Assembly (NCBI GenBank): GCA_017517705.1
Contig: JAFWYM010000044.1
Span: forward strand, 108,496-172,495
Reading direction: 5' to 3'
DNA from: Alistipes sp.
Lineage (GTDB): Bacteria > Bacteroidota > Bacteroidia > Bacteroidales > Rikenellaceae
DNA: 64,000 nucleotides
Both the position numbers and the translations under genes were made by a program. Of this stretch, positions 1 through 64,000 are shown piece after piece; position 1 is the first letter of the stretch, and every line of letters begins with the position of its first letter. The notes beneath the pieces were generated by a model, which was given only the letters and a program-made list of their open reading frames with translations, was not told the origin of the DNA and ran no database searches.

Positions 1-2
1 AG

Positions 3-290
3 AATGGTCACATAGGCGCTTGGGTATACCTCGATATGGACACTGAGGTTAAGTGGTTCAAAATGAGCCATATCGTAAATGACGACACCATCTACAATCT
101 CAGCGACGAGGAGCTTCTCGTATACCTTGAGGAGGATCACGAGACAACCTTCAAGAACGAGATTACCAACCAGACATACTTCACCATCAACGACAGCAAC
201 CTCAAGGAGGGTGACACCGTTTACTACGCCGGTGCTGCATACGATGCTGATGGCAACGCACGTGTTTATCGCATAACCTGCACACTCTAA
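3..290 (+). CDS. C-terminal end of a surface lipoprotein (5' truncated by window)
   Basis: The reading frame is open from the first bases of the window, so the gene starts upstream; an internal ATG at 36 is not needed as a start. The visible tail of about 95 residues is acidic and rich in beta-strand-forming residues, ending in a Tyr-Arg-Ile-Thr-Cys-Thr-Leu stretch. It resembles the C-terminal modules of the large lipoproteins that follow. It ends 6 bases before the next gene, so it is probably the first visible member of the same operon. No function can be assigned from this fragment. Confidence 0.7.
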   Translation, partial: NGHIGAWVYLDMDTEVKWFKMSHIVNDDTIYNLSDEELLVYLEEDHETTFKNEITNQTYFTINDSNLKEGDTVYYAGAAYDADGNARVYRITCTL

Positions 291-296
291 AGCACT

Positions 297-1010
297 ATGA
301 AGAGATTATCATTTTTGATGCTCTTGGTTGCTACGCTAACACTTCCGTTCGCATGCTCTGAGCCGGATAACACCGGCTCAGGCAACGGACAGGAGCAGGA
401 GGGCAACGGCAACGAAGACGGCGGCAACGAAGACGGCGGCAACGAAGACGGCGGCAACGAGGACGGTGGCAACGAAGAAGGCGGCAACGAGGTTGTTACG
501 TATAAGCCTGGCGAATACTACAAGAAGGGTCTTGCCGAGGGTATCGTAGCCACGGTAGACGAAAGTGGCGAGCACGGCCTTCTCATATCTATCGACGAGA
601 CCGTAGCACAATGGTCTACGGAGCACAAGATGCTCACAGTCATGGGTGGCGAGTTCTCGATGGAGGATGGCGCATGGAATTGCAAGTATATCCGCGAGCA
701 GGAGAACTGGGAGGAGCTATACCCCGCATTTGCGTGGTGTCATGCAAAGAATGCCCCGGGCCTCTCATCGTGGTATCTACCCGCTATTTTTGAGCTCGAG
801 TACATATCCTACAACTTTGAGGCTATAAATACTACCCTCAAGGAGATGGGCGAGACACCCCTTGCCAACGGCGTTAACGACAGCTACTGGTCGTCGACAG
901 AGCTTGGCGTGCAGGGCGCCTATGCCTTCAGTTTCTACGAAGGCGAGATTGCATCTTACGACAACAATAAACTCGATCGACACCCAGTTCGAGCCGTAAG
1001 AAAATTCTAA
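297..1010 (+). CDS. Lipoprotein with NEDGG repeat linker and DUF1566-like C-terminal domain
   Basis: A 237-residue protein with an N-terminal hydrophobic signal ending at Cys20, taken as the lipidation site although the box (Pro-Phe-Ala-Cys) is not classical. Residues 39-63 are five copies of Asn-Glu-Asp/Glu-Gly-Gly, an acidic flexible linker encoded by a 15-bp DNA tandem repeat. The rest (about 70-237), with a Trp-Tyr-Leu-Pro motif and a Ser-Tyr-Trp-Ser-Ser-Thr-Glu motif, resembles the DUF1566/Lcl-type domain common in Bacteroidetes surface lipoproteins. It starts 6 bases after the preceding frame and 16 before the next gene, so an operon is likely. Its role is unknown; cell-surface display is inferred. 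Confidence 0.8.
   Translation: MKRLSFLMLLVATLTLPFACSEPDNTGSGNGQEQEGNGNEDGGNEDGGNEDGGNEDGGNEEGGNEVVTYKPGEYYKKGLAEGIVATVDESGEHGLLISIDETVAQWSTEHKMLTVMGGEFSMEDGAWNCKYIREQENWEELYPAFAWCHAKNAPGLSSWYLPAIFELEYISYNFEAINTTLKEMGETPLANGVNDSYWSSTELGVQGAYAFSFYEGEIASYDNNKLDRHPVRAVRKF
411..485 (+). repeat. In-frame 15-bp tandem repeat
   Basis: Five consecutive copies of a 15-bp unit (AACGAAGACGGCGGC; the fourth and fifth copies are slightly diverged) lie inside the lipoprotein gene and encode Asn-Glu-Asp-Gly-Gly. Because the unit is a multiple of three, copy-number change would lengthen or shorten the linker without breaking the frame. Confidence 0.9.
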
Positions 1011-1026
1011 TTAACACAATTCGACA

Positions 1027-2946
1027 ATGAAGCGTATATTACATTATACCAAGATGTTGGCTGTAGCACTCCTCTTCACTGCCTGTGGAGAGGATGCTCC
1101 GGTTGACGACAAACCTGCGGTTGATGACCCCACAACCACAGATCCCGCAAAGCTCGAGATCAACGAGAGTTTTGTACAAGTAGCGGTCAAGGGTGGCGAG
1201 TTTGAGATTACATACACCCTCACCAACCCCAACGATAGTGATACGCTCGAGGCTAAGAGCGATGTCAACTGGATTCACGACTTCGACTACTCGATTGATG
1301 GCACCGTGCTCTTCACCGTGGATGCCAATGGTACCACCGACTCACGCATAGCCACACTCACACTCGAGTATGGCAAGGCTAAGGACAAGGTTACCATCAC
1401 ACAGAGCGGTGTAGGCGAGGAGTCTGTGGAGTACGAGTTCGACATTCAGTACGAGATAGATGGCCCCTACGTTACGATGAACGTCTCGGCAAAGCCCGAG
1501 AATACGCGCTACTTCGCGTGGTATATGTCGAAAAAGGGCGTAGAGGAGGGTCTCGCACAGTCGCCCGGCGTTGACATCACGATGTACCTCAACAAGGTTG
1601 CCGAGGTGGATCTGTCAAATGCTATCTACTACGGTGCCTATGCCGGCATGGATGCGGAGACTGCTGTGGCAGAGCTTACATTCGTAGGCCCCTCGTCGCA
1701 GGAGTTCGAGCTCAATGGCGATACCGAGTTCTACGGCTTCACGTGTGCCGTGAGCAAAGTGGGTCAGCGCCTCTCGGATGTTGTGATCAAGGAGTTCAAG
1801 ACGGGTAAGGTTGAGCCCTCGACTAACGAACTCACAATCAACGTTACAGAGATAAACACCGACCGCGTAAACTACAGCGTGACAACGACAAACCAGGATC
1901 AGTATGTTGCGATGGTACTCCCCGCAGCCGATGCTGAGGATATGACAGACGAGGAGCTTGTAGCATGGTTCAACGAGCTTCCCGAGATTATCCCCTACCT
2001 ACACTTTGGAGACTTCACGACAACGGCACTCAACCTCTCGGAGAATGCCGACTACTACGTATTGGCCTTCGGCTATGAGTATGGTATGCTCACCACCGAG
2101 GTGAAGCGCGAGAAGATACACACTCTTACGATAGACTCAAGCATAAAGGCTAACTTCTCGGTTACGGTAGATAAGGTCACCCACTTCCGCATCAAGGCTA
2201 CGGTAGATGCCGGCAATCCGACATGCCTCTATTACTGCGACGTATGCTATGCCGACGAGAAAGCCGAAGACCTTATTAAGGCGGTGCACGAGGCTGCACA
2301 GTGGTTCGTTGATGCAGGCAACTTCCCAGACCTTGCCGCAACGATGAGGTTTATGGGCTATAAGGGTGCTAATAAGTTCGACTTCCATACCCTCGTTCCC
2401 GAGACCGACTATCGCGTATATGCTGTAGGTATCGACGAGAAGACGGGCGAGTTCAACACTGAGGTATTCTTTACCGACATTATCACAACCCCCGCAGAGC
2501 AGGTTTCTGAGGCACATATCGAGATCTCAGTCGACACTTACTTCGACGGCTACGACCTCATTGAGGCATATCCCGAGGAGTTTGGCGATGCCGATGGTTG
2601 GGCCGTACTCCCATTGGAGGTAACAACGCACGGTGATGTTGTTGACTACTGGTACGACGTATATACAGGCGATCTTACTGATACTACCGAAATACCGGAT
2701 ACGGGCTTGATCATCGACCTCCAGGGAAATGGCAAGCACAACACTCCGATCACAATGTCGTACTGCTACTTCTACGAAGACCTTACACTTGTATACTTCT
2801 CGAAGGACTCGAACGATAACAATAGCCCCGTAACACGTGTGAAGTTTAAGATGACACCCGAGGGCTGTGCCTCTGTCGAGGATTTCGAGGCTAAGTATGG
2901 TGCAAGCCTTAAGTCATTAGTATACAGAAGTTCACGCGAACTATAA
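1027..2946 (+). CDS. BACON-domain surface lipoprotein
   Basis: A 639-residue protein with a lipobox Leu-Phe-Thr-Ala-Cys (Cys20). Residues about 44-128 fit a BACON/Ig-like domain, with the typical Gly-Gly-Glu-Phe strand, a Val-Asn-Trp-Ile core and a closing Thr-Ile-Thr-Gln-Ser-Gly. Several Fn3-like beta modules of about 100 residues follow, with repeated 'Tyr-Tyr-Val-Leu-Ala-Phe-Gly' and 'Tyr-Arg-Val-Tyr-Ala-Val-Gly' signatures. BACON domains are known from carbohydrate-active and mucin-associated lipoproteins, but no catalytic domain is visible here, so binding or an adhesin-like role is an inference. It lies 14 bases before the subtilase gene in the same operon. Paralogues with the same plan are at 29939-32140 and 32707-34686. 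Confidence 0.8.
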   Translation: MKRILHYTKMLAVALLFTACGEDAPVDDKPAVDDPTTTDPAKLEINESFVQVAVKGGEFEITYTLTNPNDSDTLEAKSDVNWIHDFDYSIDGTVLFTVDANGTTDSRIATLTLEYGKAKDKVTITQSGVGEESVEYEFDIQYEIDGPYVTMNVSAKPENTRYFAWYMSKKGVEEGLAQSPGVDITMYLNKVAEVDLSNAIYYGAYAGMDAETAVAELTFVGPSSQEFELNGDTEFYGFTCAVSKVGQRLSDVVIKEFKTGKVEPSTNELTINVTEINTDRVNYSVTTTNQDQYVAMVLPAADAEDMTDEELVAWFNELPEIIPYLHFGDFTTTALNLSENADYYVLAFGYEYGMLTTEVKREKIHTLTIDSSIKANFSVTVDKVTHFRIKATVDAGNPTCLYYCDVCYADEKAEDLIKAVHEAAQWFVDAGNFPDLAATMRFMGYKGANKFDFHTLVPETDYRVYAVGIDEKTGEFNTEVFFTDIITTPAEQVSEAHIEISVDTYFDGYDLIEAYPEEFGDADGWAVLPLEVTTHGDVVDYWYDVYTGDLTDTTEIPDTGLIIDLQGNGKHNTPITMSYCYFYEDLTLVYFSKDSNDNNSPVTRVKFKMTPEGCASVEDFEAKYGASLKSLVYRSSREL

Positions 2947-2960
2947 AAGATCTATCAGGG

Positions 2961-4964
2961 ATGAAGCTTAGAGTATTACTTTTAGGCGTATTGCTCGCTG
3001 TGGCTTCGACATCCTGTGTTAAAGAGAAGAGCTCTGAGGTGCAGCACGAGGCTGCACCCTCAGAGCTTCTTGCTCAGAAGCTCATGGGATGCGCCACAAT
3101 AGAGCATAAGAGGGGCAGCATGCTTCTCTACTTGGATGAGGCGACTACGACGAGAGCTCTCGGTGGCGATATGGACGATGTAGTAGCCACGCTCTTCAAC
3201 GGCGTGGAGATCATCGCCATGGAGCCCATACTAACACACAAGCCGAAGAACGAGAAGCTCGCACACGAGCTCGGACTACACCGCTGGTTCAGTGTCACGT
3301 TCTCGAGCGAGATGGATGTCGACGACGTGATGAAGCACGCCGTTGTACACCCCGAGGTGTGTGGCGTGCAGTATTGCGCAGGCGTAAAGCCCGCATCTAA
3401 CTGCATTGCGACACCCTACACCCCTAATGCGTCGATGACACGCAGCGAGGATGCCGCCTTCGACGACGTATACTACACCTCACAGTGGAACCTCGAGAAT
3501 AGGGGCGACAAGAGTATTGCCAAAACAGCACGCGAGGGTGCCGACGTTAGCGTTCGCGACGCTTGGCGCCTGACGGCAGGTACTCCCGACGTTATCGTGG
3601 CCGTGATTGACGCTCCCGTGATGTACACGCACCCCGACTTGAAGGATGCTATGTGGACAAACAATGCCGAGCTCAATGGCACGGAGGGTGTCGACGACGA
3701 CAGAAATGGCTATGTCGACGACATCTACGGCTACAACTTCTACCACGAGGGTTGGTCTAATGGCATGATCAACTGGGAGGTCGAGGGCGAAAGTGGTCAT
3801 GGTACACACGTAGCAGGTATCGTCGGTGCGGTGAATAACAACGGCATAGGCGTGAGCTCGGTAGCCGGAGGCTCGGGCAAGGGCGATGGCGTACGCATCA
3901 TGTCGTGCCAGATATTCGAGGGTGGACTCTCTACCGACAATGCCGGCATATCGAGAGCCTTTATCTATGCCGCCGATAACGGTGCTTGTATCGCACAGTG
4001 CTCGTATGGCTATGATGCCAAAACCTATGCCCACGACAACGCCTACATCAACGATGCTCCTGTGGAGTATCGCGCTATAAAGTACTTCACCGACCCCGAG
4101 AACTGCAACCACCCGTCGCTTGGCGCTAACCTCGCCATCTTCGCCGCGGGCAACGAGTATGCCTCGAACTCGGACTACCCCGGAGCACTCCCTTTATGCG
4201 TGTCGGTGACGTCGTTCGGCCCCGACTTCCTACCCGGATGGTACACCAACTATGGCCGTGGCTGTAACATCGCAGCACCCGGTGGCGACAACCTCAAGAA
4301 TGCAAAAGGCGAGATGGCCTATGCCGAGATTCTCTCAACGTGCATCCCCGATGTTGTTGGCGAGTATGCCTATATGTCGGGAACATCGATGGCATGCCCC
4401 CACGTATCGGGTGTCGCAGCCCTCGGCATATCATACGCCGGCATGCTCGGCAAGAAGTACACGGGCAACGAATTCCGCGATATGCTCCTCACGTCGGTTA
4501 CCGACATCAACAGCTACCTCAATGGTAGCAAGGAGTATGGCTACAACAACATCCCCACGCTCGACCTCAGCAAATACTATAAGCGTATGGGTACGGGTGC
4601 CGTGGATGCTTGGCGCCTACTGATGCAGATTGAGGGTACCCCCTCGGTGATGGTCACTACGGGCGTGCAGACAGTCGTAGACCTACGTGAATACTTCGGA
4701 GCCTCGGCTGCCGACCTCACATACCTCGACATCACCGTAAGCGACGAGGCTAAGGAGATTCTTGGCATCAACTCGACGCCTAAGATGAAGGATGGAATGC
4801 TCGCCATAAAGTGTAACAAGCGTGGTGCTGCCAAGATCACCGTATCGGCCATTGCCGGAGGTGGACAACTCGGTGGCGGCAATAACATGGGTGGCACGGA
4901 GATATGTCGCGAGGTATCGATCATCTCGCGAGGCGTAAGTTCAACTAATGGAGGATGGTTCTAA
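2961..4964 (+). CDS. Subtilisin-like (S8) lipoprotein peptidase
   Basis: A 667-residue protein with a lipoprotein signal (Cys19), an N-terminal propeptide-like region to about residue 150, and an S8 catalytic domain at about 195-550. The triad is readable as Asp217 (Val-Ile-Asp-Ala-Pro-Val), His280 (Gly-His-Gly-Thr-His-Val-Ala-Gly) and Ser476 (Ser-Gly-Thr-Ser-Met-Ala-Cys-Pro-His), with an oxyanion-hole Phe-Ala-Ala-Gly-Asn-Glu between. The Asp block is unusual: the usual Asp-Thr/Ser-Gly is Asp-Ala-Pro. A roughly 100-residue C-terminal domain carries a glycine-rich stretch. It is likely a surface or periplasm-facing protease. Its stop codon overlaps the next gene's start, so translation is coupled; substrates may include the neighbouring lipoproteins (inference). 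Confidence 0.88.
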   Translation: MKLRVLLLGVLLAVASTSCVKEKSSEVQHEAAPSELLAQKLMGCATIEHKRGSMLLYLDEATTTRALGGDMDDVVATLFNGVEIIAMEPILTHKPKNEKLAHELGLHRWFSVTFSSEMDVDDVMKHAVVHPEVCGVQYCAGVKPASNCIATPYTPNASMTRSEDAAFDDVYYTSQWNLENRGDKSIAKTAREGADVSVRDAWRLTAGTPDVIVAVIDAPVMYTHPDLKDAMWTNNAELNGTEGVDDDRNGYVDDIYGYNFYHEGWSNGMINWEVEGESGHGTHVAGIVGAVNNNGIGVSSVAGGSGKGDGVRIMSCQIFEGGLSTDNAGISRAFIYAADNGACIAQCSYGYDAKTYAHDNAYINDAPVEYRAIKYFTDPENCNHPSLGANLAIFAAGNEYASNSDYPGALPLCVSVTSFGPDFLPGWYTNYGRGCNIAAPGGDNLKNAKGEMAYAEILSTCIPDVVGEYAYMSGTSMACPHVSGVAALGISYAGMLGKKYTGNEFRDMLLTSVTDINSYLNGSKEYGYNNIPTLDLSKYYKRMGTGAVDAWRLLMQIEGTPSVMVTTGVQTVVDLREYFGASAADLTYLDITVSDEAKEILGINSTPKMKDGMLAIKCNKRGAAKITVSAIAGGGQLGGGNNMGGTEICREVSIISRGVSSTNGGWF

Positions 4965-5425
4965 TGAGACGACTTATATATGCAATGGTTGCACTCGCCA
5001 TCGTAGGCCTTGCCGCGGGGTGCAACAAGAATAAGGAGGATGAAGGCCCTAAGGGTGATAACCGTGATATGCGCCTTGTAGGCTCGTGGCACTGCACAGC
5101 CGAGGAGTTTAGCACCGAGGTATACGTAGCGTTCACCGAGGATGGCGCTTTCGACCTCTACCAGCGCTTAGGTGAGGGTCGCTACCGCTTCTATGATGGC
5201 ACATGGCAGTACGACGGCACAACACTAACAGGCACATATAGCGATGCTACGGCATGGGGTGATAGCTACACCGTAGCATACCTCGATGACAACACGATGA
5301 CGCTAACGACCACATTGACAGAGGAGACAATGACCTACACTCGCGAGGAGATACCCGCAGAGGTCATACAGGAGAGCATAACACTACGCTCGGAGACGGA
5401 TAGCTGCGATGTGAGATTCTTGTAG
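4964..5425 (+). CDS. Small lipocalin-like lipoprotein
   Basis: A 153-residue protein with a classical lipobox Leu-Ala-Ala-Gly-Cys (Cys20). The ATG at 4964 overlaps the stop of the protease gene (TAATG). It is preferred over the ATG at 4955 because it puts the signal peptide at the very N-terminus. After a charged linker, alternating Gly-Ser-Trp-His, Gly-Thr-Trp-Gln-Tyr and Thr-Leu-Thr-Gly-Thr-Tyr segments fit the beta-barrel of the lipocalin-like/DUF4923-type small lipoproteins of Bacteroidetes. It is the last gene of the operon, followed by a composite repeat and hairpin. Its ligand and role are unknown. Confidence 0.75.
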   Translation: MRRLIYAMVALAIVGLAAGCNKNKEDEGPKGDNRDMRLVGSWHCTAEEFSTEVYVAFTEDGAFDLYQRLGEGRYRFYDGTWQYDGTTLTGTYSDATAWGDSYTVAYLDDNTMTLTTTLTEETMTYTREEIPAEVIQESITLRSETDSCDVRFL

Positions 5426-5442
5426 CACGACATCTACTACGA

Positions 5443-5562
5443 GAGAGTGAATAAAAAGTGTATTTCTGCGTTACGCTCGCCCTCAAAATGCTCATTTACG
5501 CCAAGTAAACTCCGCTTTTTCGGGCTTCGCAGGCCTAAAACTACATCTTTTTATTCACTCTC
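5443..5562 (+). repeat. 120-bp repeat with 16-bp terminal inverted repeats (copy 1)
   Basis: The unit begins GAGAGTGAATAAAAAG and ends with the exact reverse complement CTTTTTATTCACTCTC. A second copy in the opposite orientation is at 23425-23544 and a truncated one at 19107-19190. No coding capacity. The layout, non-coding with perfect terminal inverted repeats and a fixed length of 120, resembles a MITE. It lies between two convergent genes, next to the hairpin at 5570-5603. Confidence 0.8.
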
Positions 5563-5569
5563 TAGTATC

Positions 5570-5603
5570 AGGGGCTGACTAAGTTACTTTTTAGTCAGCC
5601 CCT
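5570..5603. terminator. Bidirectional hairpin (AGGGGCTGACTAA stem)
   Basis: A perfect 13-bp stem, AGGGGCTGACTAA with TTAGTCAGCCCCT, around an 8-base T-rich loop, between convergent genes. The same hairpin recurs at 23383-23414, with GGGATGAC variants at 19063-19092 and 63837-63869, always at gene ends. Terminator function is inferred. Confidence 0.65.
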
Positions 5604-5623
5604 TATCTACCCGAGGCAATAGA

Positions 5624-6049
5624 TCATATTACAGCCCTCATAATAGCCACAAGCGTACCATTACGCAGTAGAAGCATATTCTCGGCATCCATCTCGTAGT
5701 GCGTGACACCCTCAAGCATATCGTAATAGTCGCTCTCAGCCTCGAAGTTAGGACATAAGCGACGTGTCGAGCCAAGGTTGTCGATATGCAGCGCACGCGA
5801 CTCCGTGGTGGTATATGTCGCAGTGAGCCTATTGCAGTCACCAGCCCCCGTCACCGTACCATCGGCATGGAAGAGAAGCGTAAAACTATCGCCCACAGGC
5901 TGAACGTCGCGACCCATAATCTGCACCAGCTGCCACTCGGTGCCCACAAGAGGCTTGGCAAGCTTGGCGTGCTGGCGACAGTGGCAACAGCCCATAGCAA
6001 GAAGAGCGATAAATATTGCTGTGGCGAAAAATAAAATCGTGCGTTTCAT
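5624..6049 (-). CDS. META-domain (HslJ-like) lipoprotein
   Basis: A 141-residue protein. The start is set at 6049, where Met-Lys-Arg begins the signal peptide; an upstream in-frame ATG at 6088 falls inside the promoter region. The lipobox ends Ala-Met-Gly-Cys (Cys21). The mature part reads as a META domain: 'Gly-Thr-Glu-Trp-Gln-Leu-Val' near the start, then Phe-His-Ala-Asp-Gly-Thr-Val-Thr-Gly and Gly-Asp-Cys-Asn-Arg, where family members usually have Gly-x-x-Asn-x-Asn. Relatives include the E. coli heat-inducible HslJ. Two conserved Cys (Asp-Cys-Asn and Arg-Leu-Cys-Pro) could form a disulfide. It diverges from ridA across a shared promoter. Confidence 0.82.
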   Translation of the reverse strand: MKRTILFFATAIFIALLAMGCCHCRQHAKLAKPLVGTEWQLVQIMGRDVQPVGDSFTLLFHADGTVTGAGDCNRLTATYTTTESRALHIDNLGSTRRLCPNFEAESDYYDMLEGVTHYEMDAENMLLLRNGTLVAIMRAVI

Positions 6050-6069
6050 ACTATTTCCTAAAATATCGT

Positions 6070-6093
6070 TATCTTTGTAGCGCAACAAAGATA
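6070..6093. promoter_or_regulatory. Divergent overlapping promoter (META lipoprotein / ridA)
   Basis: Two Bacteroidetes -7 boxes face each other: TATCTTTG at 6070-6077 on the plus strand and its mirror CAAAGATA at 6086-6093 on the minus strand, 8 bases apart. About 23 bases outside each lie matching GTTTC/GAAAC segments in the -33 positions. Expression of the two genes may therefore be linked. Confidence 0.7.
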
Positions 6094-6135
6094 ATACAAA
6101 ATAACGAAACGTATATACCTTAAACTAATACTAAA

Positions 6136-6510
6136 ATGAAAAAAGTTATCGCTTCGCCTTTGGCTCCCAAGGCCGTAGGCCCCTACTCACAGGCTATCGC
6201 TCATGACAACACCCTCTACATCTCAGGCCAGCTTCCTATCGATGGCGCTACAGGCCAAATGGCTGAGGGCGTAGAGGCACAGACACGCCAAGCACTCACA
6301 AACCTCGGCTACATCCTCGAGGAGGCAGGCTACACATTCAATGATGTGGCTAAGACCACCGTGCTGCTTGCCGACATCGCAGACTTCGGCGCTATGAACG
6401 CCATCTATGCAGAGTTCTTCACTGGCGATAAGCCCGCACGTATCTGCTACCAGGTGGCAGCACTGCCCATGGGCGCACGTGTTGAGATCGACGCTATTGC
6501 TATTAAGTAG
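6136..6510 (+). CDS. ridA: RidA family enamine/imine deaminase
   Basis: A 124-residue protein of the usual RidA (YjgF/YER057c/UK114) length. It hydrolyses reactive 2-aminoacrylate and related enamines released by PLP enzymes. Visible family signatures are Gly-Pro-Tyr-Ser-Gln-Ala, Tyr-Ile-Ser-Gly-Gln-Leu-Pro, and the C-terminal Pro-Ala-Arg-Ile-Cys-Tyr-Gln-Val-Ala-Ala-Leu-Pro with the substrate-binding Arg, followed by Val-Glu-Ile-Asp-Ala-Ile-Ala. It acts in the cytoplasm, presumably as a homotrimer. It stands alone, with its own promoter and a terminator downstream. Confidence 0.95.
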   Translation: MKKVIASPLAPKAVGPYSQAIAHDNTLYISGQLPIDGATGQMAEGVEAQTRQALTNLGYILEEAGYTFNDVAKTTVLLADIADFGAMNAIYAEFFTGDKPARICYQVAALPMGARVEIDAIAIK

Positions 6511-6534
6511 TTCGCAAACTACATAGCATTATCA

Positions 6535-6590
6535 GGGGGGTATATTTGCCCCCATCTTATAGGAGAGCATCCATGCTTTTGGGTGCTCTC
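6535..6590 (+). terminator. Terminator hairpins after ridA
   Basis: There are two stems: a G6/C5 hairpin around TATATTT at 6535-6553, and GAGAGCATCC at 6563-6572 pairing with GGGTGCTCTC at 6581-6590, followed by a T-rich stretch. The second stem sequence is repeated after the lipoprotein gene at 34686. Confidence 0.7.
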
Positions 6591-6654
6591 TTACCTTTTC
6601 TGTGGATGATGAGGTGCGTATTGTGCTCCTATGAAACACCCGCCTATGCACGAA

Positions 6655-6728
6655 GCATTATGGCGTACTGCCCATTGACGAGATAATTCGTTAGCGGAAG
6701 CAGATGCTGCCTTTTCACAACATAATTA
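6655..6728 (+). repeat. Dispersed intergenic repeat, family B
   Basis: A segment reading CCCATTGACGAGATAATTCG, then TTAGCGGAAGCAGATGCTGCC and TTTTCACAACA, recurs at 19250-19445 and in part at 34980-35035. It contains a short hairpin around GCAGATGC. No coding potential seen. Together with the terminator, the promoter and an 8-bp inverted repeat at 6736-6760 (GAAACGTA/TACGTTTC) it fills the gap before the capsule operon. Confidence 0.7.
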
Positions 6729-6812
6729 TTGTTGGGAAACGTATCATCACCTTACGTTTCGTTTTAAAAATTGTCATTCTGGTTCTATTCGCGGAAAAAA
6801 GATCTCTTTTGT

Positions 6813-6843
6813 TTTGACATATGCGAACTTTGCACTATCTTTG
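6813..6843 (+). promoter_or_regulatory. Promoter of the capsule operon
   Basis: TTTG (6813-6816) and TATCTTTG (6836-6843) are separated by 19 bases, an exact match to the Bacteroidetes housekeeping promoter. Transcription would start near 6850 and leave a leader of about 280 bases before upxY. An operator-like inverted repeat lies just downstream (6856-6876). Confidence 0.8.
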
Positions 6844-6855
6844 TAAAGTTGTGTA

Positions 6856-6876
6856 TTTTGACTTAAATAGTCAAAA
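6856..6876 (+). promoter_or_regulatory. Inverted repeat at the capsule transcription start
   Basis: TTTTGACT (6856-6863) and AGTCAAAA (6869-6876) are perfect 8-bp arms around TAAAT, placed within about 25 bases downstream of the expected transcription start. It could be an operator or an RNA hairpin in the leader. Farther into the leader is the 12-bp palindrome ATGTTGCAACAT (7000-7011), with an ATGTTGCAA half-copy at 6953. Confidence 0.5.
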
Positions 6877-7129
6877 GTGGTTGATTCGGAATGTCCCACC
6901 TGCGGGTACGTATGGTGCCGACTTCAACGCATGAGGTGTGTAATAGAAGGATATGTTGCAAATATTTGGCTGTGGCCAAACGCTTGGCTTATGGCAGTGA
7001 TGTTGCAACATGGTTGGACACTCTCGGCGTGAATCTATATTGCTGCGTGGGAGGCCTCGGCTAATACCTACGAGTGAGGAGAGATTGTGCATATAGACAA
7101 ACAGCGATAATTGAGTAAACATTTGCTGC

Positions 7130-7669
7130 GTGACAAAGGGAGAGGTGATACAACAGAGAGAGGAGATACGGTGGTACGCATTACGCGCCCTACACAACAA
7201 GGGCTCGGTGGTGTGTCGCATAGCCACGAGCGACGGCATAGAGTGGTACACACCACTTCGTGAGATCGAGGAGATCGTGGATGGCAGACCTACAACGCGC
7301 ACCACGCCGCTTATGCCCTCGTTGCTATTCCTCCGATGCACGACGACATACATTGAGCGCCTACGCAGGATTACGGGAGAGAATATCATCCCCTACTGCT
7401 ACGCCCACAGCATCGTGCCCGAGCCTATAGACGACAGCTCGATGGAGGTATTCCGCTTCGTCACACGCACGGCAGCACGCACACTCGAGCTCGTCGAGGA
7501 GCATGGCAAGAACGATAGGCGCGTACGCATCACCGGCGGGCTCTTTGCCGGTTGCGAGGGCTACCTACGTCGCATACACGGCACCAAGCGTTTCGTAGTA
7601 CGCATCGAGGGCGTTGCGGCAGTAGCAACAACATACATACCACGACAACACATAGAACTTTTAGAGTAG
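7130..7669 (+). CDS. UpxY-like NusG-family capsule transcription antiterminator
   Basis: A 179-residue protein beginning with GTG; no closer ATG gives a complete N-terminal domain. The NusG N-terminal fold is at residues about 12-105, with Arg-Trp-Tyr-Ala-Leu-Arg at the first strand and a Leu-Leu-Phe-Leu-Arg-Cys strand. A KOW-like domain is at about 125-175, with Val-Arg-Ile-Thr-Gly-Gly-Leu-Phe-Ala-Gly-Cys-Glu-Gly. In Bacteroides, UpxY proteins are the first gene of each capsule operon and let RNA polymerase read through the 5' leader of their own locus. The position here, behind a long leader and directly before sugar transferase, fits that role. No UpxZ partner is seen. Confidence 0.88.
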   Translation: MTKGEVIQQREEIRWYALRALHNKGSVVCRIATSDGIEWYTPLREIEEIVDGRPTTRTTPLMPSLLFLRCTTTYIERLRRITGENIIPYCYAHSIVPEPIDDSSMEVFRFVTRTAARTLELVEEHGKNDRRVRITGGLFAGCEGYLRRIHGTKRFVVRIEGVAAVATTYIPRQHIELLE

Positions 7670-7689
7670 GGATAATAACGACATAAAGT

Positions 7690-8697
7690 ATGAACCATCA
7701 AGTCGTAAATAGATACGAAGCAGAAAACATAGGAGAGTACATCCACTGCTATTATTACCCAGATAACGAGGCGTGGATCGCGTATGGTAAGTCTGCCTAT
7801 AGTCTACAAAACATCGTACAAGATGCAGGATTACAATACATAGACCGATACTCTACAGACCTCGAGATGGCAAGCATAATGGTGGGATCGAAGACAATCG
7901 ACAAGATATTTTCTACGGCAAATATTCATACACGACAAGATAAGTATGTATGTATTTACAATACCACCACAATAGACAATGATGAATACAGCAGTTGGGT
8001 GCAAGGAATAAAGAATTCCAGTGAAAAGAAAAATCACCAATGGATACAAACAGTCGTTAGTAACGAGATTCCTAAGGATGCCTTTATAGCAGATGGCATG
8101 TCGTCATTCTCGCGCAACACCAAACGAATAGTTGACTTTCTGGCGGCACTCGTCTCTTTAATCATATTCTCGCCTCTTTTTCTCATAACCTACGTGATGG
8201 TTAGACTTGAGGATGGTGGCCCTGCAATATTCAAACAGGAGCGTATTGGTCGTTTCGGGCGCCCCTTTTACATCTACAAATTCCGCTCAATGAGAATAGA
8301 TGCCGAGAAATTTGGGCCCCAACTTAGTCATAGCGGAGGAGATAATGACCCTCGTCTTACAAAAATTGGTCGATTTATACGCGCACATCATTTAGACGAA
8401 TTACCTCAGTTGTGGAACGTGTTCTGCGGCGACATGTCATTTATAGGGCCTCGACCAGAGCGCAAGTTTTACATCGACCAAATTATGGACTACGATAAGA
8501 GATATGTTTACCTATATCAAATACGCCCGGGCGTTACAAGCTACGCTACACTATACAATGGCTATACAGATACAATGGAAAAAATGCTTCGTCGTTTAGA
8601 GTTCGACCTATACTATCTCGGTCATAGATCGTGGTGGTTCGACATAAAGATACTCATCAACACATTCTGCGCCATCGTATTTGGCAAGAAATTTTAA
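7690..8697 (+). CDS. Initiating sugar-phosphate transferase (bacterial sugar transferase family)
   Basis: A 335-residue protein. The C-terminal half (from about residue 140) is the conserved undecaprenyl-phosphate sugar-1-phosphate transferase domain. It has one hydrophobic membrane segment, Lys-Gln-Glu-Arg-Ile-Gly, Lys-Phe-Arg-Ser-Met-Arg, and the block Pro-Gln-Leu-Trp-Asn-Val-Phe-x-Gly-Asp-Met-Ser-Phe-Ile-Gly-Pro-Arg-Pro-Glu. It would load the first sugar of the capsule repeat onto the lipid carrier at the inner membrane. The roughly 140-residue N-terminal part has no multi-helix membrane region like WbaP or WcaJ and is not recognised. It starts 20 bases after upxY. Confidence 0.9.
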   Translation: MNHQVVNRYEAENIGEYIHCYYYPDNEAWIAYGKSAYSLQNIVQDAGLQYIDRYSTDLEMASIMVGSKTIDKIFSTANIHTRQDKYVCIYNTTTIDNDEYSSWVQGIKNSSEKKNHQWIQTVVSNEIPKDAFIADGMSSFSRNTKRIVDFLAALVSLIIFSPLFLITYVMVRLEDGGPAIFKQERIGRFGRPFYIYKFRSMRIDAEKFGPQLSHSGGDNDPRLTKIGRFIRAHHLDELPQLWNVFCGDMSFIGPRPERKFYIDQIMDYDKRYVYLYQIRPGVTSYATLYNGYTDTMEKMLRRLEFDLYYLGHRSWWFDIKILINTFCAIVFGKKF

Positions 8698-8718
8698 CCG
8701 AGCAATTAACTTAACACT

Positions 8719-10020
8719 ATGAGAATTGCAGTTGCCGGCACGGGCTATGTGGGACTAAGCATCGCGACACTCCTCGCGCAACACAACAATGTCGTAGCCG
8801 TAGATGTCGTCGCGGAGAAGGTCGATATGATCAACCGTCGCCAGTCGCCTATCCAGGATGAGTATATCGAGCGCTACCTTCGCGAGAAGCAGCTGTCGCT
8901 ACGTGCCACACTCGATGGCCGCGAGGCGTACCGCAATGCTGACATCATCGTCATCGCCGTGCCTACGAACTATGACCCTCAGCGTAACTTCTTCGACACA
9001 CATAACATCGAGGATGTCATAGACATAGTCCTGGATGAAAACCCCGAGGCCGTGATGGTCATCAAGTCGACAATACCCGTGGGCTACTGCCGGAGCCTCT
9101 ACTTGAAGTATGCTGCGCGCGGTGCCAAGCGCCTCAACCTACTCTTCTCACCAGAGTTTCTACGTGAGAGTCGCGCCCTGGAGGATAACCTCTACCCCTC
9201 GCGTATTATCGTAGGCATACCCAAGATTATCGCCGGCGAGGAGCACGCTGCCGAGAACGCAGCGATAACATCGCTTACCGACATCGCGCACATGGAGCAG
9301 GCTGCACGGACATTTGCCGACCTTCTTGTGGCGGGGGCCCTCAAGGAGGATATCGCCGTACTCTTGATGGGCATCAAGGAGGCTGAGGCCGTAAAGCTCT
9401 TTGCCAACACATACTTAGCCCTGCGCGTGAGCTACTTCAACGAGCTCGACACCTACGCCGAGATTAAGGGTCTTAGCTCTGAGGCCATCATCGAGGGCGT
9501 AGGCCTCGACCCCCGTATCGGCACACACTACAACAACCCTTCGTTCGGTTACGGCGGATATTGCCTACCGAAGGATACGAAGCAGCTCCTGGCAAACTAC
9601 GAGGATGTGCCACAGAATATGATGACGGCCATCGTTGAGAGCAACCGCACACGTAAGGATTATATCGCTGACCAGGTGCTCCGTAAGGCGGGCTACTATA
9701 CCGGATCGAGCCAGTGGGACTCATCGCGCGAGCGCCCGGTGACGGTGGGCGTCTATCGCCTGACGATGAAGGCGGGCTCGGATAACTTCCGCCAGTCGTC
9801 GATTCAGGGCGTTATGAAACGTATAAAGGCTAAAGGTGTCAAGGTCATCATCTATGAGCCCACGCTGGAGGATGGCACGATGTTCTTCGGCTCGGAGGTG
9901 GTGAACGACATCGCCCGCTTCAAGAGCGAGAGCGACGTGGTTATATCTAATCGACACCATAATGATCTCGATGATATTAAAGAGAAACTATACACCAGAG
10001 ATATTTTTAGAAGGGATTAG
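8719..10020 (+). CDS. ugd: UDP-glucose/UDP-sugar 6-dehydrogenase
   Basis: A 433-residue NAD-dependent dehydrogenase that oxidises C6 of a UDP-hexose to the uronic acid for capsule assembly. The Rossmann motif Gly-Thr-Gly-Tyr-Val-Gly is at residues 7-12. The catalytic block [11 protein letters not shown] places the nucleophile at Cys282. The C-terminal UDP-binding domain follows from about 330. The motif details fit the UDP-glucose class rather than UDP-ManNAc dehydrogenases, but the substrate is inferred. Codon use matches the chromosome core, unlike the AT-rich genes that follow. Confidence 0.93.
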
Positions 10021-10060
10021 ATAACTCTCACCCATATTATTTATCTACTAGATACAAGCG

Positions 10061-11488
10061 ATGGGATACTCCTCACATAATAATGTAGCAAAGGGGACTA
10101 TATGGAGTGCAATTGATAAATTCAGCATCGTAATAATGCAATTTATCATAAACCTAGTTTTGGCGCGACTCCTCACACCTGATGACTTTGGATTAGTAGG
10201 GATGATTCTTATCATCGTAGCCGTATCCAACATTCTAACAGATGGCGGGTTTGGAGCGGCTCTTATACAGAAACACGACCCTAATGAGAAGGATTTCTCG
10301 ACAGCATTTTATATCAATGTCATCACGTCGGTTCTTCTATATATCATAATATACATCTCAGCTCCGATCATTGCAGAATTTCTTGGGTCTACATTACTCG
10401 TTAACATATTACGTGTAATAAGTGTTGTTATTGTTATTAACTCATTAGGACTTGTTCCAAAGGTGAAGCTACGTCGTGCCTTAGCCTTTAAACAGATCGC
10501 TATTGCAAATATTACAGCATACATTATATCTGCTGCAACGGCTATATATTTAGCACATCAAGGATACGGTGCGTGGGGACTTATCGCTATGCACATTATA
10601 AATGCTGTATTTTCAAATCTTTTTATCAGCATTACCGCCCATTGGCTACCAACACTCACATTTTCGACAAAATCTCTTAAGAAGCTATTTGCCTTCGGTG
10701 AATATATGCTAATATCCGACATATTAAGCAACATCTGTTTTCATATTCAAAGCACTCTCGTCGGCAAATATTTCTCACCCTATACAGCCGGTCAATATGC
10801 CCAAGCTAAGAAAATGGAGGAGGTAGCCTGCATAACGCTGCCAAGCGCTATGAATCAGGTCCTATTTCCATTATACTCCAGACTACAGCACGACACCGAT
10901 GAGATAAGAAGAATGTTGCGACTAAATACTAAAATGATAGCGTATACTATCTTCCCTCTTATGACTATCCTGATAATAGTTGCCAAGCCATTAATACTAT
11001 TCCTTTTTGGATCAAAGTGGATGGACTCGGTAAGTTATTTTCAGGTGTTATGTGTGGGAGGCTACTTCTGTTCGCTCCAATATTTTAATTATCAAGCCGT
11101 AGCTGCAATTGGACAAAGTCGCATACTATTTTATGCGGGATTGCTCAAGAGCCTATTCTTAATAACATCCATTCTGGTTGGCGTACATATAAGTATGGAA
11201 GCTGTTTTGGTAGCAATGGTGCTGAGTAATGTGGTAAACTACTTGACAAATGCCATTATCGCTCAGCGCTATATCAAATACACTCTGGCAAAACAAATAT
11301 GGGATATCACGCCAATACTAATCATATCTCTTGTTATTGGAGGTATCGTATATCTTATCAGTTATGTTTGGAGTATTCACTGGATACTGCTCATTCTAAT
11401 ATACTTAATTTTATACATCTGTATTAGCTATGCCACTAAGTCTGAAATAACAATGCTAACTATAGGTTATTTGAAACAAATAAGGTAA
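10061..11488 (+). CDS. Capsule repeat-unit flippase (Wzx-like, polysaccharide transporter family)
   Basis: A 475-residue integral membrane protein with about 12-14 predicted helices. It opens with Ala-Lys-Gly-Thr-Ile-Trp-Ser-Ala-Ile-Asp-Lys and the Leu-Ala-Arg-Leu-Leu-Thr-Pro-Asp-Asp-Phe-Gly-Leu-Val-Gly-Met block typical of the WzxC/PST branch of the MOP superfamily. It would move lipid-linked repeat units across the inner membrane. The gene is clearly AT-rich compared with ugd, marking the start of the exchangeable part of the capsule locus. Confidence 0.9.
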   Translation: MGYSSHNNVAKGTIWSAIDKFSIVIMQFIINLVLARLLTPDDFGLVGMILIIVAVSNILTDGGFGAALIQKHDPNEKDFSTAFYINVITSVLLYIIIYISAPIIAEFLGSTLLVNILRVISVVIVINSLGLVPKVKLRRALAFKQIAIANITAYIISAATAIYLAHQGYGAWGLIAMHIINAVFSNLFISITAHWLPTLTFSTKSLKKLFAFGEYMLISDILSNICFHIQSTLVGKYFSPYTAGQYAQAKKMEEVACITLPSAMNQVLFPLYSRLQHDTDEIRRMLRLNTKMIAYTIFPLMTILIIVAKPLILFLFGSKWMDSVSYFQVLCVGGYFCSLQYFNYQAVAAIGQSRILFYAGLLKSLFLITSILVGVHISMEAVLVAMVLSNVVNYLTNAIIAQRYIKYTLAKQIWDITPILIISLVIGGIVYLISYVWSIHWILLILIYLILYICISYATKSEITMLTIGYLKQIR

Positions 11489-11516
11489 ACTAATATACGT
11501 ACAACAAGGTATAACT

Positions 11517-12629
11517 ATGAAGATAGGTATTCTTACACACTATGATGTTAATAACCAGGGAGCCCAATTGCAACTATATGCAATGTATAAGGTTCTTGAG
11601 GCCATGGGACATACCCCCTTCGTATTAACCTATAAGAAAAATTACGACTTTGTACCAGAATTAGAACATCGCAATCAGATTACATTATCCTCAATACCAT
11701 ATATCCTTAAGAACTTTCTTTTTGCCAAAGGTATACGTCTTACATGGCACAATGTTCTCAAATACACAATAAATAAAAAATTCCGCACACGGAATCTGCG
11801 ACACTGCTCATACGCACTCGCTGACATTGACGCTGCCATTGTAGGCGCAGATGAGGTTCTAAGCCTTGAATTAGGCGTGAATATGATGATGTACGGGCAC
11901 GGCGTGAACACCCAACACATGATCGCCTACGCACCATCGTGTGGCCAGACTGACATGGAGCGTATAGAGAGGTTTCACTGTCGACATCTGATGGCAAGCG
12001 GACTGAGTAACTTTATGGAGTTATCAGCACGAGATGAACGCACACGGGAGATCATTCAATGTTTAACACAACGTGAAGTACCTGTAGTTTGCGATCCTGC
12101 ACTACTTTATGAGTTCCCATTGGAAGAGTATAAACTGCCACGTAGAACACCTAAAAGAGATTATGTCGTGGTATACTCATACGACGCTCGCTTTACATCG
12201 CCGGATGAAATAGACTCCATACGTAGATATGCCCACAAGAATAGGCTTAAAACAGTCTCAGTAGGCACATATCACGGATGGTGCGATTACAATATTGCTT
12301 GCAACGCATTGGAATGGTTGAAATGTATTGCTGGGGCTAAAGCGGTGATTACCGATACTTTCCACGGAACAATAGCGGCAGCTATTACAGAGCGACCTAT
12401 TGCCATCCACTACTCAAAGAGTGTTAATTCATCTAAGATGTTAGACTTAATCAATCGATTGGGGCTCAATGATCGACTATTGAAAGATATTTCTATTGAT
12501 GAGGTGGAACGCATATTCTCTCAGCCCCAAGATATGGTTAGATTACGCGAGCGCATACAGTCCCTTAGAAAAGAGTCTCGCGACTATCTATGCAGGGCAC
12601 TAAATCGTATAATATGTCAAGAAATATAA
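11517..12629 (+). CDS. Polysaccharide pyruvyl transferase family protein
   Basis: A 370-residue protein with the family opening 'Ile-Gly-Ile-Leu-Thr-His-Tyr-Asp-Val-Asn-Asn-Gln-Gly-Ala-Gln-Leu-Gln' and a late Ile-Thr-Asp-Thr-Phe-His-Gly-Thr-Ile motif, both typical of PS_pyruv_trans (CsaB-like) proteins. The family adds ketal-linked pyruvate from phosphoenolpyruvate to sugars, giving the polymer negative charge. Its 3' end overlaps the next gene, and the same pairing with ferredoxin-like F420-hydrogenase-beta proteins occurs in other capsule loci, so the two probably act together. Confidence 0.87.
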   Translation: MKIGILTHYDVNNQGAQLQLYAMYKVLEAMGHTPFVLTYKKNYDFVPELEHRNQITLSSIPYILKNFLFAKGIRLTWHNVLKYTINKKFRTRNLRHCSYALADIDAAIVGADEVLSLELGVNMMMYGHGVNTQHMIAYAPSCGQTDMERIERFHCRHLMASGLSNFMELSARDERTREIIQCLTQREVPVVCDPALLYEFPLEEYKLPRRTPKRDYVVVYSYDARFTSPDEIDSIRRYAHKNRLKTVSVGTYHGWCDYNIACNALEWLKCIAGAKAVITDTFHGTIAAAITERPIAIHYSKSVNSSKMLDLINRLGLNDRLLKDISIDEVERIFSQPQDMVRLRERIQSLRKESRDYLCRALNRIICQEI

Positions 12630-13828
12630 CATCCCCAACAAACAAGTATTGTACGGGATGTGGTGCGTGTAGCGTTAATTGTCCCGTTGGAGCAATTGCT
12701 ATTGCCGAGAACCTCGATGGTTTCTACGAGCCTATGCTTGATAGTAGCAAGTGTATCAATTGCGGAGCATGCCAAAAGGTATGTTATAAGTATCAATCCA
12801 CTACTGAACTACCTCAACTAACCAACAAAGAGTGTTTTGCAATACATTCGACGAACAACGATACGCACCAGAGTACTACATCTGGTGGTTTCGCTTATGA
12901 ATTGTCACGATGGGGTGTAAATAATGGATACAGCATTGTTGGCGTTATCTACGACTACACTATCAACAAGGCTCGGACAATTATTATCAACGATCTTGCC
13001 AATTTAGAGAGCCTTAAGGGCTCTAAGTATATACAAAGCTACACTGAGGAGGCATTTAAGGATATTATTACGCAAGCCAAAGCAGACATTCATAATCGTT
13101 TTATATGTATCGGCACGCCTTGTCAGATTTTTGGACTACGCCGATTGATTGATAGTAATAATATACAGAATGAGTTTATATTAGTTGACCTCTTCTGTCA
13201 TGGTGTACCGTCATATTTAGTATGGGATAAGTATATTAAATGCCAGAAAGATAGGTTAGGTCAAATCAAGAATGTCAACTTTAGATGCAAGGAGAATGGA
13301 TGGCATCAATACTCCATCAAGATTATAGGTAAAAAAAAGACATATAGCAACTACGCGTACAACGACATATTCTATCGCTATTTTTTTGATAATGTAGTGT
13401 TAAATAAGTCGTGTTATACTTGTTCCCTTAGAAAGAGTAGTGTCGCATCCGATATACGCATCGGGGATTTTTTAGGAGGTGCATACGAAGATCGTGAAGA
13501 TGGAATCTCTGCTGCAGTAGCCATAACTGAGAAGGGTGCAAGAATCATCGAGAAACTTAAGTCGAGTAAATATATCAATATCGTTGCCACCCATCACGTA
13601 AGCGAGTGTCTAAAATCACAAAGCACCGAAGATTACCCCGATATCGAGCTCAGGGATAACGTAATCACGCGACTACACGAGAGGGATATATATCAAACAA
13701 AGAGATGGTACATCCGCCAATTTACAATAAAGCGACAGATATACCTCAGATTAAAGAGTATTGCAACATTACTTCCATATAAGATATTAATAACACTCCG
13801 CCGTATCATAAGAAAAGGACGCAAATAA
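12614..13828 (+). CDS. Ferredoxin-domain, coenzyme F420 hydrogenase beta-subunit-like capsule protein
   Basis: A 404-residue protein. The start is set at ATG 12614, which overlaps the pyruvyl transferase end by 16 bases; the upstream ATG at 12590 would add eight residues. Two 4Fe-4S motifs are near the N-terminus: Cys13/16/19/23 (C-x2-C-x2-C-x3-C-P) and Cys47/50/53/57. The FrhB-like N- and C-terminal domains follow, with Cys-Ile-Gly-Thr-Pro-Cys-Gln and Phe-Cys-His-Gly-Val-Pro-Ser and a later Cys-x-x-Cys near residue 270. Homologues in capsule loci have no established reaction; a redox modification of a sugar is inferred. The organism is not expected to make F420. Confidence 0.85.
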   Translation: MSRNITSPTNKYCTGCGACSVNCPVGAIAIAENLDGFYEPMLDSSKCINCGACQKVCYKYQSTTELPQLTNKECFAIHSTNNDTHQSTTSGGFAYELSRWGVNNGYSIVGVIYDYTINKARTIIINDLANLESLKGSKYIQSYTEEAFKDIITQAKADIHNRFICIGTPCQIFGLRRLIDSNNIQNEFILVDLFCHGVPSYLVWDKYIKCQKDRLGQIKNVNFRCKENGWHQYSIKIIGKKKTYSNYAYNDIFYRYFFDNVVLNKSCYTCSLRKSSVASDIRIGDFLGGAYEDREDGISAAVAITEKGARIIEKLKSSKYINIVATHHVSECLKSQSTEDYPDIELRDNVITRLHERDIYQTKRWYIRQFTIKRQIYLRLKSIATLLPYKILITLRRIIRKGRK

Positions 13829-13851
13829 ATTTAACCCAAACATAATAGATT

Positions 13852-15021
13852 ATGCTCCTGGTATTCTACATATTATCGCCGTTCTTGACCTTTCTATACT
13901 CATGTACTGATCTGCGCAAACGAAGTGCCCAGATTGTATTTGTACTTTTCTTTGGTCTCTTTGGTTATTGCCATACGTTTGAGGATATACGCGCCGATAG
14001 CTACCGTAAATATGAATCTTTTACGAATTATGCAGCAGAGGACTTTGAAGATATATATAAGGATTTTCAGGAGGGCGAGCGCAAGGATGTATACGAGAGC
14101 ATCCTATTTAGCACCATAAAGGGTTTCTCCAACGACCCCCACATTATGATGATGTTTGTTGGGCTCTTTGGTGGATTCTTCTATATGCTTGTTGTCAAAC
14201 GTTTCTTGAATGACAAGCATTGCAGATACACTTGGCCGATAGCTATCTTATTGGCATTTATGATTATGGAGTCAAATATTCCACTTATGGGAGGTATCCG
14301 CAATTTCTCAGCATTCCCTCTATTTATGTACTCTCTTATTCGAGTGCTTATAGATAATCGAAAAATATGGATTATTGGCTTACTTATTACCCCACTCTTC
14401 CATTTTGGATATATCGTTGCAACCATCGCCGCATTAATAATATGGGTTATTAAGATTCCCAATGTGATTCTACACTATCTTGCTATTGTCATATGCGTTG
14501 CATCACTCTTCTTAGACACCTCATCATATGCTGGGGCATTAGACATATTGATGGGAACTATGGATAATGAGGCCATCGCAGATCGAATTAATAACTACGG
14601 AGAGGAGGACACAGATATCCATTTCAACAAGTCACTAACAACACAACTTGTTCGTGTCAACAATCAAATTGGAGCCTGTTTTATTGTTGCTTTGTTAATT
14701 TTTATCCACCGCAATAGGGCACAATTTCTCTCGACACCATATATACAACGCATATACAAAGTGCTGTTGTTTTTTATTGTCGTAAGTTATGCGCTGATAT
14801 CATTCTCCGTAGTTGGCCAACGATTTGTCTACATTGCGATGGTACTACTATATCTTCTATTACTTAACATATATCAAGATAATATGAAATCTGGCATTAA
14901 CATATTCATATATTCGATGCCATTTGTATTCAGCATTCACATAATGTGGACTTTGTATAATTGCTATTGTAATACCGGATTAGGAATATATTTCTATCCA
15001 TTACCGATGCTGATGTTGTAG
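13852..15021 (+). CDS. Polysaccharide polymerase (EpsG/Wzy-like)
   Basis: A 389-residue membrane protein with about 10-11 hydrophobic segments. A soluble loop near residues 40-85 carries the 'Asp-Ser-Tyr-Arg-Lys-Tyr-Glu' type motif, and 'Gly-Gly-Ile-Arg-Asn-Phe-Ser-Ala-Phe' sits near residue 147, both reminiscent of the EpsG family (conserved Gly-x-Arg). It probably polymerises the capsule repeat units in the periplasm. Wzy proteins diverge strongly, so the call rests on topology, locus position and those motifs. AT-rich like its neighbours. Confidence 0.8.
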   Translation: MLLVFYILSPFLTFLYSCTDLRKRSAQIVFVLFFGLFGYCHTFEDIRADSYRKYESFTNYAAEDFEDIYKDFQEGERKDVYESILFSTIKGFSNDPHIMMMFVGLFGGFFYMLVVKRFLNDKHCRYTWPIAILLAFMIMESNIPLMGGIRNFSAFPLFMYSLIRVLIDNRKIWIIGLLITPLFHFGYIVATIAALIIWVIKIPNVILHYLAIVICVASLFLDTSSYAGALDILMGTMDNEAIADRINNYGEEDTDIHFNKSLTTQLVRVNNQIGACFIVALLIFIHRNRAQFLSTPYIQRIYKVLLFFIVVSYALISFSVVGQRFVYIAMVLLYLLLLNIYQDNMKSGINIFIYSMPFVFSIHIMWTLYNCYCNTGLGIYFYPLPMLML

Positions 15022-15041
15022 AAGAATAAACACGTGATATT

Positions 15042-16082
15042 ATGAAAATATTATTGGTAATCACACGTTCTGAACTTGGAGGGGCTCAAACTGTTGTAGT
15101 ACAACTTGCTAATACACTGTGCGAGCAACACGATGTAGTGCTGGTTGCCGGCGAGGGCGATGGTAAAATATGGGAAATGGTTAATCCAAAAGTAACCCAA
15201 GAACGTTGTCCATACCTACAACGTGCTATCTCGCCTAAGAATGATATACTTGCAGCCATTAGACTTCGTAAAATATATAAAACGTATCGCCCCGATGTAA
15301 TCCATCTTCACTCATCTAAAGCAGGCGTCTTAGGTCGCATCGTTTTCCCCGCAAAAAAGGTCATCTACACTGTTCACGGATTTGATTCTATCCGTTTAGC
15401 GTTCCGTAAATTTTTACCAATTGAAAGGGCCCTACAAAGCCGAGCCAAGGCTATTGTCGGAGTAAGCCAATACGACTATTTCAACTTAATTCAAGAGAAG
15501 ATAACGCATAATGTATGCACTGTTTATAACGGATTGACTACACCGGATACTTCCCACATCAAACAAATTGACATTTTCGATAAATACGACACCGTCATAC
15601 TAACAATTGCTCGTATCAACAAGCAAAAAAATCCACAATTATTTATCGATGTTGCTCGTCTAATGCCTGAATATGGATTTATTTGGATAGGTAATCTACA
15701 AGAGGTGACTGAATTTGGAGAACTTCCATCAAATTGCCATTTTCTTGGCAATTTAATAAATGCTGGAGCATATTGCTCTAAAGCTAAAATCTTTATGTTG
15801 CCATCAAATTATGAAGGCCTACCCATGGTAATTATTGAAGCTATGAGTATGGGTAAACCCATAGTTTCATCAAATGTTGGTGGTGTTAGTGAGATCGTCC
15901 GTAACGATATTAACGGATATGCTTTAGAAAATAATGCAGAACTTTTTGCTGAAAGAATTAGATATATCTTGAATGATAAAGAGCGATATGAACGATTCTG
16001 TGCTGCATCATTAAATATCTATAAATCAGAACTTACCGTTGATAAGATGGTTAATGGGTATCTAAAAATATATCAATCGTAG
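15042..16082 (+). CDS. Glycosyltransferase family 4 (GT-B)
   Basis: A 346-residue protein with an N-terminal acceptor-binding domain opening Ser-Glu-Leu-Gly-Gly-Ala-Gln and a His-Leu-His-Ser-Ser-Lys-Ala-Gly block. The C-terminal donor domain carries Glu-Gly-Leu-Pro-Met-Val-Ile-Ile-Glu-Ala-Met-Ser-Met-Gly-Lys-Pro-Ile-Val, the nucleotide-sugar site of GT4 enzymes. It is the only recognisable glycosyltransferase in the locus besides the initiating transferase, so the repeat unit may be very short. Last of the AT-rich genes; it ends 4 bases before the next start. Confidence 0.92.
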   Translation: MKILLVITRSELGGAQTVVVQLANTLCEQHDVVLVAGEGDGKIWEMVNPKVTQERCPYLQRAISPKNDILAAIRLRKIYKTYRPDVIHLHSSKAGVLGRIVFPAKKVIYTVHGFDSIRLAFRKFLPIERALQSRAKAIVGVSQYDYFNLIQEKITHNVCTVYNGLTTPDTSHIKQIDIFDKYDTVILTIARINKQKNPQLFIDVARLMPEYGFIWIGNLQEVTEFGELPSNCHFLGNLINAGAYCSKAKIFMLPSNYEGLPMVIIEAMSMGKPIVSSNVGGVSEIVRNDINGYALENNAELFAERIRYILNDKERYERFCAASLNIYKSELTVDKMVNGYLKIYQS

Positions 16083-16086
16083 AAAA

Positions 16087-17178
16087 ATGCAAAGAGTATT
16101 GTTGACCCTAATACGAACAAGTCTTGACCATACTGCCAATGGCTGTGGGACAACATTCAGCACTCAATACTGGACCGATATCTACCGCCTTGCAGCGCGG
16201 CAGGGGGTGGTGGCTATTGCGTGGGATGGAGTGCAGAGGCTTATCAATGACGGTGTCATAACCGCAGAAAAGGCTCCCGAAAAGGGTGTGAAGCTACAGT
16301 GGGCTCTCAGCGTCGAGCGTACCGAGGGGCAATACAGGCGTCAGCGCAAAGTCATTGAGCAGCTTGCCGAGATATACGGCGAGGCAGGCATCAACATGAT
16401 GATACTCAAGGGCTACGGTCTGAGTCTCTACTATCCCGTGCCTGAGCATCGCTCCTGCTGCGACATAGACATCTGGCTCTTTGGAGAGCAGCAACGTGCC
16501 GACGACATACTACGTGCCAAGCTCGGCATAACGATCGACGAGGAAAAGCATCATCACACCGTCTTTCATATCGGCGGCGTGATGGTCGAGAACCATTACG
16601 ACTTCCTCAACATCCACGCACATATCTCCAATCGCGACATTGAGCGCAGGCTGAGGGCCGAGGCCGAGCGTCCCGAGACCATAGAGGTGGGTGGTCGCAC
16701 CATATATCGCCCCAATGCCAACTGCCATGCTCTCTTTCTCCTACGTCACGCCGCAGCACACTTTGCTGCCGTGGAGATCGTCCTACGCCACATCATCGAC
16801 TGGGGCTTGTTCGTTAAGCACAACCACCAGAGCATCGACTGGCCGTGGCTGCGCGAGGTGGCACATCAGCACAATATGGAGCGCTTCCTCGACGCCATGA
16901 ACGCTTTGGCTGCCGACATCTGCGGCCTCGACATATCGCTCATGCCGGGCACGATACGTCGTCCCGAGCTCGAGAGGCGCATCCTCAACGACATCCTCAC
17001 ACCCGAGTTTAGCGAGGAGAGACCCGAGCGTGGCATCCTCCGCATCGTATGGTATAAGTATCGTCGCTGGTGGGCTAACCGCTGGAAGCACCGTCTGGTA
17101 TACCGCGAGGGTCTCACCTCGACATTCCTTATGCAGGTACGCAGCCATCTCCTGAAGCCTAAGAGTATTACCAGGTAA
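16087..17178 (+). CDS. Nucleotidyltransferase-like protein (NTP_transf_5 family)
   Basis: A 363-residue protein. The core 'Met-Met-Ile-Leu-Lys-Gly-Tyr-Gly-Leu' followed by 'Arg-Ser-Cys-Cys-Asp-Ile-Asp-Ile-Trp' matches the uncharacterised nucleotidyltransferase family PF14907, whose members sit in capsule, O-antigen and some lasso-peptide clusters. The two Asp are the likely metal ligands. GC and codon use revert here to the chromosomal type, although the gene begins only 4 bases after the GT4 gene. Its reaction is not known; transfer of a nucleotidyl group to a sugar or protein is a guess from the fold. Confidence 0.8.
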   Translation: MQRVLLTLIRTSLDHTANGCGTTFSTQYWTDIYRLAARQGVVAIAWDGVQRLINDGVITAEKAPEKGVKLQWALSVERTEGQYRRQRKVIEQLAEIYGEAGINMMILKGYGLSLYYPVPEHRSCCDIDIWLFGEQQRADDILRAKLGITIDEEKHHHTVFHIGGVMVENHYDFLNIHAHISNRDIERRLRAEAERPETIEVGGRTIYRPNANCHALFLLRHAAAHFAAVEIVLRHIIDWGLFVKHNHQSIDWPWLREVAHQHNMERFLDAMNALAADICGLDISLMPGTIRRPELERRILNDILTPEFSEERPERGILRIVWYKYRRWWANRWKHRLVYREGLTSTFLMQVRSHLLKPKSITR

Positions 17179-17183
17179 TTACC

Positions 17184-18053
17184 ATGTATCAGCAGTTTGT
17201 CACACATCGCAATCGCACGGCGATAATACTCGTTATCGATGGCTCGGTGTCGATGAAGGGACGTATGCGCATCAACAGCCAACCGATGCCCATGTCGGAG
17301 GTCGCTGCTATGGTTGCCAACTTCATCATCGACGAACTTGTGGAGCGTGCGCGGCGCAACAAGAGGGTGCGCAACTACTACGACATTGCCGCCATCGGCT
17401 ACTCGGGCGATGGTATAGAGTCGCTACTCCCAGGCGATGGCGATGGCCTCATATCGGTAGAGAGGCTCGCGGAGTATATGCCGCAGCCCAGGACATACGT
17501 CGTCGAGCAGAAGACACCCGAGGGAGTGTCTGTCTACGCACACTTCCTACTACACTCGTGGATCGAGCCCAAGGCTAAGGGCAGCACGCCGATGTACGAC
17601 GCCTTAGTTACGGTGAAGGATATGGTCGAGGAGTGGTGCGATAATAGCGACAACCATGACAGCTTTCCGCCCCTTGTGATACATATATCCAATGGCGACT
17701 GCAGCGATGCCGGCGAGGAGGAGCTGCTGGATATCGCCAAACGCATCACCGATACTCACACAAACGACGGCAACACACTCTTTGTCAACCTATACCTCTC
17801 ACCCTCAAACGAGGATGACGACTTCAGCCTTATCTTTCCCTCGGAGACTATCTTTCGCTCCAACGATCCGGATAAGATGATACTCTTTAAGATGTCGAGC
17901 GTTGTACCCAAGAGCCTCGAGCCCGTCATCTACGATATGCTCCACCAGCGCTACCGTGGCCCCTACCGTGCCGTGGCGTTCAACGCCTCGGTGTGCGAGA
18001 TACTATCAATCATAAACATAGGCTCATCAAGTGTCAACGACTTCAAACGCTGA
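17184..18053 (+). CDS. vWA-domain protein (TerY-like)
   Basis: A 289-residue cytoplasmic protein without a signal peptide. A von Willebrand A domain covers about residues 10-215. The MIDAS metal site is readable as Asp19-Gly-Ser-Val-Ser23, a Gly-Ser-Thr-Pro-Met-Tyr-Asp block and a later Ser-Asn-Gly-Asp-Cys-Ser-Asp, as in TerY-type single-vWA proteins that often accompany kinases or phosphatases. It begins 5 bases after the nucleotidyltransferase gene and ends 5 bases before the pseudokinase/WG gene, so the three are probably cotranscribed. Its partner is inferred to be the next gene. Confidence 0.85.
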   Translation: MYQQFVTHRNRTAIILVIDGSVSMKGRMRINSQPMPMSEVAAMVANFIIDELVERARRNKRVRNYYDIAAIGYSGDGIESLLPGDGDGLISVERLAEYMPQPRTYVVEQKTPEGVSVYAHFLLHSWIEPKAKGSTPMYDALVTVKDMVEEWCDNSDNHDSFPPLVIHISNGDCSDAGEEELLDIAKRITDTHTNDGNTLFVNLYLSPSNEDDDFSLIFPSETIFRSNDPDKMILFKMSSVVPKSLEPVIYDMLHQRYRGPYRAVAFNASVCEILSIINIGSSSVNDFKR

Positions 18054-18058
18054 GAGCC

Positions 18059-18979
18059 ATGCGATACTGTTCCTACACCGCCTTTGTTAATGCCATACGC
18101 AATCCTCACGCGATGCTTCGCACACTCTGTGACGCCTCCTTCGACATAGATACGGCAGAGCATACCAAGCACTTTGCGGAGTGTCACGCTACGGTCGACA
18201 GACGCAATGTTACACTCTATGCTCCTATCTCACACGAGGCTATGACCTTGGCAGAGAATGCCGCCTCGATAATACACACCACTGGTGACGCACTCGGTCG
18301 CTTCTACATTCTTAACCGAGAGCTCCTATGCAACACCACGACGTCATACTACTGCCCCCTTGTTGTGGAGCATCGCCCCGTGGGCACCACCCTACGCGAG
18401 GCACTCTATACCCATTCGCGTGACAAGCTGCACCGCGGTATGGCAATGCTACGCGACACCTTCACGCGCTACGACATAAGCCACAATCACCTCACGTTAG
18501 ATAACATCGTTGTTGACGACCACCACACGTGGCACACCACACATAACTACTATATAAGTAGAGGCGTAGGTGGTGATGACGAACTCTTCAGCCATATCGC
18601 AATGCTTATCGACGACCGCGCACTACCCGATGCCATAGCCGTACACGATAGCTTTGCACCATACTGCGCAAATCGCCAGCCACTTGTTGGACACCGCAAG
18701 CGCATTGTTACGCAGCGAGGTGTAGGCTTCGAGGATGAGTCGGGGAACCTTGTCATCGAGGACATATACCTTAGTGCCACGGATTTCGACGAGAATCGCG
18801 CTATTGTTGTCACACACGAGCACAAGGTAGGTGTTATTGATAGGTATGGTCACACCATTATCGAGCCCATGTACGACGACATCGAGTACGACACGGATGA
18901 TGGCATCTCGCATGTCCGCCTCGGCGATCGCTATGCCGATTTTGACTATAATGGTGTACAGACCACAGAGTGGCGATAA
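18059..18979 (+). CDS. Degenerate kinase-like protein with C-terminal WG repeats
   Basis: A 306-residue protein; ATG 18059 is preferred over the in-frame ATG at 17993 because the latter would overlap the vWA gene by 61 bases. Residues about 50-165 read like a stripped-down protein kinase. There is a hinge-like Val-Val-Glu-His-Arg-Pro-Val-Gly-Thr-Thr-Leu-Arg-Glu, then His142-Asn-His-Leu-Thr-Leu-Asp-Asn149-Ile in the place of the catalytic loop His-Arg-Asp-x4-Asn, with the catalytic Asp replaced by His. No Asp-Phe-Gly is seen. Residues about 215-306 hold WG-repeat-like motifs (Gly-Val-Ile-Asp-Arg-Tyr-Gly, Glu-Pro-Met-Tyr-Asp-Asp-Ile). A pseudokinase is inferred; the WG part is surer. Confidence 0.7.
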   Translation: MRYCSYTAFVNAIRNPHAMLRTLCDASFDIDTAEHTKHFAECHATVDRRNVTLYAPISHEAMTLAENAASIIHTTGDALGRFYILNRELLCNTTTSYYCPLVVEHRPVGTTLREALYTHSRDKLHRGMAMLRDTFTRYDISHNHLTLDNIVVDDHHTWHTTHNYYISRGVGGDDELFSHIAMLIDDRALPDAIAVHDSFAPYCANRQPLVGHRKRIVTQRGVGFEDESGNLVIEDIYLSATDFDENRAIVVTHEHKVGVIDRYGHTIIEPMYDDIEYDTDDGISHVRLGDRYADFDYNGVQTTEWR

Positions 18980-18994
18980 GTCATTAGAGTCAAC

Positions 18995-19062
18995 GCTCAG
19001 CAAAAATGCCGTCGATGGGTAGTACTTGACGTACATTCCATTGACGGCATGTTTTGTTAGCG
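18995..19062 (+). repeat. Dispersed repeat B, hairpin-bearing half
   Basis: Carries TGCCGTCGATGG and, 20 bases on, CCATTGACGGCA, which pair as a long hairpin. The same sequence reappears at 19350-19403. It lies just after the WG gene and may serve as its terminator. Confidence 0.6.
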
Positions 19063-19092
19063 GGGATGACTAAAAAGTAAATTTGTCATCCC
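19063..19092. terminator. GGGATGAC hairpin
   Basis: GGGATGAC and GTCATCCC form an 8-bp stem around a TA-rich loop. It is a variant of the hairpin at 5570-5603 and, as there, lies immediately beside the 120-bp repeat. Confidence 0.6.
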
Positions 19093-19106
19093 GTTTTGTT
19101 AGGAGG

Positions 19107-19190
19107 TTGAATAAAAAGATGTAGTTTTAGGCCTGCGAAGCCCGAAAAAGCGCAGTTTACTTGGCGTAAATGAGCATTTTGAGGGCGAGC
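19107..19190 (-). repeat. Truncated copy of the 120-bp repeat (copy 2)
   Basis: Starts TTGAATAAAAAGATGTAG and follows the same interior as copies 1 and 3 (GGCCTGCGAAGCCCGAAAAA, TTTACTTGGCGTAAATGAG, TTTTGAGGGCGAGC), then breaks off without the second terminal inverted repeat. Confidence 0.75.
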
Positions 19191-19249
19191 ATTTTGTTGC
19201 GAGAAGGCATTAGATACAACGCTCGGCGAATTTCGAGGCGATGGGCTGT

Positions 19250-19442
19250 ACTATTGCGTACTGCCCATTGACGAGATAATTCGTTAGCGGTAGTAGATGA
19301 TGCCTTATCACAACATAATTTGTTGTCAAAAGGTAGTAGATGCAACGCTCGGCAAAAATGCCGTCGATGGATAGTACTTGACGTACATTCCATTGACGGC
19401 ACTTTTTGTTAGCGGCAGCAGATGCTGCCTTTTCACAACAAA

Positions 19443-19445
<3 letters not shown>
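19250..19445 (+). repeat. Two family B repeats in tandem
   Basis: 19250-19324 repeats the 6655-6728 segment almost exactly. 19350-19445 repeats the 18995-19062 hairpin segment and then TTAGCGGCAGCAGATGCTGCC and TTTTCACAACA. It separates the WG gene from the convergent beta-galactosidase gene. No gene seen between 18980 and 19442. Confidence 0.7.
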
Positions 19446-22553
<3,108 letters not shown>

Positions 22554-23180
22554 TTATAGTATTAGGTCATCAATAGTAATCTTAGGTACGTAGTGCGTGT
22601 TATCCTTGCGATAGTAGTTCAGGTTGTCGCCCGCGCGACACTCCTTGAGGAGTATCTTCTCAGCAGGACGCCCTATGGCGAGCACCAAGAGTGGCTCGTG
22701 GGGTAACGACAGCTCCTCGCGCAGCTCTTTATGGTCAAAGGCACCTATACATATACCTCCCAACCCCATCTCCACAGCCTGGAGCAGCATCGACTGCGCC
22801 ACGATGCCGAGATCCACGTCTACATACTTCGACTCCTCCACCGTCGAGCATATTACGATGAAGGCGTTAGGCTCGGTGCCGGGGAAAGGGAGGTGTAGCT
22901 CGGGCAGAGCACCGCCAAGGCGTATATGACGTAGCACCTTTGCCGCCTCGTCCGCCAAGACAGGGCGAAAGCGCAACACCTGCTGGTTGCGTGCCGAGGG
23001 GCATAGCGTTGCCACCTCGATGATCTTACGCAGCTGATCCTCGCGTACACGGAACGAGGCGTCGTAGCCACGATAGCTGCGATTGTGTCTGAGCAGACGT
23101 GCAAGCGACGCCACACGCTTAGCACGTGGCTGCTGCTTGCTGTAGTCCTCCATTCTCTTCTCAAGATAGTTGTCCGCCAT
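22554..23180 (-). CDS. Nitroreductase family protein
   Basis: A 208-residue FMN-dependent family member. Recognisable are 'Asn-Arg-Ser-Tyr-Arg-Gly-Tyr-Asp' near the FMN phosphate site, Pro-Ser-Ala-Arg-Asn-Gln-Gln in the second block, and Gly-Leu-Gly-Gly-Ile-Cys-Ile-Gly-Ala near residue 135. It reduces nitro compounds, quinones or related substrates with NAD(P)H; the natural substrate is unknown. It is the first gene of the operon with the beta-galactosidase. A -7 box TATCTTTG on the minus strand (23323-23330) places the transcription start about 135 bases upstream of the ATG. Confidence 0.88.
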   Translation of the reverse strand: MADNYLEKRMEDYSKQQPRAKRVASLARLLRHNRSYRGYDASFRVREDQLRKIIEVATLCPSARNQQVLRFRPVLADEAAKVLRHIRLGGALPELHLPFPGTEPNAFIVICSTVEESKYVDVDLGIVAQSMLLQAVEMGLGGICIGAFDHKELREELSLPHEPLLVLAIGRPAEKILLKECRAGDNLNYYRKDNTHYVPKITIDDLIL

Positions 23181-23322
23181 AAATCCCTTTGTTAACGTAA
23201 CTCACACATCTCTAAATATTCACCCCTATCACCATTTGACAGCATACAGGGAGTGTCGATTGCGTTGCGCTGCAGCACACATCACCGTAGCACCTCCCAG
23301 CAATGGGGCATCATTATGATTG

Positions 23323-23330
23323 CAAAGATA
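23323..23330 (-). promoter_or_regulatory. -7 box of the nitroreductase/beta-galactosidase promoter
   Basis: TATCTTTG on the minus strand, an exact Bacteroidetes -7 element; the -33 element is poor (TTTA-like). The remaining leader to 23181 holds no other recognisable feature. Confidence 0.55.
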
Positions 23331-23382
23331 ATATAAAAAACTAAATAAACGACATGTGAGAGCGACTCCTCCAAATAAAAAA

Positions 23383-23414
23383 GGGACTGACTAAAAAGTA
23401 ACTTAGTCAGCCCC
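23383..23414. terminator. GGGACTGACTAA hairpin
   Basis: GGGACTGACTAA pairs with TTAGTCAGCCCC (one mismatch). It is the inverted counterpart of the hairpin at 5570-5603 and sits 10 bases from the 120-bp repeat, preserving the composite arrangement. It would end transcription of the 23557-26355 gene. Confidence 0.65.
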
Positions 23415-23424
23415 TGATACTCAA

Positions 23425-23544
23425 GAGAGTGAATAAAAAGATGTAGTTTTAGGCCTGCGAAGCCCGAAAAAGCGGAGTTTACTTGGCGTAAATGAGTATT
23501 TTGAGGGCGAGCATAACGACAAAATACACTTTTTATTCACTCTC
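23425..23544 (-). repeat. 120-bp repeat with terminal inverted repeats (copy 3)
   Basis: Exactly 120 bp, with GAGAGTGAATAAAAAG and its reverse complement at the two ends. It is inverted relative to the copy at 5443-5562 and nearly identical to it. It sits just after the end of the large lipoprotein gene. Confidence 0.8.
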
Positions 23545-23556
23545 AGTATCGGCAGC

Positions 23557-26355
23557 CTACTGAAGCTTAACACCGTAAGTCTTCTCGATGTATGTCTCCA
23601 TACGTCGGTTGAGGGCATCCATACCGGGCTCGTACTTAGTCTCAGGAATAAACTCCTTGAACTCTCTGATCTTCACAGACTTCACATTTGTGCGGCCATT
23701 GGGACGTACTACGGGTACGGGAGCCTTGCCTACGCTCTTAAGGGCGGGAGCCTCCTTGCTTACTACCGATGCGTTCTTCTGTGCAGGCGCAGCAGATGTC
23801 TTACGAGTAAGTACCACATCACCACCTACACGAGGCGTTGTGGGTGACGCACTACCATACTGGAGCTGTGCTACACAAGGATAGTATGTATCGGTAACCG
23901 TCTTACCAGTAGTGTCCTTGAACGTATACTTGAAGGGCTTGATGGTAAGCGTATTGCGATCCTCCGACACCTCAACGGGGAAGCGTGCATCGCAAACCTT
24001 TTCACCATTGGCAGCATACAAAGGAGCACCGATGTAGCTCGACGTACCCACAGCAAGCATATAGAATGTGTGCTCTATGCCCATATTCCATGTCGACATG
24101 GGGTACTCGAAGTTGATGTCGATAGGCAACCATACAGTACCATCGTCATCGATCTCGAGATTCCACTTGGGACCGAAGTCATAGAACATATGGCTTACCT
24201 GGCTCGAAGAGTAGTCCTCCATCGTAAAGAGCTCGTAGGGTGTAGCCACAAGGTCGAGCATATAGTCTGATGCCGTGAGGTCGTAACCGAGGCAGAGGAG
24301 ACGGTTAAAACCACGTGTGCGGGCGTTGTAACGCTCAGCAAGGTCTACAAACTCCTCATAGAAATCCTCTGTCTCACCTCTGTCGAAGCCATTCTTAGCA
24401 TAGAGGTCGTATATATCCTCGGGAAGTGTCTCGGGATACTCAACACCAGCCACGATGGTGACATCCGAGGTATACTTCTCCGTCATGGGCTCCCAAGACT
24501 CCTTATCTGCGTTGTAGTCAATCATCGTTGCCGATGCTGTCCACTCGCCAACGAGCTCCTCGAAGAGCGATGAGTTTACACGTACGGGGAATTTCTCGGC
24601 GGGCGATGTATACTCAGCGATGGCCGACGACTCAGGGTCGTTAAGGTTGTTGTTGGCAGTACCCTCATCGTTGTATACCAATACAGCCATACGCGTTGTA
24701 GCCTCTGCACGGCTTGACACACTGAAGTCAAGACCCTCAGGTGAGTTTATCTTCTTGATATCCGCATCGCTGAACTTATTACCTGCACCCAATTCGCGCA
24801 TAAAGGCACCATAAGTGGTATTCTTGAGCGCTGCGTCGAACTCGCGAACATAGTCGCAAGCGTAGTATACCTCGTAAGCATCATTGTTAGGCGCCTTGAT
24901 ATTGAAGCAAGCGACATGAGGATCCTTGCTCTCGCCAGGCGTTACAACGATCTCGGGTGCAGGCTTTGTAACCACGGGCATAGTGAAATTGTAGGTGTCA
25001 AACATCTGTGTCCTACCGTTTTTGTCACCCATAGATGTGCAGAGCACGCGGATCTCCTTACCCTGCATACCCTTCATATCTACGAACCAATTTTTCAACT
25101 GAATCTCCGTGGGGTCGCAGCCTGGAATCATCTGCGAGCCGAAGGTCATCATTGCAAAGTACGATGCCGTAAACCACTTGAGGTACTCCTCGTTGTTGTT
25201 GAGCATCGGAAGAATAACCGTCTGGAACTCCGACTCCTCCATAATCATCACGTTGTAGAACGCTACGTTCTCCGTAGGCACGAGCGATACGATACCATTG
25301 ATAGGAGTCATCGCATAGTTGCTGATCTCAACGCCACCGTCGAATGAGTCGGGCTCGAGCGTCCTCACGTTGATACGCTCGTAGTAACCCAACCAGTACT
25401 TCTCCGAGTCGTAGGCGTCAGTGTCAACCTCCTCGCACCAAGTCTTCCAGTCGTACATAGGCATAAAATAGCCGGGGTTCCAACCTGCGGGGTAGGCCCA
25501 AATGGCATTTGAGGCATACTTGATAAAGTTCTCGTCACCCTCAGCAACGCTAACAGTCTCGACCTCCTTAACGCCATCACCGTCCATATCCATATATACG
25601 AGCAACTCATCGGGGTCGTCCATATATGAGTACTCACCGATAAGGAACACTGCGGGCTCACCAGGAGTCATAGCATCGGCATAGCCAGCGCCATCCTCGA
25701 TAATATTACCCTCCTCGTCGCGCTCATAGCTATTCTGCTCGTCGTAGCGCACGGTCTTATCCTCGGTGGTGTACTGCATAGCGTTGTAGAGCAACATATC
25801 GATCTCTATCGAACCCTCCATCTTAGAGTAGTTGTACATAGGGAGCGAGGCTGTAGCATAACGCAAAGCGTTGCCACGTGCCTTAGTCTCGGCGGGAACA
25901 ACCACATGAACGGCATAACCATCGTAGCGACGGTCAACAACAGTAAGCGTACCCTCATAGTTTGTCGTTGTGAACTGAACCGTCTCAACCTTGCCATAGA
26001 ATGTATCATCGCTCTTACGGAAGGCAAAGTAAATCGTAACATCCGTGTTAACATCCTTACCCAAGATGGTGAGTGTAGTAGTCTCGATTGTGGGGTCAGC
26101 GATGGTCTTTGTCTCACCGGCTACGAAGATAGCCGTCTCGGGCAATTCCTGATCAGCGACATACGCAAACTCCTTGATGCCTGAGGTTACAACCTCGATG
26201 GTCGCACCACCAGGCTCGACAGAGGCAACTTTTACCTCCACCTTCAACTTGCCGTTGCCCTTCTTATCCGTATCAGGGTCATTCTGACACGATGCAAGGC
26301 TAACGCCCATCACGAGCGCCACAACTGCAAAAAAGTAAAACTTAAAATTTTTCAT
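23557..26355 (-). CDS. Large surface lipoprotein, function unknown
   Basis: A 932-residue protein with lipobox Leu-Ala-Ser-Cys (Cys23). It is predicted as all-beta, with a run of Fn3-like modules (for example around residues 35-130 and 470-560), acidic overall, and with aromatic-rich central segments. A Pro/Ala/Lys-rich linker near 860-900 precedes a charged C-terminus ending Thr-Tyr-Gly-Val-Lys-Leu-Gln. No catalytic motif was recognised. It is not in an operon: its own -7 box TATATTTG on the minus strand lies at 26416-26423, and a composite repeat follows it. A role in glycan or protein binding at the cell surface is only inferred from the class. Confidence 0.75.
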   Translation of the reverse strand: MKNFKFYFFAVVALVMGVSLASCQNDPDTDKKGNGKLKVEVKVASVEPGGATIEVVTSGIKEFAYVADQELPETAIFVAGETKTIADPTIETTTLTILGKDVNTDVTIYFAFRKSDDTFYGKVETVQFTTTNYEGTLTVVDRRYDGYAVHVVVPAETKARGNALRYATASLPMYNYSKMEGSIEIDMLLYNAMQYTTEDKTVRYDEQNSYERDEEGNIIEDGAGYADAMTPGEPAVFLIGEYSYMDDPDELLVYMDMDGDGVKEVETVSVAEGDENFIKYASNAIWAYPAGWNPGYFMPMYDWKTWCEEVDTDAYDSEKYWLGYYERINVRTLEPDSFDGGVEISNYAMTPINGIVSLVPTENVAFYNVMIMEESEFQTVILPMLNNNEEYLKWFTASYFAMMTFGSQMIPGCDPTEIQLKNWFVDMKGMQGKEIRVLCTSMGDKNGRTQMFDTYNFTMPVVTKPAPEIVVTPGESKDPHVACFNIKAPNNDAYEVYYACDYVREFDAALKNTTYGAFMRELGAGNKFSDADIKKINSPEGLDFSVSSRAEATTRMAVLVYNDEGTANNNLNDPESSAIAEYTSPAEKFPVRVNSSLFEELVGEWTASATMIDYNADKESWEPMTEKYTSDVTIVAGVEYPETLPEDIYDLYAKNGFDRGETEDFYEEFVDLAERYNARTRGFNRLLCLGYDLTASDYMLDLVATPYELFTMEDYSSSQVSHMFYDFGPKWNLEIDDDGTVWLPIDINFEYPMSTWNMGIEHTFYMLAVGTSSYIGAPLYAANGEKVCDARFPVEVSEDRNTLTIKPFKYTFKDTTGKTVTDTYYPCVAQLQYGSASPTTPRVGGDVVLTRKTSAAPAQKNASVVSKEAPALKSVGKAPVPVVRPNGRTNVKSVKIREFKEFIPETKYEPGMDALNRRMETYIEKTYGVKLQ

Positions 26356-26415
26356 AAAGTTAATAATTTGGTTTTAGTGTATCCCTTATATAATGCCTCA
26401 CGGCATAATAGTTCG

Positions 26416-26423
26416 CAAATATA
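26416..26423 (-). promoter_or_regulatory. -7 box upstream of the 932-residue lipoprotein
   Basis: TATATTTG on the minus strand, about 60 bases before the start codon. No good TTTG was found at -33. The rest of the gap to 26665 holds a G-rich stretch: a run of at least nine G near 26579 and a GGGGGG/CCCCCC hairpin at 26632-26647 that may terminate the cold-shock gene. Confidence 0.5.
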
Positions 26424-26665
26424 TGCATAATTTTTCTAACTCACACTATCACACGGCTATTTTCTTGCATATACTACATTTTTATCCACTCATATCTGCG
26501 GGGATAATATAGAGCCTACACCGCAATATAGAGGCTATTGAAGCATTCAAAAAGTGTAGTTTTATATTCTTTTTGAGCGGGGGGGGGTACTCGCGATTAG
26601 GGGGTACTAATTGGGTATGGAGAGCGTGAGAGGGGGGCATCCCCCCTACTTATCTGGAATAGTTG

Positions 26666-26869
26666 TTACTTCAGCGTGCGCACATTGTGTGCCTCGGGAC
26701 GGCCGTCGTCACCTGCAGCCACCTCATATTCTACCCTCCAATTATGCTTAAGCGTACGGTAGCCCTCGCGCACGATAGCCGTATAGTGGACATACGTATC
26801 TACCCCATCATCACCGGTGATAAAACCGTAGCCACGCTTATTGTCGAACCATTTTACTATGCCCTTCAT
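26666..26869 (-). CDS. Cold-shock domain protein
   Basis: A 67-residue protein. The start is set at 26869, where Met-Lys-Gly-Ile-Val-Lys-Trp-Phe begins; the longer frame from 26896 has no family support and runs into the -7 box. RNP1 (Lys-Arg-Gly-Tyr-Gly-Phe-Ile) and an RNP2-like Thr-Tyr-Val-His-Tyr are present, so it should bind single-stranded RNA or DNA as an RNA chaperone. It diverges from the rSAM lipoprotein gene. A TAACTTTG -7 box on the minus strand is at 26894-26901. Confidence 0.92.
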   Translation of the reverse strand: MKGIVKWFDNKRGYGFITGDDGVDTYVHYTAIVREGYRTLKHNWRVEYEVAAGDDGRPEAHNVRTLK

Positions 26870-26952
26870 ACGCTTACACCACATTTGATACACCAAAGTT
26901 ACGAATTTTATCCTTACCGCGCAATACTAAGCAGCTCAAAATTTGCGTTATA

Positions 26953-26984
26953 TTTGTAGATTCGCAAAAAATAGTCTATATTTG
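26953..26984 (+). promoter_or_regulatory. Promoter of the radical SAM/lipoprotein operon
   Basis: TTTG (26953-26956), 20 bases, TATATTTG (26977-26984). A second TATATTTG at 26949-26956 overlaps the -33 element, so two tandem start points are possible. Leader of about 30 bases. Confidence 0.7.
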
Positions 26985-27017
26985 TATTGTAATTCAATCG
27001 ACTAAAAACTCGACACT

Positions 27018-27464
27018 ATGAACTATAGATGGAAGATAGCTCTACTGACACTGCTCGGTTTCTCTACCGCAGCATGCTGTAGCACAAAGAAGGCGTCGAA
27101 GGGCGACGACAAGGCGAACAACGCCATTGAGACTGAGGGTATCGACAACCGCGTGATGCTTATGTATGGCGTGCCTATGCCCGATGGTAGCTTCCCCACA
27201 CCGATGCCCAACGAGCAGCCACAGATTGTACGTCCGGGCGTTCCCTTCCCCGATGGCCGTCGCGCTATAGAGATGACCGAGGAGCGTGCTGCCGAGATTA
27301 TGGAGATGATCAAAACCGAGGAGGCTGCCAAGGCCGAGATCGTCAAGGAGATTGATGGTGTTCCCTTCCCCGATGGCCGTGTGGCTATCGTTATGACCGA
27401 GGAGCGCGCTGCCGAGATTATGGAGATGATCAAAGCCGAGGAGGCTGCCAAGGAGAAGAAGTAA
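27018..27464 (+). CDS. Lipoprotein of the rSAM/lipoprotein system (predicted modification substrate)
   Basis: A 148-residue protein with a lipoprotein signal ending Thr-Ala-Ala-Cys (Cys20, followed by Cys21). A Met-Tyr-Gly-Val-Pro at 49-53 opens the first of three Gly-Val-Pro-x-Pro-Asp-Gly motifs (51-57, 74-80, 114-120). The last two head nearly identical units of about 40 residues, each running on through Met-Thr-Glu-Glu-Arg-Ala-Ala-Glu-Ile-Met-Glu-Met-Ile. Small Bacteroidetes lipoproteins with Tyr-Gly-x-Pro motifs next to a SPASM radical SAM enzyme are catalogued as a pair, to my recollection TIGR04134 with TIGR04133, without a known product. The gene ends 12 bases before the radical SAM gene. 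Confidence 0.8.
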   Translation: MNYRWKIALLTLLGFSTAACCSTKKASKGDDKANNAIETEGIDNRVMLMYGVPMPDGSFPTPMPNEQPQIVRPGVPFPDGRRAIEMTEERAAEIMEMIKTEEAAKAEIVKEIDGVPFPDGRVAIVMTEERAAEIMEMIKAEEAAKEKK

Positions 27465-27476
27465 CCGACAACGACA

Positions 27477-28553
27477 GTGAAGGGCAAACGATTAGGACTC
27501 CGCAAGCGTCTGGGACTCAAACTATTCAAGGGCCTCTATGACGATGCTGTGGAGCGTCATGAGTTGCGTACACTCTTTTGGGAGTGTACGCTTCGTTGTA
27601 ATCTGAGGTGTCGCCACTGCGGTAGCGACTGCCGCACGGATGTTCAGGAGCAGGACATGCCTTTGGCGGACTTCCTGCGTGTCTTGGATGAGGAGGTCAC
27701 ACCCAATGTCGACCCACGTCGCGTGCTGATCATCTTCTCTGGTGGCGAGGTTCTCGTGCGTAGCGACATTGAGGAGGCGGGGCGCGAGGTCACACGTCGC
27801 GGCTATGCCTGGGGCATGGTGACTAACGGCATGTCTCTCACGCGCGAGCGTCTTGACGGCCTGGTGCGCGCCGGTCTTCGCACCATATCGGTGAGCTTCG
27901 ACGGCTTCCCCGATGAGCACAACTACATACGTCAGAGCCCCCTTAGCTTCGAGCGAGCCCGCCAAGCATTAGGATATATACGCGAGGTCGAGGGTCTTGT
28001 CTACGATGCCATAACATGCGTCACACCCGCGATGATAGAGCGCCTTGAGGAGTGGAAGGAGTTCTTGATAAGCGAGGGTATTACACGTTGGCGCATATTC
28101 TCTATATTTCCTGCAGGACGCGCCAAGAGAGACGACAGCCTGCACCTCAATGCCGAGCAGTTCCGCACACTCATGGAGTTTATACGTCGCACACGCCAAG
28201 AGGGGCGTATATCGCTCAACTACGCCTGCGAGGGCTTCCTTGGGGGCTATGAGGCTGAAGTTCGCGACCACTTCTATATGTGTACTGCCGGTGTCTCGGT
28301 AGCCTCCATCCGCGTGAATGGAGACATATCGGGATGCACAAGCGTGCGCGGCAACTACACGCAAGGTAACATCTACCGCGACCACTTCTGGGATGTATGG
28401 CAGAATAGATTTACCCCCTTCCGCAACCGCGAGTGGGCACATAAGGGCGAGTGCGCCGACTGCAAGGTGTGGGAGTTCTGTCGTGGCGGGGGCATGCACC
28501 TGCGCGACGACGAGGGCGAACTGATGTACTGCCACTACAACATGTTGAAATAG
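27477..28553 (+). CDS. Radical SAM/SPASM enzyme, rSAM/lipoprotein system
   Basis: A 358-residue protein starting with GTG. The radical SAM cluster motif is Cys41-x3-Cys45-x2-Cys48, followed by Ser-Gly-Gly-Glu for SAM binding. A SPASM-type C-terminus supplies Cys269, 287, 326, 329, 335 and 352 for auxiliary 4Fe-4S clusters, as in peptide-modifying enzymes. The N-terminal 30 residues are basic and precede 'Leu-Phe-Trp-Glu-Cys-Thr-Leu-Arg-Cys-Asn'. It is cotranscribed with the repeat lipoprotein just upstream, which is its likely substrate or partner (inference). It acts in the cytoplasm, so modification would precede export. Confidence 0.9.
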   Translation: MKGKRLGLRKRLGLKLFKGLYDDAVERHELRTLFWECTLRCNLRCRHCGSDCRTDVQEQDMPLADFLRVLDEEVTPNVDPRRVLIIFSGGEVLVRSDIEEAGREVTRRGYAWGMVTNGMSLTRERLDGLVRAGLRTISVSFDGFPDEHNYIRQSPLSFERARQALGYIREVEGLVYDAITCVTPAMIERLEEWKEFLISEGITRWRIFSIFPAGRAKRDDSLHLNAEQFRTLMEFIRRTRQEGRISLNYACEGFLGGYEAEVRDHFYMCTAGVSVASIRVNGDISGCTSVRGNYTQGNIYRDHFWDVWQNRFTPFRNREWAHKGECADCKVWEFCRGGGMHLRDDEGELMYCHYNMLK

Positions 28554-28570
28554 CAGATATTAAGACTTTA

Positions 28571-28614
28571 TTAAATAGATAATAGGGAGCGAGAGCTCCC
28601 TATTATCTATTTAA
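28571..28614. terminator. Strong bidirectional terminator, overlapping the ompA-like 3' end
   Basis: A perfect 20-bp stem (arms 28571-28590 and 28595-28614) around a GAGA loop, with A/T-rich flanks. The right arm includes the last two codons and the stop of the convergent OmpA-family gene, so the hairpin is partly coding. Confidence 0.9.
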
Positions 28615-29809
28615 TAATCACACATCTATTAACCACGGGCGTATCGGGTGAGTCGAAGGCCTTGACCGTATCGCCCACCCACGTTGTCGTTATGCGACTT
28701 GGGGCGATGCCCGCATCGAGGAGGTAAGCCTTGACATTCTCGGCACGCTCCATAGATAGCTGCTCGTTACGCTCGGCACTACCCGTCTCCTTATCGGCAT
28801 ATCCCGTGATGTGTATCGGGGCATTGCTCTTCGATAGCGTGGCAATGTAGCCATCGAGCGTTGCCGAGGCGTAGTCCGAGAGTTGCGCTTCGCCAATATT
28901 GAAGAACACAACACCCTCACCCATAGTGACATACTCCGTCTTAGGCTTCTTTGCACGGCAGGTCTCGAGGTCGCTCTTGAGGCGTGCATTGTCGGCAGTA
29001 AGGTTATCCACCTGCTTGTTGGCCTTAGCTAAGTGCTCGCCAGTGCTGAGCAGCTGCTGCTCGAGGAGCACGATGGCCGCGAGGTATCCGTCGACCTCGA
29101 CAGCAGAGTATGCCGGAGTCCAGTCGCGCTGATTGAAACGATAGGCGACACCGAGTGATGCCGACATAGCGAAGGCATAGCGCCCGCCACTCTGAATCTC
29201 CTGGGGCAGGCCCTTCTCCGCAAAGAGCCACGAGCGTAGGTCAAGCTCTATGTCGAGCTGCCGACATACGCGAAACTTATTGAGAAGTCCCGAGGAGAAG
29301 GCATACTCTCCATTATACGACCCTGCCGACTTCTTTGTCCACGACATCGCGGTATATCCGAAGCCTATATATGATATGGCGCTGTATATGCGATTCTCGC
29401 GGTAGCCACCTATCCAGTTCGACATATTTACGAGAATGTCGCCGTGGACAAACATATAGGGAGTCTTGAAGGCTCCGTTACCGAAGCGAGGCTTATCCAT
29501 CGAGTAGTTCTGAAACTCTCCGGCATCGAGCTGCAGACGCATACCGATGATGGGCACTACCCACTTTGTGAATCCCACATTGGCATTCCACCCCACTCGG
29601 TCGAAAAACTTACCCGGATCCTTTGCTCCCGAGCGGTTAGCCACCTTCAGCGAGGAGGCACCGCCACCAACGCTTATCTCCCAGTTATCCCAAAACCTGT
29701 TGGTCTCGTGCCCCTGCCAGCGTAGGGTGCTACGTCCCTCCTGAGCTATAGCCATAGTTGCCGACATCAGCGCTACGACTACGATAACACTACGTAAAAT
29801 CTTTTTCAT
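28607..29809 (-). CDS. OmpA-family outer membrane protein
   Basis: A 400-residue protein with a signal peptide (cleavage after Ala-Ile-Ala at about 22), an N-terminal region of about 220 residues with alternating aromatic strands that fits an outer-membrane beta-barrel, a short coiled-coil-like segment (about 245-285), and a C-terminal OmpA peptidoglycan-binding domain. The domain is marked by Thr-Gly-Tyr-Ala-Asp-Lys-Glu-Thr-Gly and Asn-Glu-Gln-Leu-Ser-x2-Arg-Ala-Glu-Asn-Val. It would tether the outer membrane to the wall. It is a single gene, convergent with the radical SAM gene. Confidence 0.9.
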   Translation of the reverse strand: MKKILRSVIVVVALMSATMAIAQEGRSTLRWQGHETNRFWDNWEISVGGGASSLKVANRSGAKDPGKFFDRVGWNANVGFTKWVVPIIGMRLQLDAGEFQNYSMDKPRFGNGAFKTPYMFVHGDILVNMSNWIGGYRENRIYSAISYIGFGYTAMSWTKKSAGSYNGEYAFSSGLLNKFRVCRQLDIELDLRSWLFAEKGLPQEIQSGGRYAFAMSASLGVAYRFNQRDWTPAYSAVEVDGYLAAIVLLEQQLLSTGEHLAKANKQVDNLTADNARLKSDLETCRAKKPKTEYVTMGEGVVFFNIGEAQLSDYASATLDGYIATLSKSNAPIHITGYADKETGSAERNEQLSMERAENVKAYLLDAGIAPSRITTTWVGDTVKAFDSPDTPVVNRCVIIK

Positions 29810-29890
29810 AAGCCATTACTTTAATTATGGTTCGCACTTATCAATTATCGTAATCGCACATGTCAAATACCGAGCCAAGCGCATAAAAAA

Positions 29891-29920
29891 GCGAGGGCAC
29901 CAAGATGTTGGTGCCCCCGC
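29891..29920 (-). terminator. Terminator of the 29939-32140 lipoprotein gene
   Basis: A GC-rich stem (GCGAGGGCACCAA with TTGGTGCCCCCGC, one mismatch), followed on the minus strand by six T residues; a standard intrinsic terminator 19 bases past the stop codon. Confidence 0.85.
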
Positions 29921-29938
29921 TCATAGCAAGATTATCGT

Positions 29939-32140
29939 TTAGCGCGTAGCTGAGATTGCATCAACCTCGGGAGTAGCAACCTCATAGTTGAACTCACGCT
30001 CAGATGCCTTCAAGTAGTTACCCTTGACGCTGGTCTTAGCTACACTTGCATCAACCTCGATGTAGTTAGCCTTAGCCTCTGCGGGAGTCTCCTCAACTAC
30101 CACACTCTGGAGGCCGGGGCCACTTGAGCCACCATCCTGCCAGCCGTAGTACCAGTCAACGAAGTCTGCAACATCTCCTGCATTTTCATAAACAGGACGA
30201 ACATCCTTCTTAAAGAGCTTGCTGTACTGGCCGTTAACGTCCACAACGAGAGCTACAATAGTGTAGTAGCCATTCCAGTTCAACATCGTGTAAGTGTTGG
30301 TTGTTGTGTATGAGCCCTTAGTCTCGATCTGCCAGAGAAGACCTGAGATATACTGGCTATCGTCGTATATGTCGAAACGCTTACCGGTATTGGCACAACT
30401 ACCACAACCATCGCCTCCACAAGCGTGGCACGACCAGTCGTAGATCTCGAGGAAGTAGTCGCCAAAGTTCTTCTCGGTGAAGGTAATCTCGATGGGGAAT
30501 ATCGCCTTACCGCTATAGCCGTCGCTACCAAAGAACTCGAGGCCGGGCTCCGTTGCAAGATCCGCAGGATCGAAGTAACCGTGATCTACCAACTCGATAT
30601 CAACCTCGCCGGGAGCGTCGCTCTTAGTCTTGAACTGGCTTGTCCAAAGCTGCGTAGTCGGAACACCACCATAGAGACCAAAGGCGTAAACTACATAGTC
30701 GGTCTCAGCCTTAAGGTTTGTGAAGCCGATCGTCTTGTTACCCCACATATACTCGTGCCCGAAGTTTTGAGCAATATACTTCATGCGAGCCTCATCCGTG
30801 GTACCGAACTTATTCCAATCCTCGAGCGTAGCTATGTCGACAATGTAAGCGTGACGATAGTTCTCCTCGCTCTTCCCGTAAGTAGCTGTGGTATTAACCG
30901 TAGCACGGTAAGAGGTAACATCCGATACAGCGATTGTCAACTGGTTGTCCGAAGGCTCAACCTTACCTGTTGTAAACTTGTACAACTTAGGCGTCGTTAC
31001 ACAGAGAGCATTCTCATCCATGTTGAACGCAAAGAGGTAGTACGAAGTCTCTGCCAAGAGGTCGTAAGTCCACTTACTGCGAGGCTCATTAGTCTCGGTG
31101 TTCATACCCTGGCAGGTGTTCTGTGCCAAGATAGCAGCACAGCTAAGATTCTCCTTATGCTTGAGGTTTGCAACGATTGTTGCCCACCAATACTGGATGT
31201 AGCTCTCCTCGGTGAAGCCGTATTTCAGAGCATCCTTAAGCTCCTGCTCATGCATTACATCAAAGTAGTAATCCGCCTCAGTAGAAGAGGTCACCTCTGC
31301 AAATACACGAGGGCCTACAACATTAGCCGAGAATGTAAAGTAATTGTCGTCAACAGGCTTAACCTCGGGATGCTCTACAGTAATCGTGAAACGATCAATA
31401 GCCGAGAGAAGAGCGCCAGAGTCATAATCGAAGTAATAGCAATAGAATACGTAAGTATCACCGGGAGTAGCACCATTCACGGTTACATCATACGCATCAC
31501 CCTGCCTTGCACGCTGTTGCATGATCTCAACTGCAGAGTCACCATGGAAGCTGCCGATATACTTGAAGTAGTCGAAGTCGTCCTTATAGAGATCCTCATC
31601 AGTAAAGCCTTCAAGATACGCGGGCGATGCCGACATCACGATATATGGCATCGTCTTATCCTCGGGGAAGACATTCACCGTATATGAGAAGTACTCCTGG
31701 TTACCTGTTACCTGCTCAACCGAGAAACCAGCAGTAGTAAGGGCGCCCTGTTTTACAGTAAAGGTAACATCCTCAGCATAGTGGTAACTTACAGTCACCA
31801 GTGTTTCACGTGCAGCGTCGCCCGTGTTGGCAGCCACCTTGAAGCTAAGAGCTCCACTTAGCGAGGTGTTGAAGTCTGACACCCAACTATCAGCTGCTTC
31901 TGCCGTGATCTTCTCACCATCGTGGGGGTTGACAATCTCATACTCCAAGTAGCATGTTCCACCAGCCACAGCCGCAGTCACAGTCTTAGATTTGAGCACA
32001 ATCATAGAATCCTTCTCTGTAGAAGGACGCTGCGGGTCATTACCATTGTCCGTCTGGGGATCCTTCTCGCACGAAGCCAAAAGAGCCAATCCGAAGAGGG
32101 GCAAAAGACCCATCAACAAAAAATTCTTAAAGTTCTTCAT
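29939..32140 (-). CDS. BACON-domain surface lipoprotein with an embedded zinc-finger-like Cys cluster
   Basis: A 733-residue protein with lipobox Leu-Ala-Ser-Cys (Cys24). A BACON-like domain covers about 45-135, ending Val-Lys-Gln-Gly-Ala. Several Fn3-like modules follow, with Tyr-Tyr-Leu-Phe-Ala-Phe and Tyr-Val-Val-Tyr-Ala-Phe-Gly signatures. Unusually, Cys571-x2-Cys574-Gly-Gly-Asp-Gly-Cys579-x2-Cys582 followed by Thr-Gly-Lys resembles a DnaJ-type zinc-binding element in the middle of an exported protein; disulfides are an alternative. It diverges from the paralogue at 32707 across a repeat-rich 566-bp region. No enzyme motif; a ligand-binding role is inferred. Confidence 0.78.
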   Translation of the reverse strand: MKNFKNFLLMGLLPLFGLALLASCEKDPQTDNGNDPQRPSTEKDSMIVLKSKTVTAAVAGGTCYLEYEIVNPHDGEKITAEAADSWVSDFNTSLSGALSFKVAANTGDAARETLVTVSYHYAEDVTFTVKQGALTTAGFSVEQVTGNQEYFSYTVNVFPEDKTMPYIVMSASPAYLEGFTDEDLYKDDFDYFKYIGSFHGDSAVEIMQQRARQGDAYDVTVNGATPGDTYVFYCYYFDYDSGALLSAIDRFTITVEHPEVKPVDDNYFTFSANVVGPRVFAEVTSSTEADYYFDVMHEQELKDALKYGFTEESYIQYWWATIVANLKHKENLSCAAILAQNTCQGMNTETNEPRSKWTYDLLAETSYYLFAFNMDENALCVTTPKLYKFTTGKVEPSDNQLTIAVSDVTSYRATVNTTATYGKSEENYRHAYIVDIATLEDWNKFGTTDEARMKYIAQNFGHEYMWGNKTIGFTNLKAETDYVVYAFGLYGGVPTTQLWTSQFKTKSDAPGEVDIELVDHGYFDPADLATEPGLEFFGSDGYSGKAIFPIEITFTEKNFGDYFLEIYDWSCHACGGDGCGSCANTGKRFDIYDDSQYISGLLWQIETKGSYTTTNTYTMLNWNGYYTIVALVVDVNGQYSKLFKKDVRPVYENAGDVADFVDWYYGWQDGGSSGPGLQSVVVEETPAEAKANYIEVDASVAKTSVKGNYLKASEREFNYEVATPEVDAISATR

Positions 32141-32187
32141 AGTAATTATAGATAAAATATTGTAAAGTTTACATCATATTCCACACT

Positions 32188-32390
32188 AATTCTTTCTGTT
32201 CGCACCCTTTCTTTCTGTTCGCACCCTGCACCGATGCCTCTCTCAAACGCCCAGTTCCCATACCTTCTGTTCCGCGCTCGGCATCTCGCTCAACTTCCGC
32301 GATTCTCTCCATCGCTCGACCCCGCGATTCTCTCCATCACTCGGCCCCGCGCTTCATCCATCACTCGGCCCCGCGTATCTATACACCAAT
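32188..32390. repeat. Pyrimidine-rich imperfect tandem repeats between divergent lipoprotein genes
   Basis: Two copies of a TTTCTGTTCGCACCC unit lie at about 32195-32226. At about 32297-32386 there are about three imperfect copies, 25-27 bp each, of a CCCGCG-ATTCTCTCCATCACTCGGC-type unit. No coding sense. The block sits upstream of both BACON lipoprotein genes. The rest of the 32141-32706 gap is AT-rich promoter DNA. Confidence 0.65.
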
Positions 32391-32623
32391 ACTGCTCTAT
32401 TGCCCTCCTACGCGCACATTTCGCTGAATGAGAACGGACAGTTTGTAAGTTTTTTTATAAAAAACTACTCTCTCAATGTGCAAATATAGTAATAAAATTT
32501 AATATGACACATCTTTTTTCAATTAAATTTATGGACTCTTTTGTCTTTTGCATTAACGTTATAATCCTTAAGTTAGCCAAACACCATAAAATCGCCTCTA
32601 CTCTAATAAAATGTGTAAATAGT

Positions 32624-32655
32624 GTTGTATTTTAAATATAAAAATCATATCTTTG
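32624..32655 (+). promoter_or_regulatory. Promoter of the 32707 lipoprotein gene
   Basis: GTTG (32624-32627), 20 bases, TATCTTTG (32648-32655). This decides the gene start: the earliest in-frame start codon, TTG at 32653, lies inside the -7 box and cannot be used. Confidence 0.75.
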
Positions 32656-32706
32656 CAATCAAAGCATTTTGTATTTGTGTCATTAAACAGAGAATTATTT
32701 ACTACA

Positions 32707-34686
32707 GTGAGAAGATTTTTAACACTTTGGAGCCTTGTGGCTATCCTATGTTTGGCTATACTACCCTCGTGTAGCCAGGATGATAAAGATGTGGAAAAAC
32801 CCGCAGAGGTTAATACGGCACTTACGCTCAGTGCCAACACCATAGATGCAGCTGTCGAGGGTGGCACATATAGCATCGACTATACCCTCACGGGTGGGTA
32901 TGAGGGCATCGGCGTCAAGACATCGTGTGATGCCACATGGATCACGGATGTTGTCGTCACCGATACGACAATAAGCTTCACGGCACTTGCCAATAGCGGG
33001 CTTACGCCACGCGAGGCTATCATTACCGTACGCTACCCGGGTGTCGACAACCAGCTGCTGACGATAACACAGTCGTGCGACACGTCGCTCTTCGACATGG
33101 TCATATCGAAGGAGACATCTACGAGCTGCGTCTCGACCGTTACGTGCGACGACCCCAACATGGCGTACATTGTCAGCCTGGCAGATATAAGCTACTTCCG
33201 CAATGCAGGCATCTCCACGGCTGAGGAGCTCTTTATGAACGAGTATAACTACCATAAAGGTCTCGCTGCGGAGTATAACGAGAACCTTGGTCAGTTTATG
33301 TTCATCAACGAGATTGCATTCTATGGCAAGAGCACTATACAGTGGACGTCGATGACCCCGAATGTAGACTATGTGCTCTACGTCTACGGCATAGAGTTTA
33401 ACGAGAGCATGACCGAGTATACGTTGGCAACACCCGTATCACACATCATGGTGCGCCTTAAGGGTCAGGAGCTTAGAGATGTGGAGTTCGACGTCACCGT
33501 CACCGTCAATGGCCCCGAGGCACACTACGAGTTTGAGCCCATCAACTGGTCGGGAGGCTACTATATCGACATATACACTGAGCGCGACTACCGCTATCTC
33601 CCTGAGGGTGAGACCCCGAGCGAGGAGTATTGCCAGGGCGTTGTGGATAACTGGCTGCAGCTCATCAATCAATATATGGCTTCGGGCTATAGTGGCACAC
33701 AGCTCTACAACATCATGTGTCTTAAGGGCAAGGATTCATACTCTGAGATTCTTGATGCCGACACCGGATATATGATGTCGTTCTACGCCATCGAGCTCAC
33801 CGACGGCATCCCTCAGGTCGCATCGCGCCCCTATCTTGTACACTTCAGAACCGAGCCTGTGGCGCAGTCGGATATGACCTTCGATGTCGCTGTCACCGAT
33901 GTATATACGCGCGTTGCGGATGTACGTGTTACCCCCTCGAATGTCAACGATCCTTACACCGTAGCGCTGGTGCCGACACAGGATATTCCCGATGATCACA
34001 ACGAGCAGGAAATCATCAACTGGTACGTTACCTCATACCGAGCATCGAGCTTCAAGGGTGAGATTTTCAGCCACCTCAACACGCTGAGCCCCGAGACCAG
34101 CTATACGCTCCTTGTCTTTGGCTACTATGGTGGCGTCATCACCACCGACCTCACGCGCGTGGACTTCACCACCGACCCCGTGAGCGAATGTGAGAATAGC
34201 GTTGTCCGCGTGGACTTCATGGGCCCTTACAGCAGCAAGGAGCTCGCCGAGCACTACCCCGATGCCGTCAACGGCATGGAGGATATGTACGAACAGTACG
34301 GCTTCTATGTTATGTGGGCAGAGATTATCACCGAGGTGCCCTCGCAGGATGTATTCATAGGCATCTGCGAGCCCAGAGAGTTCGATGAGGGCGATGACGC
34401 TGTCTTCGAAGACCTCGTAAGCTATACTTCGCCACACATATCCTTCCTCACGGCACGCTCGGGCGTCGAGTTCGTGATGTGTGGCGCTACGATGGACTAC
34501 CGCGGTAACTATAGCGAGATGTGGACATCGGATCCCTTCACCTACGAGTATAACGCTACGACAAAGCGCCCCATCGAGGAGCTTATATCGAAGCTTGTTT
34601 CCCCATCACAGACGGGTAGACTTATGATCGTAGCGCCCGATGCTGCCGAGCCTGCGGCTCAGAGCCTCGTGGCACGTATGAAGTAA
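32707..34686 (+). CDS. BACON-domain surface lipoprotein
   Basis: A 659-residue protein from GTG 32707, which puts the basic Arg-Arg and hydrophobic signal at the N-terminus, with a lipobox Leu-Pro-Ser-Cys (Cys22). Longer in-frame starts fall in or next to the promoter. A BACON-like domain covers about 38-125 (Gly-Gly-Thr-Tyr-Ser-Ile, Ala-Thr-Trp-Ile, Leu-Thr-Ile-Thr-Gln-Ser). Fn3-like modules follow, with Tyr-Val-Leu-Tyr-Val-Tyr-Gly and Tyr-Thr-Leu-Leu-Val-Phe-Gly signatures. It shares its whole plan with the divergent gene at 29939 and with 1027-2946, so these are paralogues. No catalytic motif. Confidence 0.78.
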   Translation: MRRFLTLWSLVAILCLAILPSCSQDDKDVEKPAEVNTALTLSANTIDAAVEGGTYSIDYTLTGGYEGIGVKTSCDATWITDVVVTDTTISFTALANSGLTPREAIITVRYPGVDNQLLTITQSCDTSLFDMVISKETSTSCVSTVTCDDPNMAYIVSLADISYFRNAGISTAEELFMNEYNYHKGLAAEYNENLGQFMFINEIAFYGKSTIQWTSMTPNVDYVLYVYGIEFNESMTEYTLATPVSHIMVRLKGQELRDVEFDVTVTVNGPEAHYEFEPINWSGGYYIDIYTERDYRYLPEGETPSEEYCQGVVDNWLQLINQYMASGYSGTQLYNIMCLKGKDSYSEILDADTGYMMSFYAIELTDGIPQVASRPYLVHFRTEPVAQSDMTFDVAVTDVYTRVADVRVTPSNVNDPYTVALVPTQDIPDDHNEQEIINWYVTSYRASSFKGEIFSHLNTLSPETSYTLLVFGYYGGVITTDLTRVDFTTDPVSECENSVVRVDFMGPYSSKELAEHYPDAVNGMEDMYEQYGFYVMWAEIITEVPSQDVFIGICEPREFDEGDDAVFEDLVSYTSPHISFLTARSGVEFVMCGATMDYRGNYSEMWTSDPFTYEYNATTKRPIEELISKLVSPSQTGRLMIVAPDAAEPAAQSLVARMK

Positions 34687-34716
34687 CAACACGCCACCTG
34701 TGGGCGTAACAATCAA

Positions 34717-34745
34717 GAGAGCATCCCTCGGGGTGCTCTCTTGCT
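34717..34745 (+). terminator. Terminator after the 32707 lipoprotein gene
   Basis: GAGAGCATCCC pairs with GGGGTGCTCTC, then a T-rich tail. The same stem sequence ends ridA at 6563-6590. Confidence 0.8.
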
Positions 34746-34768
34746 TGTTTTGTTTGTAGGACAGTATG

Positions 34769-34850
34769 TGAGCAATGAGTAGTGAGTAGTGAGGAGTGAG
34801 GAGTGAGCAGTGAGGAGTGAGGAGTGGGGAGAGTGGGGAGAGTGGGTATT
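34769..34850. repeat. GTGAGGA-type purine-rich tandem repeat
   Basis: About eleven degenerate 7-base units of the GTGAGGA/GTGAGTA/GTGGGGA kind, running directly into the 9-bp array that follows. Confidence 0.75.
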
Positions 34851-34853
34851 ATT

Positions 34854-34928
34854 ACCCATACTACCCATACTACCCATACTACCCATACTACCCATACTAC
34901 CCATACTACCCATACTACCCATACTACT
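34854..34928. repeat. 9-bp tandem array (ACCCATACT)
   Basis: Eight perfect head-to-tail copies of ACCCATACT with a partial ninth. Open frames through it in several directions are artefacts of the period. Confidence 0.95.
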
Positions 34929-34929
34929 A

Positions 34930-34972
34930 AAGTGACCCCAAAAGTTTTTTGTCCAAACTTTTGGGGTCACTT
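34930..34972. repeat. Palindrome of two IS3-like ends
   Basis: Perfect 18-bp arms (AAGTGACCCCAAAAGTTT and its complement) around TTTGTCC. The arm TGACCCCAAAAGTTT and the inner GTCCAAACTTTTGGGGTCA closely match the end of the IS3-family element at 63879. It may be a remnant left after loss of the transposase, or a terminator of IS origin. Confidence 0.65.
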
Positions 34973-34979
34973 CAATTAC

Positions 34980-35036
34980 AACCCATTGACGGCACTTTTT
35001 GTTAGCGGCAGCAGATGCTGCCTTTTCACATCAAAT
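34980..35036 (+). repeat. Dispersed repeat B, partial copy
   Basis: CCCATTGACGGCACTTTTTG, TTAGCGGCAGCAGATGCTGCC and TTTTCACA, as at 19390-19440. It ends at the stop codon of the ribonucleotide reductase gene. Confidence 0.7.
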
Positions 35037-37588
35037 TAACTGCATTTAGAATACCCACATGACATACAAGTGAGACATCCGTTCTGGTAGGCCATGTTCT
35101 CCTGGCCACACTGCGGGCAGCGACCCTTACCACGAGTGCCATCCTTGATGTACTGCTTGAGAGCACGCTCAACGCCATTCTTCCATGTGTTGATGGTCTC
35201 AGAGTCGAGGTGGAGACCATCGACAAGCTGCACAACCTTGTCGATAGGCATACCGTAGCGGAGGACTCCCGAGATAAGCTTGGCGTAGTTCCAGAACTCC
35301 TCGTCGAAGAGACGCGAGATACCGCCTATGGTGTTGATATATCCGTAGCGATCCTGATACTGGAAGTCGTAGCGCTTAGAGCCATTGGGCTCGCTGACCT
35401 TGAGGATGTGACCCTGCTTTATGGTCTTGGGGATATACATGGCATCCTCCTCGATCTTACCGGTGAAGATCTCATAGGGGCGGTCATCCTGCTTACCCAC
35501 GAAGGCAATCCAATCCTCCGAGCCGTTCTTGAAGCGCACGATGTCGGCAGGGATAGACTCGGGACGACGTATCGCCGAGCCATCCGAGCATTTCTTAGCA
35601 CCCTTAGACTGGTTCTTGACATCGAGCAACACACCATCGCGGCAACCATCGCGATATACGGTGATACCCTTACATCCCGACTCCCACGCCGTGCGGTATA
35701 CCTCGGCAACAAGCTCCTCGGTAACCTCATTGGGGAGGTTTACCGTAACAGATATAGAGTGATCCACCCACTTCTGGATGGCGCCCTGCATCTTCACCTT
35801 TGCCACCCAGTCGATATCGTTGGCCGTAGCCTTATAGTAGGGTGACGCCTTAAGCCACTTGTCGAGCTCCTCGTCGCTGATAGACTGCAGGCGCGAGGTG
35901 TCATAGCCATTGATCTCCAACCACTTGACAAACTGATGGTGGAAGACATAGTACTCGATGAACTTCTCGCCTGTCTCGTCGACGAATGACGCCTGCTGAT
36001 CCTTATCCGAGGGATTAATCTTACGACGACGCTTATATACGGGACGGAAGACGGGCTCGATACCCGATGTCGTCTGCGACATAAGCGACGTTGTACCTGT
36101 GGGCGCGATGGTGAGCATGGCGATGTTACGACGGCCATACTTCTTCATCTCCTCGCGCAACTCGGGTGCTGCCTCGAGGATACGCTCAACCATGGGATTG
36201 CCCACCTCCTTCTCGAAGTTGTAGACCCCAAAGGCACCACGATCCTTAGCCATAGCCACCGAGGCACGGTAGGCCTCCACGGCGAGGGTCTTATGTACAT
36301 TCACGGCGAAGTCGATAGCCTCCTCCGAGCCATAGCGCAGGCCGAGAGCCGCGAGCATATCACCCTCGGCAGTGATGCCAAGGCCCGTGCGTCGACCCTT
36401 GAGTGCCATATCCTTGATCTTCTTCCATAGCTCGAGCTCCACGCGACGTACATCGTCGTCCTCGGGATCCGATGCAATCTTATTGATGATAAGCTCCACC
36501 TTCTCGAGCTCGAGGTCGATGATGTCGTCCATAAGGTGCATAGCCTTAGCTACGTGCTCCTTGAACTTATCGAAGTTGAACGACGCCTCCTTAGTAAAGG
36601 GGTTATCGACATAGCTTAGGAGGTTCAACGCCAAGAGACGGCAACTGTCGTAGGGACACAACGGAATCTCGCCACAGGGGTTTGTCGACACTGTGCGGAA
36701 GCCCTCGTCAGCATAGCAGTCGGGCACACTCTCCCTAAGAATCGTATCCCAGAACAGCACGCCGGGCTCGGCCGACTTCCAGGCGTTGTGAATAATCTTG
36801 TTCCACAGCTTCTTGGCCTCGATATCCTGCACGTATGAGGGATTCTCGGCATTCACGGGGAACTGCTGACGGTATGACTCGCCCGCCATAGCAGCACGCA
36901 TAAACTCGTCGTCGATCTTTATCGAGACGTTTGCGCCCGTAACCTTACCCGTATCCACCTTGGCATCGATGAAACGCTCGGCGTCGGGGTGCTTGATAAG
37001 CAACGAGAGCATCAACGCTCCACGGCGACCATCCTGAGCTACCTCGCGTGTAGAGTTTGAGTAGCGCTCCATGAAGGGCACGATACCCGTAGATGTGAGC
37101 GCCGAGTTCAACACGGGACTGCCCGTAGGACGTATGTGCGAGAGGTCGTGACCCACACCACCGCGACGCTTCATAAGCTGCACCTGCTCCTCATCCATAC
37201 GGAAGATACCGCCATACGAGTCCGCGGGATTCTTATGGCCGATAACGAAGCAGTTAGATAGCGATGCCACCTGCAGGTTGTTGCCGATGCCTGTCATCGG
37301 GCCACCCTGAGGTATGACATAACGGAAGTGGTCGAGGAGCTCGAAGATGTCGGCCTCGCTCAAACCATTGGGATAGTTACTCTCGATACGCGCCAACTCC
37401 TTAGCGATGCGGTTGTGCATATCCACGGGTGAGGTCTCGTAGATGTTGCCGAACGAGTCCTTCAGAGCATACTTGCTCACCCAGACCTGAGCTGCGAGAT
37501 CATCACCTGCGAAGTACTCCTTCGAAGCGGCAACGGCATCCTCGTAGCTCACCGTCTTAAGCTGTTCATTATTAGGTTTTTGAGTCAT
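35036..37588 (-). CDS. nrdJ: Adenosylcobalamin-dependent (class II) ribonucleotide reductase
   Basis: An 850-residue protein; the start at 37588 (Met-Thr-Gln-Lys-Pro) is chosen over the frame opening at 37663, whose first 25 residues look non-coding. The catalytic loop Ser-Thr-Asn-Pro-Cys-Gly-Glu-Ile-Pro-Leu is present, as are an N-terminal Gly-Gly-x-Gly-x-Asp block and a C-terminal zinc-ribbon-like tail (Cys-Pro-Gln-Cys, then Cys-x2-Cys-x2-Cys near the end) that carries the regenerating cysteines. It makes deoxyribonucleotides independently of oxygen using vitamin B12. I saw no cobalamin riboswitch in the 5' region. Terminators and promoters around it suggest a single-gene unit. Confidence 0.93.
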   Translation of the reverse strand: MTQKPNNEQLKTVSYEDAVAASKEYFAGDDLAAQVWVSKYALKDSFGNIYETSPVDMHNRIAKELARIESNYPNGLSEADIFELLDHFRYVIPQGGPMTGIGNNLQVASLSNCFVIGHKNPADSYGGIFRMDEEQVQLMKRRGGVGHDLSHIRPTGSPVLNSALTSTGIVPFMERYSNSTREVAQDGRRGALMLSLLIKHPDAERFIDAKVDTGKVTGANVSIKIDDEFMRAAMAGESYRQQFPVNAENPSYVQDIEAKKLWNKIIHNAWKSAEPGVLFWDTILRESVPDCYADEGFRTVSTNPCGEIPLCPYDSCRLLALNLLSYVDNPFTKEASFNFDKFKEHVAKAMHLMDDIIDLELEKVELIINKIASDPEDDDVRRVELELWKKIKDMALKGRRTGLGITAEGDMLAALGLRYGSEEAIDFAVNVHKTLAVEAYRASVAMAKDRGAFGVYNFEKEVGNPMVERILEAAPELREEMKKYGRRNIAMLTIAPTGTTSLMSQTTSGIEPVFRPVYKRRRKINPSDKDQQASFVDETGEKFIEYYVFHHQFVKWLEINGYDTSRLQSISDEELDKWLKASPYYKATANDIDWVAKVKMQGAIQKWVDHSISVTVNLPNEVTEELVAEVYRTAWESGCKGITVYRDGCRDGVLLDVKNQSKGAKKCSDGSAIRRPESIPADIVRFKNGSEDWIAFVGKQDDRPYEIFTGKIEEDAMYIPKTIKQGHILKVSEPNGSKRYDFQYQDRYGYINTIGGISRLFDEEFWNYAKLISGVLRYGMPIDKVVQLVDGLHLDSETINTWKNGVERALKQYIKDGTRGKGRCPQCGQENMAYQNGCLTCMSCGYSKCS

Positions 37589-37740
37589 AGGTATTATATT
37601 TTTATCATTATATTTTTCATCGCTAAGGCCGCATACATACGCCTGGGGGTGTAATGCGAGCATACAAAATTCGTGATTTTTCGCGGGATAACGACCCTTA
37701 TCAACTCTATTTTTTCGACACTTTATTCACAAAAAACAAA

Positions 37741-37772
37741 AAGATGCGCCACAACTCTCTGTAGCGCATCTT
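37741..37772 (-). terminator. Terminator of the 37789-45500 minus-strand operon
   Basis: AAGATGCGC and GCGCATCTT form a 9-bp stem, with a run of T residues following on the minus strand, 17 bases past the PAP2 stop codon. Confidence 0.8.
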
Positions 37773-37788
37773 TCGATTTCGAGCCTTG

Positions 37789-38370
37789 CTATTTACCTCC
37801 GACAACGCGCCTAAAGAGCCAAACTCCCGCACCTCCCGCGACTAAGCCGACAACCGTGCCGAGGAGTATATCCTGCGGGAAATGACAAGCGAGATATATG
37901 CGCGAGTAGCAGACCAGTATTGCCACCACGATCATCACAACAGTAAACCAACGACGCCCGACAGCCACGGAGCTAAGGAGCGCCAGCGACACTATCGTTG
38001 CGGCGTGTGCCGAGACCGTGCCATAGAGGCCGTGGCCCGTAGATACCACACTCACATCCGTGAGGGCCTCAGTGAACATAGGTCTGAGGCGCACAGGGAA
38101 CGACTCCCACAGGTGCTTAAGCGGGCCCGAGTGCTTGAAGATGCCGGCGATAATGTCGGCAGCACCCATGGCAACACCTACAGCCACCAGCAGCGCCACA
38201 ACACCACGCCACGAGTAACGGCGCCATATCATATATATAATAAGTAGGTAGAGCGGTATCCACATCGCCACACCCGAGATGGCAACCATAAGGCTATCAA
38301 GCCACGCAGGGCCATCGAAGTTAAGCACATCGAAGAGCGCCCAATCCCACGTCACGTTATTCATATCCAT
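37789..38370 (-). CDS. PAP2-family membrane phosphatase
   Basis: A 193-residue membrane protein with about five helices. The acid phosphatase motifs are present in reduced form: Lys-His-Ser-Gly-Pro-Leu where Lys-x6-Arg-Pro is expected, Val-Ser-Ala-His-Ala-Ala-Thr in place of Pro-Ser-Gly-His, and Ser-Arg-x5-His-Phe-Pro-x-Asp intact. Relatives dephosphorylate undecaprenyl pyrophosphate, phosphatidylglycerol phosphate or lipid A. It lies 20 bases after the MBOAT gene in an operon, which hints at envelope lipid or glycan turnover, but the substrate is not determinable. Confidence 0.85.
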   Translation of the reverse strand: MDMNNVTWDWALFDVLNFDGPAWLDSLMVAISGVAMWIPLYLLIIYMIWRRYSWRGVVALLVAVGVAMGAADIIAGIFKHSGPLKHLWESFPVRLRPMFTEALTDVSVVSTGHGLYGTVSAHAATIVSLALLSSVAVGRRWFTVVMIVVAILVCYSRIYLACHFPQDILLGTVVGLVAGGAGVWLFRRVVGGK

Positions 38371-38390
38371 AATTACAAAAATATCATATT

Positions 38391-39923
38391 TTAGAATGCC
38401 GCATACATTGGGAGGCCTGTAGCCACGCCACTCTCGGCGGCAAGCATGGCATTACACTGCATAACCATCCATATCACAGCCACAACAATAACCAACTGAC
38501 CTACAAAGCCGAGGCGCGTAACCACCCTCTGTATGCCGAGGGAGAAGCTCTTAGGCAGTGCGTGCATCGCATATCCCACGACCATAAGCACCATAGCCAC
38601 ACCCGAGCCCGAGAGCAGGGCATCCATCTCCGCAAGCGATGAGTTGTTGGCGATACGATGGAGCATATCCCCCACCTGTGTCATATCCTCGGCCGTAAAG
38701 AGCAGCCAGCCGAAGGCAACGAGGTTGAAGGTAAAGGTTGTGGCCACCATCCTCCATAGAGGCTTCATCTCCGAGCCGAAACGCTTAGCTCGGGGCACAA
38801 CCTCGAGCCATACCTTATGCAACGCGAGGGCCACACCGTGGAGTACACCCCAGGCGATGAAGGTCATACCCACGCCATGCCATAGCCCACCGAGCAGCAT
38901 CGTGAGGAAGAGATTGAGGTAGGTGCGTAAGCGTCCCTTGCGGTTGCCACCAAGCGATATATACAGGTAGTCGCGCAGCCACGACGAGAGCGATATGTGC
39001 CAGCGGCGCCAGAACTCCGTGATCGTAGCCGACTTATACGGCGCATCGAAGTTATCGGGGAGGCGGAAGCCCATAATGAGAGCAACACCCACGGCTATAT
39101 CCGAGTAGCCCGAGAAGTCGCAATATATCTGTAGCGTAAAACCATAGATGGCCATAAGAGCCACAAGGCCACCATCGCCAAGCTCACCAGCGAAGGCGGG
39201 AGCGACGAACAACAAGCCTAAGGCCTTGGCTATAATAGCATACTTCACAAGGCCTCCGACGATGAGCGTAATGCCACGTCCGAAATCCTCGCGTGTGACA
39301 ACCACGTCGCGTGCCTCAATCTGCGAAATAAAATCCTTAGCCCTGACCAACGGGCCGAGGAACATCTTCGGGAAGAAGGATAACAAAAAGAGGTAATCGG
39401 TAAACCTGCCGAGAGGAGAGATAACACCTCGCGATATATCGACAACGTAGGCTATAGACTGAAATACGAAGAACGAGACACCCGCAGGCACAACAACACT
39501 CTCCCAGTCGAGCGTGCCCGACCCATAGAGGTCGTTGACGACACCCACGAAGAAGTCCGTAGCCTTGAAGTAGGCGAGGATGGCGACGTTGATAGTAACG
39601 CTGAGCGCCACCCAGCCACGTGTGCCACGGCCACGCTCCCGACGTCGGGCCACACGGCGCCCGATGAGGTAGTCGCCGAGGGCCACAGCCAACAGCAGGA
39701 GTACATATATGCCCGAGAGTTTATAGTAGAAGTACAGCGAGAAGAGTACGACATAGATGTTTCTTAGGTTCACACATCGACACAATGCCACGTACCCCAC
39801 GCCAAAGACCAGGAAGGCGAAGAGGAAGAAGCCCGTAGTGAGCGTAAGAGGTGACATAGCATCGAAACATAAGAGCGATACTATGCGTTCTAATACACCG
39901 TTATCCAACGCCAAAAACTCCAT
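38391..39923 (-). CDS. MBOAT family O-acyltransferase (AlgI/DltB-like)
   Basis: A 510-residue protein with about 11-12 membrane segments. Signatures: 'Tyr-Lys-Ser-Ala-Thr-Ile-Thr-Glu-Phe-Trp-Arg-Arg-Trp-His-Ile-Ser-Leu-Ser-Ser-Trp' and, after a Gly-Gly-Leu, the active-site Trp-His-Gly-Val-Gly. Such proteins pass acyl groups (usually acetyl) across the inner membrane for attachment to envelope polysaccharides. The start is one base after the stop of the SGNH gene, the usual partner that completes the transfer in the periplasm. The acceptor polymer is unknown; a capsule or lipopolysaccharide is plausible. Confidence 0.92.
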   Translation of the reverse strand: MEFLALDNGVLERIVSLLCFDAMSPLTLTTGFFLFAFLVFGVGYVALCRCVNLRNIYVVLFSLYFYYKLSGIYVLLLLAVALGDYLIGRRVARRRERGRGTRGWVALSVTINVAILAYFKATDFFVGVVNDLYGSGTLDWESVVVPAGVSFFVFQSIAYVVDISRGVISPLGRFTDYLFLLSFFPKMFLGPLVRAKDFISQIEARDVVVTREDFGRGITLIVGGLVKYAIIAKALGLLFVAPAFAGELGDGGLVALMAIYGFTLQIYCDFSGYSDIAVGVALIMGFRLPDNFDAPYKSATITEFWRRWHISLSSWLRDYLYISLGGNRKGRLRTYLNLFLTMLLGGLWHGVGMTFIAWGVLHGVALALHKVWLEVVPRAKRFGSEMKPLWRMVATTFTFNLVAFGWLLFTAEDMTQVGDMLHRIANNSSLAEMDALLSGSGVAMVLMVVGYAMHALPKSFSLGIQRVVTRLGFVGQLVIVVAVIWMVMQCNAMLAAESGVATGLPMYAAF

Positions 39924-39924
39924 A

Positions 39925-41535
39925 CTACTTTTCGTTTTCGTCGACCGTTAATGTGTCGAGCAGCGTAGTTGCAGCATCTACGTTTCTATCAATGAGCATC
40001 TGGTACTCCATCTCGCGACGACGTGCCTCCTGCTCAAGACGTGCAGCCTCGGCCTCACGCTCGGCAAGAAGCTCGGCAAGCGACGCACGCAGGGCTCGTG
40101 ACAACGATTCTGCTACGCGCCTACCGCCTGCGAAGTTGATGTGCGTATAATCCTTCGCTGCCCAGCCGTTGGCCACAAATTGAGGCATACCGCCATACGA
40201 GGCCATAGCCTCCGACGTACTCCAAAAGGCTACGTGCGTGCTATCTGCCGCAGCACGCTGATACGACGTGAGCGCATCGACCGAGCCTATAGGCTCATAC
40301 TCGCCCGACTCCTCGTTCTTTATCCAGCGGTCGCTCACGCCCAACACCAAGATGGCGGCATCGGGGAAGCATCGCTCGGCATAGGCAATCATATCGCGCA
40401 GCTGATCGCGGTAGCGCGAGAAGGCACGCTGACCGGGCTGCATAATGTTGAGTCCATACTGCAAGACTACAAGGTCATAGCCGAGCATCTCATCTATCTG
40501 GCGGTTGATGGTAGCTCCCGTACCAAATATGGCATGACCATTATTGCTGCGCACCGAGAAGTTATCGACCGTAATGCCACGGCCGCCCTCCAACGAGGCG
40601 CCATAGCATAGCACCGTGCCCTCCAGCACCTTGACACGCAGGGCATCGATGGGTGCCTCAACATATATCTCGCGCACGTGTCCATCGCCTGCAATCTCGA
40701 ACTCGCGGCTGAGCGTGTCGTTAATCTCGACAAGCAGACGGCTCGTATCACGGCTATAGAGCAGCACGCGAGCACGCGAGCAGCTATCAAGTGTCTCGAA
40801 GGCATCGGTCGATGCCCAGCGTGTCGTAGCACCACTGCGTCCCTCAGCCAGATAGCCCGAGACAAAATACTTATCGCGCAGAGCCTCGGGCGTGCTCTTA
40901 GGCTTCATCACACTGTATGATGTCCATCCCGACGACGTGCGCTTGACACTCTTACGCACCGTGGCGAAGGGTATATCGCAGGCTACAAAGCCCACACCGC
41001 GGCCACCAAGCAGCATCTGCAGCTCACTGCGCAGATCGGAGGTGAGGATGTCACCCTCGACAAACGAGTCACCCATAAAGGCGATACGCACATCCTCCAT
41101 ATTGGCGAGCTTCTCGATGAAGCGCTCATAGCGCGTAACCGCGAGCGTGTCGAAATCCTCGATAGGCACAACGCGCCTATTGCCCGTGGGGGCAACCTCA
41201 TCGCTACGTAGCACACGGCGCTTAACCTCAGGCTCCTGCTGAACGATCCAGTCATAACGCACCGGGATAGGCTCCGGGAGTGTATCTATGACATCCACTG
41301 CAGGCTCTACATCCATCGCCGCAAGCTCCTGCTCGAGGCGTTCGATGTCGGCCTCATACTCCACGACAACATCCTCACCCGCAATATCGGCACGCAGATC
41401 CGAGAGCATATCGACCCTCGCGAAGCTCATGCCCCACAACTCGAAGGGGGGAATAAAGCCCAGCCCCACCGTGCCAACCACCACAGCGAGAGTAAACCAT
41501 AACATCCGAGACGTACAACTCTTTCTCTTCATCAC
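39925..41535 (-). CDS. Exported SGNH/GDSL hydrolase-like protein, MBOAT partner
   Basis: A 536-residue protein with one N-terminal membrane anchor (about residues 11-32) and a Pro/Glu-rich stem. An SGNH domain covers about 150-500: Gly-Asp-Ser (block I, Phe-Met-Gly-Asp-Ser-Phe-Val-Glu-Gly), Gly-Ala-Ser (block II), 'Val-Leu-Gln-Tyr-Gly-Leu-Asn' (block III) and Tyr-Thr-His-Ile-Asn-Phe (block V, where Asp-x-x-His is usual). The C-terminus is a charged helix rich in Glu-Arg-Ala. It probably finishes acyl transfer to a periplasmic glycan with the MBOAT protein. The two genes are 1 base apart. The second Met (41532) is an equal start option. Confidence 0.85.
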   Translation of the reverse strand: MMKRKSCTSRMLWFTLAVVVGTVGLGFIPPFELWGMSFARVDMLSDLRADIAGEDVVVEYEADIERLEQELAAMDVEPAVDVIDTLPEPIPVRYDWIVQQEPEVKRRVLRSDEVAPTGNRRVVPIEDFDTLAVTRYERFIEKLANMEDVRIAFMGDSFVEGDILTSDLRSELQMLLGGRGVGFVACDIPFATVRKSVKRTSSGWTSYSVMKPKSTPEALRDKYFVSGYLAEGRSGATTRWASTDAFETLDSCSRARVLLYSRDTSRLLVEINDTLSREFEIAGDGHVREIYVEAPIDALRVKVLEGTVLCYGASLEGGRGITVDNFSVRSNNGHAIFGTGATINRQIDEMLGYDLVVLQYGLNIMQPGQRAFSRYRDQLRDMIAYAERCFPDAAILVLGVSDRWIKNEESGEYEPIGSVDALTSYQRAAADSTHVAFWSTSEAMASYGGMPQFVANGWAAKDYTHINFAGGRRVAESLSRALRASLAELLAEREAEAARLEQEARRREMEYQMLIDRNVDAATTLLDTLTVDENEK

Positions 41536-41559
41536 TTATGTATTGAGTTTTCTTAGCAA

Positions 41560-42501
41560 CTAAATGAGTGTATAGACATAGGCGCCATAGCACAGTAGGA
41601 AGAAGAGGCCCTCGATGCGCGTAAGCTTATCGCGACCGATAACCAATGCCGAGAGCATCACCACGAGTACTGCTGCCACAACCACATATATATCGAACAT
41701 CTGCACACCTCCCATCGTCAACGGTGTCACCGTCGAACAAGCTCCGAGGATAAGCAGGATGTTGGCGATGTTAGAGCCAAGGACGTTACCCAACGCCAAC
41801 GAGGTCTTACCCTTCAATATCGACACGAGGCTCGATGCCAACTCCGGCAGCGACGTGCCTCCCGCCACCAAGGTGATGGCGATGGTTGCCTCCGACACGC
41901 CCCATGCGCGAGCTATATCCGAGGCGCTATCCACAAAGAGCTGACCGCCATATATAAGGCCCCCAAGACCAAGGAGTATCCATATAGGCACTCTCCACAT
42001 AGGCATCGTGGGGGCATTATCCTCCTCCACTGTCGCTCCACCCTCGGCAGACATAGCCTTGCGGTCGGCACGTATGGTATACCACAGCATAGCGACATAT
42101 CCAACCAACAAGAGGATACCCTCCCAGCGTGCAATATCACGGTTTAGGGCCGTAACACCGAGCAGCGCCAACGTAGCGATGATACACGTAGGTATATCGC
42201 GACGTATGTTTGTCTTGGTAAAGACTATAGGCGAACACAAGGCACAAGCACCGAGTGTCGCAAAGACATTGAAGATGTTTGAACCAACGACATTACCTAT
42301 AGCCATGTCGCCCTTGCCACCTATGGCCGACAAGAAGCTCACCACGAACTCGGGCATCGACGTACCCACCGCTACAATCGTAAGACCCACGATAAACTCG
42401 GGTACACGCATACGCTTAGCCAATGCCACAGAGCCATCGGTCAACAACGAAGCACCAACAATAATAAGCGCGAGAGCACCAACAAGAATAAGATAGTTCA
42501 T
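41560..42501 (-). CDS. Calcium/sodium antiporter (CaCA family, YrbG-like)
   Basis: A 313-residue membrane protein with ten helices in two inverted halves. Each half carries an alpha-repeat: Gly-Thr-Ser-Met-Pro-Glu-Phe-Val-Val-Ser and Gly-Gly-Thr-Ser-Leu-Pro-Glu-Leu-Ala-Ser-Ser. Each is followed by the Gly-Asn-Val-x-Gly-Ser-Asn-Ile-x-Asn motif that lines the cation site. The length is typical for K+-independent bacterial members. It lies between mqnD and the SGNH gene at 24-27 base spacings in the same operon, with no obvious functional link. Confidence 0.93.
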   Translation of the reverse strand: MNYLILVGALALIIVGASLLTDGSVALAKRMRVPEFIVGLTIVAVGTSMPEFVVSFLSAIGGKGDMAIGNVVGSNIFNVFATLGACALCSPIVFTKTNIRRDIPTCIIATLALLGVTALNRDIARWEGILLLVGYVAMLWYTIRADRKAMSAEGGATVEEDNAPTMPMWRVPIWILLGLGGLIYGGQLFVDSASDIARAWGVSEATIAITLVAGGTSLPELASSLVSILKGKTSLALGNVLGSNIANILLILGACSTVTPLTMGGVQMFDIYVVVAAVLVVMLSALVIGRDKLTRIEGLFFLLCYGAYVYTLI

Positions 42502-42528
42502 TTCCTATTTGTTTTACATTTCCACACA

Positions 42529-43311
42529 CTAAATCTCACATCCACACAGCGCCTGCACAGCACGACGTCCCTCGTCGCCCAGCGACAGCGAGAAATCATT
42601 CACAAAGAGTGCAATGTGGCTATCTATAACGCTATCTTCAAGCTCCTGAGCATGCTCCTTGATATAGCTGCGCGACACTTCGGGATGGTCGAAGGCGTAC
42701 TTTATACTCCTACGTAACAGCGTCTCGAACTCCTTGGCGATATTCATATCACGTGCCGCGACGATAGACCCTAACGGCAGGGGTAGTGACATACGCTGCT
42801 CCCACTCCACGCCGAGGTCGGCAACAAGCTCCAAGTTACGCTTATGGTATACAAAGCGACCCTCATGGATAAGAACACCGCCATCTTTGTCGCCACGCTC
42901 CACAGCCTCAGCAATATCCGAGAAGAGCATCGGCGTGCGGTGCTCAATATCCGGGAAGAGCCTCGCCACCAGAGCATTCGCCGTAGTGTGCTCACCCGGC
43001 ACAGCAATATCTCGCAGTGGCAGGTGCTCTCCTCGGCGACGCACCAGCAGGGGCCCATTGCCACGACCGAGAGCCGAGCCACTATCCAAAAGCGCATACT
43101 CCTCGACAATAGCAGGGAGTATTGCCGTGCTACACTTCGTAACATCGTAGCGACGCTCCAAGGCCGCGGCATTGAGCTGCTCTATATCGAGATACTCCAC
43201 CTCAATGTCGAAGGCCCCAACATCGATACGACGATTTACTATCGCGTCGAACATAAACGTATCGTTCGGGCAGGGCGATATCGCCAACCTCACTCTCCTA
43301 CTCATCGTCAT
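42529..43311 (-). CDS. mqnD: 1,4-dihydroxy-6-naphthoate synthase (futalosine menaquinone pathway)
   Basis: A 260-residue protein of the periplasmic-binding-protein fold. The N-terminal Ile-Ser-Pro-Cys-Pro-Asn-Asp-Thr-Phe-Met-Phe is the MqnD signature, and Pro-Leu-Pro-Leu-Gly-Ser-Ile is a second conserved block. It converts cyclic dehypoxanthine futalosine to 1,4-dihydroxy-6-naphthoate. Its start overlaps the end of the upstream gene mqnB by 14 bases, which couples the two steps. Presence of this route rather than the o-succinylbenzoate pathway separates this organism from Bacteroides proper (inference). Confidence 0.93.
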   Translation of the reverse strand: MTMSRRVRLAISPCPNDTFMFDAIVNRRIDVGAFDIEVEYLDIEQLNAAALERRYDVTKCSTAILPAIVEEYALLDSGSALGRGNGPLLVRRRGEHLPLRDIAVPGEHTTANALVARLFPDIEHRTPMLFSDIAEAVERGDKDGGVLIHEGRFVYHKRNLELVADLGVEWEQRMSLPLPLGSIVAARDMNIAKEFETLLRRSIKYAFDHPEVSRSYIKEHAQELEDSVIDSHIALFVNDFSLSLGDEGRRAVQALCGCEI

Positions 43312-43819
43312 CCATCTTTACAAGTTCGCGAGCCAGAGCCTCGAGAGCCTCCTCCGTTCTCCACCGTTCATACGGCTCGCCCACACGGTTAGATATGGCA
43401 CGCACCTCGCAAGCACTGAAGCCCAGAGCCTCAGCCATAGCAAAGAGTGCCGCACCCTCCATATTTTCTACATCGACATCACCCCCCTCATCGACACCAC
43501 GATGTACGCTATTGGAGCGCACCCCGCGCAGCCGTGTCGTGGGCACTACGCTATAGCTCCTACGAAAACGCTCGGGAAGCTCCGCGCAACACTCCTCGAC
43601 AACCTCGACAACATCGCCTACCGCCACACGCCCGCCGTAAGCGCCCGCGATGCCCGCCAACACTACGCGCGAAGCAACGAGGCAACCCTCACGATAGAGC
43701 ATCGCAAGGGTCGCTGCCGTAGCCGCAAGACCCACGCCCGTGATTACAACACGGGCTGTGGGTCTTAATTCTCGAAACGGAGCTGCCTCCAGCTCCGTAG
43801 GAAAGAGGTAGATGTTCAT
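43298..43819 (-). CDS. mqnB: Futalosine hydrolase
   Basis: A 173-residue nucleoside phosphorylase/hydrolase-fold protein. Visible are Thr-Gly-Val-Gly in the N-terminal glycine loop, Gly-Ile-Ala-Gly-Ala-Tyr, and Glu-Asn-Met-Glu-Gly-Ala-Ala, the nucleoside-binding Met-Glu pair. It is shorter than usual (about 200-230 residues). Specificity for futalosine is assigned because the gene overlaps mqnD. It removes hypoxanthine in the second step of the futalosine pathway. The fhs gene ends upstream with 10 bases between. Confidence 0.87.
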   Translation of the reverse strand: MNIYLFPTELEAAPFRELRPTARVVITGVGLAATAATLAMLYREGCLVASRVVLAGIAGAYGGRVAVGDVVEVVEECCAELPERFRRSYSVVPTTRLRGVRSNSVHRGVDEGGDVDVENMEGAALFAMAEALGFSACEVRAISNRVGEPYERWRTEEALEALARELVKMDDDE

Positions 43820-43829
43820 CTAAGACACA

Positions 43830-45500
43830 CTATACGATACCCTCAACGTTACCATCCTCCGCAAGGCGAATGTTACCCGCCTGCGGCGTCTTGCTAAGGC
43901 CGGGCATACGCATGATGTCGCCCGCCAAGGCTACAACGAAGCCCGAACCTGCGTTGAGCTCGATATCCTTGATGTTGATCTCGAAGCCCTCAACCGAGCC
44001 ATAGCGCTTGGCATCTGCCGAGAACGAGAACTGCGTCTTTGCAATACATACGGGCAAGTTACCCATACCCCACTTCTCCAAGAGGGCAATCTCCTTCTGC
44101 GCACGCGGGCCAAAGACCACGGTGCCGGCACCATAGATGTTCTTCGCCACCTTCGTAATCTTCTCCTTAAGGCTATCCTCAAGCTCGTAGGCATACTTAA
44201 TAGGCTGTGAAGGCTCCGTCTCGATAAGCTCAACAGCCGCCTGTGCCAACTCAGCAGCACCGGCACCACCCTCGGCATAGGCGTTGTTTATCACGCAGCG
44301 CACGCCGAGCTTCTCGCAATGTGCCATGACCATAGCGATCTCATCGTCAGTATCGCTGGCAAAGCGGTTGAAGCATACGAGCACCGTCTGTCCAAACTTC
44401 TTGAGGTTGGCAACATGGCGGTCGAGGTTAGCGAAGCCCTGCTGCAAGCCCTCGGGGTTGGGAAGCTTAATCTCCGTCTCGGGCACACCACCGTGCATCT
44501 TAAGCGCGAGAGTCGAGGCTACGAGCACCGTAAGATCGGGCTTAAGCCCCGCCTGACGACACTTGATGTCGAGGAACTTCTCCGCACCAAGGTCGGCACC
44601 GAAGCCCGCCTCAGTAACCGTATAGTCGGCATAGGTCATAGCCATGCGCGTAGCGATAACCGAGTTACAGCCGTGTGCGATATTTGCGAAGGGACCACCG
44701 TGGATGATTACGGGGTTGTGCTCCGTGGTCTGCACGAGGTTGGGGTTGATGGCATCCTTAAGCAGGGCCACAACAGCACCCGTAACACCGAGGTCGTTAA
44801 CCGTGAAGGGGGTGTCGTCGTAACGCACGCCGAGGACAATGCGACCGATACGCGCGTAGAGATCATCGACGCTGCGCGCGAGGCACAAGATAGCCATAAT
44901 CTCCGATGCGGGGGTTATGTCGAAGCCCGTCTCCGTAGGTATGCCGTTAGCCGAGCCACCAAGACCCGATACGATGTTACGCAACGAGCGGTCGTTCATG
45001 TCGAGCACACGGCGCCACATGACCTTCTTCAAGCCCACCTGCTTCGAGCGGTTGTGGTATAGGTAGTTGTCCAACAGCGCAGCAATAAGGTTATTCGCCG
45101 AGGTGATGGCGTGGAAGTCGCCCGTGAAGTGGAGGTTGATATCCTCCGAGGGGAGCACCTGAGCATAGCCACCACCCGTAGCGCCACCCTTCATACCGAA
45201 GCAGGGGCCCAACGAGGGCTCACGCAGGGCGATGATCGCCTTCTTGCCGATATGGTTAAGACCCATGCCGAGGCCGATGCTCACGGTTGTCTTACCCACA
45301 CCCGCCTTTGTTGCGGTGATGGCCGTAACGAGGATAAGGTGATTCTTAGCCACCTTCTTCTCGTCAATAAGCTTATAGGGTACCTTGGCAATATACTTAC
45401 CGTAGTTAAACACCTCATCATCAGGGAAACCCACCTGTGCTGCGATCTCTCGGATGTTTTTGAGCTCGGTTTCGCGAGCAATCTCAATATCTGTCTTCAT
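43830..45500 (-). CDS. fhs: Formate-tetrahydrofolate ligase
   Basis: A 556-residue protein, full family length. The ATP-binding loop reads Thr-Lys-Ala-Gly-Val-Gly-Lys-Thr-Thr (usually Pro-Ala-Gly-Glu-Gly-Lys-Thr-Thr). 'Arg-Glu-Pro-Ser-Leu-Gly-Pro-x-Phe-Gly-x-Lys-Gly-Gly-Ala-x-Gly-Gly-Gly' follows, then the 'His-Ala-Ile-Thr-Ser-Ala-Asn-Asn-Leu' block. It forms 10-formyltetrahydrofolate from formate and ATP for purine and one-carbon metabolism in the cytoplasm. It is probably the first gene of the minus-strand run that ends with the PAP2 gene. Confidence 0.97.
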
Positions 45501-45580
45501 AAATTCTCTTGTTATTGTTAATAAATCAATCGTTATATATTATGTTGTTTTAAGGTATGTTATATAAATCTCTCTGTAGC

Positions 45581-46978
45581 CTAACAATCCTTGCCAACTA
45601 CTGCCTCGAGCTCCTCAACCGAGAGGGGAAGGAGCTTGTCGCCAATGAAGCGGCTACCCGTCTCCGTCACAAGGACATCGTCCTCGATACGTATGCCACC
45701 GAAGTCGCGGTACGTGTCGAGCTTATCGTAGTCTACGATACCCTTGAACTTACCCTCCGAGCGCATCTTGTCGATGAGTGCGGGGATGAAGTAGATACCC
45801 GGCTCGTCAGACATCACCGTGCCCGGCTCCACGCGCCATGTAGCGCGGTGTACGCATGTTGCCGACTTTGTGGCACGCTCCAATACCGTCGAGAAATCAA
45901 ACGAACGCTCACCGATATTCTCGCAGTCGTGAACATCCATACCCATGCCATGACCCAAGCCGTGAGGCATGAACATATAGAGCGCACCCGCCTCGACAGC
46001 CTCCTCGGGTGTCGACTTGATAAGACCCACGCCCTTCAAGCCCTCGGCCAACGACATGTAGGCAGCCTTGTGAATCTCGGGATAGAGCAAACCGGGCTTA
46101 ATCATATCCTTCACCTGGCTATGAGCGCGAAGCACGATGTTATAGATATCCTTCTGACGGTCGGTAAACTTACCACTCACGGGGTATGTACGTGTGTGGT
46201 CTGAGCAGTAGCCCTCAACCGACTCACCGCCACCGTCAACAAGCAACAAACGGCCGGCCTCCAATACGCCATCGTGGTTGTGGTTGTGCAGAATCTCGCC
46301 ATGCTGTGTCACAATCGTGGGGAACGATACACCCTGACCGTACGACTTGGCTATGCCCTCAACCTTACCTGCAATCTCGCGCTCGACAACGCCCGGGCGA
46401 CACATACGCATGGCGGTCATGTGCATCTGGTAGCCGATCTTGAAGGCACGCTCCAATGCCTCAATCTCCTCTGCCGACTTCTTCTCGCGCATCTCCGCCA
46501 CGGCAAACATAAGGTCGAGCGACTTACGCTCATGCAACATATCGAGACGTATGCCGAGCATATCGGCAACGCCAATCTTAAGCTCCGCACGATAGGGAGG
46601 AAGATAGTGTACAGGGCGATTCTGCTCTATGGCCTTGCGTAAGATGCCACGCACCTCAGCCAAGGGATAGCTCTTCTCGACACCCACCTCGGCAGCCTGG
46701 TCAGCAATCGTAGGCATGGGACCCGTCCAGATGATATCCTCCACGGTGAAGTCATCACCAAAGAGCATCGCCTCGCCTGTCTCGGCATCAATAAGACCGA
46801 TGAGCGAGGGCACGTCAAGACCGAAGTAATAGCGGAACGTAGAGTCCTGACGGAAATAGTAGGTGTTGTTCGGATAGTTATTGGGCACCTCGGGGTTACC
46901 GGGAAGAAGAATAAGTCCCTTACCCACTCTGCGGGCCAACTCGGCACGACGGCCAATATAAGTCTCTTTCGTAAACAT
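45581..46978 (-). CDS. Xaa-Pro aminopeptidase (M24B, aminopeptidase P)
   Basis: A 465-residue protein with an N-terminal creatinase-like domain (about 1-170) and a C-terminal pita-bread metallopeptidase domain. The five ligands for two metal ions are recognisable: Leu-Val-Asp-Gly-Gly, Ser-Asp-His-Thr-Arg-Thr-Tyr-Pro, His-Gly-Leu-Gly-His-Gly-Met-Gly, Asp-Glu-Pro-Gly-Ile-Tyr, and Ile-Glu-Asp-Asp. It removes N-terminal residues preceding proline. No signal peptide, so it is cytoplasmic. It stands between fhs and the repeat-rich gap at 47.0-47.3 kb. Confidence 0.95.
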   Translation of the reverse strand: MFTKETYIGRRAELARRVGKGLILLPGNPEVPNNYPNNTYYFRQDSTFRYYFGLDVPSLIGLIDAETGEAMLFGDDFTVEDIIWTGPMPTIADQAAEVGVEKSYPLAEVRGILRKAIEQNRPVHYLPPYRAELKIGVADMLGIRLDMLHERKSLDLMFAVAEMREKKSAEEIEALERAFKIGYQMHMTAMRMCRPGVVEREIAGKVEGIAKSYGQGVSFPTIVTQHGEILHNHNHDGVLEAGRLLLVDGGGESVEGYCSDHTRTYPVSGKFTDRQKDIYNIVLRAHSQVKDMIKPGLLYPEIHKAAYMSLAEGLKGVGLIKSTPEEAVEAGALYMFMPHGLGHGMGMDVHDCENIGERSFDFSTVLERATKSATCVHRATWRVEPGTVMSDEPGIYFIPALIDKMRSEGKFKGIVDYDKLDTYRDFGGIRIEDDVLVTETGSRFIGDKLLPLSVEELEAVVGKDC

Positions 46979-47086
46979 AGTCTTTGTAGTTTTAGTTGTT
47001 ATATATTTATTATTTTCTTTGTTTTTGGTTGTAAGCTTAAGGCGTTTAATGAATTTAATGCGCTTAGTATCCTACCAACACATTTC

Positions 47087-47147
47087 ATAAATTCCCTAAT
47101 CTCCCTAAATTCCTTAATCTCTCTAATTTCCCTAATCTCCCTAAATT
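47087..47147. repeat. CCCTAAATT/CCCTAATCT tandem repeat
   Basis: About seven degenerate 8-9 base units of the type TCCCTAATC or TCCCTAAAT, upstream of aminopeptidase P. Non-coding. Confidence 0.75.
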
Positions 47148-47317
47148 TGCCGGACAAGCCAGACGACGCTGATGCGCCATTATCACATCACAGAACCTAT
47201 TTTGTTGTCAGAATGGTGCAGCAGTGGGGCTGGTCGCAGGCTGGCAAAGCGGAGTTTACTTGAAGTAAATGAGCATTTGCCGGACAAGCCAGACGACGCT
47301 GATGCGCCATTATCACA
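47145..47317. repeat. Pair of 43-bp direct repeats, 130 bp apart
   Basis: A 43-bp unit starting ATTTGCCGGACAAGCC and ending ATTATCACA occurs at 47145-47187 and again at 47275-47317. The spacer carries a fragment (AAAGCGGAGTTTACTT, then AAGTAAATGAGCATTT) found in the 120-bp repeats. The block fills the gap before the convergently ending U32 gene. Confidence 0.85.
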
Positions 47318-47323
47318 ACAAAA

Positions 47324-48565
47324 TCATCTTGGGACCTCCTTATATACCTTATCCCCTCTGCGCACCTCCTGCTCGGTCTTGAGCGATATGTAGTCGCCCT
47401 GCTTGGCTGAAGAGGTTAGCTTCTCGTCGAGCATGATGCCCAAGGCCTTCTGCTCCACAACGCCCGTCTTTTCGCCCATAAAGAGGAGGTCGTCACCCTC
47501 CAAAACCTCGCATGCCTCGACCAACACCTCGGCGACACCTATACGCTTGAAGTAGTTTGTCACCTTGCCCATATACACCTTCTTGAGTGTCGCCGACGAG
47601 CCATAGTGCTGGCTATGCTCGACCATGGTCTTAGCGGCGTAGTAGCCACCCCAGAAGTCGCGGTTAAAGACGGTGCGTAGGCGCACCTTGATGGGAGCGA
47701 CGCTCTCGGGGGTATACTCGCCACGCTCCATAAGGCGCAGCGCCTCGTCGTAGCTCTCGACAACGCGCTTAACGTACTCGCCACCGCGGGCACGACCCTC
47801 GATCTTCAGCACACGCACACCCGCCTCGATAAACGTATCGAGGAAGTCTACAGTACACAGATCCTTTGGCGAGAGTATATACTGACCATCAATGTCGAGC
47901 TGCTGACCACTCTCCTTGTCGGTGATGGTGTACTTGCGACGGCATATCTGGCGACAAGCACCACGATTTGCCGAGTGGTGCGACTCGTGCTCCGAGAGGT
48001 AGCACTTACCCGACATCGACATACACATGGCACCGTGAGCAAACATCTCAATCTTTACGAGCTCGCCCGCAGGGCCACATATATGCTGCTCCTCTATCTG
48101 CTTCGAGATATAGGCTATCTGCTCCAGCGATAACTCGCGTGCCAACACAACGACATCGGCCCAACGAGCGAAGAACTTCACCGCCTCAATGTTCGATATG
48201 TTGCTCTGCGTGGAGATGTGTACCTCCATGCCCACCTCGCGGGCGTAGAGTATGGCGGCAAGATCGGTGGCGATGATGGCATCTATGCCCTCGGCCTTAG
48301 CCCTGTCTATTATGCGGCGCATAACATCCATCTCCGTGTCGTAGATGACGATGTTCACCGTGAGGTAGGTCTTAACACCCGCAGCATGTGCCGTGCGAAC
48401 AATCTCAGCGAGGTCGTCGAGCGTGAAGTTCACACTCGATGCCGCACGCATGTTGAGCTGCTCGACACCGAAATATACCGAGTTGGCACCCGCCGCGATG
48501 GCGGCATTGAGCGCCTCGTACGACCCCACAGGGGCCATAATCTCTATATCCTGTCGTCTGATCAT
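47324..48565 (-). CDS. U32 family peptidase (TrhP-like)
   Basis: A 413-residue protein; the start at 48565 (Met-Ile-Arg-Arg-Gln) is 4 bases after the polyprenyl synthase stop, while the longer frame to 48664 would overlap it. The family signature is Glu-x-Phe-x-His-Gly-Ala-Met-Cys-Met-Ser-x-Ser-Gly-Lys-Cys-Tyr-Leu-Ser, then Asn-Arg-Gly-Ala-Cys-Arg-Gln-Ile-Cys-Arg. These conserved Cys may hold a cluster or metal. Relatives of this length and with the C-terminal Lys-Val-Thr-Asn-Tyr-Phe barrel act in prephenate-dependent hydroxylation of tRNA U34; collagenase activity is the older assignment. Confidence 0.9.
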   Translation of the reverse strand: MIRRQDIEIMAPVGSYEALNAAIAAGANSVYFGVEQLNMRAASSVNFTLDDLAEIVRTAHAAGVKTYLTVNIVIYDTEMDVMRRIIDRAKAEGIDAIIATDLAAILYAREVGMEVHISTQSNISNIEAVKFFARWADVVVLARELSLEQIAYISKQIEEQHICGPAGELVKIEMFAHGAMCMSMSGKCYLSEHESHHSANRGACRQICRRKYTITDKESGQQLDIDGQYILSPKDLCTVDFLDTFIEAGVRVLKIEGRARGGEYVKRVVESYDEALRLMERGEYTPESVAPIKVRLRTVFNRDFWGGYYAAKTMVEHSQHYGSSATLKKVYMGKVTNYFKRIGVAEVLVEACEVLEGDDLLFMGEKTGVVEQKALGIMLDEKLTSSAKQGDYISLKTEQEVRRGDKVYKEVPR

Positions 48566-48569
48566 ATCA

Positions 48570-49544
48570 CTACTTCTTTCTTCCCATAAGGTTACGCGCA
48601 AACTCCGCAAGGCGTGTAAGCCTCTCAGCACCAATAGAGACGCTCTCCAACACCGTAAGAGCACGCTCGAAGCGTAGCTCTATCTGCTGCTCCGTGGCAC
48701 GCTTAACATCAAGCTTGTCGTAGAGAGCCTTGATGGTGGCAATCTTCTCGGCATCGCTCAAGTCTCCGCGTTTGTGCGTCGTGCGCAGCACCTCACGCTC
48801 CTCGGCCGTAGCACGACTCATGGCCTGCACCATAAGGTATGTCTGCTTGCCCTCGAGGATGTCGCCACCAATCTTCTTGCCGAGAGCCTCATCGCCATAG
48901 CTATCGAGCATATCGTCCTGGAGCTGGAACGCCAGGCCGAGCTCCGTGGCAAAGCGGTATATCTTCTTTATATCCTCATCCGTAGCACCCGCCAACGTGG
49001 CACCTATTGTTGCCGAGCCCGAGAGCAGTGCCGAGGTCTTACGCTCAATCATCTGTATGTAGTCCACAACAGACACATGCTCCTTAGTCTCGAAGTCCAT
49101 ATCGTACTGCTGACCCTCACACACCTCGAGTGCCATATCGTTGAAGAGGTGCATAACGCGTGGCAGACGCTCCGACTCTATGCGGGCAAGATGTTTGTAT
49201 GCCGTGATGAGCATAGCATCGCCCGAGAGGAGCGCCACGTTGCCTCCCCACTTGGCAAATACCGAGGGCTTACCGCGACGTACCGCAGCGTTATCCATGA
49301 TGTCGTCGTGCAGAAGCGTGAAGTTGTGAAACACCTCCACCGCCATAGCTGCAGGCATAGCCTCCTCGATGTTACCACCAAAAGCCTCCGTGGTGATAAG
49401 GAGTAATACGGGACGTAGACGCTTGCCTCCTCCCGACATAGAGTAGATAATCGGTGCATACAACAACTCAGGCTCCTCGGGTGTCTGCATCTGGCTCAGC
49501 GCTGCCTCGAAGAGTTCGAGTACTTGGTCGTTTGTGTGTATCAT
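48570..49544 (-). CDS. Polyprenyl (isoprenyl) diphosphate synthase
   Basis: A 324-residue all-helical trans-prenyltransferase. The first Asp-rich motif is Leu-Leu-His-Asp-Asp-Ile-Met-Asp, the second Gln-Leu-Gln-Asp-Asp-Met-Leu-Asp. Leu-Arg-Pro-Val-Leu and Gly-Gly-Lys-Arg lie before the first. It condenses IPP with allylic diphosphates for quinone or carrier lipids. Chain length is hard to read: a Phe-Asn(-Phe)-Thr before the first motif suggests a medium or short product. The first gene of a two-gene operon with the U32 protein. Confidence 0.93.
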   Translation of the reverse strand: MIHTNDQVLELFEAALSQMQTPEEPELLYAPIIYSMSGGGKRLRPVLLLITTEAFGGNIEEAMPAAMAVEVFHNFTLLHDDIMDNAAVRRGKPSVFAKWGGNVALLSGDAMLITAYKHLARIESERLPRVMHLFNDMALEVCEGQQYDMDFETKEHVSVVDYIQMIERKTSALLSGSATIGATLAGATDEDIKKIYRFATELGLAFQLQDDMLDSYGDEALGKKIGGDILEGKQTYLMVQAMSRATAEEREVLRTTHKRGDLSDAEKIATIKALYDKLDVKRATEQQIELRFERALTVLESVSIGAERLTRLAEFARNLMGRKK

Positions 49545-49652
49545 AATCTCTTAATTTACTTATTCTCTGTCCGCAAAGGCTCGCGCATACGCCCGACGCA
49601 CACGACGCCCACGCGGGTATTCACATTTTTATGGCTCAAAAATAGTAATTTT

Positions 49653-49685
49653 TTTGCATAGATTAAAATAATTTTGGTAACTTTG
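49653..49685 (+). promoter_or_regulatory. Promoter of the ROK kinase gene
   Basis: TTTG (49653-49656), 21 bases, TAACTTTG (49678-49685), followed by a short leader of about 30 bases to the ATG. Confidence 0.7.
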
Positions 49686-49717
49686 ACCAATTAATTTTTA
49701 AAAACCATAAAATCGCT

Positions 49718-50746
49718 ATGAAGAAAAAATTTGCAATGGGTATCGACATTGGCGGTACCAACACAGCCTTTGGTCTTGTAGATGAGGATGGTAACGTCGT
49801 TGCCGAGAGCAAAATATCGACCGATAAGTTTAAGTTTTACGACGATTACAAACCTTACGTCGAGACCCTCGCCACGGCTATGCAGGAGCTTATCGCCACA
49901 CAGCCCGAGTGCGAGCTTATAGGCATCGGCGTGGGTGCTCCCAATGCCAACATCCACACCGGCCGTATCGAGACCCCCGCAAACCTCTGGAAGTTCGAAG
50001 ATCCCGCCGACCCACGCCCCAACTCTATCCGTATCTTCAACTTTGTTGACGACCTCGGCAAGTACTTTGGTGGCACTAAGGTTATGATTACCAACGATGC
50101 TAACGCTGCGGCTATCGGCGAGATGGTCTTCGGCAATGCCCGTGGCATGAAGGACTTTGCTATGATCACACTCGGCACGGGTCTCGGCTCGGGCATCGTA
50201 TGTAATGGCGAGATGGTTTATGGCCACGACGGCTTCGCCGGTGAGTATGGACATATCGCCGTAGCATCGCGCGAGACGGGTCGCCAGTGCGGTTGCGGCC
50301 GCAAGGGATGCCTCGAGGCCTACGTGTCGGCTACGGGCATCAAGCGCACTGCCTTCGACCTTATGGCTACGATGACCTGCGATAGCGAGCTTCGCGCTGT
50401 GCCCTACGATAAGTTCGAGGCTAAGATGCTCTCAGATGCAGCAGCTAAGAACGACCCCATCGCCCTCGAGGCCTTCGAGCGCACGGGTAAGGTTCTCGGC
50501 TTGGCTCTTGCCGACCTTACTGCCGTAACATCACCCGAGGCCATCATCCTCTTCGGTGGTTTGGCAAATGCCGGCGACTATATCATGCGCCCTACGCATA
50601 AGTATATGGAGGAGAACCAGCTCTCTGTTTTCAAGGGCAAGGTTAAACTCCTTATGAGCGGCATTCAGGATAAGAATGTAGCTATCCTCGGTGGCGCTGC
50701 CCTTATCTGGAAGCAGCACCTCGAGGCCGTTATCGAGAACTACTAA
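49718..50746 (+). CDS. ROK family glucokinase
   Basis: A 342-residue sugar kinase. The phosphate-binding loop is Gly-Ile-Asp-Ile-Gly-Gly-Thr-Asn. The catalytic Asp lies in Thr-Asn-Asp-Ala-Asn-Ala-Ala. The ROK zinc site reads Gly-His-Ile-Ala ... Cys-Gly-Cys-Gly-Arg-Lys-Gly-Cys-Leu-Glu-Ala. The absence of a DNA-binding domain makes it an enzyme rather than a ROK repressor. Glucose is the likely substrate, though N-acetylhexosamines are possible. Own promoter upstream, hairpin downstream. Confidence 0.93.
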   Translation: MKKKFAMGIDIGGTNTAFGLVDEDGNVVAESKISTDKFKFYDDYKPYVETLATAMQELIATQPECELIGIGVGAPNANIHTGRIETPANLWKFEDPADPRPNSIRIFNFVDDLGKYFGGTKVMITNDANAAAIGEMVFGNARGMKDFAMITLGTGLGSGIVCNGEMVYGHDGFAGEYGHIAVASRETGRQCGCGRKGCLEAYVSATGIKRTAFDLMATMTCDSELRAVPYDKFEAKMLSDAAAKNDPIALEAFERTGKVLGLALADLTAVTSPEAIILFGGLANAGDYIMRPTHKYMEENQLSVFKGKVKLLMSGIQDKNVAILGGAALIWKQHLEAVIENY

Positions 50747-50790
50747 TAGACTGGATTATAGCACGTAAGGATGTAGCTGTCTTTACAAAC

Positions 50791-50822
50791 CATAAACGCA
50801 GACCATACGGCCTGCGTTTATG
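50791..50822 (+). terminator. Hairpin after the glucokinase gene
   Basis: CATAAACGCAG and CTGCGTTTATG form an 11-bp stem around a 10-base loop, 45 bases past the stop codon; the T tail is weak. Confidence 0.65.
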
Positions 50823-50846
50823 ATTTGTATGCTCACCGCAAACTAT

Positions 50847-50914
50847 TGCCGAGCCGCCACAGCGAGTGCGAGTCCCTTTGTACGCAAAAACGCGACACTC
50901 GAAAAAGTGTCGCG
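50847..50914 (+). repeat. tRNA-Leu-like 3' remnant with terminator (copy 1)
   Basis: 40 bases from TGCCGAGCCGCCACAG through GAGTCCCTTTGTACGCA resemble the variable arm, T-arm and acceptor 3' strand of the tRNA-Leu at 52253, and are almost identical to 52185-52223. A stem CGCGACACT/AGTGTCGCG (50891-50914) follows, as after a tRNA gene. There is no 5' half, so this is not a functional tRNA. Confidence 0.6.
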
Positions 50915-50949
50915 CTTGTGCCTCAATGTACCAGACTATCGAACTAATA

Positions 50950-50981
50950 TTTGGATTATATAAATTCTATTTGTATATTTG
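50950..50981 (+). promoter_or_regulatory. Promoter of the 6S-like RNA
   Basis: TTTG (50950-50953), 20 bases, TATATTTG (50974-50981), directly preceding the structured RNA. Confidence 0.75.
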
Positions 50982-50987
50982 TAGAGA

Positions 50988-51142
50988 CATATTTGCCTAA
51001 TCGCCATCGAACTACCACACTGATTTTGAATAGGCATTACACTCCGTTAGGTAGGGACACAGTATGCGTGTGCTTACTTGTAGGAGTGTATAGGGTGTGG
51101 TAGCCCTAGATGGCGTGCAGGTATAGTGCACGCTTTTTTTTT
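50988..51142 (+). ncRNA. ssrS: 6S RNA-like rod-shaped non-coding RNA
   Basis: About 155 bases between an exact promoter and an intrinsic terminator. The arms pair in order: CGCCATC (51002) with GATGGCG (51109), CTACCACAC (51012) with GTGTGGTAG (51095), and, after an asymmetric internal bubble (17 bases on the left, 4 on the right), TACACTCC (51038) with GGAGTGTA (51083). The top is a large loop region with GTGTGC. A long rod with a central bubble is the 6S RNA fold, which binds RNA polymerase and mimics an open promoter. To my recollection the Bacteroidales-1 RNA motif has this plan. The GCGTGCA/TGCACGC hairpin plus nine T (51113-51142) ends it. Confidence 0.7.
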
Positions 51143-51160
51143 GTGAAAAAATTATAGATT

Positions 51161-51727
51161 ATGAATTGGGTTACATTAAAAGAAACTATTATACGTGATT
51201 TATTAGATCGCAATTTAAAAGATCCAAAAATTAGATTGAGGGCTTTGGATAAAATCGAACGAATCCTAATAGAATTTTATCCTGAGTATATAACTGACAC
51301 TGAGAATATTTCCGCAGTTGATAAGAATGTGTTTAAAAGGCAAATTGAAGCTAAGAAAGGTGGCCCACTCAATTCAGCAGAGAAATGTGTGATAAATGAT
51401 ATTTACAGGTACTGTCTGGGAAATACAAATAATAATGTTATGCCTCCAATAAGTAACTTGCCACAAGGCGAGAAATTCCGAATAGTAGGCTGTCCATACT
51501 GCTTTACCGGGCTAACCTTGACTGAAGATATGTATGATGCAGAAACACTTCATTGTCCTATATGTAATAACGATTTTCAAAGTCCATTAGTTGAAGAGAA
51601 AAAGATAATGAGACTAAATCAAATATCTTCAAGTTTATTCCAGAGAAGCCTTTTAACTCTAAAGGTATTTTTTGGTATTGTAATCTTATTTGCCATTATT
51701 AATTGGTTAATGGAGATAATAATCTAG
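51161..51727 (+). CDS. Zinc-ribbon, C-terminally membrane-anchored protein of unknown function
   Basis: A 188-residue protein. The N-terminal 90 residues are helical and charged. A Cys-Pro-Tyr-Cys (residues about 110-113) and a Cys-Pro-Ile-Cys about 22 residues on form a zinc-ribbon-like pair. A single hydrophobic segment (about 167-186) lies at the extreme C-terminus, a tail-anchor-like layout. The gene is strikingly AT-rich with codon use unlike its surroundings, and starts 18 bases after the 6S-like terminator, so it is probably acquired DNA. No family recognised. Confidence 0.65.
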   Translation: MNWVTLKETIIRDLLDRNLKDPKIRLRALDKIERILIEFYPEYITDTENISAVDKNVFKRQIEAKKGGPLNSAEKCVINDIYRYCLGNTNNNVMPPISNLPQGEKFRIVGCPYCFTGLTLTEDMYDAETLHCPICNNDFQSPLVEEKKIMRLNQISSSLFQRSLLTLKVFFGIVILFAIINWLMEIII

Positions 51728-51794
51728 AAGTATTTGATAATTATGGGTATATTGCCACCTACAAACGAACAAATAGATAACTACTTCAAGGGAG

Positions 51795-52064
51795 GTGCGA
51801 CCAGACTCGAACTGCTTTCCGCAGAGCGAGAGCAGAGTGTTGATAGTATGTGTTCACCGAAGGTGAGCAAGTGGGACACTTGCCACAAGCCTCCCTTCTC
51901 AAAGGGAGGTTTGGAGGGAATGTAAATATAAAGGAGTTGCGAAGCTCCGCTTCGCGAGTCCCTTTATACGCAAAAACGCGACACTCAACACAACCAAACA
52001 CATCGGGTAGCACAACCAGACTCGAACTGCGGTCAGCAGTGCGAGAGCAGACCGCAATAGATTG
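51795..52064. repeat. Degenerate repeats between the AT-rich gene and tRNA-Leu
   Basis: The sequence ACCAGACTCGAACTGC followed by a GAGAGCAG tail occurs at about 51799 and again at 52016. GAGTCCCTTTATACGCA plus AAAACGCGACACTC, the tRNA-like tail without its second hairpin arm, lies at about 51956-51988. Short frames crossing the region have no coding character. From 51728 to 52534 nothing else was found except the tRNA, the palindrome and the promoters. Confidence 0.6.
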
Positions 52065-52184
52065 GCGGGAAAACTCGCAGAGTGCTATGTGGAGCAATGG
52101 AACGATGAAACTCGTTTCAATCGGGCTATTGCTCTACATAGCATATTGCACAGCAATATCCCGCCAAGATATGCAGACAAGTCT

Positions 52185-52270
52185 GCCGAGCCGCCACAGC
52201 CAGTGCGAGTCCCTTTATACGCAGAAAAGCGACCCTCAACAGGTCGCTTTTGTGCGGATAAAGGGACTCG
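52185..52270. repeat. Near-palindromic tRNA 3' end plus shared terminator
   Basis: On the plus strand, a tRNA-like tail (52185-52223, ending GAGTCCCTTTATACGCA) faces the true tRNA-Leu 3' end (TGCGGATAAAGGGACTCG at 52253-52270) across the hairpin AAAAGCGACC/GGTCGCTTTT (52225-52251). The whole forms an inverted repeat of about 66 bases with only one or two mismatches. The central hairpin works as the terminator for the tRNA on the minus strand. Confidence 0.75.
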
Positions 52271-52334
52271 AACCCCCACGCCTCTCGGCATCAGATCCTA
52301 AGTCTGACGTGGCTACCAATTACACCATATCCGC
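52253..52334 (-). tRNA. tRNA-Leu (anticodon UAG)
   Basis: An 82-base gene. The acceptor stem is GCGGATA/TATCCGC with discriminator A. D-arm, anticodon stem TCAGA/TCTGA with loop CTTAGGA (anticodon TAG), a long variable arm TGCCGAGAGGCG typical of class II tRNA-Leu, and T-arm GGGGGTTCGAGTCCC are present. No CCA is encoded. A TACCTTTG -7 box on the minus strand (52404-52411) lies 70 bases upstream, and an intrinsic terminator begins 2 bases downstream. Confidence 0.95.
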
Positions 52335-52403
52335 AGGATCCATACTCCTCAACCTCCGTCAAGAAGGCTCACCCGTCGTACCCATAGGGCGGGGTTTGCG
52401 GTG

Positions 52404-52411
52404 CAAAGGTA
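52404..52411 (-). promoter_or_regulatory. -7 box of the tRNA-Leu promoter
   Basis: TACCTTTG on the minus strand; GTTG about 22 bases upstream is the likely -33 element. A plus-strand TATTTTTG at 52467-52474 is the likely -7 box of the divergent FAD oxidoreductase gene. Confidence 0.6.
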
Positions 52412-52534
52412 AAAACTTTTTTTGTAATATCCACAACATTATTACACTTTTTCGCATAATTTTTCCTATTTTTGTATTTTGAACGCATAGCCACAATTCG
52501 TGGCAGCGTAGGACAAACGCAAACAACGAGGATT

Positions 52535-54100
52535 ATGCCCAAGACCATAACACTGCAACTATCGCCCAAGCAGGCTGCCGACGAGAAGTTTTACATAGCA
52601 CGTGCTGCCGAGCGCCTCGGCATACGTCAGAGCGACATAGCCTTAGCGCGTGTTGTGAAGCGCTCGATAGATGCGCGTCAGCGTATGGCTAAGGTAAACC
52701 TCGCCCTCGAGATATACGTCGACACCGAGCCGCAGCCTGCGCCCCTGCACTTCGACTACCCCGCGGTAGATACAGGCACGGAGGTCATCGTCGTAGGCTC
52801 AGGCCCCGCGGGTCTCTTTGCCTCGCTGCGACTTATCGAGTTGGGCTTCAAGCCTATACTCTTGGAGCGCGGCAAGGCGGTACTATCGCGTAAGCACGAC
52901 ATCGCGCAGATAAACCGCGGTGGCGACATCAACCCCGACTCGAACTACGCCTTTGGCGAGGGCGGTGCCGGCACCTTCTCCGACGGCAAGCTCTTCACGC
53001 GCAGCAAGAAGCGCGGCGACTACAACAAGGCGCTGCAGACGCTCGTTTGGCATGGTGCCAACCCCACCATCCTCTACGAGGCACATCCACATATCGGCAC
53101 GGATAAGTTGCCACGCATCATATCTAACATCTGTCGCACCATCACCGAGCGAGGAGGCAAGGTACTCTTCGAGAGCCGCGTCACAGGCTTCGTGCTGAAG
53201 AGGGGGCGCATCACGGGCGTGAAGGTTGGCGACAATACCATCGAGGGTGCCGCCGTGGTGCTCGCCACAGGACACTCGGCACGCGACATCTACGAGCTTC
53301 TCCACACCTCGGGCATCGCCATCGAGGCCAAGCCCTTTGCTATGGGTGTGCGCATAGAGCACCCGCAGAGGCTTATCGACAGCATACAGTATCACCGCGA
53401 GGAGCGTGGCGAGTGGCTCCCTGCGGCGAGCTACTCGCTTGTGAGTCAGGAGGCAGGGCGTGGTGTATACTCCTTCTGCATGTGCCCCGGAGGTTTTATC
53501 GTCCCCGCCATGACGGATACCAATCAGTCGGTCGTAAATGGCATGTCGCCAAGTGGTCGTAACTCGGCATTTGCCAACTCGGGTCTTGTCACGGAGGTAC
53601 GTCTCGAAGATTTTGCCCATCTGAAGGGCGAGTGGGGCGAGCTTGCAGGACTACGTTACCAACAACAGTTCGAAGAGTTAGCACGCCAGCATAGTGGCGA
53701 CAGGCAGGTAGCACCGGCACAGCGTGTCTCGGACTTCGTCTATGGCCGCACGTCACACACCCTACCCCGCACATCATACATCCCGGGATTGACGGCCTCA
53801 CGCCTGGATAAGTGGATGCCCGAGGTTATCGGCGAGCGTCTGCGTAGCGGCATCGCCACCTTCGGGCGTAAGATGAAGGGCTTTGTCTCGGACGATGCCA
53901 TCGTCGTAGGCGTGGAGTCGCGCACGTCGACGCCCGTGCGCATACCCCGCGACCCTGAGACGCTGATGCACACCGAGGTGGAGGGTCTCTTCCCCGCGGG
54001 CGAGGGTGCCGGCTACGCCGGGGGTATCGTCTCTGCGGCGCTCGACGGCGAGCGCATTGCCGATGCTGTGGCCCGCTACTGCAAGGCACATAACTTCTAA
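52535..54100 (+). CDS. FAD-dependent oxidoreductase (NAD(P)/FAD-dependent family)
   Basis: A 521-residue protein. The start at ATG 52535 (Met-Pro-Lys-Thr-Ile) is used because the frame upstream overlaps the promoter. An N-terminal domain of about 85 residues (Lys-Arg-Ser-Ile-Asp-Ala-Arg) precedes the FAD-binding Val-Val-Gly-Ser-Gly-Pro-Ala-Gly-Leu-Phe-Ala. 'Phe-Gly-Glu-Gly-Gly-Ala-Gly-Thr-Phe-Ser-Asp-Gly-Lys-Leu' and a C-terminal 'Pro-Ala-Gly-Glu-Gly-Ala-Gly-Tyr-Ala-Gly-Gly-Ile' close the FAD fold. It belongs to a widespread family without a defined reaction. The next gene starts at once after its stop. Confidence 0.88.
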   Translation: MPKTITLQLSPKQAADEKFYIARAAERLGIRQSDIALARVVKRSIDARQRMAKVNLALEIYVDTEPQPAPLHFDYPAVDTGTEVIVVGSGPAGLFASLRLIELGFKPILLERGKAVLSRKHDIAQINRGGDINPDSNYAFGEGGAGTFSDGKLFTRSKKRGDYNKALQTLVWHGANPTILYEAHPHIGTDKLPRIISNICRTITERGGKVLFESRVTGFVLKRGRITGVKVGDNTIEGAAVVLATGHSARDIYELLHTSGIAIEAKPFAMGVRIEHPQRLIDSIQYHREERGEWLPAASYSLVSQEAGRGVYSFCMCPGGFIVPAMTDTNQSVVNGMSPSGRNSAFANSGLVTEVRLEDFAHLKGEWGELAGLRYQQQFEELARQHSGDRQVAPAQRVSDFVYGRTSHTLPRTSYIPGLTASRLDKWMPEVIGERLRSGIATFGRKMKGFVSDDAIVVGVESRTSTPVRIPRDPETLMHTEVEGLFPAGEGAGYAGGIVSAALDGERIADAVARYCKAHNF

Positions 54101-55543
54101 TTGTTACTCTTGGTGTCACCCTTAACCATCATCCTCACCCTCGCGCTATATGTCGCGCTACTCTTCGTCGTGGCGTGGCGTGCCTCGCGCAATGCCAGTA
54201 GCTCAACATTCTTCACCGGTGGGCGCTCGACACCGCGTGGCGTGGCAGCTATAGCCATGGTGGGTGCTGCGATGTCGGGTGTGACGTTCATCTCGGTGCC
54301 CGGCTCTGTGGCTACCGACGGCTTCTCCTATCTGCAGACGACCTTAGGCTTCGTCGTGGGCTATGCCATCATCGCCTACGTGCTTATCCCGCTATACTAC
54401 CGCCTTGGCGTAGTCTCGCTATACGAATATCTGGATCACCGCTTCGGCATTGTGGCACACCGCACGGGGGCATGGCTCTTCTTCATCTCGAAGATCGCCT
54501 CGGCATCGCTCCGCGCCTACGTCATCTGCGTCGTGCTACAGGGGCTGCTCTACGACATGTACGATATTCCCTTCGCCGTCAATGCCACCATCATGATGAC
54601 CCTCGTATGGCTCTACACACGTCGTGGCGGGGTAAAGACGGTGGTGTGGGTCGAGATGCTCAAGACGTGCATTATGGTGGCGAGCATCGTACTTGCCATA
54701 GCACACATTATCGGCGCCTTAGGCATAGACCTCAAGACAGCCATAACCACTATAGGCCGGAGCAGCTACTCCGACACTCTCTTTTTTGACGACCCTCTCG
54801 ATGGGCGCTACTTCTGGAAGCAGTTCCTCGCGGGCATATTTCTCGTCGTGGCAATGACGGGCCTCGATCAGGATATGATGCAGACGATGCTCTCGTGCCG
54901 CACACGTCGCGATGCACAGCGCAGTATGATGAGCTCCATTGCTATACAGGTTGTTGTCATCACCCTCTTCCTCTGGCTCGGCGCCCTGCTCTACATCTAT
55001 GCCGACAGCCACGCCATAGGCGCCACCGGCGACAACCTCTTTGGTGCCGTAGCTACAGATGCCGCAATGCCTACCATTGTAGGCGTAGCCTTCATCCTCG
55101 GTCTCGTGGCCTCGACATACTCATCCGCGGGCTCGGCACTCACGGCACTCACCACGTCGTTTACGCTCGACATCCTTCGCGCCAAGCTGAGTAACAACAT
55201 TGAGCACACACGTAGACGTGTACACGCGCTTGTTGCTGTAGCCATGACGCTTATAATCATCGCCTTCAACCACTGGAGCACGGCGGGCGCCATAACCCTC
55301 ATCTTTACGATGGCGAGCTATACGTATGGCCCTCTTCTCGGACTCTTTATCTTCGGCCTCGCCACACGTCGCACGCCACGACCTCGCACCATCCCCATCG
55401 TTGCCATCGCAGCACCCGCTCTCAGCTATGTTGTGGCATCGAACTCCGAGGCATGGCTCGCGGGGTACACTTTCAGCTACGATATCCTTATCCTAAATAC
55501 GGCCATCACGCTCCTCGGCCTATGGCTCACGTCGCACAAGTAG
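54101..55543 (+). CDS. Sodium:solute symporter (SSS family)
   Basis: A 480-residue protein with about 13 membrane segments. Typical blocks are 'Phe-Phe-Thr-Gly-Gly-Arg' near residue 32, Ala-Met-Ser-Gly-Val-Thr-Phe, and the sodium-site region 'Ser-Ser-Ala-Gly-Ser-Ala-Leu-Thr-Ala-Leu'. It imports a sugar, amino acid or similar solute with Na+. No ATG is available: the frame opens with TTG 54101 directly after the previous stop, with TTG 54110 and GTG 54113 as near-equal options (GTG fits best with family N-termini). The start is therefore uncertain by 4 residues. Confidence 0.9.
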   Translation: MLLLVSPLTIILTLALYVALLFVVAWRASRNASSSTFFTGGRSTPRGVAAIAMVGAAMSGVTFISVPGSVATDGFSYLQTTLGFVVGYAIIAYVLIPLYYRLGVVSLYEYLDHRFGIVAHRTGAWLFFISKIASASLRAYVICVVLQGLLYDMYDIPFAVNATIMMTLVWLYTRRGGVKTVVWVEMLKTCIMVASIVLAIAHIIGALGIDLKTAITTIGRSSYSDTLFFDDPLDGRYFWKQFLAGIFLVVAMTGLDQDMMQTMLSCRTRRDAQRSMMSSIAIQVVVITLFLWLGALLYIYADSHAIGATGDNLFGAVATDAAMPTIVGVAFILGLVASTYSSAGSALTALTTSFTLDILRAKLSNNIEHTRRRVHALVAVAMTLIIIAFNHWSTAGAITLIFTMASYTYGPLLGLFIFGLATRRTPRPRTIPIVAIAAPALSYVVASNSEAWLAGYTFSYDILILNTAITLLGLWLTSHK

Positions 55544-55553
55544 ATTAACAATT

Positions 55554-55596
55554 AAAAAGATAGAGGCCAGCCCGATGGGCCAGCCTCTATCTTTTT
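55554..55596. terminator. Bidirectional terminator
   Basis: AAAAAGATAGAGGC and GCCTCTATCTTTTT make a 14-bp stem with an inner GGCCAGCCC-type hairpin, with A and T runs on both sides, between the convergent symporter and lipoprotein genes. Confidence 0.9.
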
Positions 55597-55610
55597 AATT
55601 ATAAGCAATA

Positions 55611-57722
55611 CTACAACTCTGTAAGTGAGCCATCAATAAACTCAAACGTACCCTTATCTACAACCTCGAATGCGAGCGAGTAATTCTTATTGGGGCCGTA
55701 GGCATATACCTTGATGATGACCTTCTTATACTCGTCGGCGGTCATCTCGGGGTATACATAACCCAGCACAGCAGCAAATACCTCGCAGGTGTTCTCCTTG
55801 AGCTTTGCCAAGATCTCGTCATCCGAGAGGTCGCCCATACCTGCAGCGGTGAAGCCACCACGACATGCGGCAGGACGCCAGTCCATATTGCCGTAGTAGG
55901 CAGATGAGCCGGTGTAGAACTCGTTGTTACCATAGTTCGATACCCAGAAGTCGCCCTTAGGCTTCTCGCCGTTGATGAGAACGATGTCGGTAGAGATAAT
56001 CACGCCATCGTTATCACGCGCGGGAGCACCCAGAGGCACATCCTTATTGTCGTATACCCAGTTGCAGCAATACTGGTAGAAGGCCTGAGTCTCGGCAGTC
56101 TTACCCGTAAAGTCGAGCTCGAGGGTGGGGTCTATAGCCCACTCGCCGGCAGTCTTGCGGAACTGGTCGGTCTTAGACGCGAAGTACTCGGTCTTAGTCC
56201 AAGTGCCCTCGAATACGTACTCATCGACACGCCAAGAGTTTGTGTCGTTAGCACGGCATATATAGCCAACATAGAGTTTATCGCCATCCTGTGCATAGGG
56301 ATAGTTCTGGGCGAGATACAAGGGGATATATCTATCCTGTGCGGGGTTGGTGAAGTTACCATACGACTGACCCATAGCGGTATAATCCGCAGGCTGTATT
56401 GCCACAATGTCGGCAGCCCTATACTTACCACCCTCCTCGAGCTTGAAGAAGGCATAACGCTTCTGGCTCTTAACCTTGAGCGCCATACGCGAAGGCGTGG
56501 GAGCATCAGCGGGCTCGACAGAGGTGAGTACGATATTCACAAACGTGGGCGTACCTCCCGAGCGAGAGATAGATATGAAGTAGCCATAGAGCGTATAATC
56601 CTTCTCGCTCTCAAGCTGTGCTGCCATCTCCGGGGTTATGCCGTAGATGCTACCCTTAGCAGCCTCAGCGCCAGGGATAGCCACATTGTAGTAGGTCTTA
56701 GTACCATCCGACGATGTCGAGATGGTAACATTGCCCACCATCTTTGCGTACTGAGCAGTAAAGCAGAAGCCCTCGCCCGTATGCGTAGTGAGCACCTCGT
56801 CAGCCTTAGCGCCATCGATAACCATAGGCTCGGGATATGTTACGGTCGTAGTGCCCGTCTTCTCGATAGAGATACCATCGGTACCAATCTGCAAGCCATT
56901 GTTAAATACGCCGATAGTACCCGATACGGTAACCTCGTCGCCCAAGGCAAGATCCTGAGTTTTGTAGAGCAACACCGAGCCACCATTATCCGTGAGGATG
57001 GGGCCCTGAGTACATACCGCCGAGATATAGCCACGTACCTCAACCACATCATCCTTCTTAGCCGTGCCAAGAACCGATGTGTAACCAGCAGCTGGCTCTT
57101 CGGGCGTACCCGGATTCTCGGGCGTAGTGGGAGCCTCGGGCTCCTCATCAGAGTAGTTGTACGTAACAACCATATACTCGCCTACGCGCGCATCGTCGCT
57201 AACGGGCAACACGCCAGCGAGCTTATTATTGGTCTTAGGAGTGATAGCCTCGGCATAATCCTCCTCCGAGCCCCAGATGGTCTGGTAGTCCTCCTTAGTA
57301 AGGGTATACTCCACAGGGACATTCATGAGCGTCACATCCGTGGGGACATCCGTAGCAAAGGTGTAGGTAACCAGCGCCGTAGAGTTGCTGTCGAGCGTAG
57401 GATAGAGGTTATCGATGAAGGCGGGAACGTAGAGCGCAGCCTCCTCGACACATGAGAAGTATTTGTTCTTGCCGATATCCGCCAGAGCATCAACAGCATC
57501 CTCACCCTCAGCCTCGGCCAGAGCCTTATTCGTAGCATTCTTAGCGATGGCAGCGTAGTCATCGCCCGTGAGCGTCATCTCCAAGTCGCGTACGTTAACG
57601 ATGGTTCCATCGTTCTCATAATCCGGGAGATATGCCTCATTAAAATAGTCTGCCTGGCAGCCTACACCCATAAGAGCTACGGCTACGACAGAGAATAGTC
57701 TCGTAATTGTTTTCTTATTCAT
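55611..57722 (-). CDS. Surface lipoprotein with OB-fold-like domain, TonB receptor partner
   Basis: A 703-residue protein with lipobox Gly-Val-Gly-Cys (Cys22). An N-terminal domain (about 25-190) is followed by a Pro/Glu/Thr linker (193-208). An OB-fold-like domain (about 213-405) carries Val-Arg-Gly-Tyr-Ile-Ser-Ala and Val-Thr-Val-Ser-Gly-Thr-Ile-Gly, like the nucleic-acid/sugar-binding OB modules (DUF5689 or BACON-like sets) in Bacteroidetes lipoproteins. The C-terminal part (about 410-703) is rich in Tyr/Trp and not recognised. It lies 14 bases after the TonB receptor gene, a SusC-like/lipoprotein layout without a real SusD. Confidence 0.8.
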   Translation of the reverse strand: MNKKTITRLFSVVAVALMGVGCQADYFNEAYLPDYENDGTIVNVRDLEMTLTGDDYAAIAKNATNKALAEAEGEDAVDALADIGKNKYFSCVEEAALYVPAFIDNLYPTLDSNSTALVTYTFATDVPTDVTLMNVPVEYTLTKEDYQTIWGSEEDYAEAITPKTNNKLAGVLPVSDDARVGEYMVVTYNYSDEEPEAPTTPENPGTPEEPAAGYTSVLGTAKKDDVVEVRGYISAVCTQGPILTDNGGSVLLYKTQDLALGDEVTVSGTIGVFNNGLQIGTDGISIEKTGTTTVTYPEPMVIDGAKADEVLTTHTGEGFCFTAQYAKMVGNVTISTSSDGTKTYYNVAIPGAEAAKGSIYGITPEMAAQLESEKDYTLYGYFISISRSGGTPTFVNIVLTSVEPADAPTPSRMALKVKSQKRYAFFKLEEGGKYRAADIVAIQPADYTAMGQSYGNFTNPAQDRYIPLYLAQNYPYAQDGDKLYVGYICRANDTNSWRVDEYVFEGTWTKTEYFASKTDQFRKTAGEWAIDPTLELDFTGKTAETQAFYQYCCNWVYDNKDVPLGAPARDNDGVIISTDIVLINGEKPKGDFWVSNYGNNEFYTGSSAYYGNMDWRPAACRGGFTAAGMGDLSDDEILAKLKENTCEVFAAVLGYVYPEMTADEYKKVIIKVYAYGPNKNYSLAFEVVDKGTFEFIDGSLTEL

Positions 57723-57736
57723 AGTAGTTGTAGTTC

Positions 57737-60436
57737 TTAGAAGTTAACCTTAAGGCGAACGGTGTAAGTACGGCCAAACGAGTACATCACAGCGTAGCAA
57801 TCCTCCCAGCCATTAGCGTCGTAGGCGCACTGCGCATCCATAACGTAGTTGTAGTTGTAGAGGTTGTTCACATTACCATAGATCGTGGCGTTGACCTTGC
57901 CAATCTTAAACGAGTAGCTTGCCGAGATGTCGAGCTGATGACCCACAGGAATCTTCCATGGATCCTTAACCTCGACAACGCTGTTGGCGATAGCCGACGA
58001 GCCGAGGTAGAAGTCGGCATAGTTGTTAGCATACACGTTGAAGTTGGCGCTCAGACGCAAGCCCTTGAAGGGGTAGAAGTCGGCACCCACGGCGGCCGTT
58101 GTCTGTGCCGAGCCTGCCACGTGAACACCCTTCTGGTCGAGCTCGATCCAGGCGTGATCCTCGGCCATAATGCCCGAAGCCACTTCGCCGTTAAGCTCCT
58201 TGGTCATAGGCTGACCCTGCGAGTCGTAGTAGTAACCGCGGGCGTTGCTCGACCAAATCCAGTCGCCGAGCGACAGCATACCCGTAAGGTTTACCCAGCG
58301 TGCAGGCTTATAGCGGAGGTCGAGCTCGATACCCATATGGCGAGCATCGATACCTGTGAGGTTTACACGCGCATAGTCGTCGTTAGACATAAGCTTAGAA
58401 CGCACATCCGACTTATCCATCCACTTCGTGTAGTAGGCATTGAGATTCAGCGCGAACTTCTCGAGACGAAGACCATAGCCCGCCTCAACAGAGAATACCT
58501 TCTCGTTGACAGCATCGGGGTTGGTCATGTGGCTTGTTGTCGACTGCAAGAAGGCACCACCCGAGAAGAAGGGAGCACGCGAGATGTAGCCGAGGTTGAG
58601 GAAGAGGTTCGAGTGCTCGGTCATATTCCAGTTAGCACCCGCCTTGGCCGTAAAACCTACGAAGTTCATAGTCTTAGAGCGCTGATGTGCCGCATCGTAG
58701 TAGAAGCGGTCAACACGCCAATAGCCCGTATTCGACACTGAGCCCGACACGAAGGCGTTAAACTTATTCTTCGTCCACTCCAACTGAGCGAAGAGACCCT
58801 CCTGGTGTACGTGGCCATCGTAGTCACGATATACAATATCGCCCACACCGAGCTTCTCATACTTCCAATTAGGATCGGCAGCAGCAGCGTTGTTCTCGGC
58901 TTTCACGTTGCGACGGTCGCTATCGTCGATAAAGTATGCACCGTCGTAGAGGTCGATAATCTCGTTCTTGTGCTCACCGACATAGTAACGTACATCGACA
59001 CCTGCCGAGAGCTCCAAGTCGGGGAGTATCTCGTTGGTGTAGGTCGACAAGAGGCCATACCACATATGGTTGTTCGACGACTTAGACATCACCATCTTCG
59101 AGCCGTCGGCGCTCTGAGCATTCATATCCTGAATAGCACCATAGTCGAACGTACCATCCGACTTACGGAAGTCGTAGAGGAGCTCACCATCCTTCGAGCC
59201 GTTCCACTTAGCACGATCGGCCGATGTACGACCCTGACCCGAGTAACCATAACCGCGACCTATAGACATATATAGTGCCGTAGAGAGTGACGATTTGTAG
59301 TCTATCTGCCACTGGTGGTTCAACGATATCTGAGGCTTGTGGTAGTAGTTAACCATCGACGAACGCTCCTTACCGTTATTGTCGAAGCCGTAGACAGCGT
59401 TGTAGCGATACTTGTCCGCCTCGCCCGTCCACTGAGCCACCTTGTCCCACTCCGTAATCTTAAGACCCGCATAGAGGGGCTTACGCTGGTTGTGACGCTG
59501 AGGCGAGCCAAAGGCTGTGAGCGAGAGCTGATGGCGGTCGTTGAGACGCTTCGAGATGTTGACGAACCAGTTGTAGGCATCGTAGCCCGTACCCTGGATA
59601 TAACCATCACCCCAACGCTTTGCCAACAACACGCTCATAGCCCAGCCGTTATCCATAAGGCCTGTAGAGAGGCTCACGGCCATAGTGTTGGCACCGTCGT
59701 TACCAATACCGTATGATACCGAGCCACCCTTCTTAGCATCGATGGTGTTCGTGACAATGTTTATGGTACCACCTACCGAGGGTGACGATATCTTCGAAGC
59801 ACCCATACCGCGCTGTGTCTGCATCGAGCGTGTTACGTCCGAGAGACCTGCCCAGTTAGACCAGTATAGACCACCCCACTCCATGTCGTTGACGGGCACA
59901 CCGTTGATCATCACGGCGATGTTGGCACTCTTGAAGCCTCGCATATTAATCTTCGAGTCGCCATAGCCACCACCATCCTTCGTGACGTACACACCGGGGG
60001 TTGACTTCAAAATCTCGGGGAACTCCTGACCACCGAGCTTGAACTCGATCTCCGAGGCTGCCACCGTAGATACCGCCACAGGAGTGCGGCGCTGCACAGC
60101 TACCGACTGCGTAATGACGATGTCCTCCATGGCGATGGCATCGAGTTCCATCTTGATAGTACCGAGGTTGGTACGCTTACCCGCAGATACAACATCCACA
60201 AGCTGCGTCTTGTAGTTAAGGTAGCTGATCTGCACCTTGGTGTACTCACCGCGGAGCATGAGCTCAAAGCTACCCGACACGTCGGTAGTAGTACCGAGCG
60301 TCGTCTCCGGCACGACAATCGAAGCACCGATCAGGGGTTGATCGTTCTCATCGACAACCGTACCCGTGACGATGGTCTGCGCCGAGGCCATAAGGCCAAA
60401 GCTCAGACCCAACATCAGAAGTAAAAGTCTCTTCAT
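57737..60436 (-). CDS. TonB-dependent outer-membrane receptor with carboxypeptidase-like N-terminal domain
   Basis: An 899-residue protein; the start at 60436 (Met-Lys-Arg-Leu-Leu-Leu) gives the signal peptide directly. Carboxypeptidase-regulatory-like domain at about 23-95 (Gly-Thr-Val-Val-Asp-Glu-Asn-Asp-Gln-Pro-Leu-Ile-Gly-Ala). Plug domain at about 110-230, with Asn-Met-Arg-Gly-Phe and Met-Ile-Asn-Gly-Val-Pro-Val-Asn-Asp-Met. Then a beta-barrel ending Thr-Val-Arg-Leu-Lys-Val-Asn-Phe. Expected to import a glycan, metal chelate or peptide; the lack of a SusD neighbour makes a siderophore-like ligand as likely as a sugar. It has an exact minus-strand promoter at 60552-60583. Confidence 0.92.
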   Translation of the reverse strand: MKRLLLLMLGLSFGLMASAQTIVTGTVVDENDQPLIGASIVVPETTLGTTTDVSGSFELMLRGEYTKVQISYLNYKTQLVDVVSAGKRTNLGTIKMELDAIAMEDIVITQSVAVQRRTPVAVSTVAASEIEFKLGGQEFPEILKSTPGVYVTKDGGGYGDSKINMRGFKSANIAVMINGVPVNDMEWGGLYWSNWAGLSDVTRSMQTQRGMGASKISSPSVGGTINIVTNTIDAKKGGSVSYGIGNDGANTMAVSLSTGLMDNGWAMSVLLAKRWGDGYIQGTGYDAYNWFVNISKRLNDRHQLSLTAFGSPQRHNQRKPLYAGLKITEWDKVAQWTGEADKYRYNAVYGFDNNGKERSSMVNYYHKPQISLNHQWQIDYKSSLSTALYMSIGRGYGYSGQGRTSADRAKWNGSKDGELLYDFRKSDGTFDYGAIQDMNAQSADGSKMVMSKSSNNHMWYGLLSTYTNEILPDLELSAGVDVRYYVGEHKNEIIDLYDGAYFIDDSDRRNVKAENNAAAADPNWKYEKLGVGDIVYRDYDGHVHQEGLFAQLEWTKNKFNAFVSGSVSNTGYWRVDRFYYDAAHQRSKTMNFVGFTAKAGANWNMTEHSNLFLNLGYISRAPFFSGGAFLQSTTSHMTNPDAVNEKVFSVEAGYGLRLEKFALNLNAYYTKWMDKSDVRSKLMSNDDYARVNLTGIDARHMGIELDLRYKPARWVNLTGMLSLGDWIWSSNARGYYYDSQGQPMTKELNGEVASGIMAEDHAWIELDQKGVHVAGSAQTTAAVGADFYPFKGLRLSANFNVYANNYADFYLGSSAIANSVVEVKDPWKIPVGHQLDISASYSFKIGKVNATIYGNVNNLYNYNYVMDAQCAYDANGWEDCYAVMYSFGRTYTVRLKVNF

Positions 60437-60551
60437 AAGCAAATTAATTAATGAGTATATAAGTTTCTGTCTGTTTCCGGCATATAAACATAGGTTATCA
60501 GCCCTCGGGAAAATATCCGCGGGCATCTCTCCGTCTCAATCTTACGCACCG

Positions 60552-60583
60552 CAAAGATAGCCAAGTTAGTCTTAACAACCAAA
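60552..60583 (-). promoter_or_regulatory. Promoter of the TonB receptor operon
   Basis: On the minus strand TTTG (60580-60583), 20 bases, TATCTTTG (60552-60559). The leader to the start codon is about 110 bases and shows no recognised riboswitch. Confidence 0.75.
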
Positions 60584-60685
60584 CCTTTCTCGTTTAATTT
60601 ACTATTACAATAGTAATACACCTCGCTCTAAGCCCATCACAATCATATAATTATTGTCAATAATATGATTTTTTTAGCGCATAAT

Positions 60686-60716
60686 TTTGTCTCTCGCAAA
60701 AAAAATATTACCTTTA
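60686..60716 (+). promoter_or_regulatory. Promoter of the cytochrome c operon
   Basis: TTTG (60686-60689), 19 bases, TACCTTTA (60709-60716; last base off consensus). Leader of only about 10 bases. Confidence 0.6.
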
Positions 60717-60732
60717 CGCAGAATATTAAACC

Positions 60733-61563
60733 ATGATGGGCTTTAAAAACAACATAGGCGTTATCGTTTGGATTGCTGTAGTCGCTGTGGCTATGGTAAT
60801 TATGCAATTTGTCGTAGGCGATTTCCCTGTCGACATCTTCCGCTTCCCGGTAAACATCCTCGCCCTTGTTTTGTGGCTCACGCTGCTGGGCGTCCTTTAC
60901 AAGCAGCGCACAACATCGCCTCTTATGCGATTTATGCTCTCGTCGCGCAGCCTATGGCTCACGTTCACGCTCATTGCCGGCGTGGGTATATGGCTCGGCC
61001 TCGAGCGCAAGCCCTCGAGTGATGCGTGGGTGGTGGTGGCCTCGATGCTCTACATCCTCAGCCACCTTATCATCATAACGCTGCGTGGCTGGCGCAATGC
61101 CCGAGGCATGCGTTGGCGCTTCACGCTCCTGCACCTCGGCCTTATCTTCGCCCTTGGAGCGGGATTTTGGGGTGCCCCAGACAGGGAGCAGCTGCGCATA
61201 GCCATCGATAGCAAGCCTAACGACCAGGCATATACTATGGCTGGCGAGCCCCGCATATTGGACTACACCCTGACCCTCGAGGACTACGACATACGTCACG
61301 ACGCGAAGGGTATGCCCGAGCACTATGAGGCGCAGATAGGCATTGATAACGAGCACCACACGATACGTGTCAACCACCCCTATGCGCGCTCATGGCAGGA
61401 GAAGATATACCTCATCAGCTTCGGTCGTAGCACCACGGGTGAGACATATTGCATCCTGGAGATCGTGCGCGAGCCGTGGCAGTGGCTCTCGATGGCAGGC
61501 ATCTTGATGCTAATCGCGGGTGCCGTGATGATGTTCCTCGGTGGGCCACGCATAAGGAGATAA
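60733..61563 (+). CDS. ResB-like cytochrome c biogenesis protein
   Basis: A 276-residue membrane protein with five to six helices and a periplasmic beta-rich domain (about 155-235) with Lys-Pro-Asn-Asp-Gln-Ala. The last helix is preceded by 'Arg-Glu-Pro-Trp-Gln-Trp-Leu-Ser-Met-Ala-Gly', similar to ResB/Ccs1 proteins that deliver haem with CcsA (system II). It is followed 22 bases later by the CcsA gene and then a c-type cytochrome that would be its substrate. The second Met is an alternative start. Confidence 0.85.
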   Translation: MMGFKNNIGVIVWIAVVAVAMVIMQFVVGDFPVDIFRFPVNILALVLWLTLLGVLYKQRTTSPLMRFMLSSRSLWLTFTLIAGVGIWLGLERKPSSDAWVVVASMLYILSHLIIITLRGWRNARGMRWRFTLLHLGLIFALGAGFWGAPDREQLRIAIDSKPNDQAYTMAGEPRILDYTLTLEDYDIRHDAKGMPEHYEAQIGIDNEHHTIRVNHPYARSWQEKIYLISFGRSTTGETYCILEIVREPWQWLSMAGILMLIAGAVMMFLGGPRIRR

Positions 61564-61585
61564 CAATAAACCGGAGTAAGAGACT

Positions 61586-62371
61586 ATGATTATAGGATGG
61601 AACATATTTCCCGTTGTTGCCGCCATAGTTGTGCTTCTTGCCACAACGGGTGCTGTTGTGGCACTACGACGCAAGGAGCGTAGCCCCCTTGCCTTGGGCT
61701 TTATGGTGACCGCCATCGTCGTGATGCTGGGCTTTATCGCTATGCTCTGGATGACGCTCGAGCGACCACCGCTACGCACTATGGGCGAGACACGCTTGTG
61801 GTACTCCTTCTTCCTACTCGTTGCGGGAGCCTTCACCTACGCACGCTGGCGCTACCGTTGGATTATGAGTTTCTCGACAATCCTCGCCACGGTATTCATC
61901 CTTATAAACATACTGAAGCCCGAGATTCACGACCAGGGGCTTATGCCCGCACTACAGAGTATATGGTTTGTGCCACATGTCTCGGTCTATATGTTCTCCT
62001 ATGCCCTCTTGGGGTGTGCTACGCTGCTTGCCATCGTTGCCTTGGCGACACGTCGCAACGATCTCAACGAGGCCATCGAGCGCCTACTTTATGGAGGTAT
62101 AGCCTTCCTTAGCATAGGCATGCTCACAGGCTCGCTATGGGCCAAGGAGGCGTGGGGCGCCTACTGGAGTTGGGATGCCAAGGAGGCGTGGGCAGCCGTA
62201 ACATGGGGATTGTACCTCTTGGCTCTGCACGTGGTGCCAACAACAGCCAAGGGAGACAACAAGGCATTCTACATTGTCATCATCCTCGGATTCCTCGCCC
62301 TGCAGATGTGCTGGTATGGCGTAAACTACCTACCCTCGGCAGCGGAAAGTGTACATACATACAATCAATAA
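61586..62371 (+). CDS. ccsA: Cytochrome c assembly protein CcsA/ResC
   Basis: A 261-residue membrane protein with eight helices and the haem-handling WWD-type motif: Trp-Gly-Ala-Tyr-Trp-Ser-Trp-Asp-Ala-Lys-Glu-Ala-Trp-Ala-Ala-Val-Thr-Trp. Conserved His in 'Phe-Val-Pro-His-Val' and 'Leu-Ala-Leu-His-Val' flank it as likely haem ligands. It attaches haem to apocytochrome with the ResB-like partner encoded 22 bases upstream. The membrane location and pathway are established for the family. Confidence 0.93.
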   Translation: MIIGWNIFPVVAAIVVLLATTGAVVALRRKERSPLALGFMVTAIVVMLGFIAMLWMTLERPPLRTMGETRLWYSFFLLVAGAFTYARWRYRWIMSFSTILATVFILINILKPEIHDQGLMPALQSIWFVPHVSVYMFSYALLGCATLLAIVALATRRNDLNEAIERLLYGGIAFLSIGMLTGSLWAKEAWGAYWSWDAKEAWAAVTWGLYLLALHVVPTTAKGDNKAFYIVIILGFLALQMCWYGVNYLPSAAESVHTYNQ

Positions 62372-62392
62372 TAACCCAAAAACAACTGCTCT

Positions 62393-63826
62393 ATGAAAAA
62401 TCTAAAGAGACGTCAGAAGATTTGGATAGCGCTATTAGCTATCGCCGTTGTGCTGGCATTAGTTTACCGCATAACGCTCAGCCCGCCGTCGGACGAACTT
62501 CCCACCGAGACGCGTGTAACGCAGATGCTCGAGGATGGCGGCTGCCTCAGCTGTCACACAGCAGATCCCGACCTACCCTTCTATGCCTCGTGGCCCCTTG
62601 CCGGCGACTTGGTTATGGAGGATGTCAAGGAGGGCTACCGTGCATACGACATTACCCCTCTCTATGAGGCCCTAAAGAGTGGTGCTACACCCAACCCCGT
62701 AGATGTGGCTAAGGTAGAGAAGGTGGCCATGGATCGCCGTATGCCCGAGGCTAAGTACTACCTCATGCACTGGGGTAGCCAGATGACCGCAGCCAAGGCC
62801 GATATATTCGTCGAGTGGGCACGCAACTACCGCACGGCATACTATGGCGATGGCCTTACCGGCGACCGCGCGGGTGAGCCCGTACGCCCCATCATCCCAC
62901 CCACGGATATCGACGAGCGCAAGGCACGCCTCGGCTTCGACCTATACCACGACACACGCCTCTCGGTCGACAACACCATATCGTGCGCCTCGTGCCACGG
63001 ACTGGAGACAGGTGGCGTGGATAACCACCAGTATTCGGATGGTGTCGAAGGACGTATGGGTGGCGTAAATGCTCCCACGGTATATAATGCCGTATATAAC
63101 TTCGTGCAATTCTGGGATGGTCGCGCACGTACCCTTGCAGAGCAGGCCGCAGGCCCACCCCTCAACCCCGTGGAGATGGCCTCGACATCGTTCGACGAGA
63201 TCATCGCCAAGCTATCGCAGGATAAGCACTACATGGAGGAGTTTGCTGCCCTCTACCCCGAGGGTATCACCGAGGCCTCAATAACCAATGCCATCGAGGA
63301 GTTTGAGCGCACGCTCACAACGCCTAACTCACAGTTCGACAAGTGGCTCTTGGGTGACAATGATGCTCTTAGCAAGCAGGAACTCAAGGGCTATGCCCTC
63401 TTCAAGGAGCACAACTGCGCAACATGCCACGTAGGTGTAAACCTCGGTGGCGAGTCTTACGAGCTTATGGGTCTTCGTCGCCACTACTTCGAGGATCGTG
63501 GCTTGGAGCTCACCGAGGAGGATAACGGTCGCTTCAAGCAGACTCAGGATGAGCGCGATCGCCACCGCTTCAAGGTGCCGGGCTTACGTAACATCGAGCT
63601 CACATGGCCCTACTACCACGATGGTACACGCCTGACGATGGAGGATGCCGTGCGCGACATGGCACGCTACCAGTCGGATGTGGAGCTTACGGATGGCGAG
63701 ATTGCCGATATCGTATCGTTCCTCCGCACCCTTACGGGCGAGCATAACGGCGTGAAGCTAACGAACGTCAACGAGTATGGCGTGGTACACGTTCACGACG
63801 ATGACCACGATCACGACCACGAGTAG
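62393..63826 (+). CDS. Three-haem cytochrome c peroxidase (MauG/CcpA family)
   Basis: A 477-residue protein with an N-terminal anchor (about 10-27) and three c-type haem sites: Cys51-Leu-Ser-Cys-His55, Cys198-Ala-Ser-Cys-His and Cys342-Ala-Thr-Cys-His. The last two match the usual diheme peroxidase domains (about 180-460), including Gly-Val-Asn-Leu-Gly-Gly and Val-Pro-Gly-Leu-Arg-Asn. The first belongs to a separate N-terminal haem-binding module. It reduces hydrogen peroxide with electrons from the quinol or cytochrome pool. The C-terminus is a metal-binding-like His-Asp cluster (His-Asp-His-Asp-His). Its maturation genes resB-like and ccsA are directly upstream. Confidence 0.92.
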   Translation: MKNLKRRQKIWIALLAIAVVLALVYRITLSPPSDELPTETRVTQMLEDGGCLSCHTADPDLPFYASWPLAGDLVMEDVKEGYRAYDITPLYEALKSGATPNPVDVAKVEKVAMDRRMPEAKYYLMHWGSQMTAAKADIFVEWARNYRTAYYGDGLTGDRAGEPVRPIIPPTDIDERKARLGFDLYHDTRLSVDNTISCASCHGLETGGVDNHQYSDGVEGRMGGVNAPTVYNAVYNFVQFWDGRARTLAEQAAGPPLNPVEMASTSFDEIIAKLSQDKHYMEEFAALYPEGITEASITNAIEEFERTLTTPNSQFDKWLLGDNDALSKQELKGYALFKEHNCATCHVGVNLGGESYELMGLRRHYFEDRGLELTEEDNGRFKQTQDERDRHRFKVPGLRNIELTWPYYHDGTRLTMEDAVRDMARYQSDVELTDGEIADIVSFLRTLTGEHNGVKLTNVNEYGVVHVHDDDHDHDHE

Positions 63827-63836
63827 TCGATAGCAT

Positions 63837-63869
63837 GGGGATGACTAAAAAGCGAATTAGTCATCCCCG
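63837..63869 (+). terminator. GGGGATGACTAA hairpin after the peroxidase gene
   Basis: GGGGATGACTAA pairs with TTAGTCATCCCC, followed by GTTTTTG. It belongs to the same hairpin family as 5570, 19063 and 23383, here with no 120-bp partner. Confidence 0.75.
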
Positions 63870-63878
63870 TTTTTGTAC

Positions 63879-64000
63879 TGACCCCAAAAAGTTGGACGGA
63901 TTAATAAAAAGATTTTTATTGGTAAAGAGTTCGGTATTGCACCGGACTCTTTCCGTTTAATTTTAGTTTTATACGGTCGTTGTTATAGTAGTTAATATAC
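63879..64000 (-). mobile_element. IS3-family insertion sequence, end inside window
   Basis: The terminal inverted repeat starts TGACCCCAAAAAGTTGGACGG at 63879, typical of the IS3 (IS150-like) group. The 3' end of the transposase gene reads toward this end. The element continues beyond the window. It inserted 9 bases after the terminator hairpin of the peroxidase gene. Confidence 0.85.
63916..64000 (-). CDS. IS3-family transposase (OrfB), C-terminal end only
   Basis: On the minus strand the last 27 codons are visible. They contain Asn-Tyr-Tyr-Asn-Asn-Asp-Arg-Ile-Lys-Leu-Lys-Leu-Asn-Gly-Lys-Ser-Pro and end Tyr-Arg-Thr-Leu-Tyr-Gln. This is the characteristic end of the rve-type integrase core (Tyr-Asn-x2-Arg, then Leu-x-Gly-x-Ser-Pro) of IS3 transposases. 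The catalytic Asp-Asp-Glu residues are outside the window, so intactness cannot be judged. Confidence 0.85.
   Translation of the reverse strand, partial: YINYYNNDRIKLKLNGKSPVQYRTLYQ

Follow-up and report, generated by a model that had tools for sequence, protein, structure and literature searches.

Candidate tyramine excision from a surface lipoprotein by a co-encoded radical SAM/SPASM enzyme in Alistipes

According to the available excerpts of the respective papers, the splicease pair PlpX and PlpY excises tyramine at X-Tyr-Gly, with MYG and LYG as natural sites (PMC10533398, PMC11002830, PMC10373908), which changes the mass by -135.0757 Da (PMC10533398). Tags based on the PlpA2 core include GPIRPLYGLPI (PMC10533398, PMC11002830, PMC10373908). 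The same kind of excerpt describes spliceotides as protease inhibitors (PMC11117315, PMC10373908) and names InterPro entry IPR026482 for PlpX (PMC11002830). DAG-RiPPs, again going by part of the source text, are RiPP-lipoprotein hybrids made by MNIO enzymes that recognise a C-terminal motif (PMC12636315).

The enzyme studied here belongs to TIGR04133 (rSAM_w_lipo), which NCBIfam lists as hypoth_equivalog without a named reaction and which is catalogued together with the lipoprotein family TIGR04134 (lipo_with_rSAM); our literature search found no paper naming either model. Two further models serve for comparison, i.e., TIGR04103, which we take to be IPR026482, and TIGR03913 of the GDL-motif (DUF1843) maturases.

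The gene pair was analysed within a window of 64,000 nucleotides of Alistipes sp. DNA, where the window denotes the whole stretch (Table 1). The first-pass annotation had described a two-gene unit with its own promoter. The unit is borne out by the two open reading frames, which lie on one strand with a spacing of 12 bases, but the promoter is only plausible. The Bacteroidetes -7 promoter consensus is TAnnTTTG, and two TATATTTG sites fit it; since the window's + strand holds 22 such matches, they are weak promoter evidence. The pair is flanked on the opposite strand by a frame that we take to be cold-shock-like (26666-26896) and by an OmpA gene (28607-29809). Two co-directional frames with TTG starts upstream of the pair (26611-26751, 26663-26959) overlap the former in antisense. 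Among the neighbouring frames, none adjoining the pair is a PlpY-type recognition partner gene. Among the matches listed, the closest named relative comes from sheep colon (Alistipes sp. RGIG5460); its enzyme is 96% identical. Elsewhere in the window (34713-34970, - strand), an 85-aa open reading frame repeats SMG many times over and is probably a simple-sequence repeat, not a gene.

Table 1. Features of the lipoprotein-enzyme locus, in window coordinates
Feature	Position	Strand	Basis
Lipoprotein gene, 148 aa, proposed substrate	27018..27464	+	ORF; alignment of 23 close homologues
Signal peptide and lipobox, Cys20 at 27075-27077	27018..27077	+	Lipobox pattern
LLGFS in signal peptide, aa 12-16	27051-27065	+	LGF common in partner lipoproteins
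MYGVP, aa 49-53, proposed excision site, 30 residues past Cys20	27162..27176	+	Invariant in 23/23 close homologues
Second GVPFPDG, aa 74-80, without Tyr	27237..27257	+	Sequence
Third GVPFPDG, aa 114-120, without Tyr, 40 residues past the second	27357..27377	+	Sequence
Radical SAM/SPASM enzyme gene, TIGR04133, 358 aa, GTG start	27477..28553	+	NCBIfam 562.4 bits, cut-off 425
CNLRCRHC, SAM-cluster motif (C41, C45, C48), then GSDC	27597..27620	+	Cys invariant in 134/134 members
SPASM region C269-C352, Gly339 at usual Cys place	28281..28532	+	Family alignment; Pfam SPASM 33.9 bits
Two TATATTTG sites, possible Bacteroidetes-type promoter	26949-26956, 26977-26984	+	Pattern match, weak

With regard to family membership, the enzyme exceeds the TIGR04133 cut-off and covers profile positions 1-349 of 350. 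The earlier reference to similar pairs catalogued in Bacteroidetes thus holds for the enzyme but not for the lipoprotein, which matches 0 NCBIfam families, TIGR04134 (cut-off 39.8 bits) included, so that we rejected its assignment to TIGR04134. Pfam gave chance-level matches only for the lipoprotein, and its best match among solved structures had an E-value of 0.5 or worse. Compared with TIGR04133/TIGR04134 pairs, the locus therefore shares a full-member enzyme and the two-gene logic, and differs in its lipoprotein.

All cysteines for the SAM cluster and the auxiliary clusters had been reported as complete. This is correct for the SAM cluster, whose CxxxCxxC cysteines are conserved throughout the 134 TIGR04133 members, the window's own included. 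The usual SPASM motif has seven cysteines (CX9-15GX4C - CX2CX5CX3C - C), of which the window enzyme has six (C269, C287, C326, C329, C335, C352). G339 occupies the cysteine place of CX3C, which rules out a complete set; Gly is found here in 131/134 members and Cys in 7/7 splicease-type rows. The enzyme thus departs from the seven-Cys motif while still exceeding the Pfam SPASM cut-off of 21.5 bits. Within TIGR04133, C52, C181, C251 and H341 are invariant while the one SPASM cysteine is lost, i.e., the auxiliary-cluster ligand set is an unusual one.

Next, co-occurrence was evaluated in 180 Alistipes and 295 Bacteroidales genomes. TIGR04133 is found in 136 of the 180 Alistipes genomes at an E-value of 1e-60 (134 over cut-off) and over cut-off in 61/295 Bacteroidales genomes; it also occurs on a Treponema plasmid, where the partner lipoprotein reads SCYGMP. 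A profile built from 23 window-type lipoproteins (A3), whose matches include weaker ones to a related short type, identifies 106/180 Alistipes genomes, and all 106 have the enzyme. In the 29 of these genomes with both coordinates among the matches listed, the gap between lipoprotein and enzyme is 2-298 bases. TIGR04134 is found in 91 Alistipes genomes, 88 of them with TIGR04133, and over cut-off in 40/295 Bacteroidales genomes, 39 of them with TIGR04133 by a comparison made by eye. Had the lipoproteins mostly occurred without the enzyme, the proposed pair would be hard to maintain; the opposite was observed, i.e., the enzyme is missing for 0/106 window-type cases and for 3/91 (Alistipes) and 1/40 (Bacteroidales) TIGR04134 cases.

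Adjacency is similarly pronounced. Among 134 non-redundant enzyme loci, which are the best-scoring matches and not a random sample, a lipobox pattern finder calls a lipoprotein no more than 260 bases upstream of the enzyme in 129. The remaining five are two loci with the end of the contig 4 and 397 bases from their start (L146, L026) and three with lipoproteins seen by eye (L051, L052, L055). Co-occurrence and adjacency in these genomes thus strongly support the suggested enzyme-substrate pair.

We then compared the partner lipoproteins with each other. The set comprises 126 adjacent lipoproteins from the 134 loci, where L123, L127 and L024 (second radical SAM gene) were dropped; it contains related sequences, which inflate the counts. 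As a background, we used 95 lipoprotein-like open reading frames from 773 kb of the window's 1.99 Mb genome with known partners removed. A YG within 60 residues of the lipobox Cys is present in 123/126 partners vs. 14/95 in the background, and the more specific patterns YG.{1,3}P (114/126 vs. 1/95) and MYG (93/126 vs. 0/95) separate the sets further. The same holds for LGF within 18 residues before the Cys (95/126 vs. 0/95). Only L122, L139 and L047 are without YG (3/126); beside one further enzyme (L250), the nearest lipoprotein has none and its tandem neighbour has CYGSP.

The X-Tyr-Gly near the lipid anchor is mostly MYG[VT]P, across partners whose architectures otherwise differ. Enzymes with 73% or more identity to that of the window have MYGVPxPDG proteins as partners (23/23), those 64-72% identical have short-tail partners (43/45), and the 58 more distant ones have CarboxypepD_reg-like (34) or short (24) partners, where these classes are pattern-based with weak to moderate Pfam matches for two examples. 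That is, the motif recurs in PDG-repeat, short-tail, CarboxypepD_reg-like and two-copy repeat-rich lipoproteins. The last type is represented by L044 and L254, each with two YG[TSP]P motifs beside a TIGR04133 enzyme. In distant partners, CYGxP sits right at the lipobox Cys. The X position holds Glu in 15 partners and Cys in 14, neither being reported for spliceases in the excerpts seen; these counts include L123, L127 and L024, to which three of the five Leu in this position belong. In L049, L051 and L052, LLGFS is separate from the lipobox, e.g., LLGFSATPMLTACYG, and therefore is not simply the lipobox.

The window lipoprotein shows the same features. Its three GVPxPDG motifs (the first at aa 51-57, the others as in Table 1) were correctly described, as were the near-identical 40-residue units headed by the last two, which agree in 29/35 residues and 91/105 bases. 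These units were the reason to consider the repeat itself as the modification site, a claim that the close homologues do not support. In the 23 window-type proteins, M-Y-G-V-P-x-P-x-G (residues 49-57) is invariant and lies 30-31 residues past the Cys, whereas the GVPxPDG-like copies beyond the first number 0 to 3 and a second YG occurs in only 3/23. The window protein, encoded next to the enzyme, has a single MYGVP with its MYG at 27162-27170, and its later copies (PGVPFPDG, DGVPFPDG) are without Tyr. Outside the window group, the PDG type is found in 1/103 other partners, whereas X-Tyr-Gly is nearly always present. Modification of the repeat is thus hardly credible, and we discarded it on the grounds of its copy variation. 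Since the later copies lack Tyr and their number varies, the repeat resembles a multi-core that has decayed, or else a spacer.

A further question is whether Tyr-Gly and LGF are kept for a reason other than the enzyme, e.g., a shared sorting or envelope partner, with the enzyme acting elsewhere. Three genomes without a TIGR04133 match (G009, G012 and G797; 82, 85 and 94% complete) retain YG lipoproteins, as this explanation would have it, whereas a fourth (G093, 91% complete) has a TIGR04134-type lipoprotein that keeps LGF and has no YG. A strict dependence of YG on the enzyme hence fits one of these four genomes. Among 18 further Bacteroidales enzyme loci, hand-picked mostly for divergence, 17 are not truncated at a contig end; a YG lipoprotein adjoins the enzyme in 12 of these, in most cases with ACYGxP at the lipobox Cys. 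The other five have none adjacent: L241-L243 are weak TIGR04133 matches (223-247 bits), and two belong to full-length enzymes, i.e., L257/L284 (G745, 474 bits) and L258/L285 (G703, 553 bits), with no YG lipoprotein within 12-16 kb. The latter two would be accounted for by a substrate gene in another part of the genome, as with other lipoproteins distant from an enzyme. Given the nearly complete adjacency and co-occurrence in Alistipes, and given that X-Tyr-Gly also marks peptides without a lipoprotein signal beside the enzyme's kin, we consider a purpose unrelated to the enzyme distinctly improbable. Judged from these comparisons, the enzyme very probably modifies the X-Tyr-Gly of its co-encoded lipoprotein.

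To which chemistry this points depends on the enzyme's kinship. In a tree with few outgroup families (MftC, PqqE, NirJ, TIGR04053, TIGR04347 and two unassigned rows), TIGR04133 groups with the TIGR04103, GDL (TIGR03913) and Agathobacter-type rows at a support of 99/98. When two long rows are left out and TIGR04133 is thinned, the same clade is found at 93/89, again with few outgroup families. By these trees, TIGR04133 probably lies inside the splicease-type clade, without a direct sister being singled out. Likewise, TIGR04133 ranks third or fourth among the models for five splicease-type rows (129-185 bits); its scores for the outgroups are 108 (MftC), 104 (TIGR04053 enzyme), 80 (NirJ) and 53 bits (PqqE). 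TIGR04133, TIGR04103, GDL and Agathobacter-type rows share HCGS at the SAM motif, which no outgroup row has; L167-L170, within the clade, have HCAS instead. Profile scores of the window enzyme alone do not single out the splicease models: NirJ2 (120.9 bits) and AhbD (114.5) are slightly above TIGR03913 (111.6) and TIGR04103, and TIGR04053 reaches 112.3. The TIGR04103 equivalog model gives 105.9 bits, far below its cut-off of 725. A search of solved structures for a splicease returned only SkfB, PqqE, BlsE, MoaA and similar.

Beside some of the kin enzymes, YG motifs are found as well (LYGLPP, LYGTPP, MYGTG, KYGYP). Beside a Nostoc C057 TIGR04103 enzyme, the adjoining Nif11 precursor ends in SIALYGLPPELF; the L164 precursor has LLYGTPPVP, and its L163 homologue is without YG. 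Among the DUF1843 peptides, 7/11 have YG near their start, e.g., PYGVAI or LYGVGI. The TIGR03913 systems are similar in motif and probably in clade, and differ in that their precursors are small without a lipobox and their enzymes longer (474-518 aa). For the L165, L167-L172 and Tropicibacter enzymes of the wider clade, the neighbourhood showed no YG peptide. L167-L172 are TIGR04103-like enzymes; upstream of most of them stands a conserved partner that is about 99 residues long (LKFDPSVVMYLVIxDKLL) and lacks YG. Downstream of another TIGR04103-like enzyme (L166, 2954-3599), six KYGYP in the C-terminal part look like a multi-core X-Tyr-Gly substrate. On an Agathobacter rectalis plasmid (L176, 3709-3916), an unannotated open reading frame for a 35-residue peptide containing VMYGTGVRM precedes an unassigned radical SAM gene, after which comes an MFS transporter.

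The enzyme may instead act at Tyr-Gly by another radical reaction without excision, i.e., a Tyr cross-link or ether, beta-carbon chemistry or a Tyr-Pro bond in YG[VT]P. A Pro two residues after the Gly in 77/126 first YG sites (three mis-picked open reading frames included) goes beyond what X-Tyr-Gly itself needs, and the changed SPASM ligand set could mean changed chemistry. We nevertheless consider this alternative less likely, as the neighbours of some kin enzymes include precursors that resemble the known splicease core LYGLP, and as Tyr and Gly stay fixed although the next position can hold V, T, S, P, C, I, M, D or A. Tyramine excision from the surface lipoprotein, in a splicease-like manner with the signal peptide as leader, is our preferred reading, to which we assign a probability of roughly 0.55. 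The pairing, the common X-Tyr-Gly and LGF, and the splicease-type kinship speak for it. In common with PlpXY, the locus has a radical SAM/SPASM enzyme, an X-Tyr-Gly precursor, HCGS and probably the clade. It differs in the lipoprotein signal peptide, where PlpXY systems have a Nif11 or nitrile-hydratase leader, in that no PlpY-like partner was seen beside the pair, in the altered SPASM ligands and in the low TIGR04103 score.

Under tyramine excision, the lipoprotein precursor would be made in the cytoplasm, and LLGFS of the signal peptide would serve as the recognition leader, given that the enzyme is a short one and that a separate recognition gene was not seen next to it. The enzyme would cut most of one Tyr out, leaving a reactive group like that of known protease inhibitors. 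After export, lipidation on Cys20 and display, a reactive ketoamide would sit 30 residues from the membrane anchor, and the lipoprotein could inhibit proteases, or serve as bait for them, while tethered to the surface, with the later GVPxPDG units as decayed Tyr-less copies or a spacer. For a catalogued pair without a named reaction, this gives a precise prediction, i.e., -135.08 Da at Met49-Tyr50-Gly51. If true, backbone splicing would extend to surface lipoproteins of gut bacteria, and a protease-facing role at the host interface would be suggested. A radical SAM route would also be added to RiPP-lipoprotein hybrids: the Cys20 lipobox (by pattern) lies on a precursor adjoining a radical SAM enzyme, and as in DAG-RiPPs, a RiPP-type modification (here proposed), a signal peptidase II signal on the precursor and Bacteroidota as hosts come together. 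There, the enzyme is an MNIO, and 'radical SAM' occurs 0 times in the available part of PMC12636315.

Many related gut bacteria have this pairing too. A tentative extension, to which we give slightly less than an even chance, is that many gut Bacteroidales display outer-membrane lipoproteins that are lipid-anchored spliceotides, a large class so far unrecognised: the Sec signal peptide would be the leader, one enzyme would serve several structurally unrelated lipoproteins, some of them with genes far from its own, the tethered ketoamide would trap proteases and, in distant CYG members, the lipidated Cys would be homologated. Among the literature matches listed (titles and abstract starts, so that an earlier mention is possible), none concerns lipoprotein spliceotides, and the available part of a Bacteroidales RiPP-cluster survey (PMC10352776) contains 'splice' 0 times.

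Five TIGR04134-type MYG lipoproteins (L199, L201, L202, L203, L205) lie on a contig other than that of their genome's single TIGR04133 match and are possible substrates in trans. Finally, the window's own genome holds a second TIGR04133 system (G000, contig C37, 19511-23087; L001, L003-L006). Besides the enzyme, two TIGR04134 lipoproteins there exceed the cut-off and a third matches weakly; a further radical SAM/SPASM gene (L003) stays below the NCBIfam cut-off of each of the 25 families listed for it.
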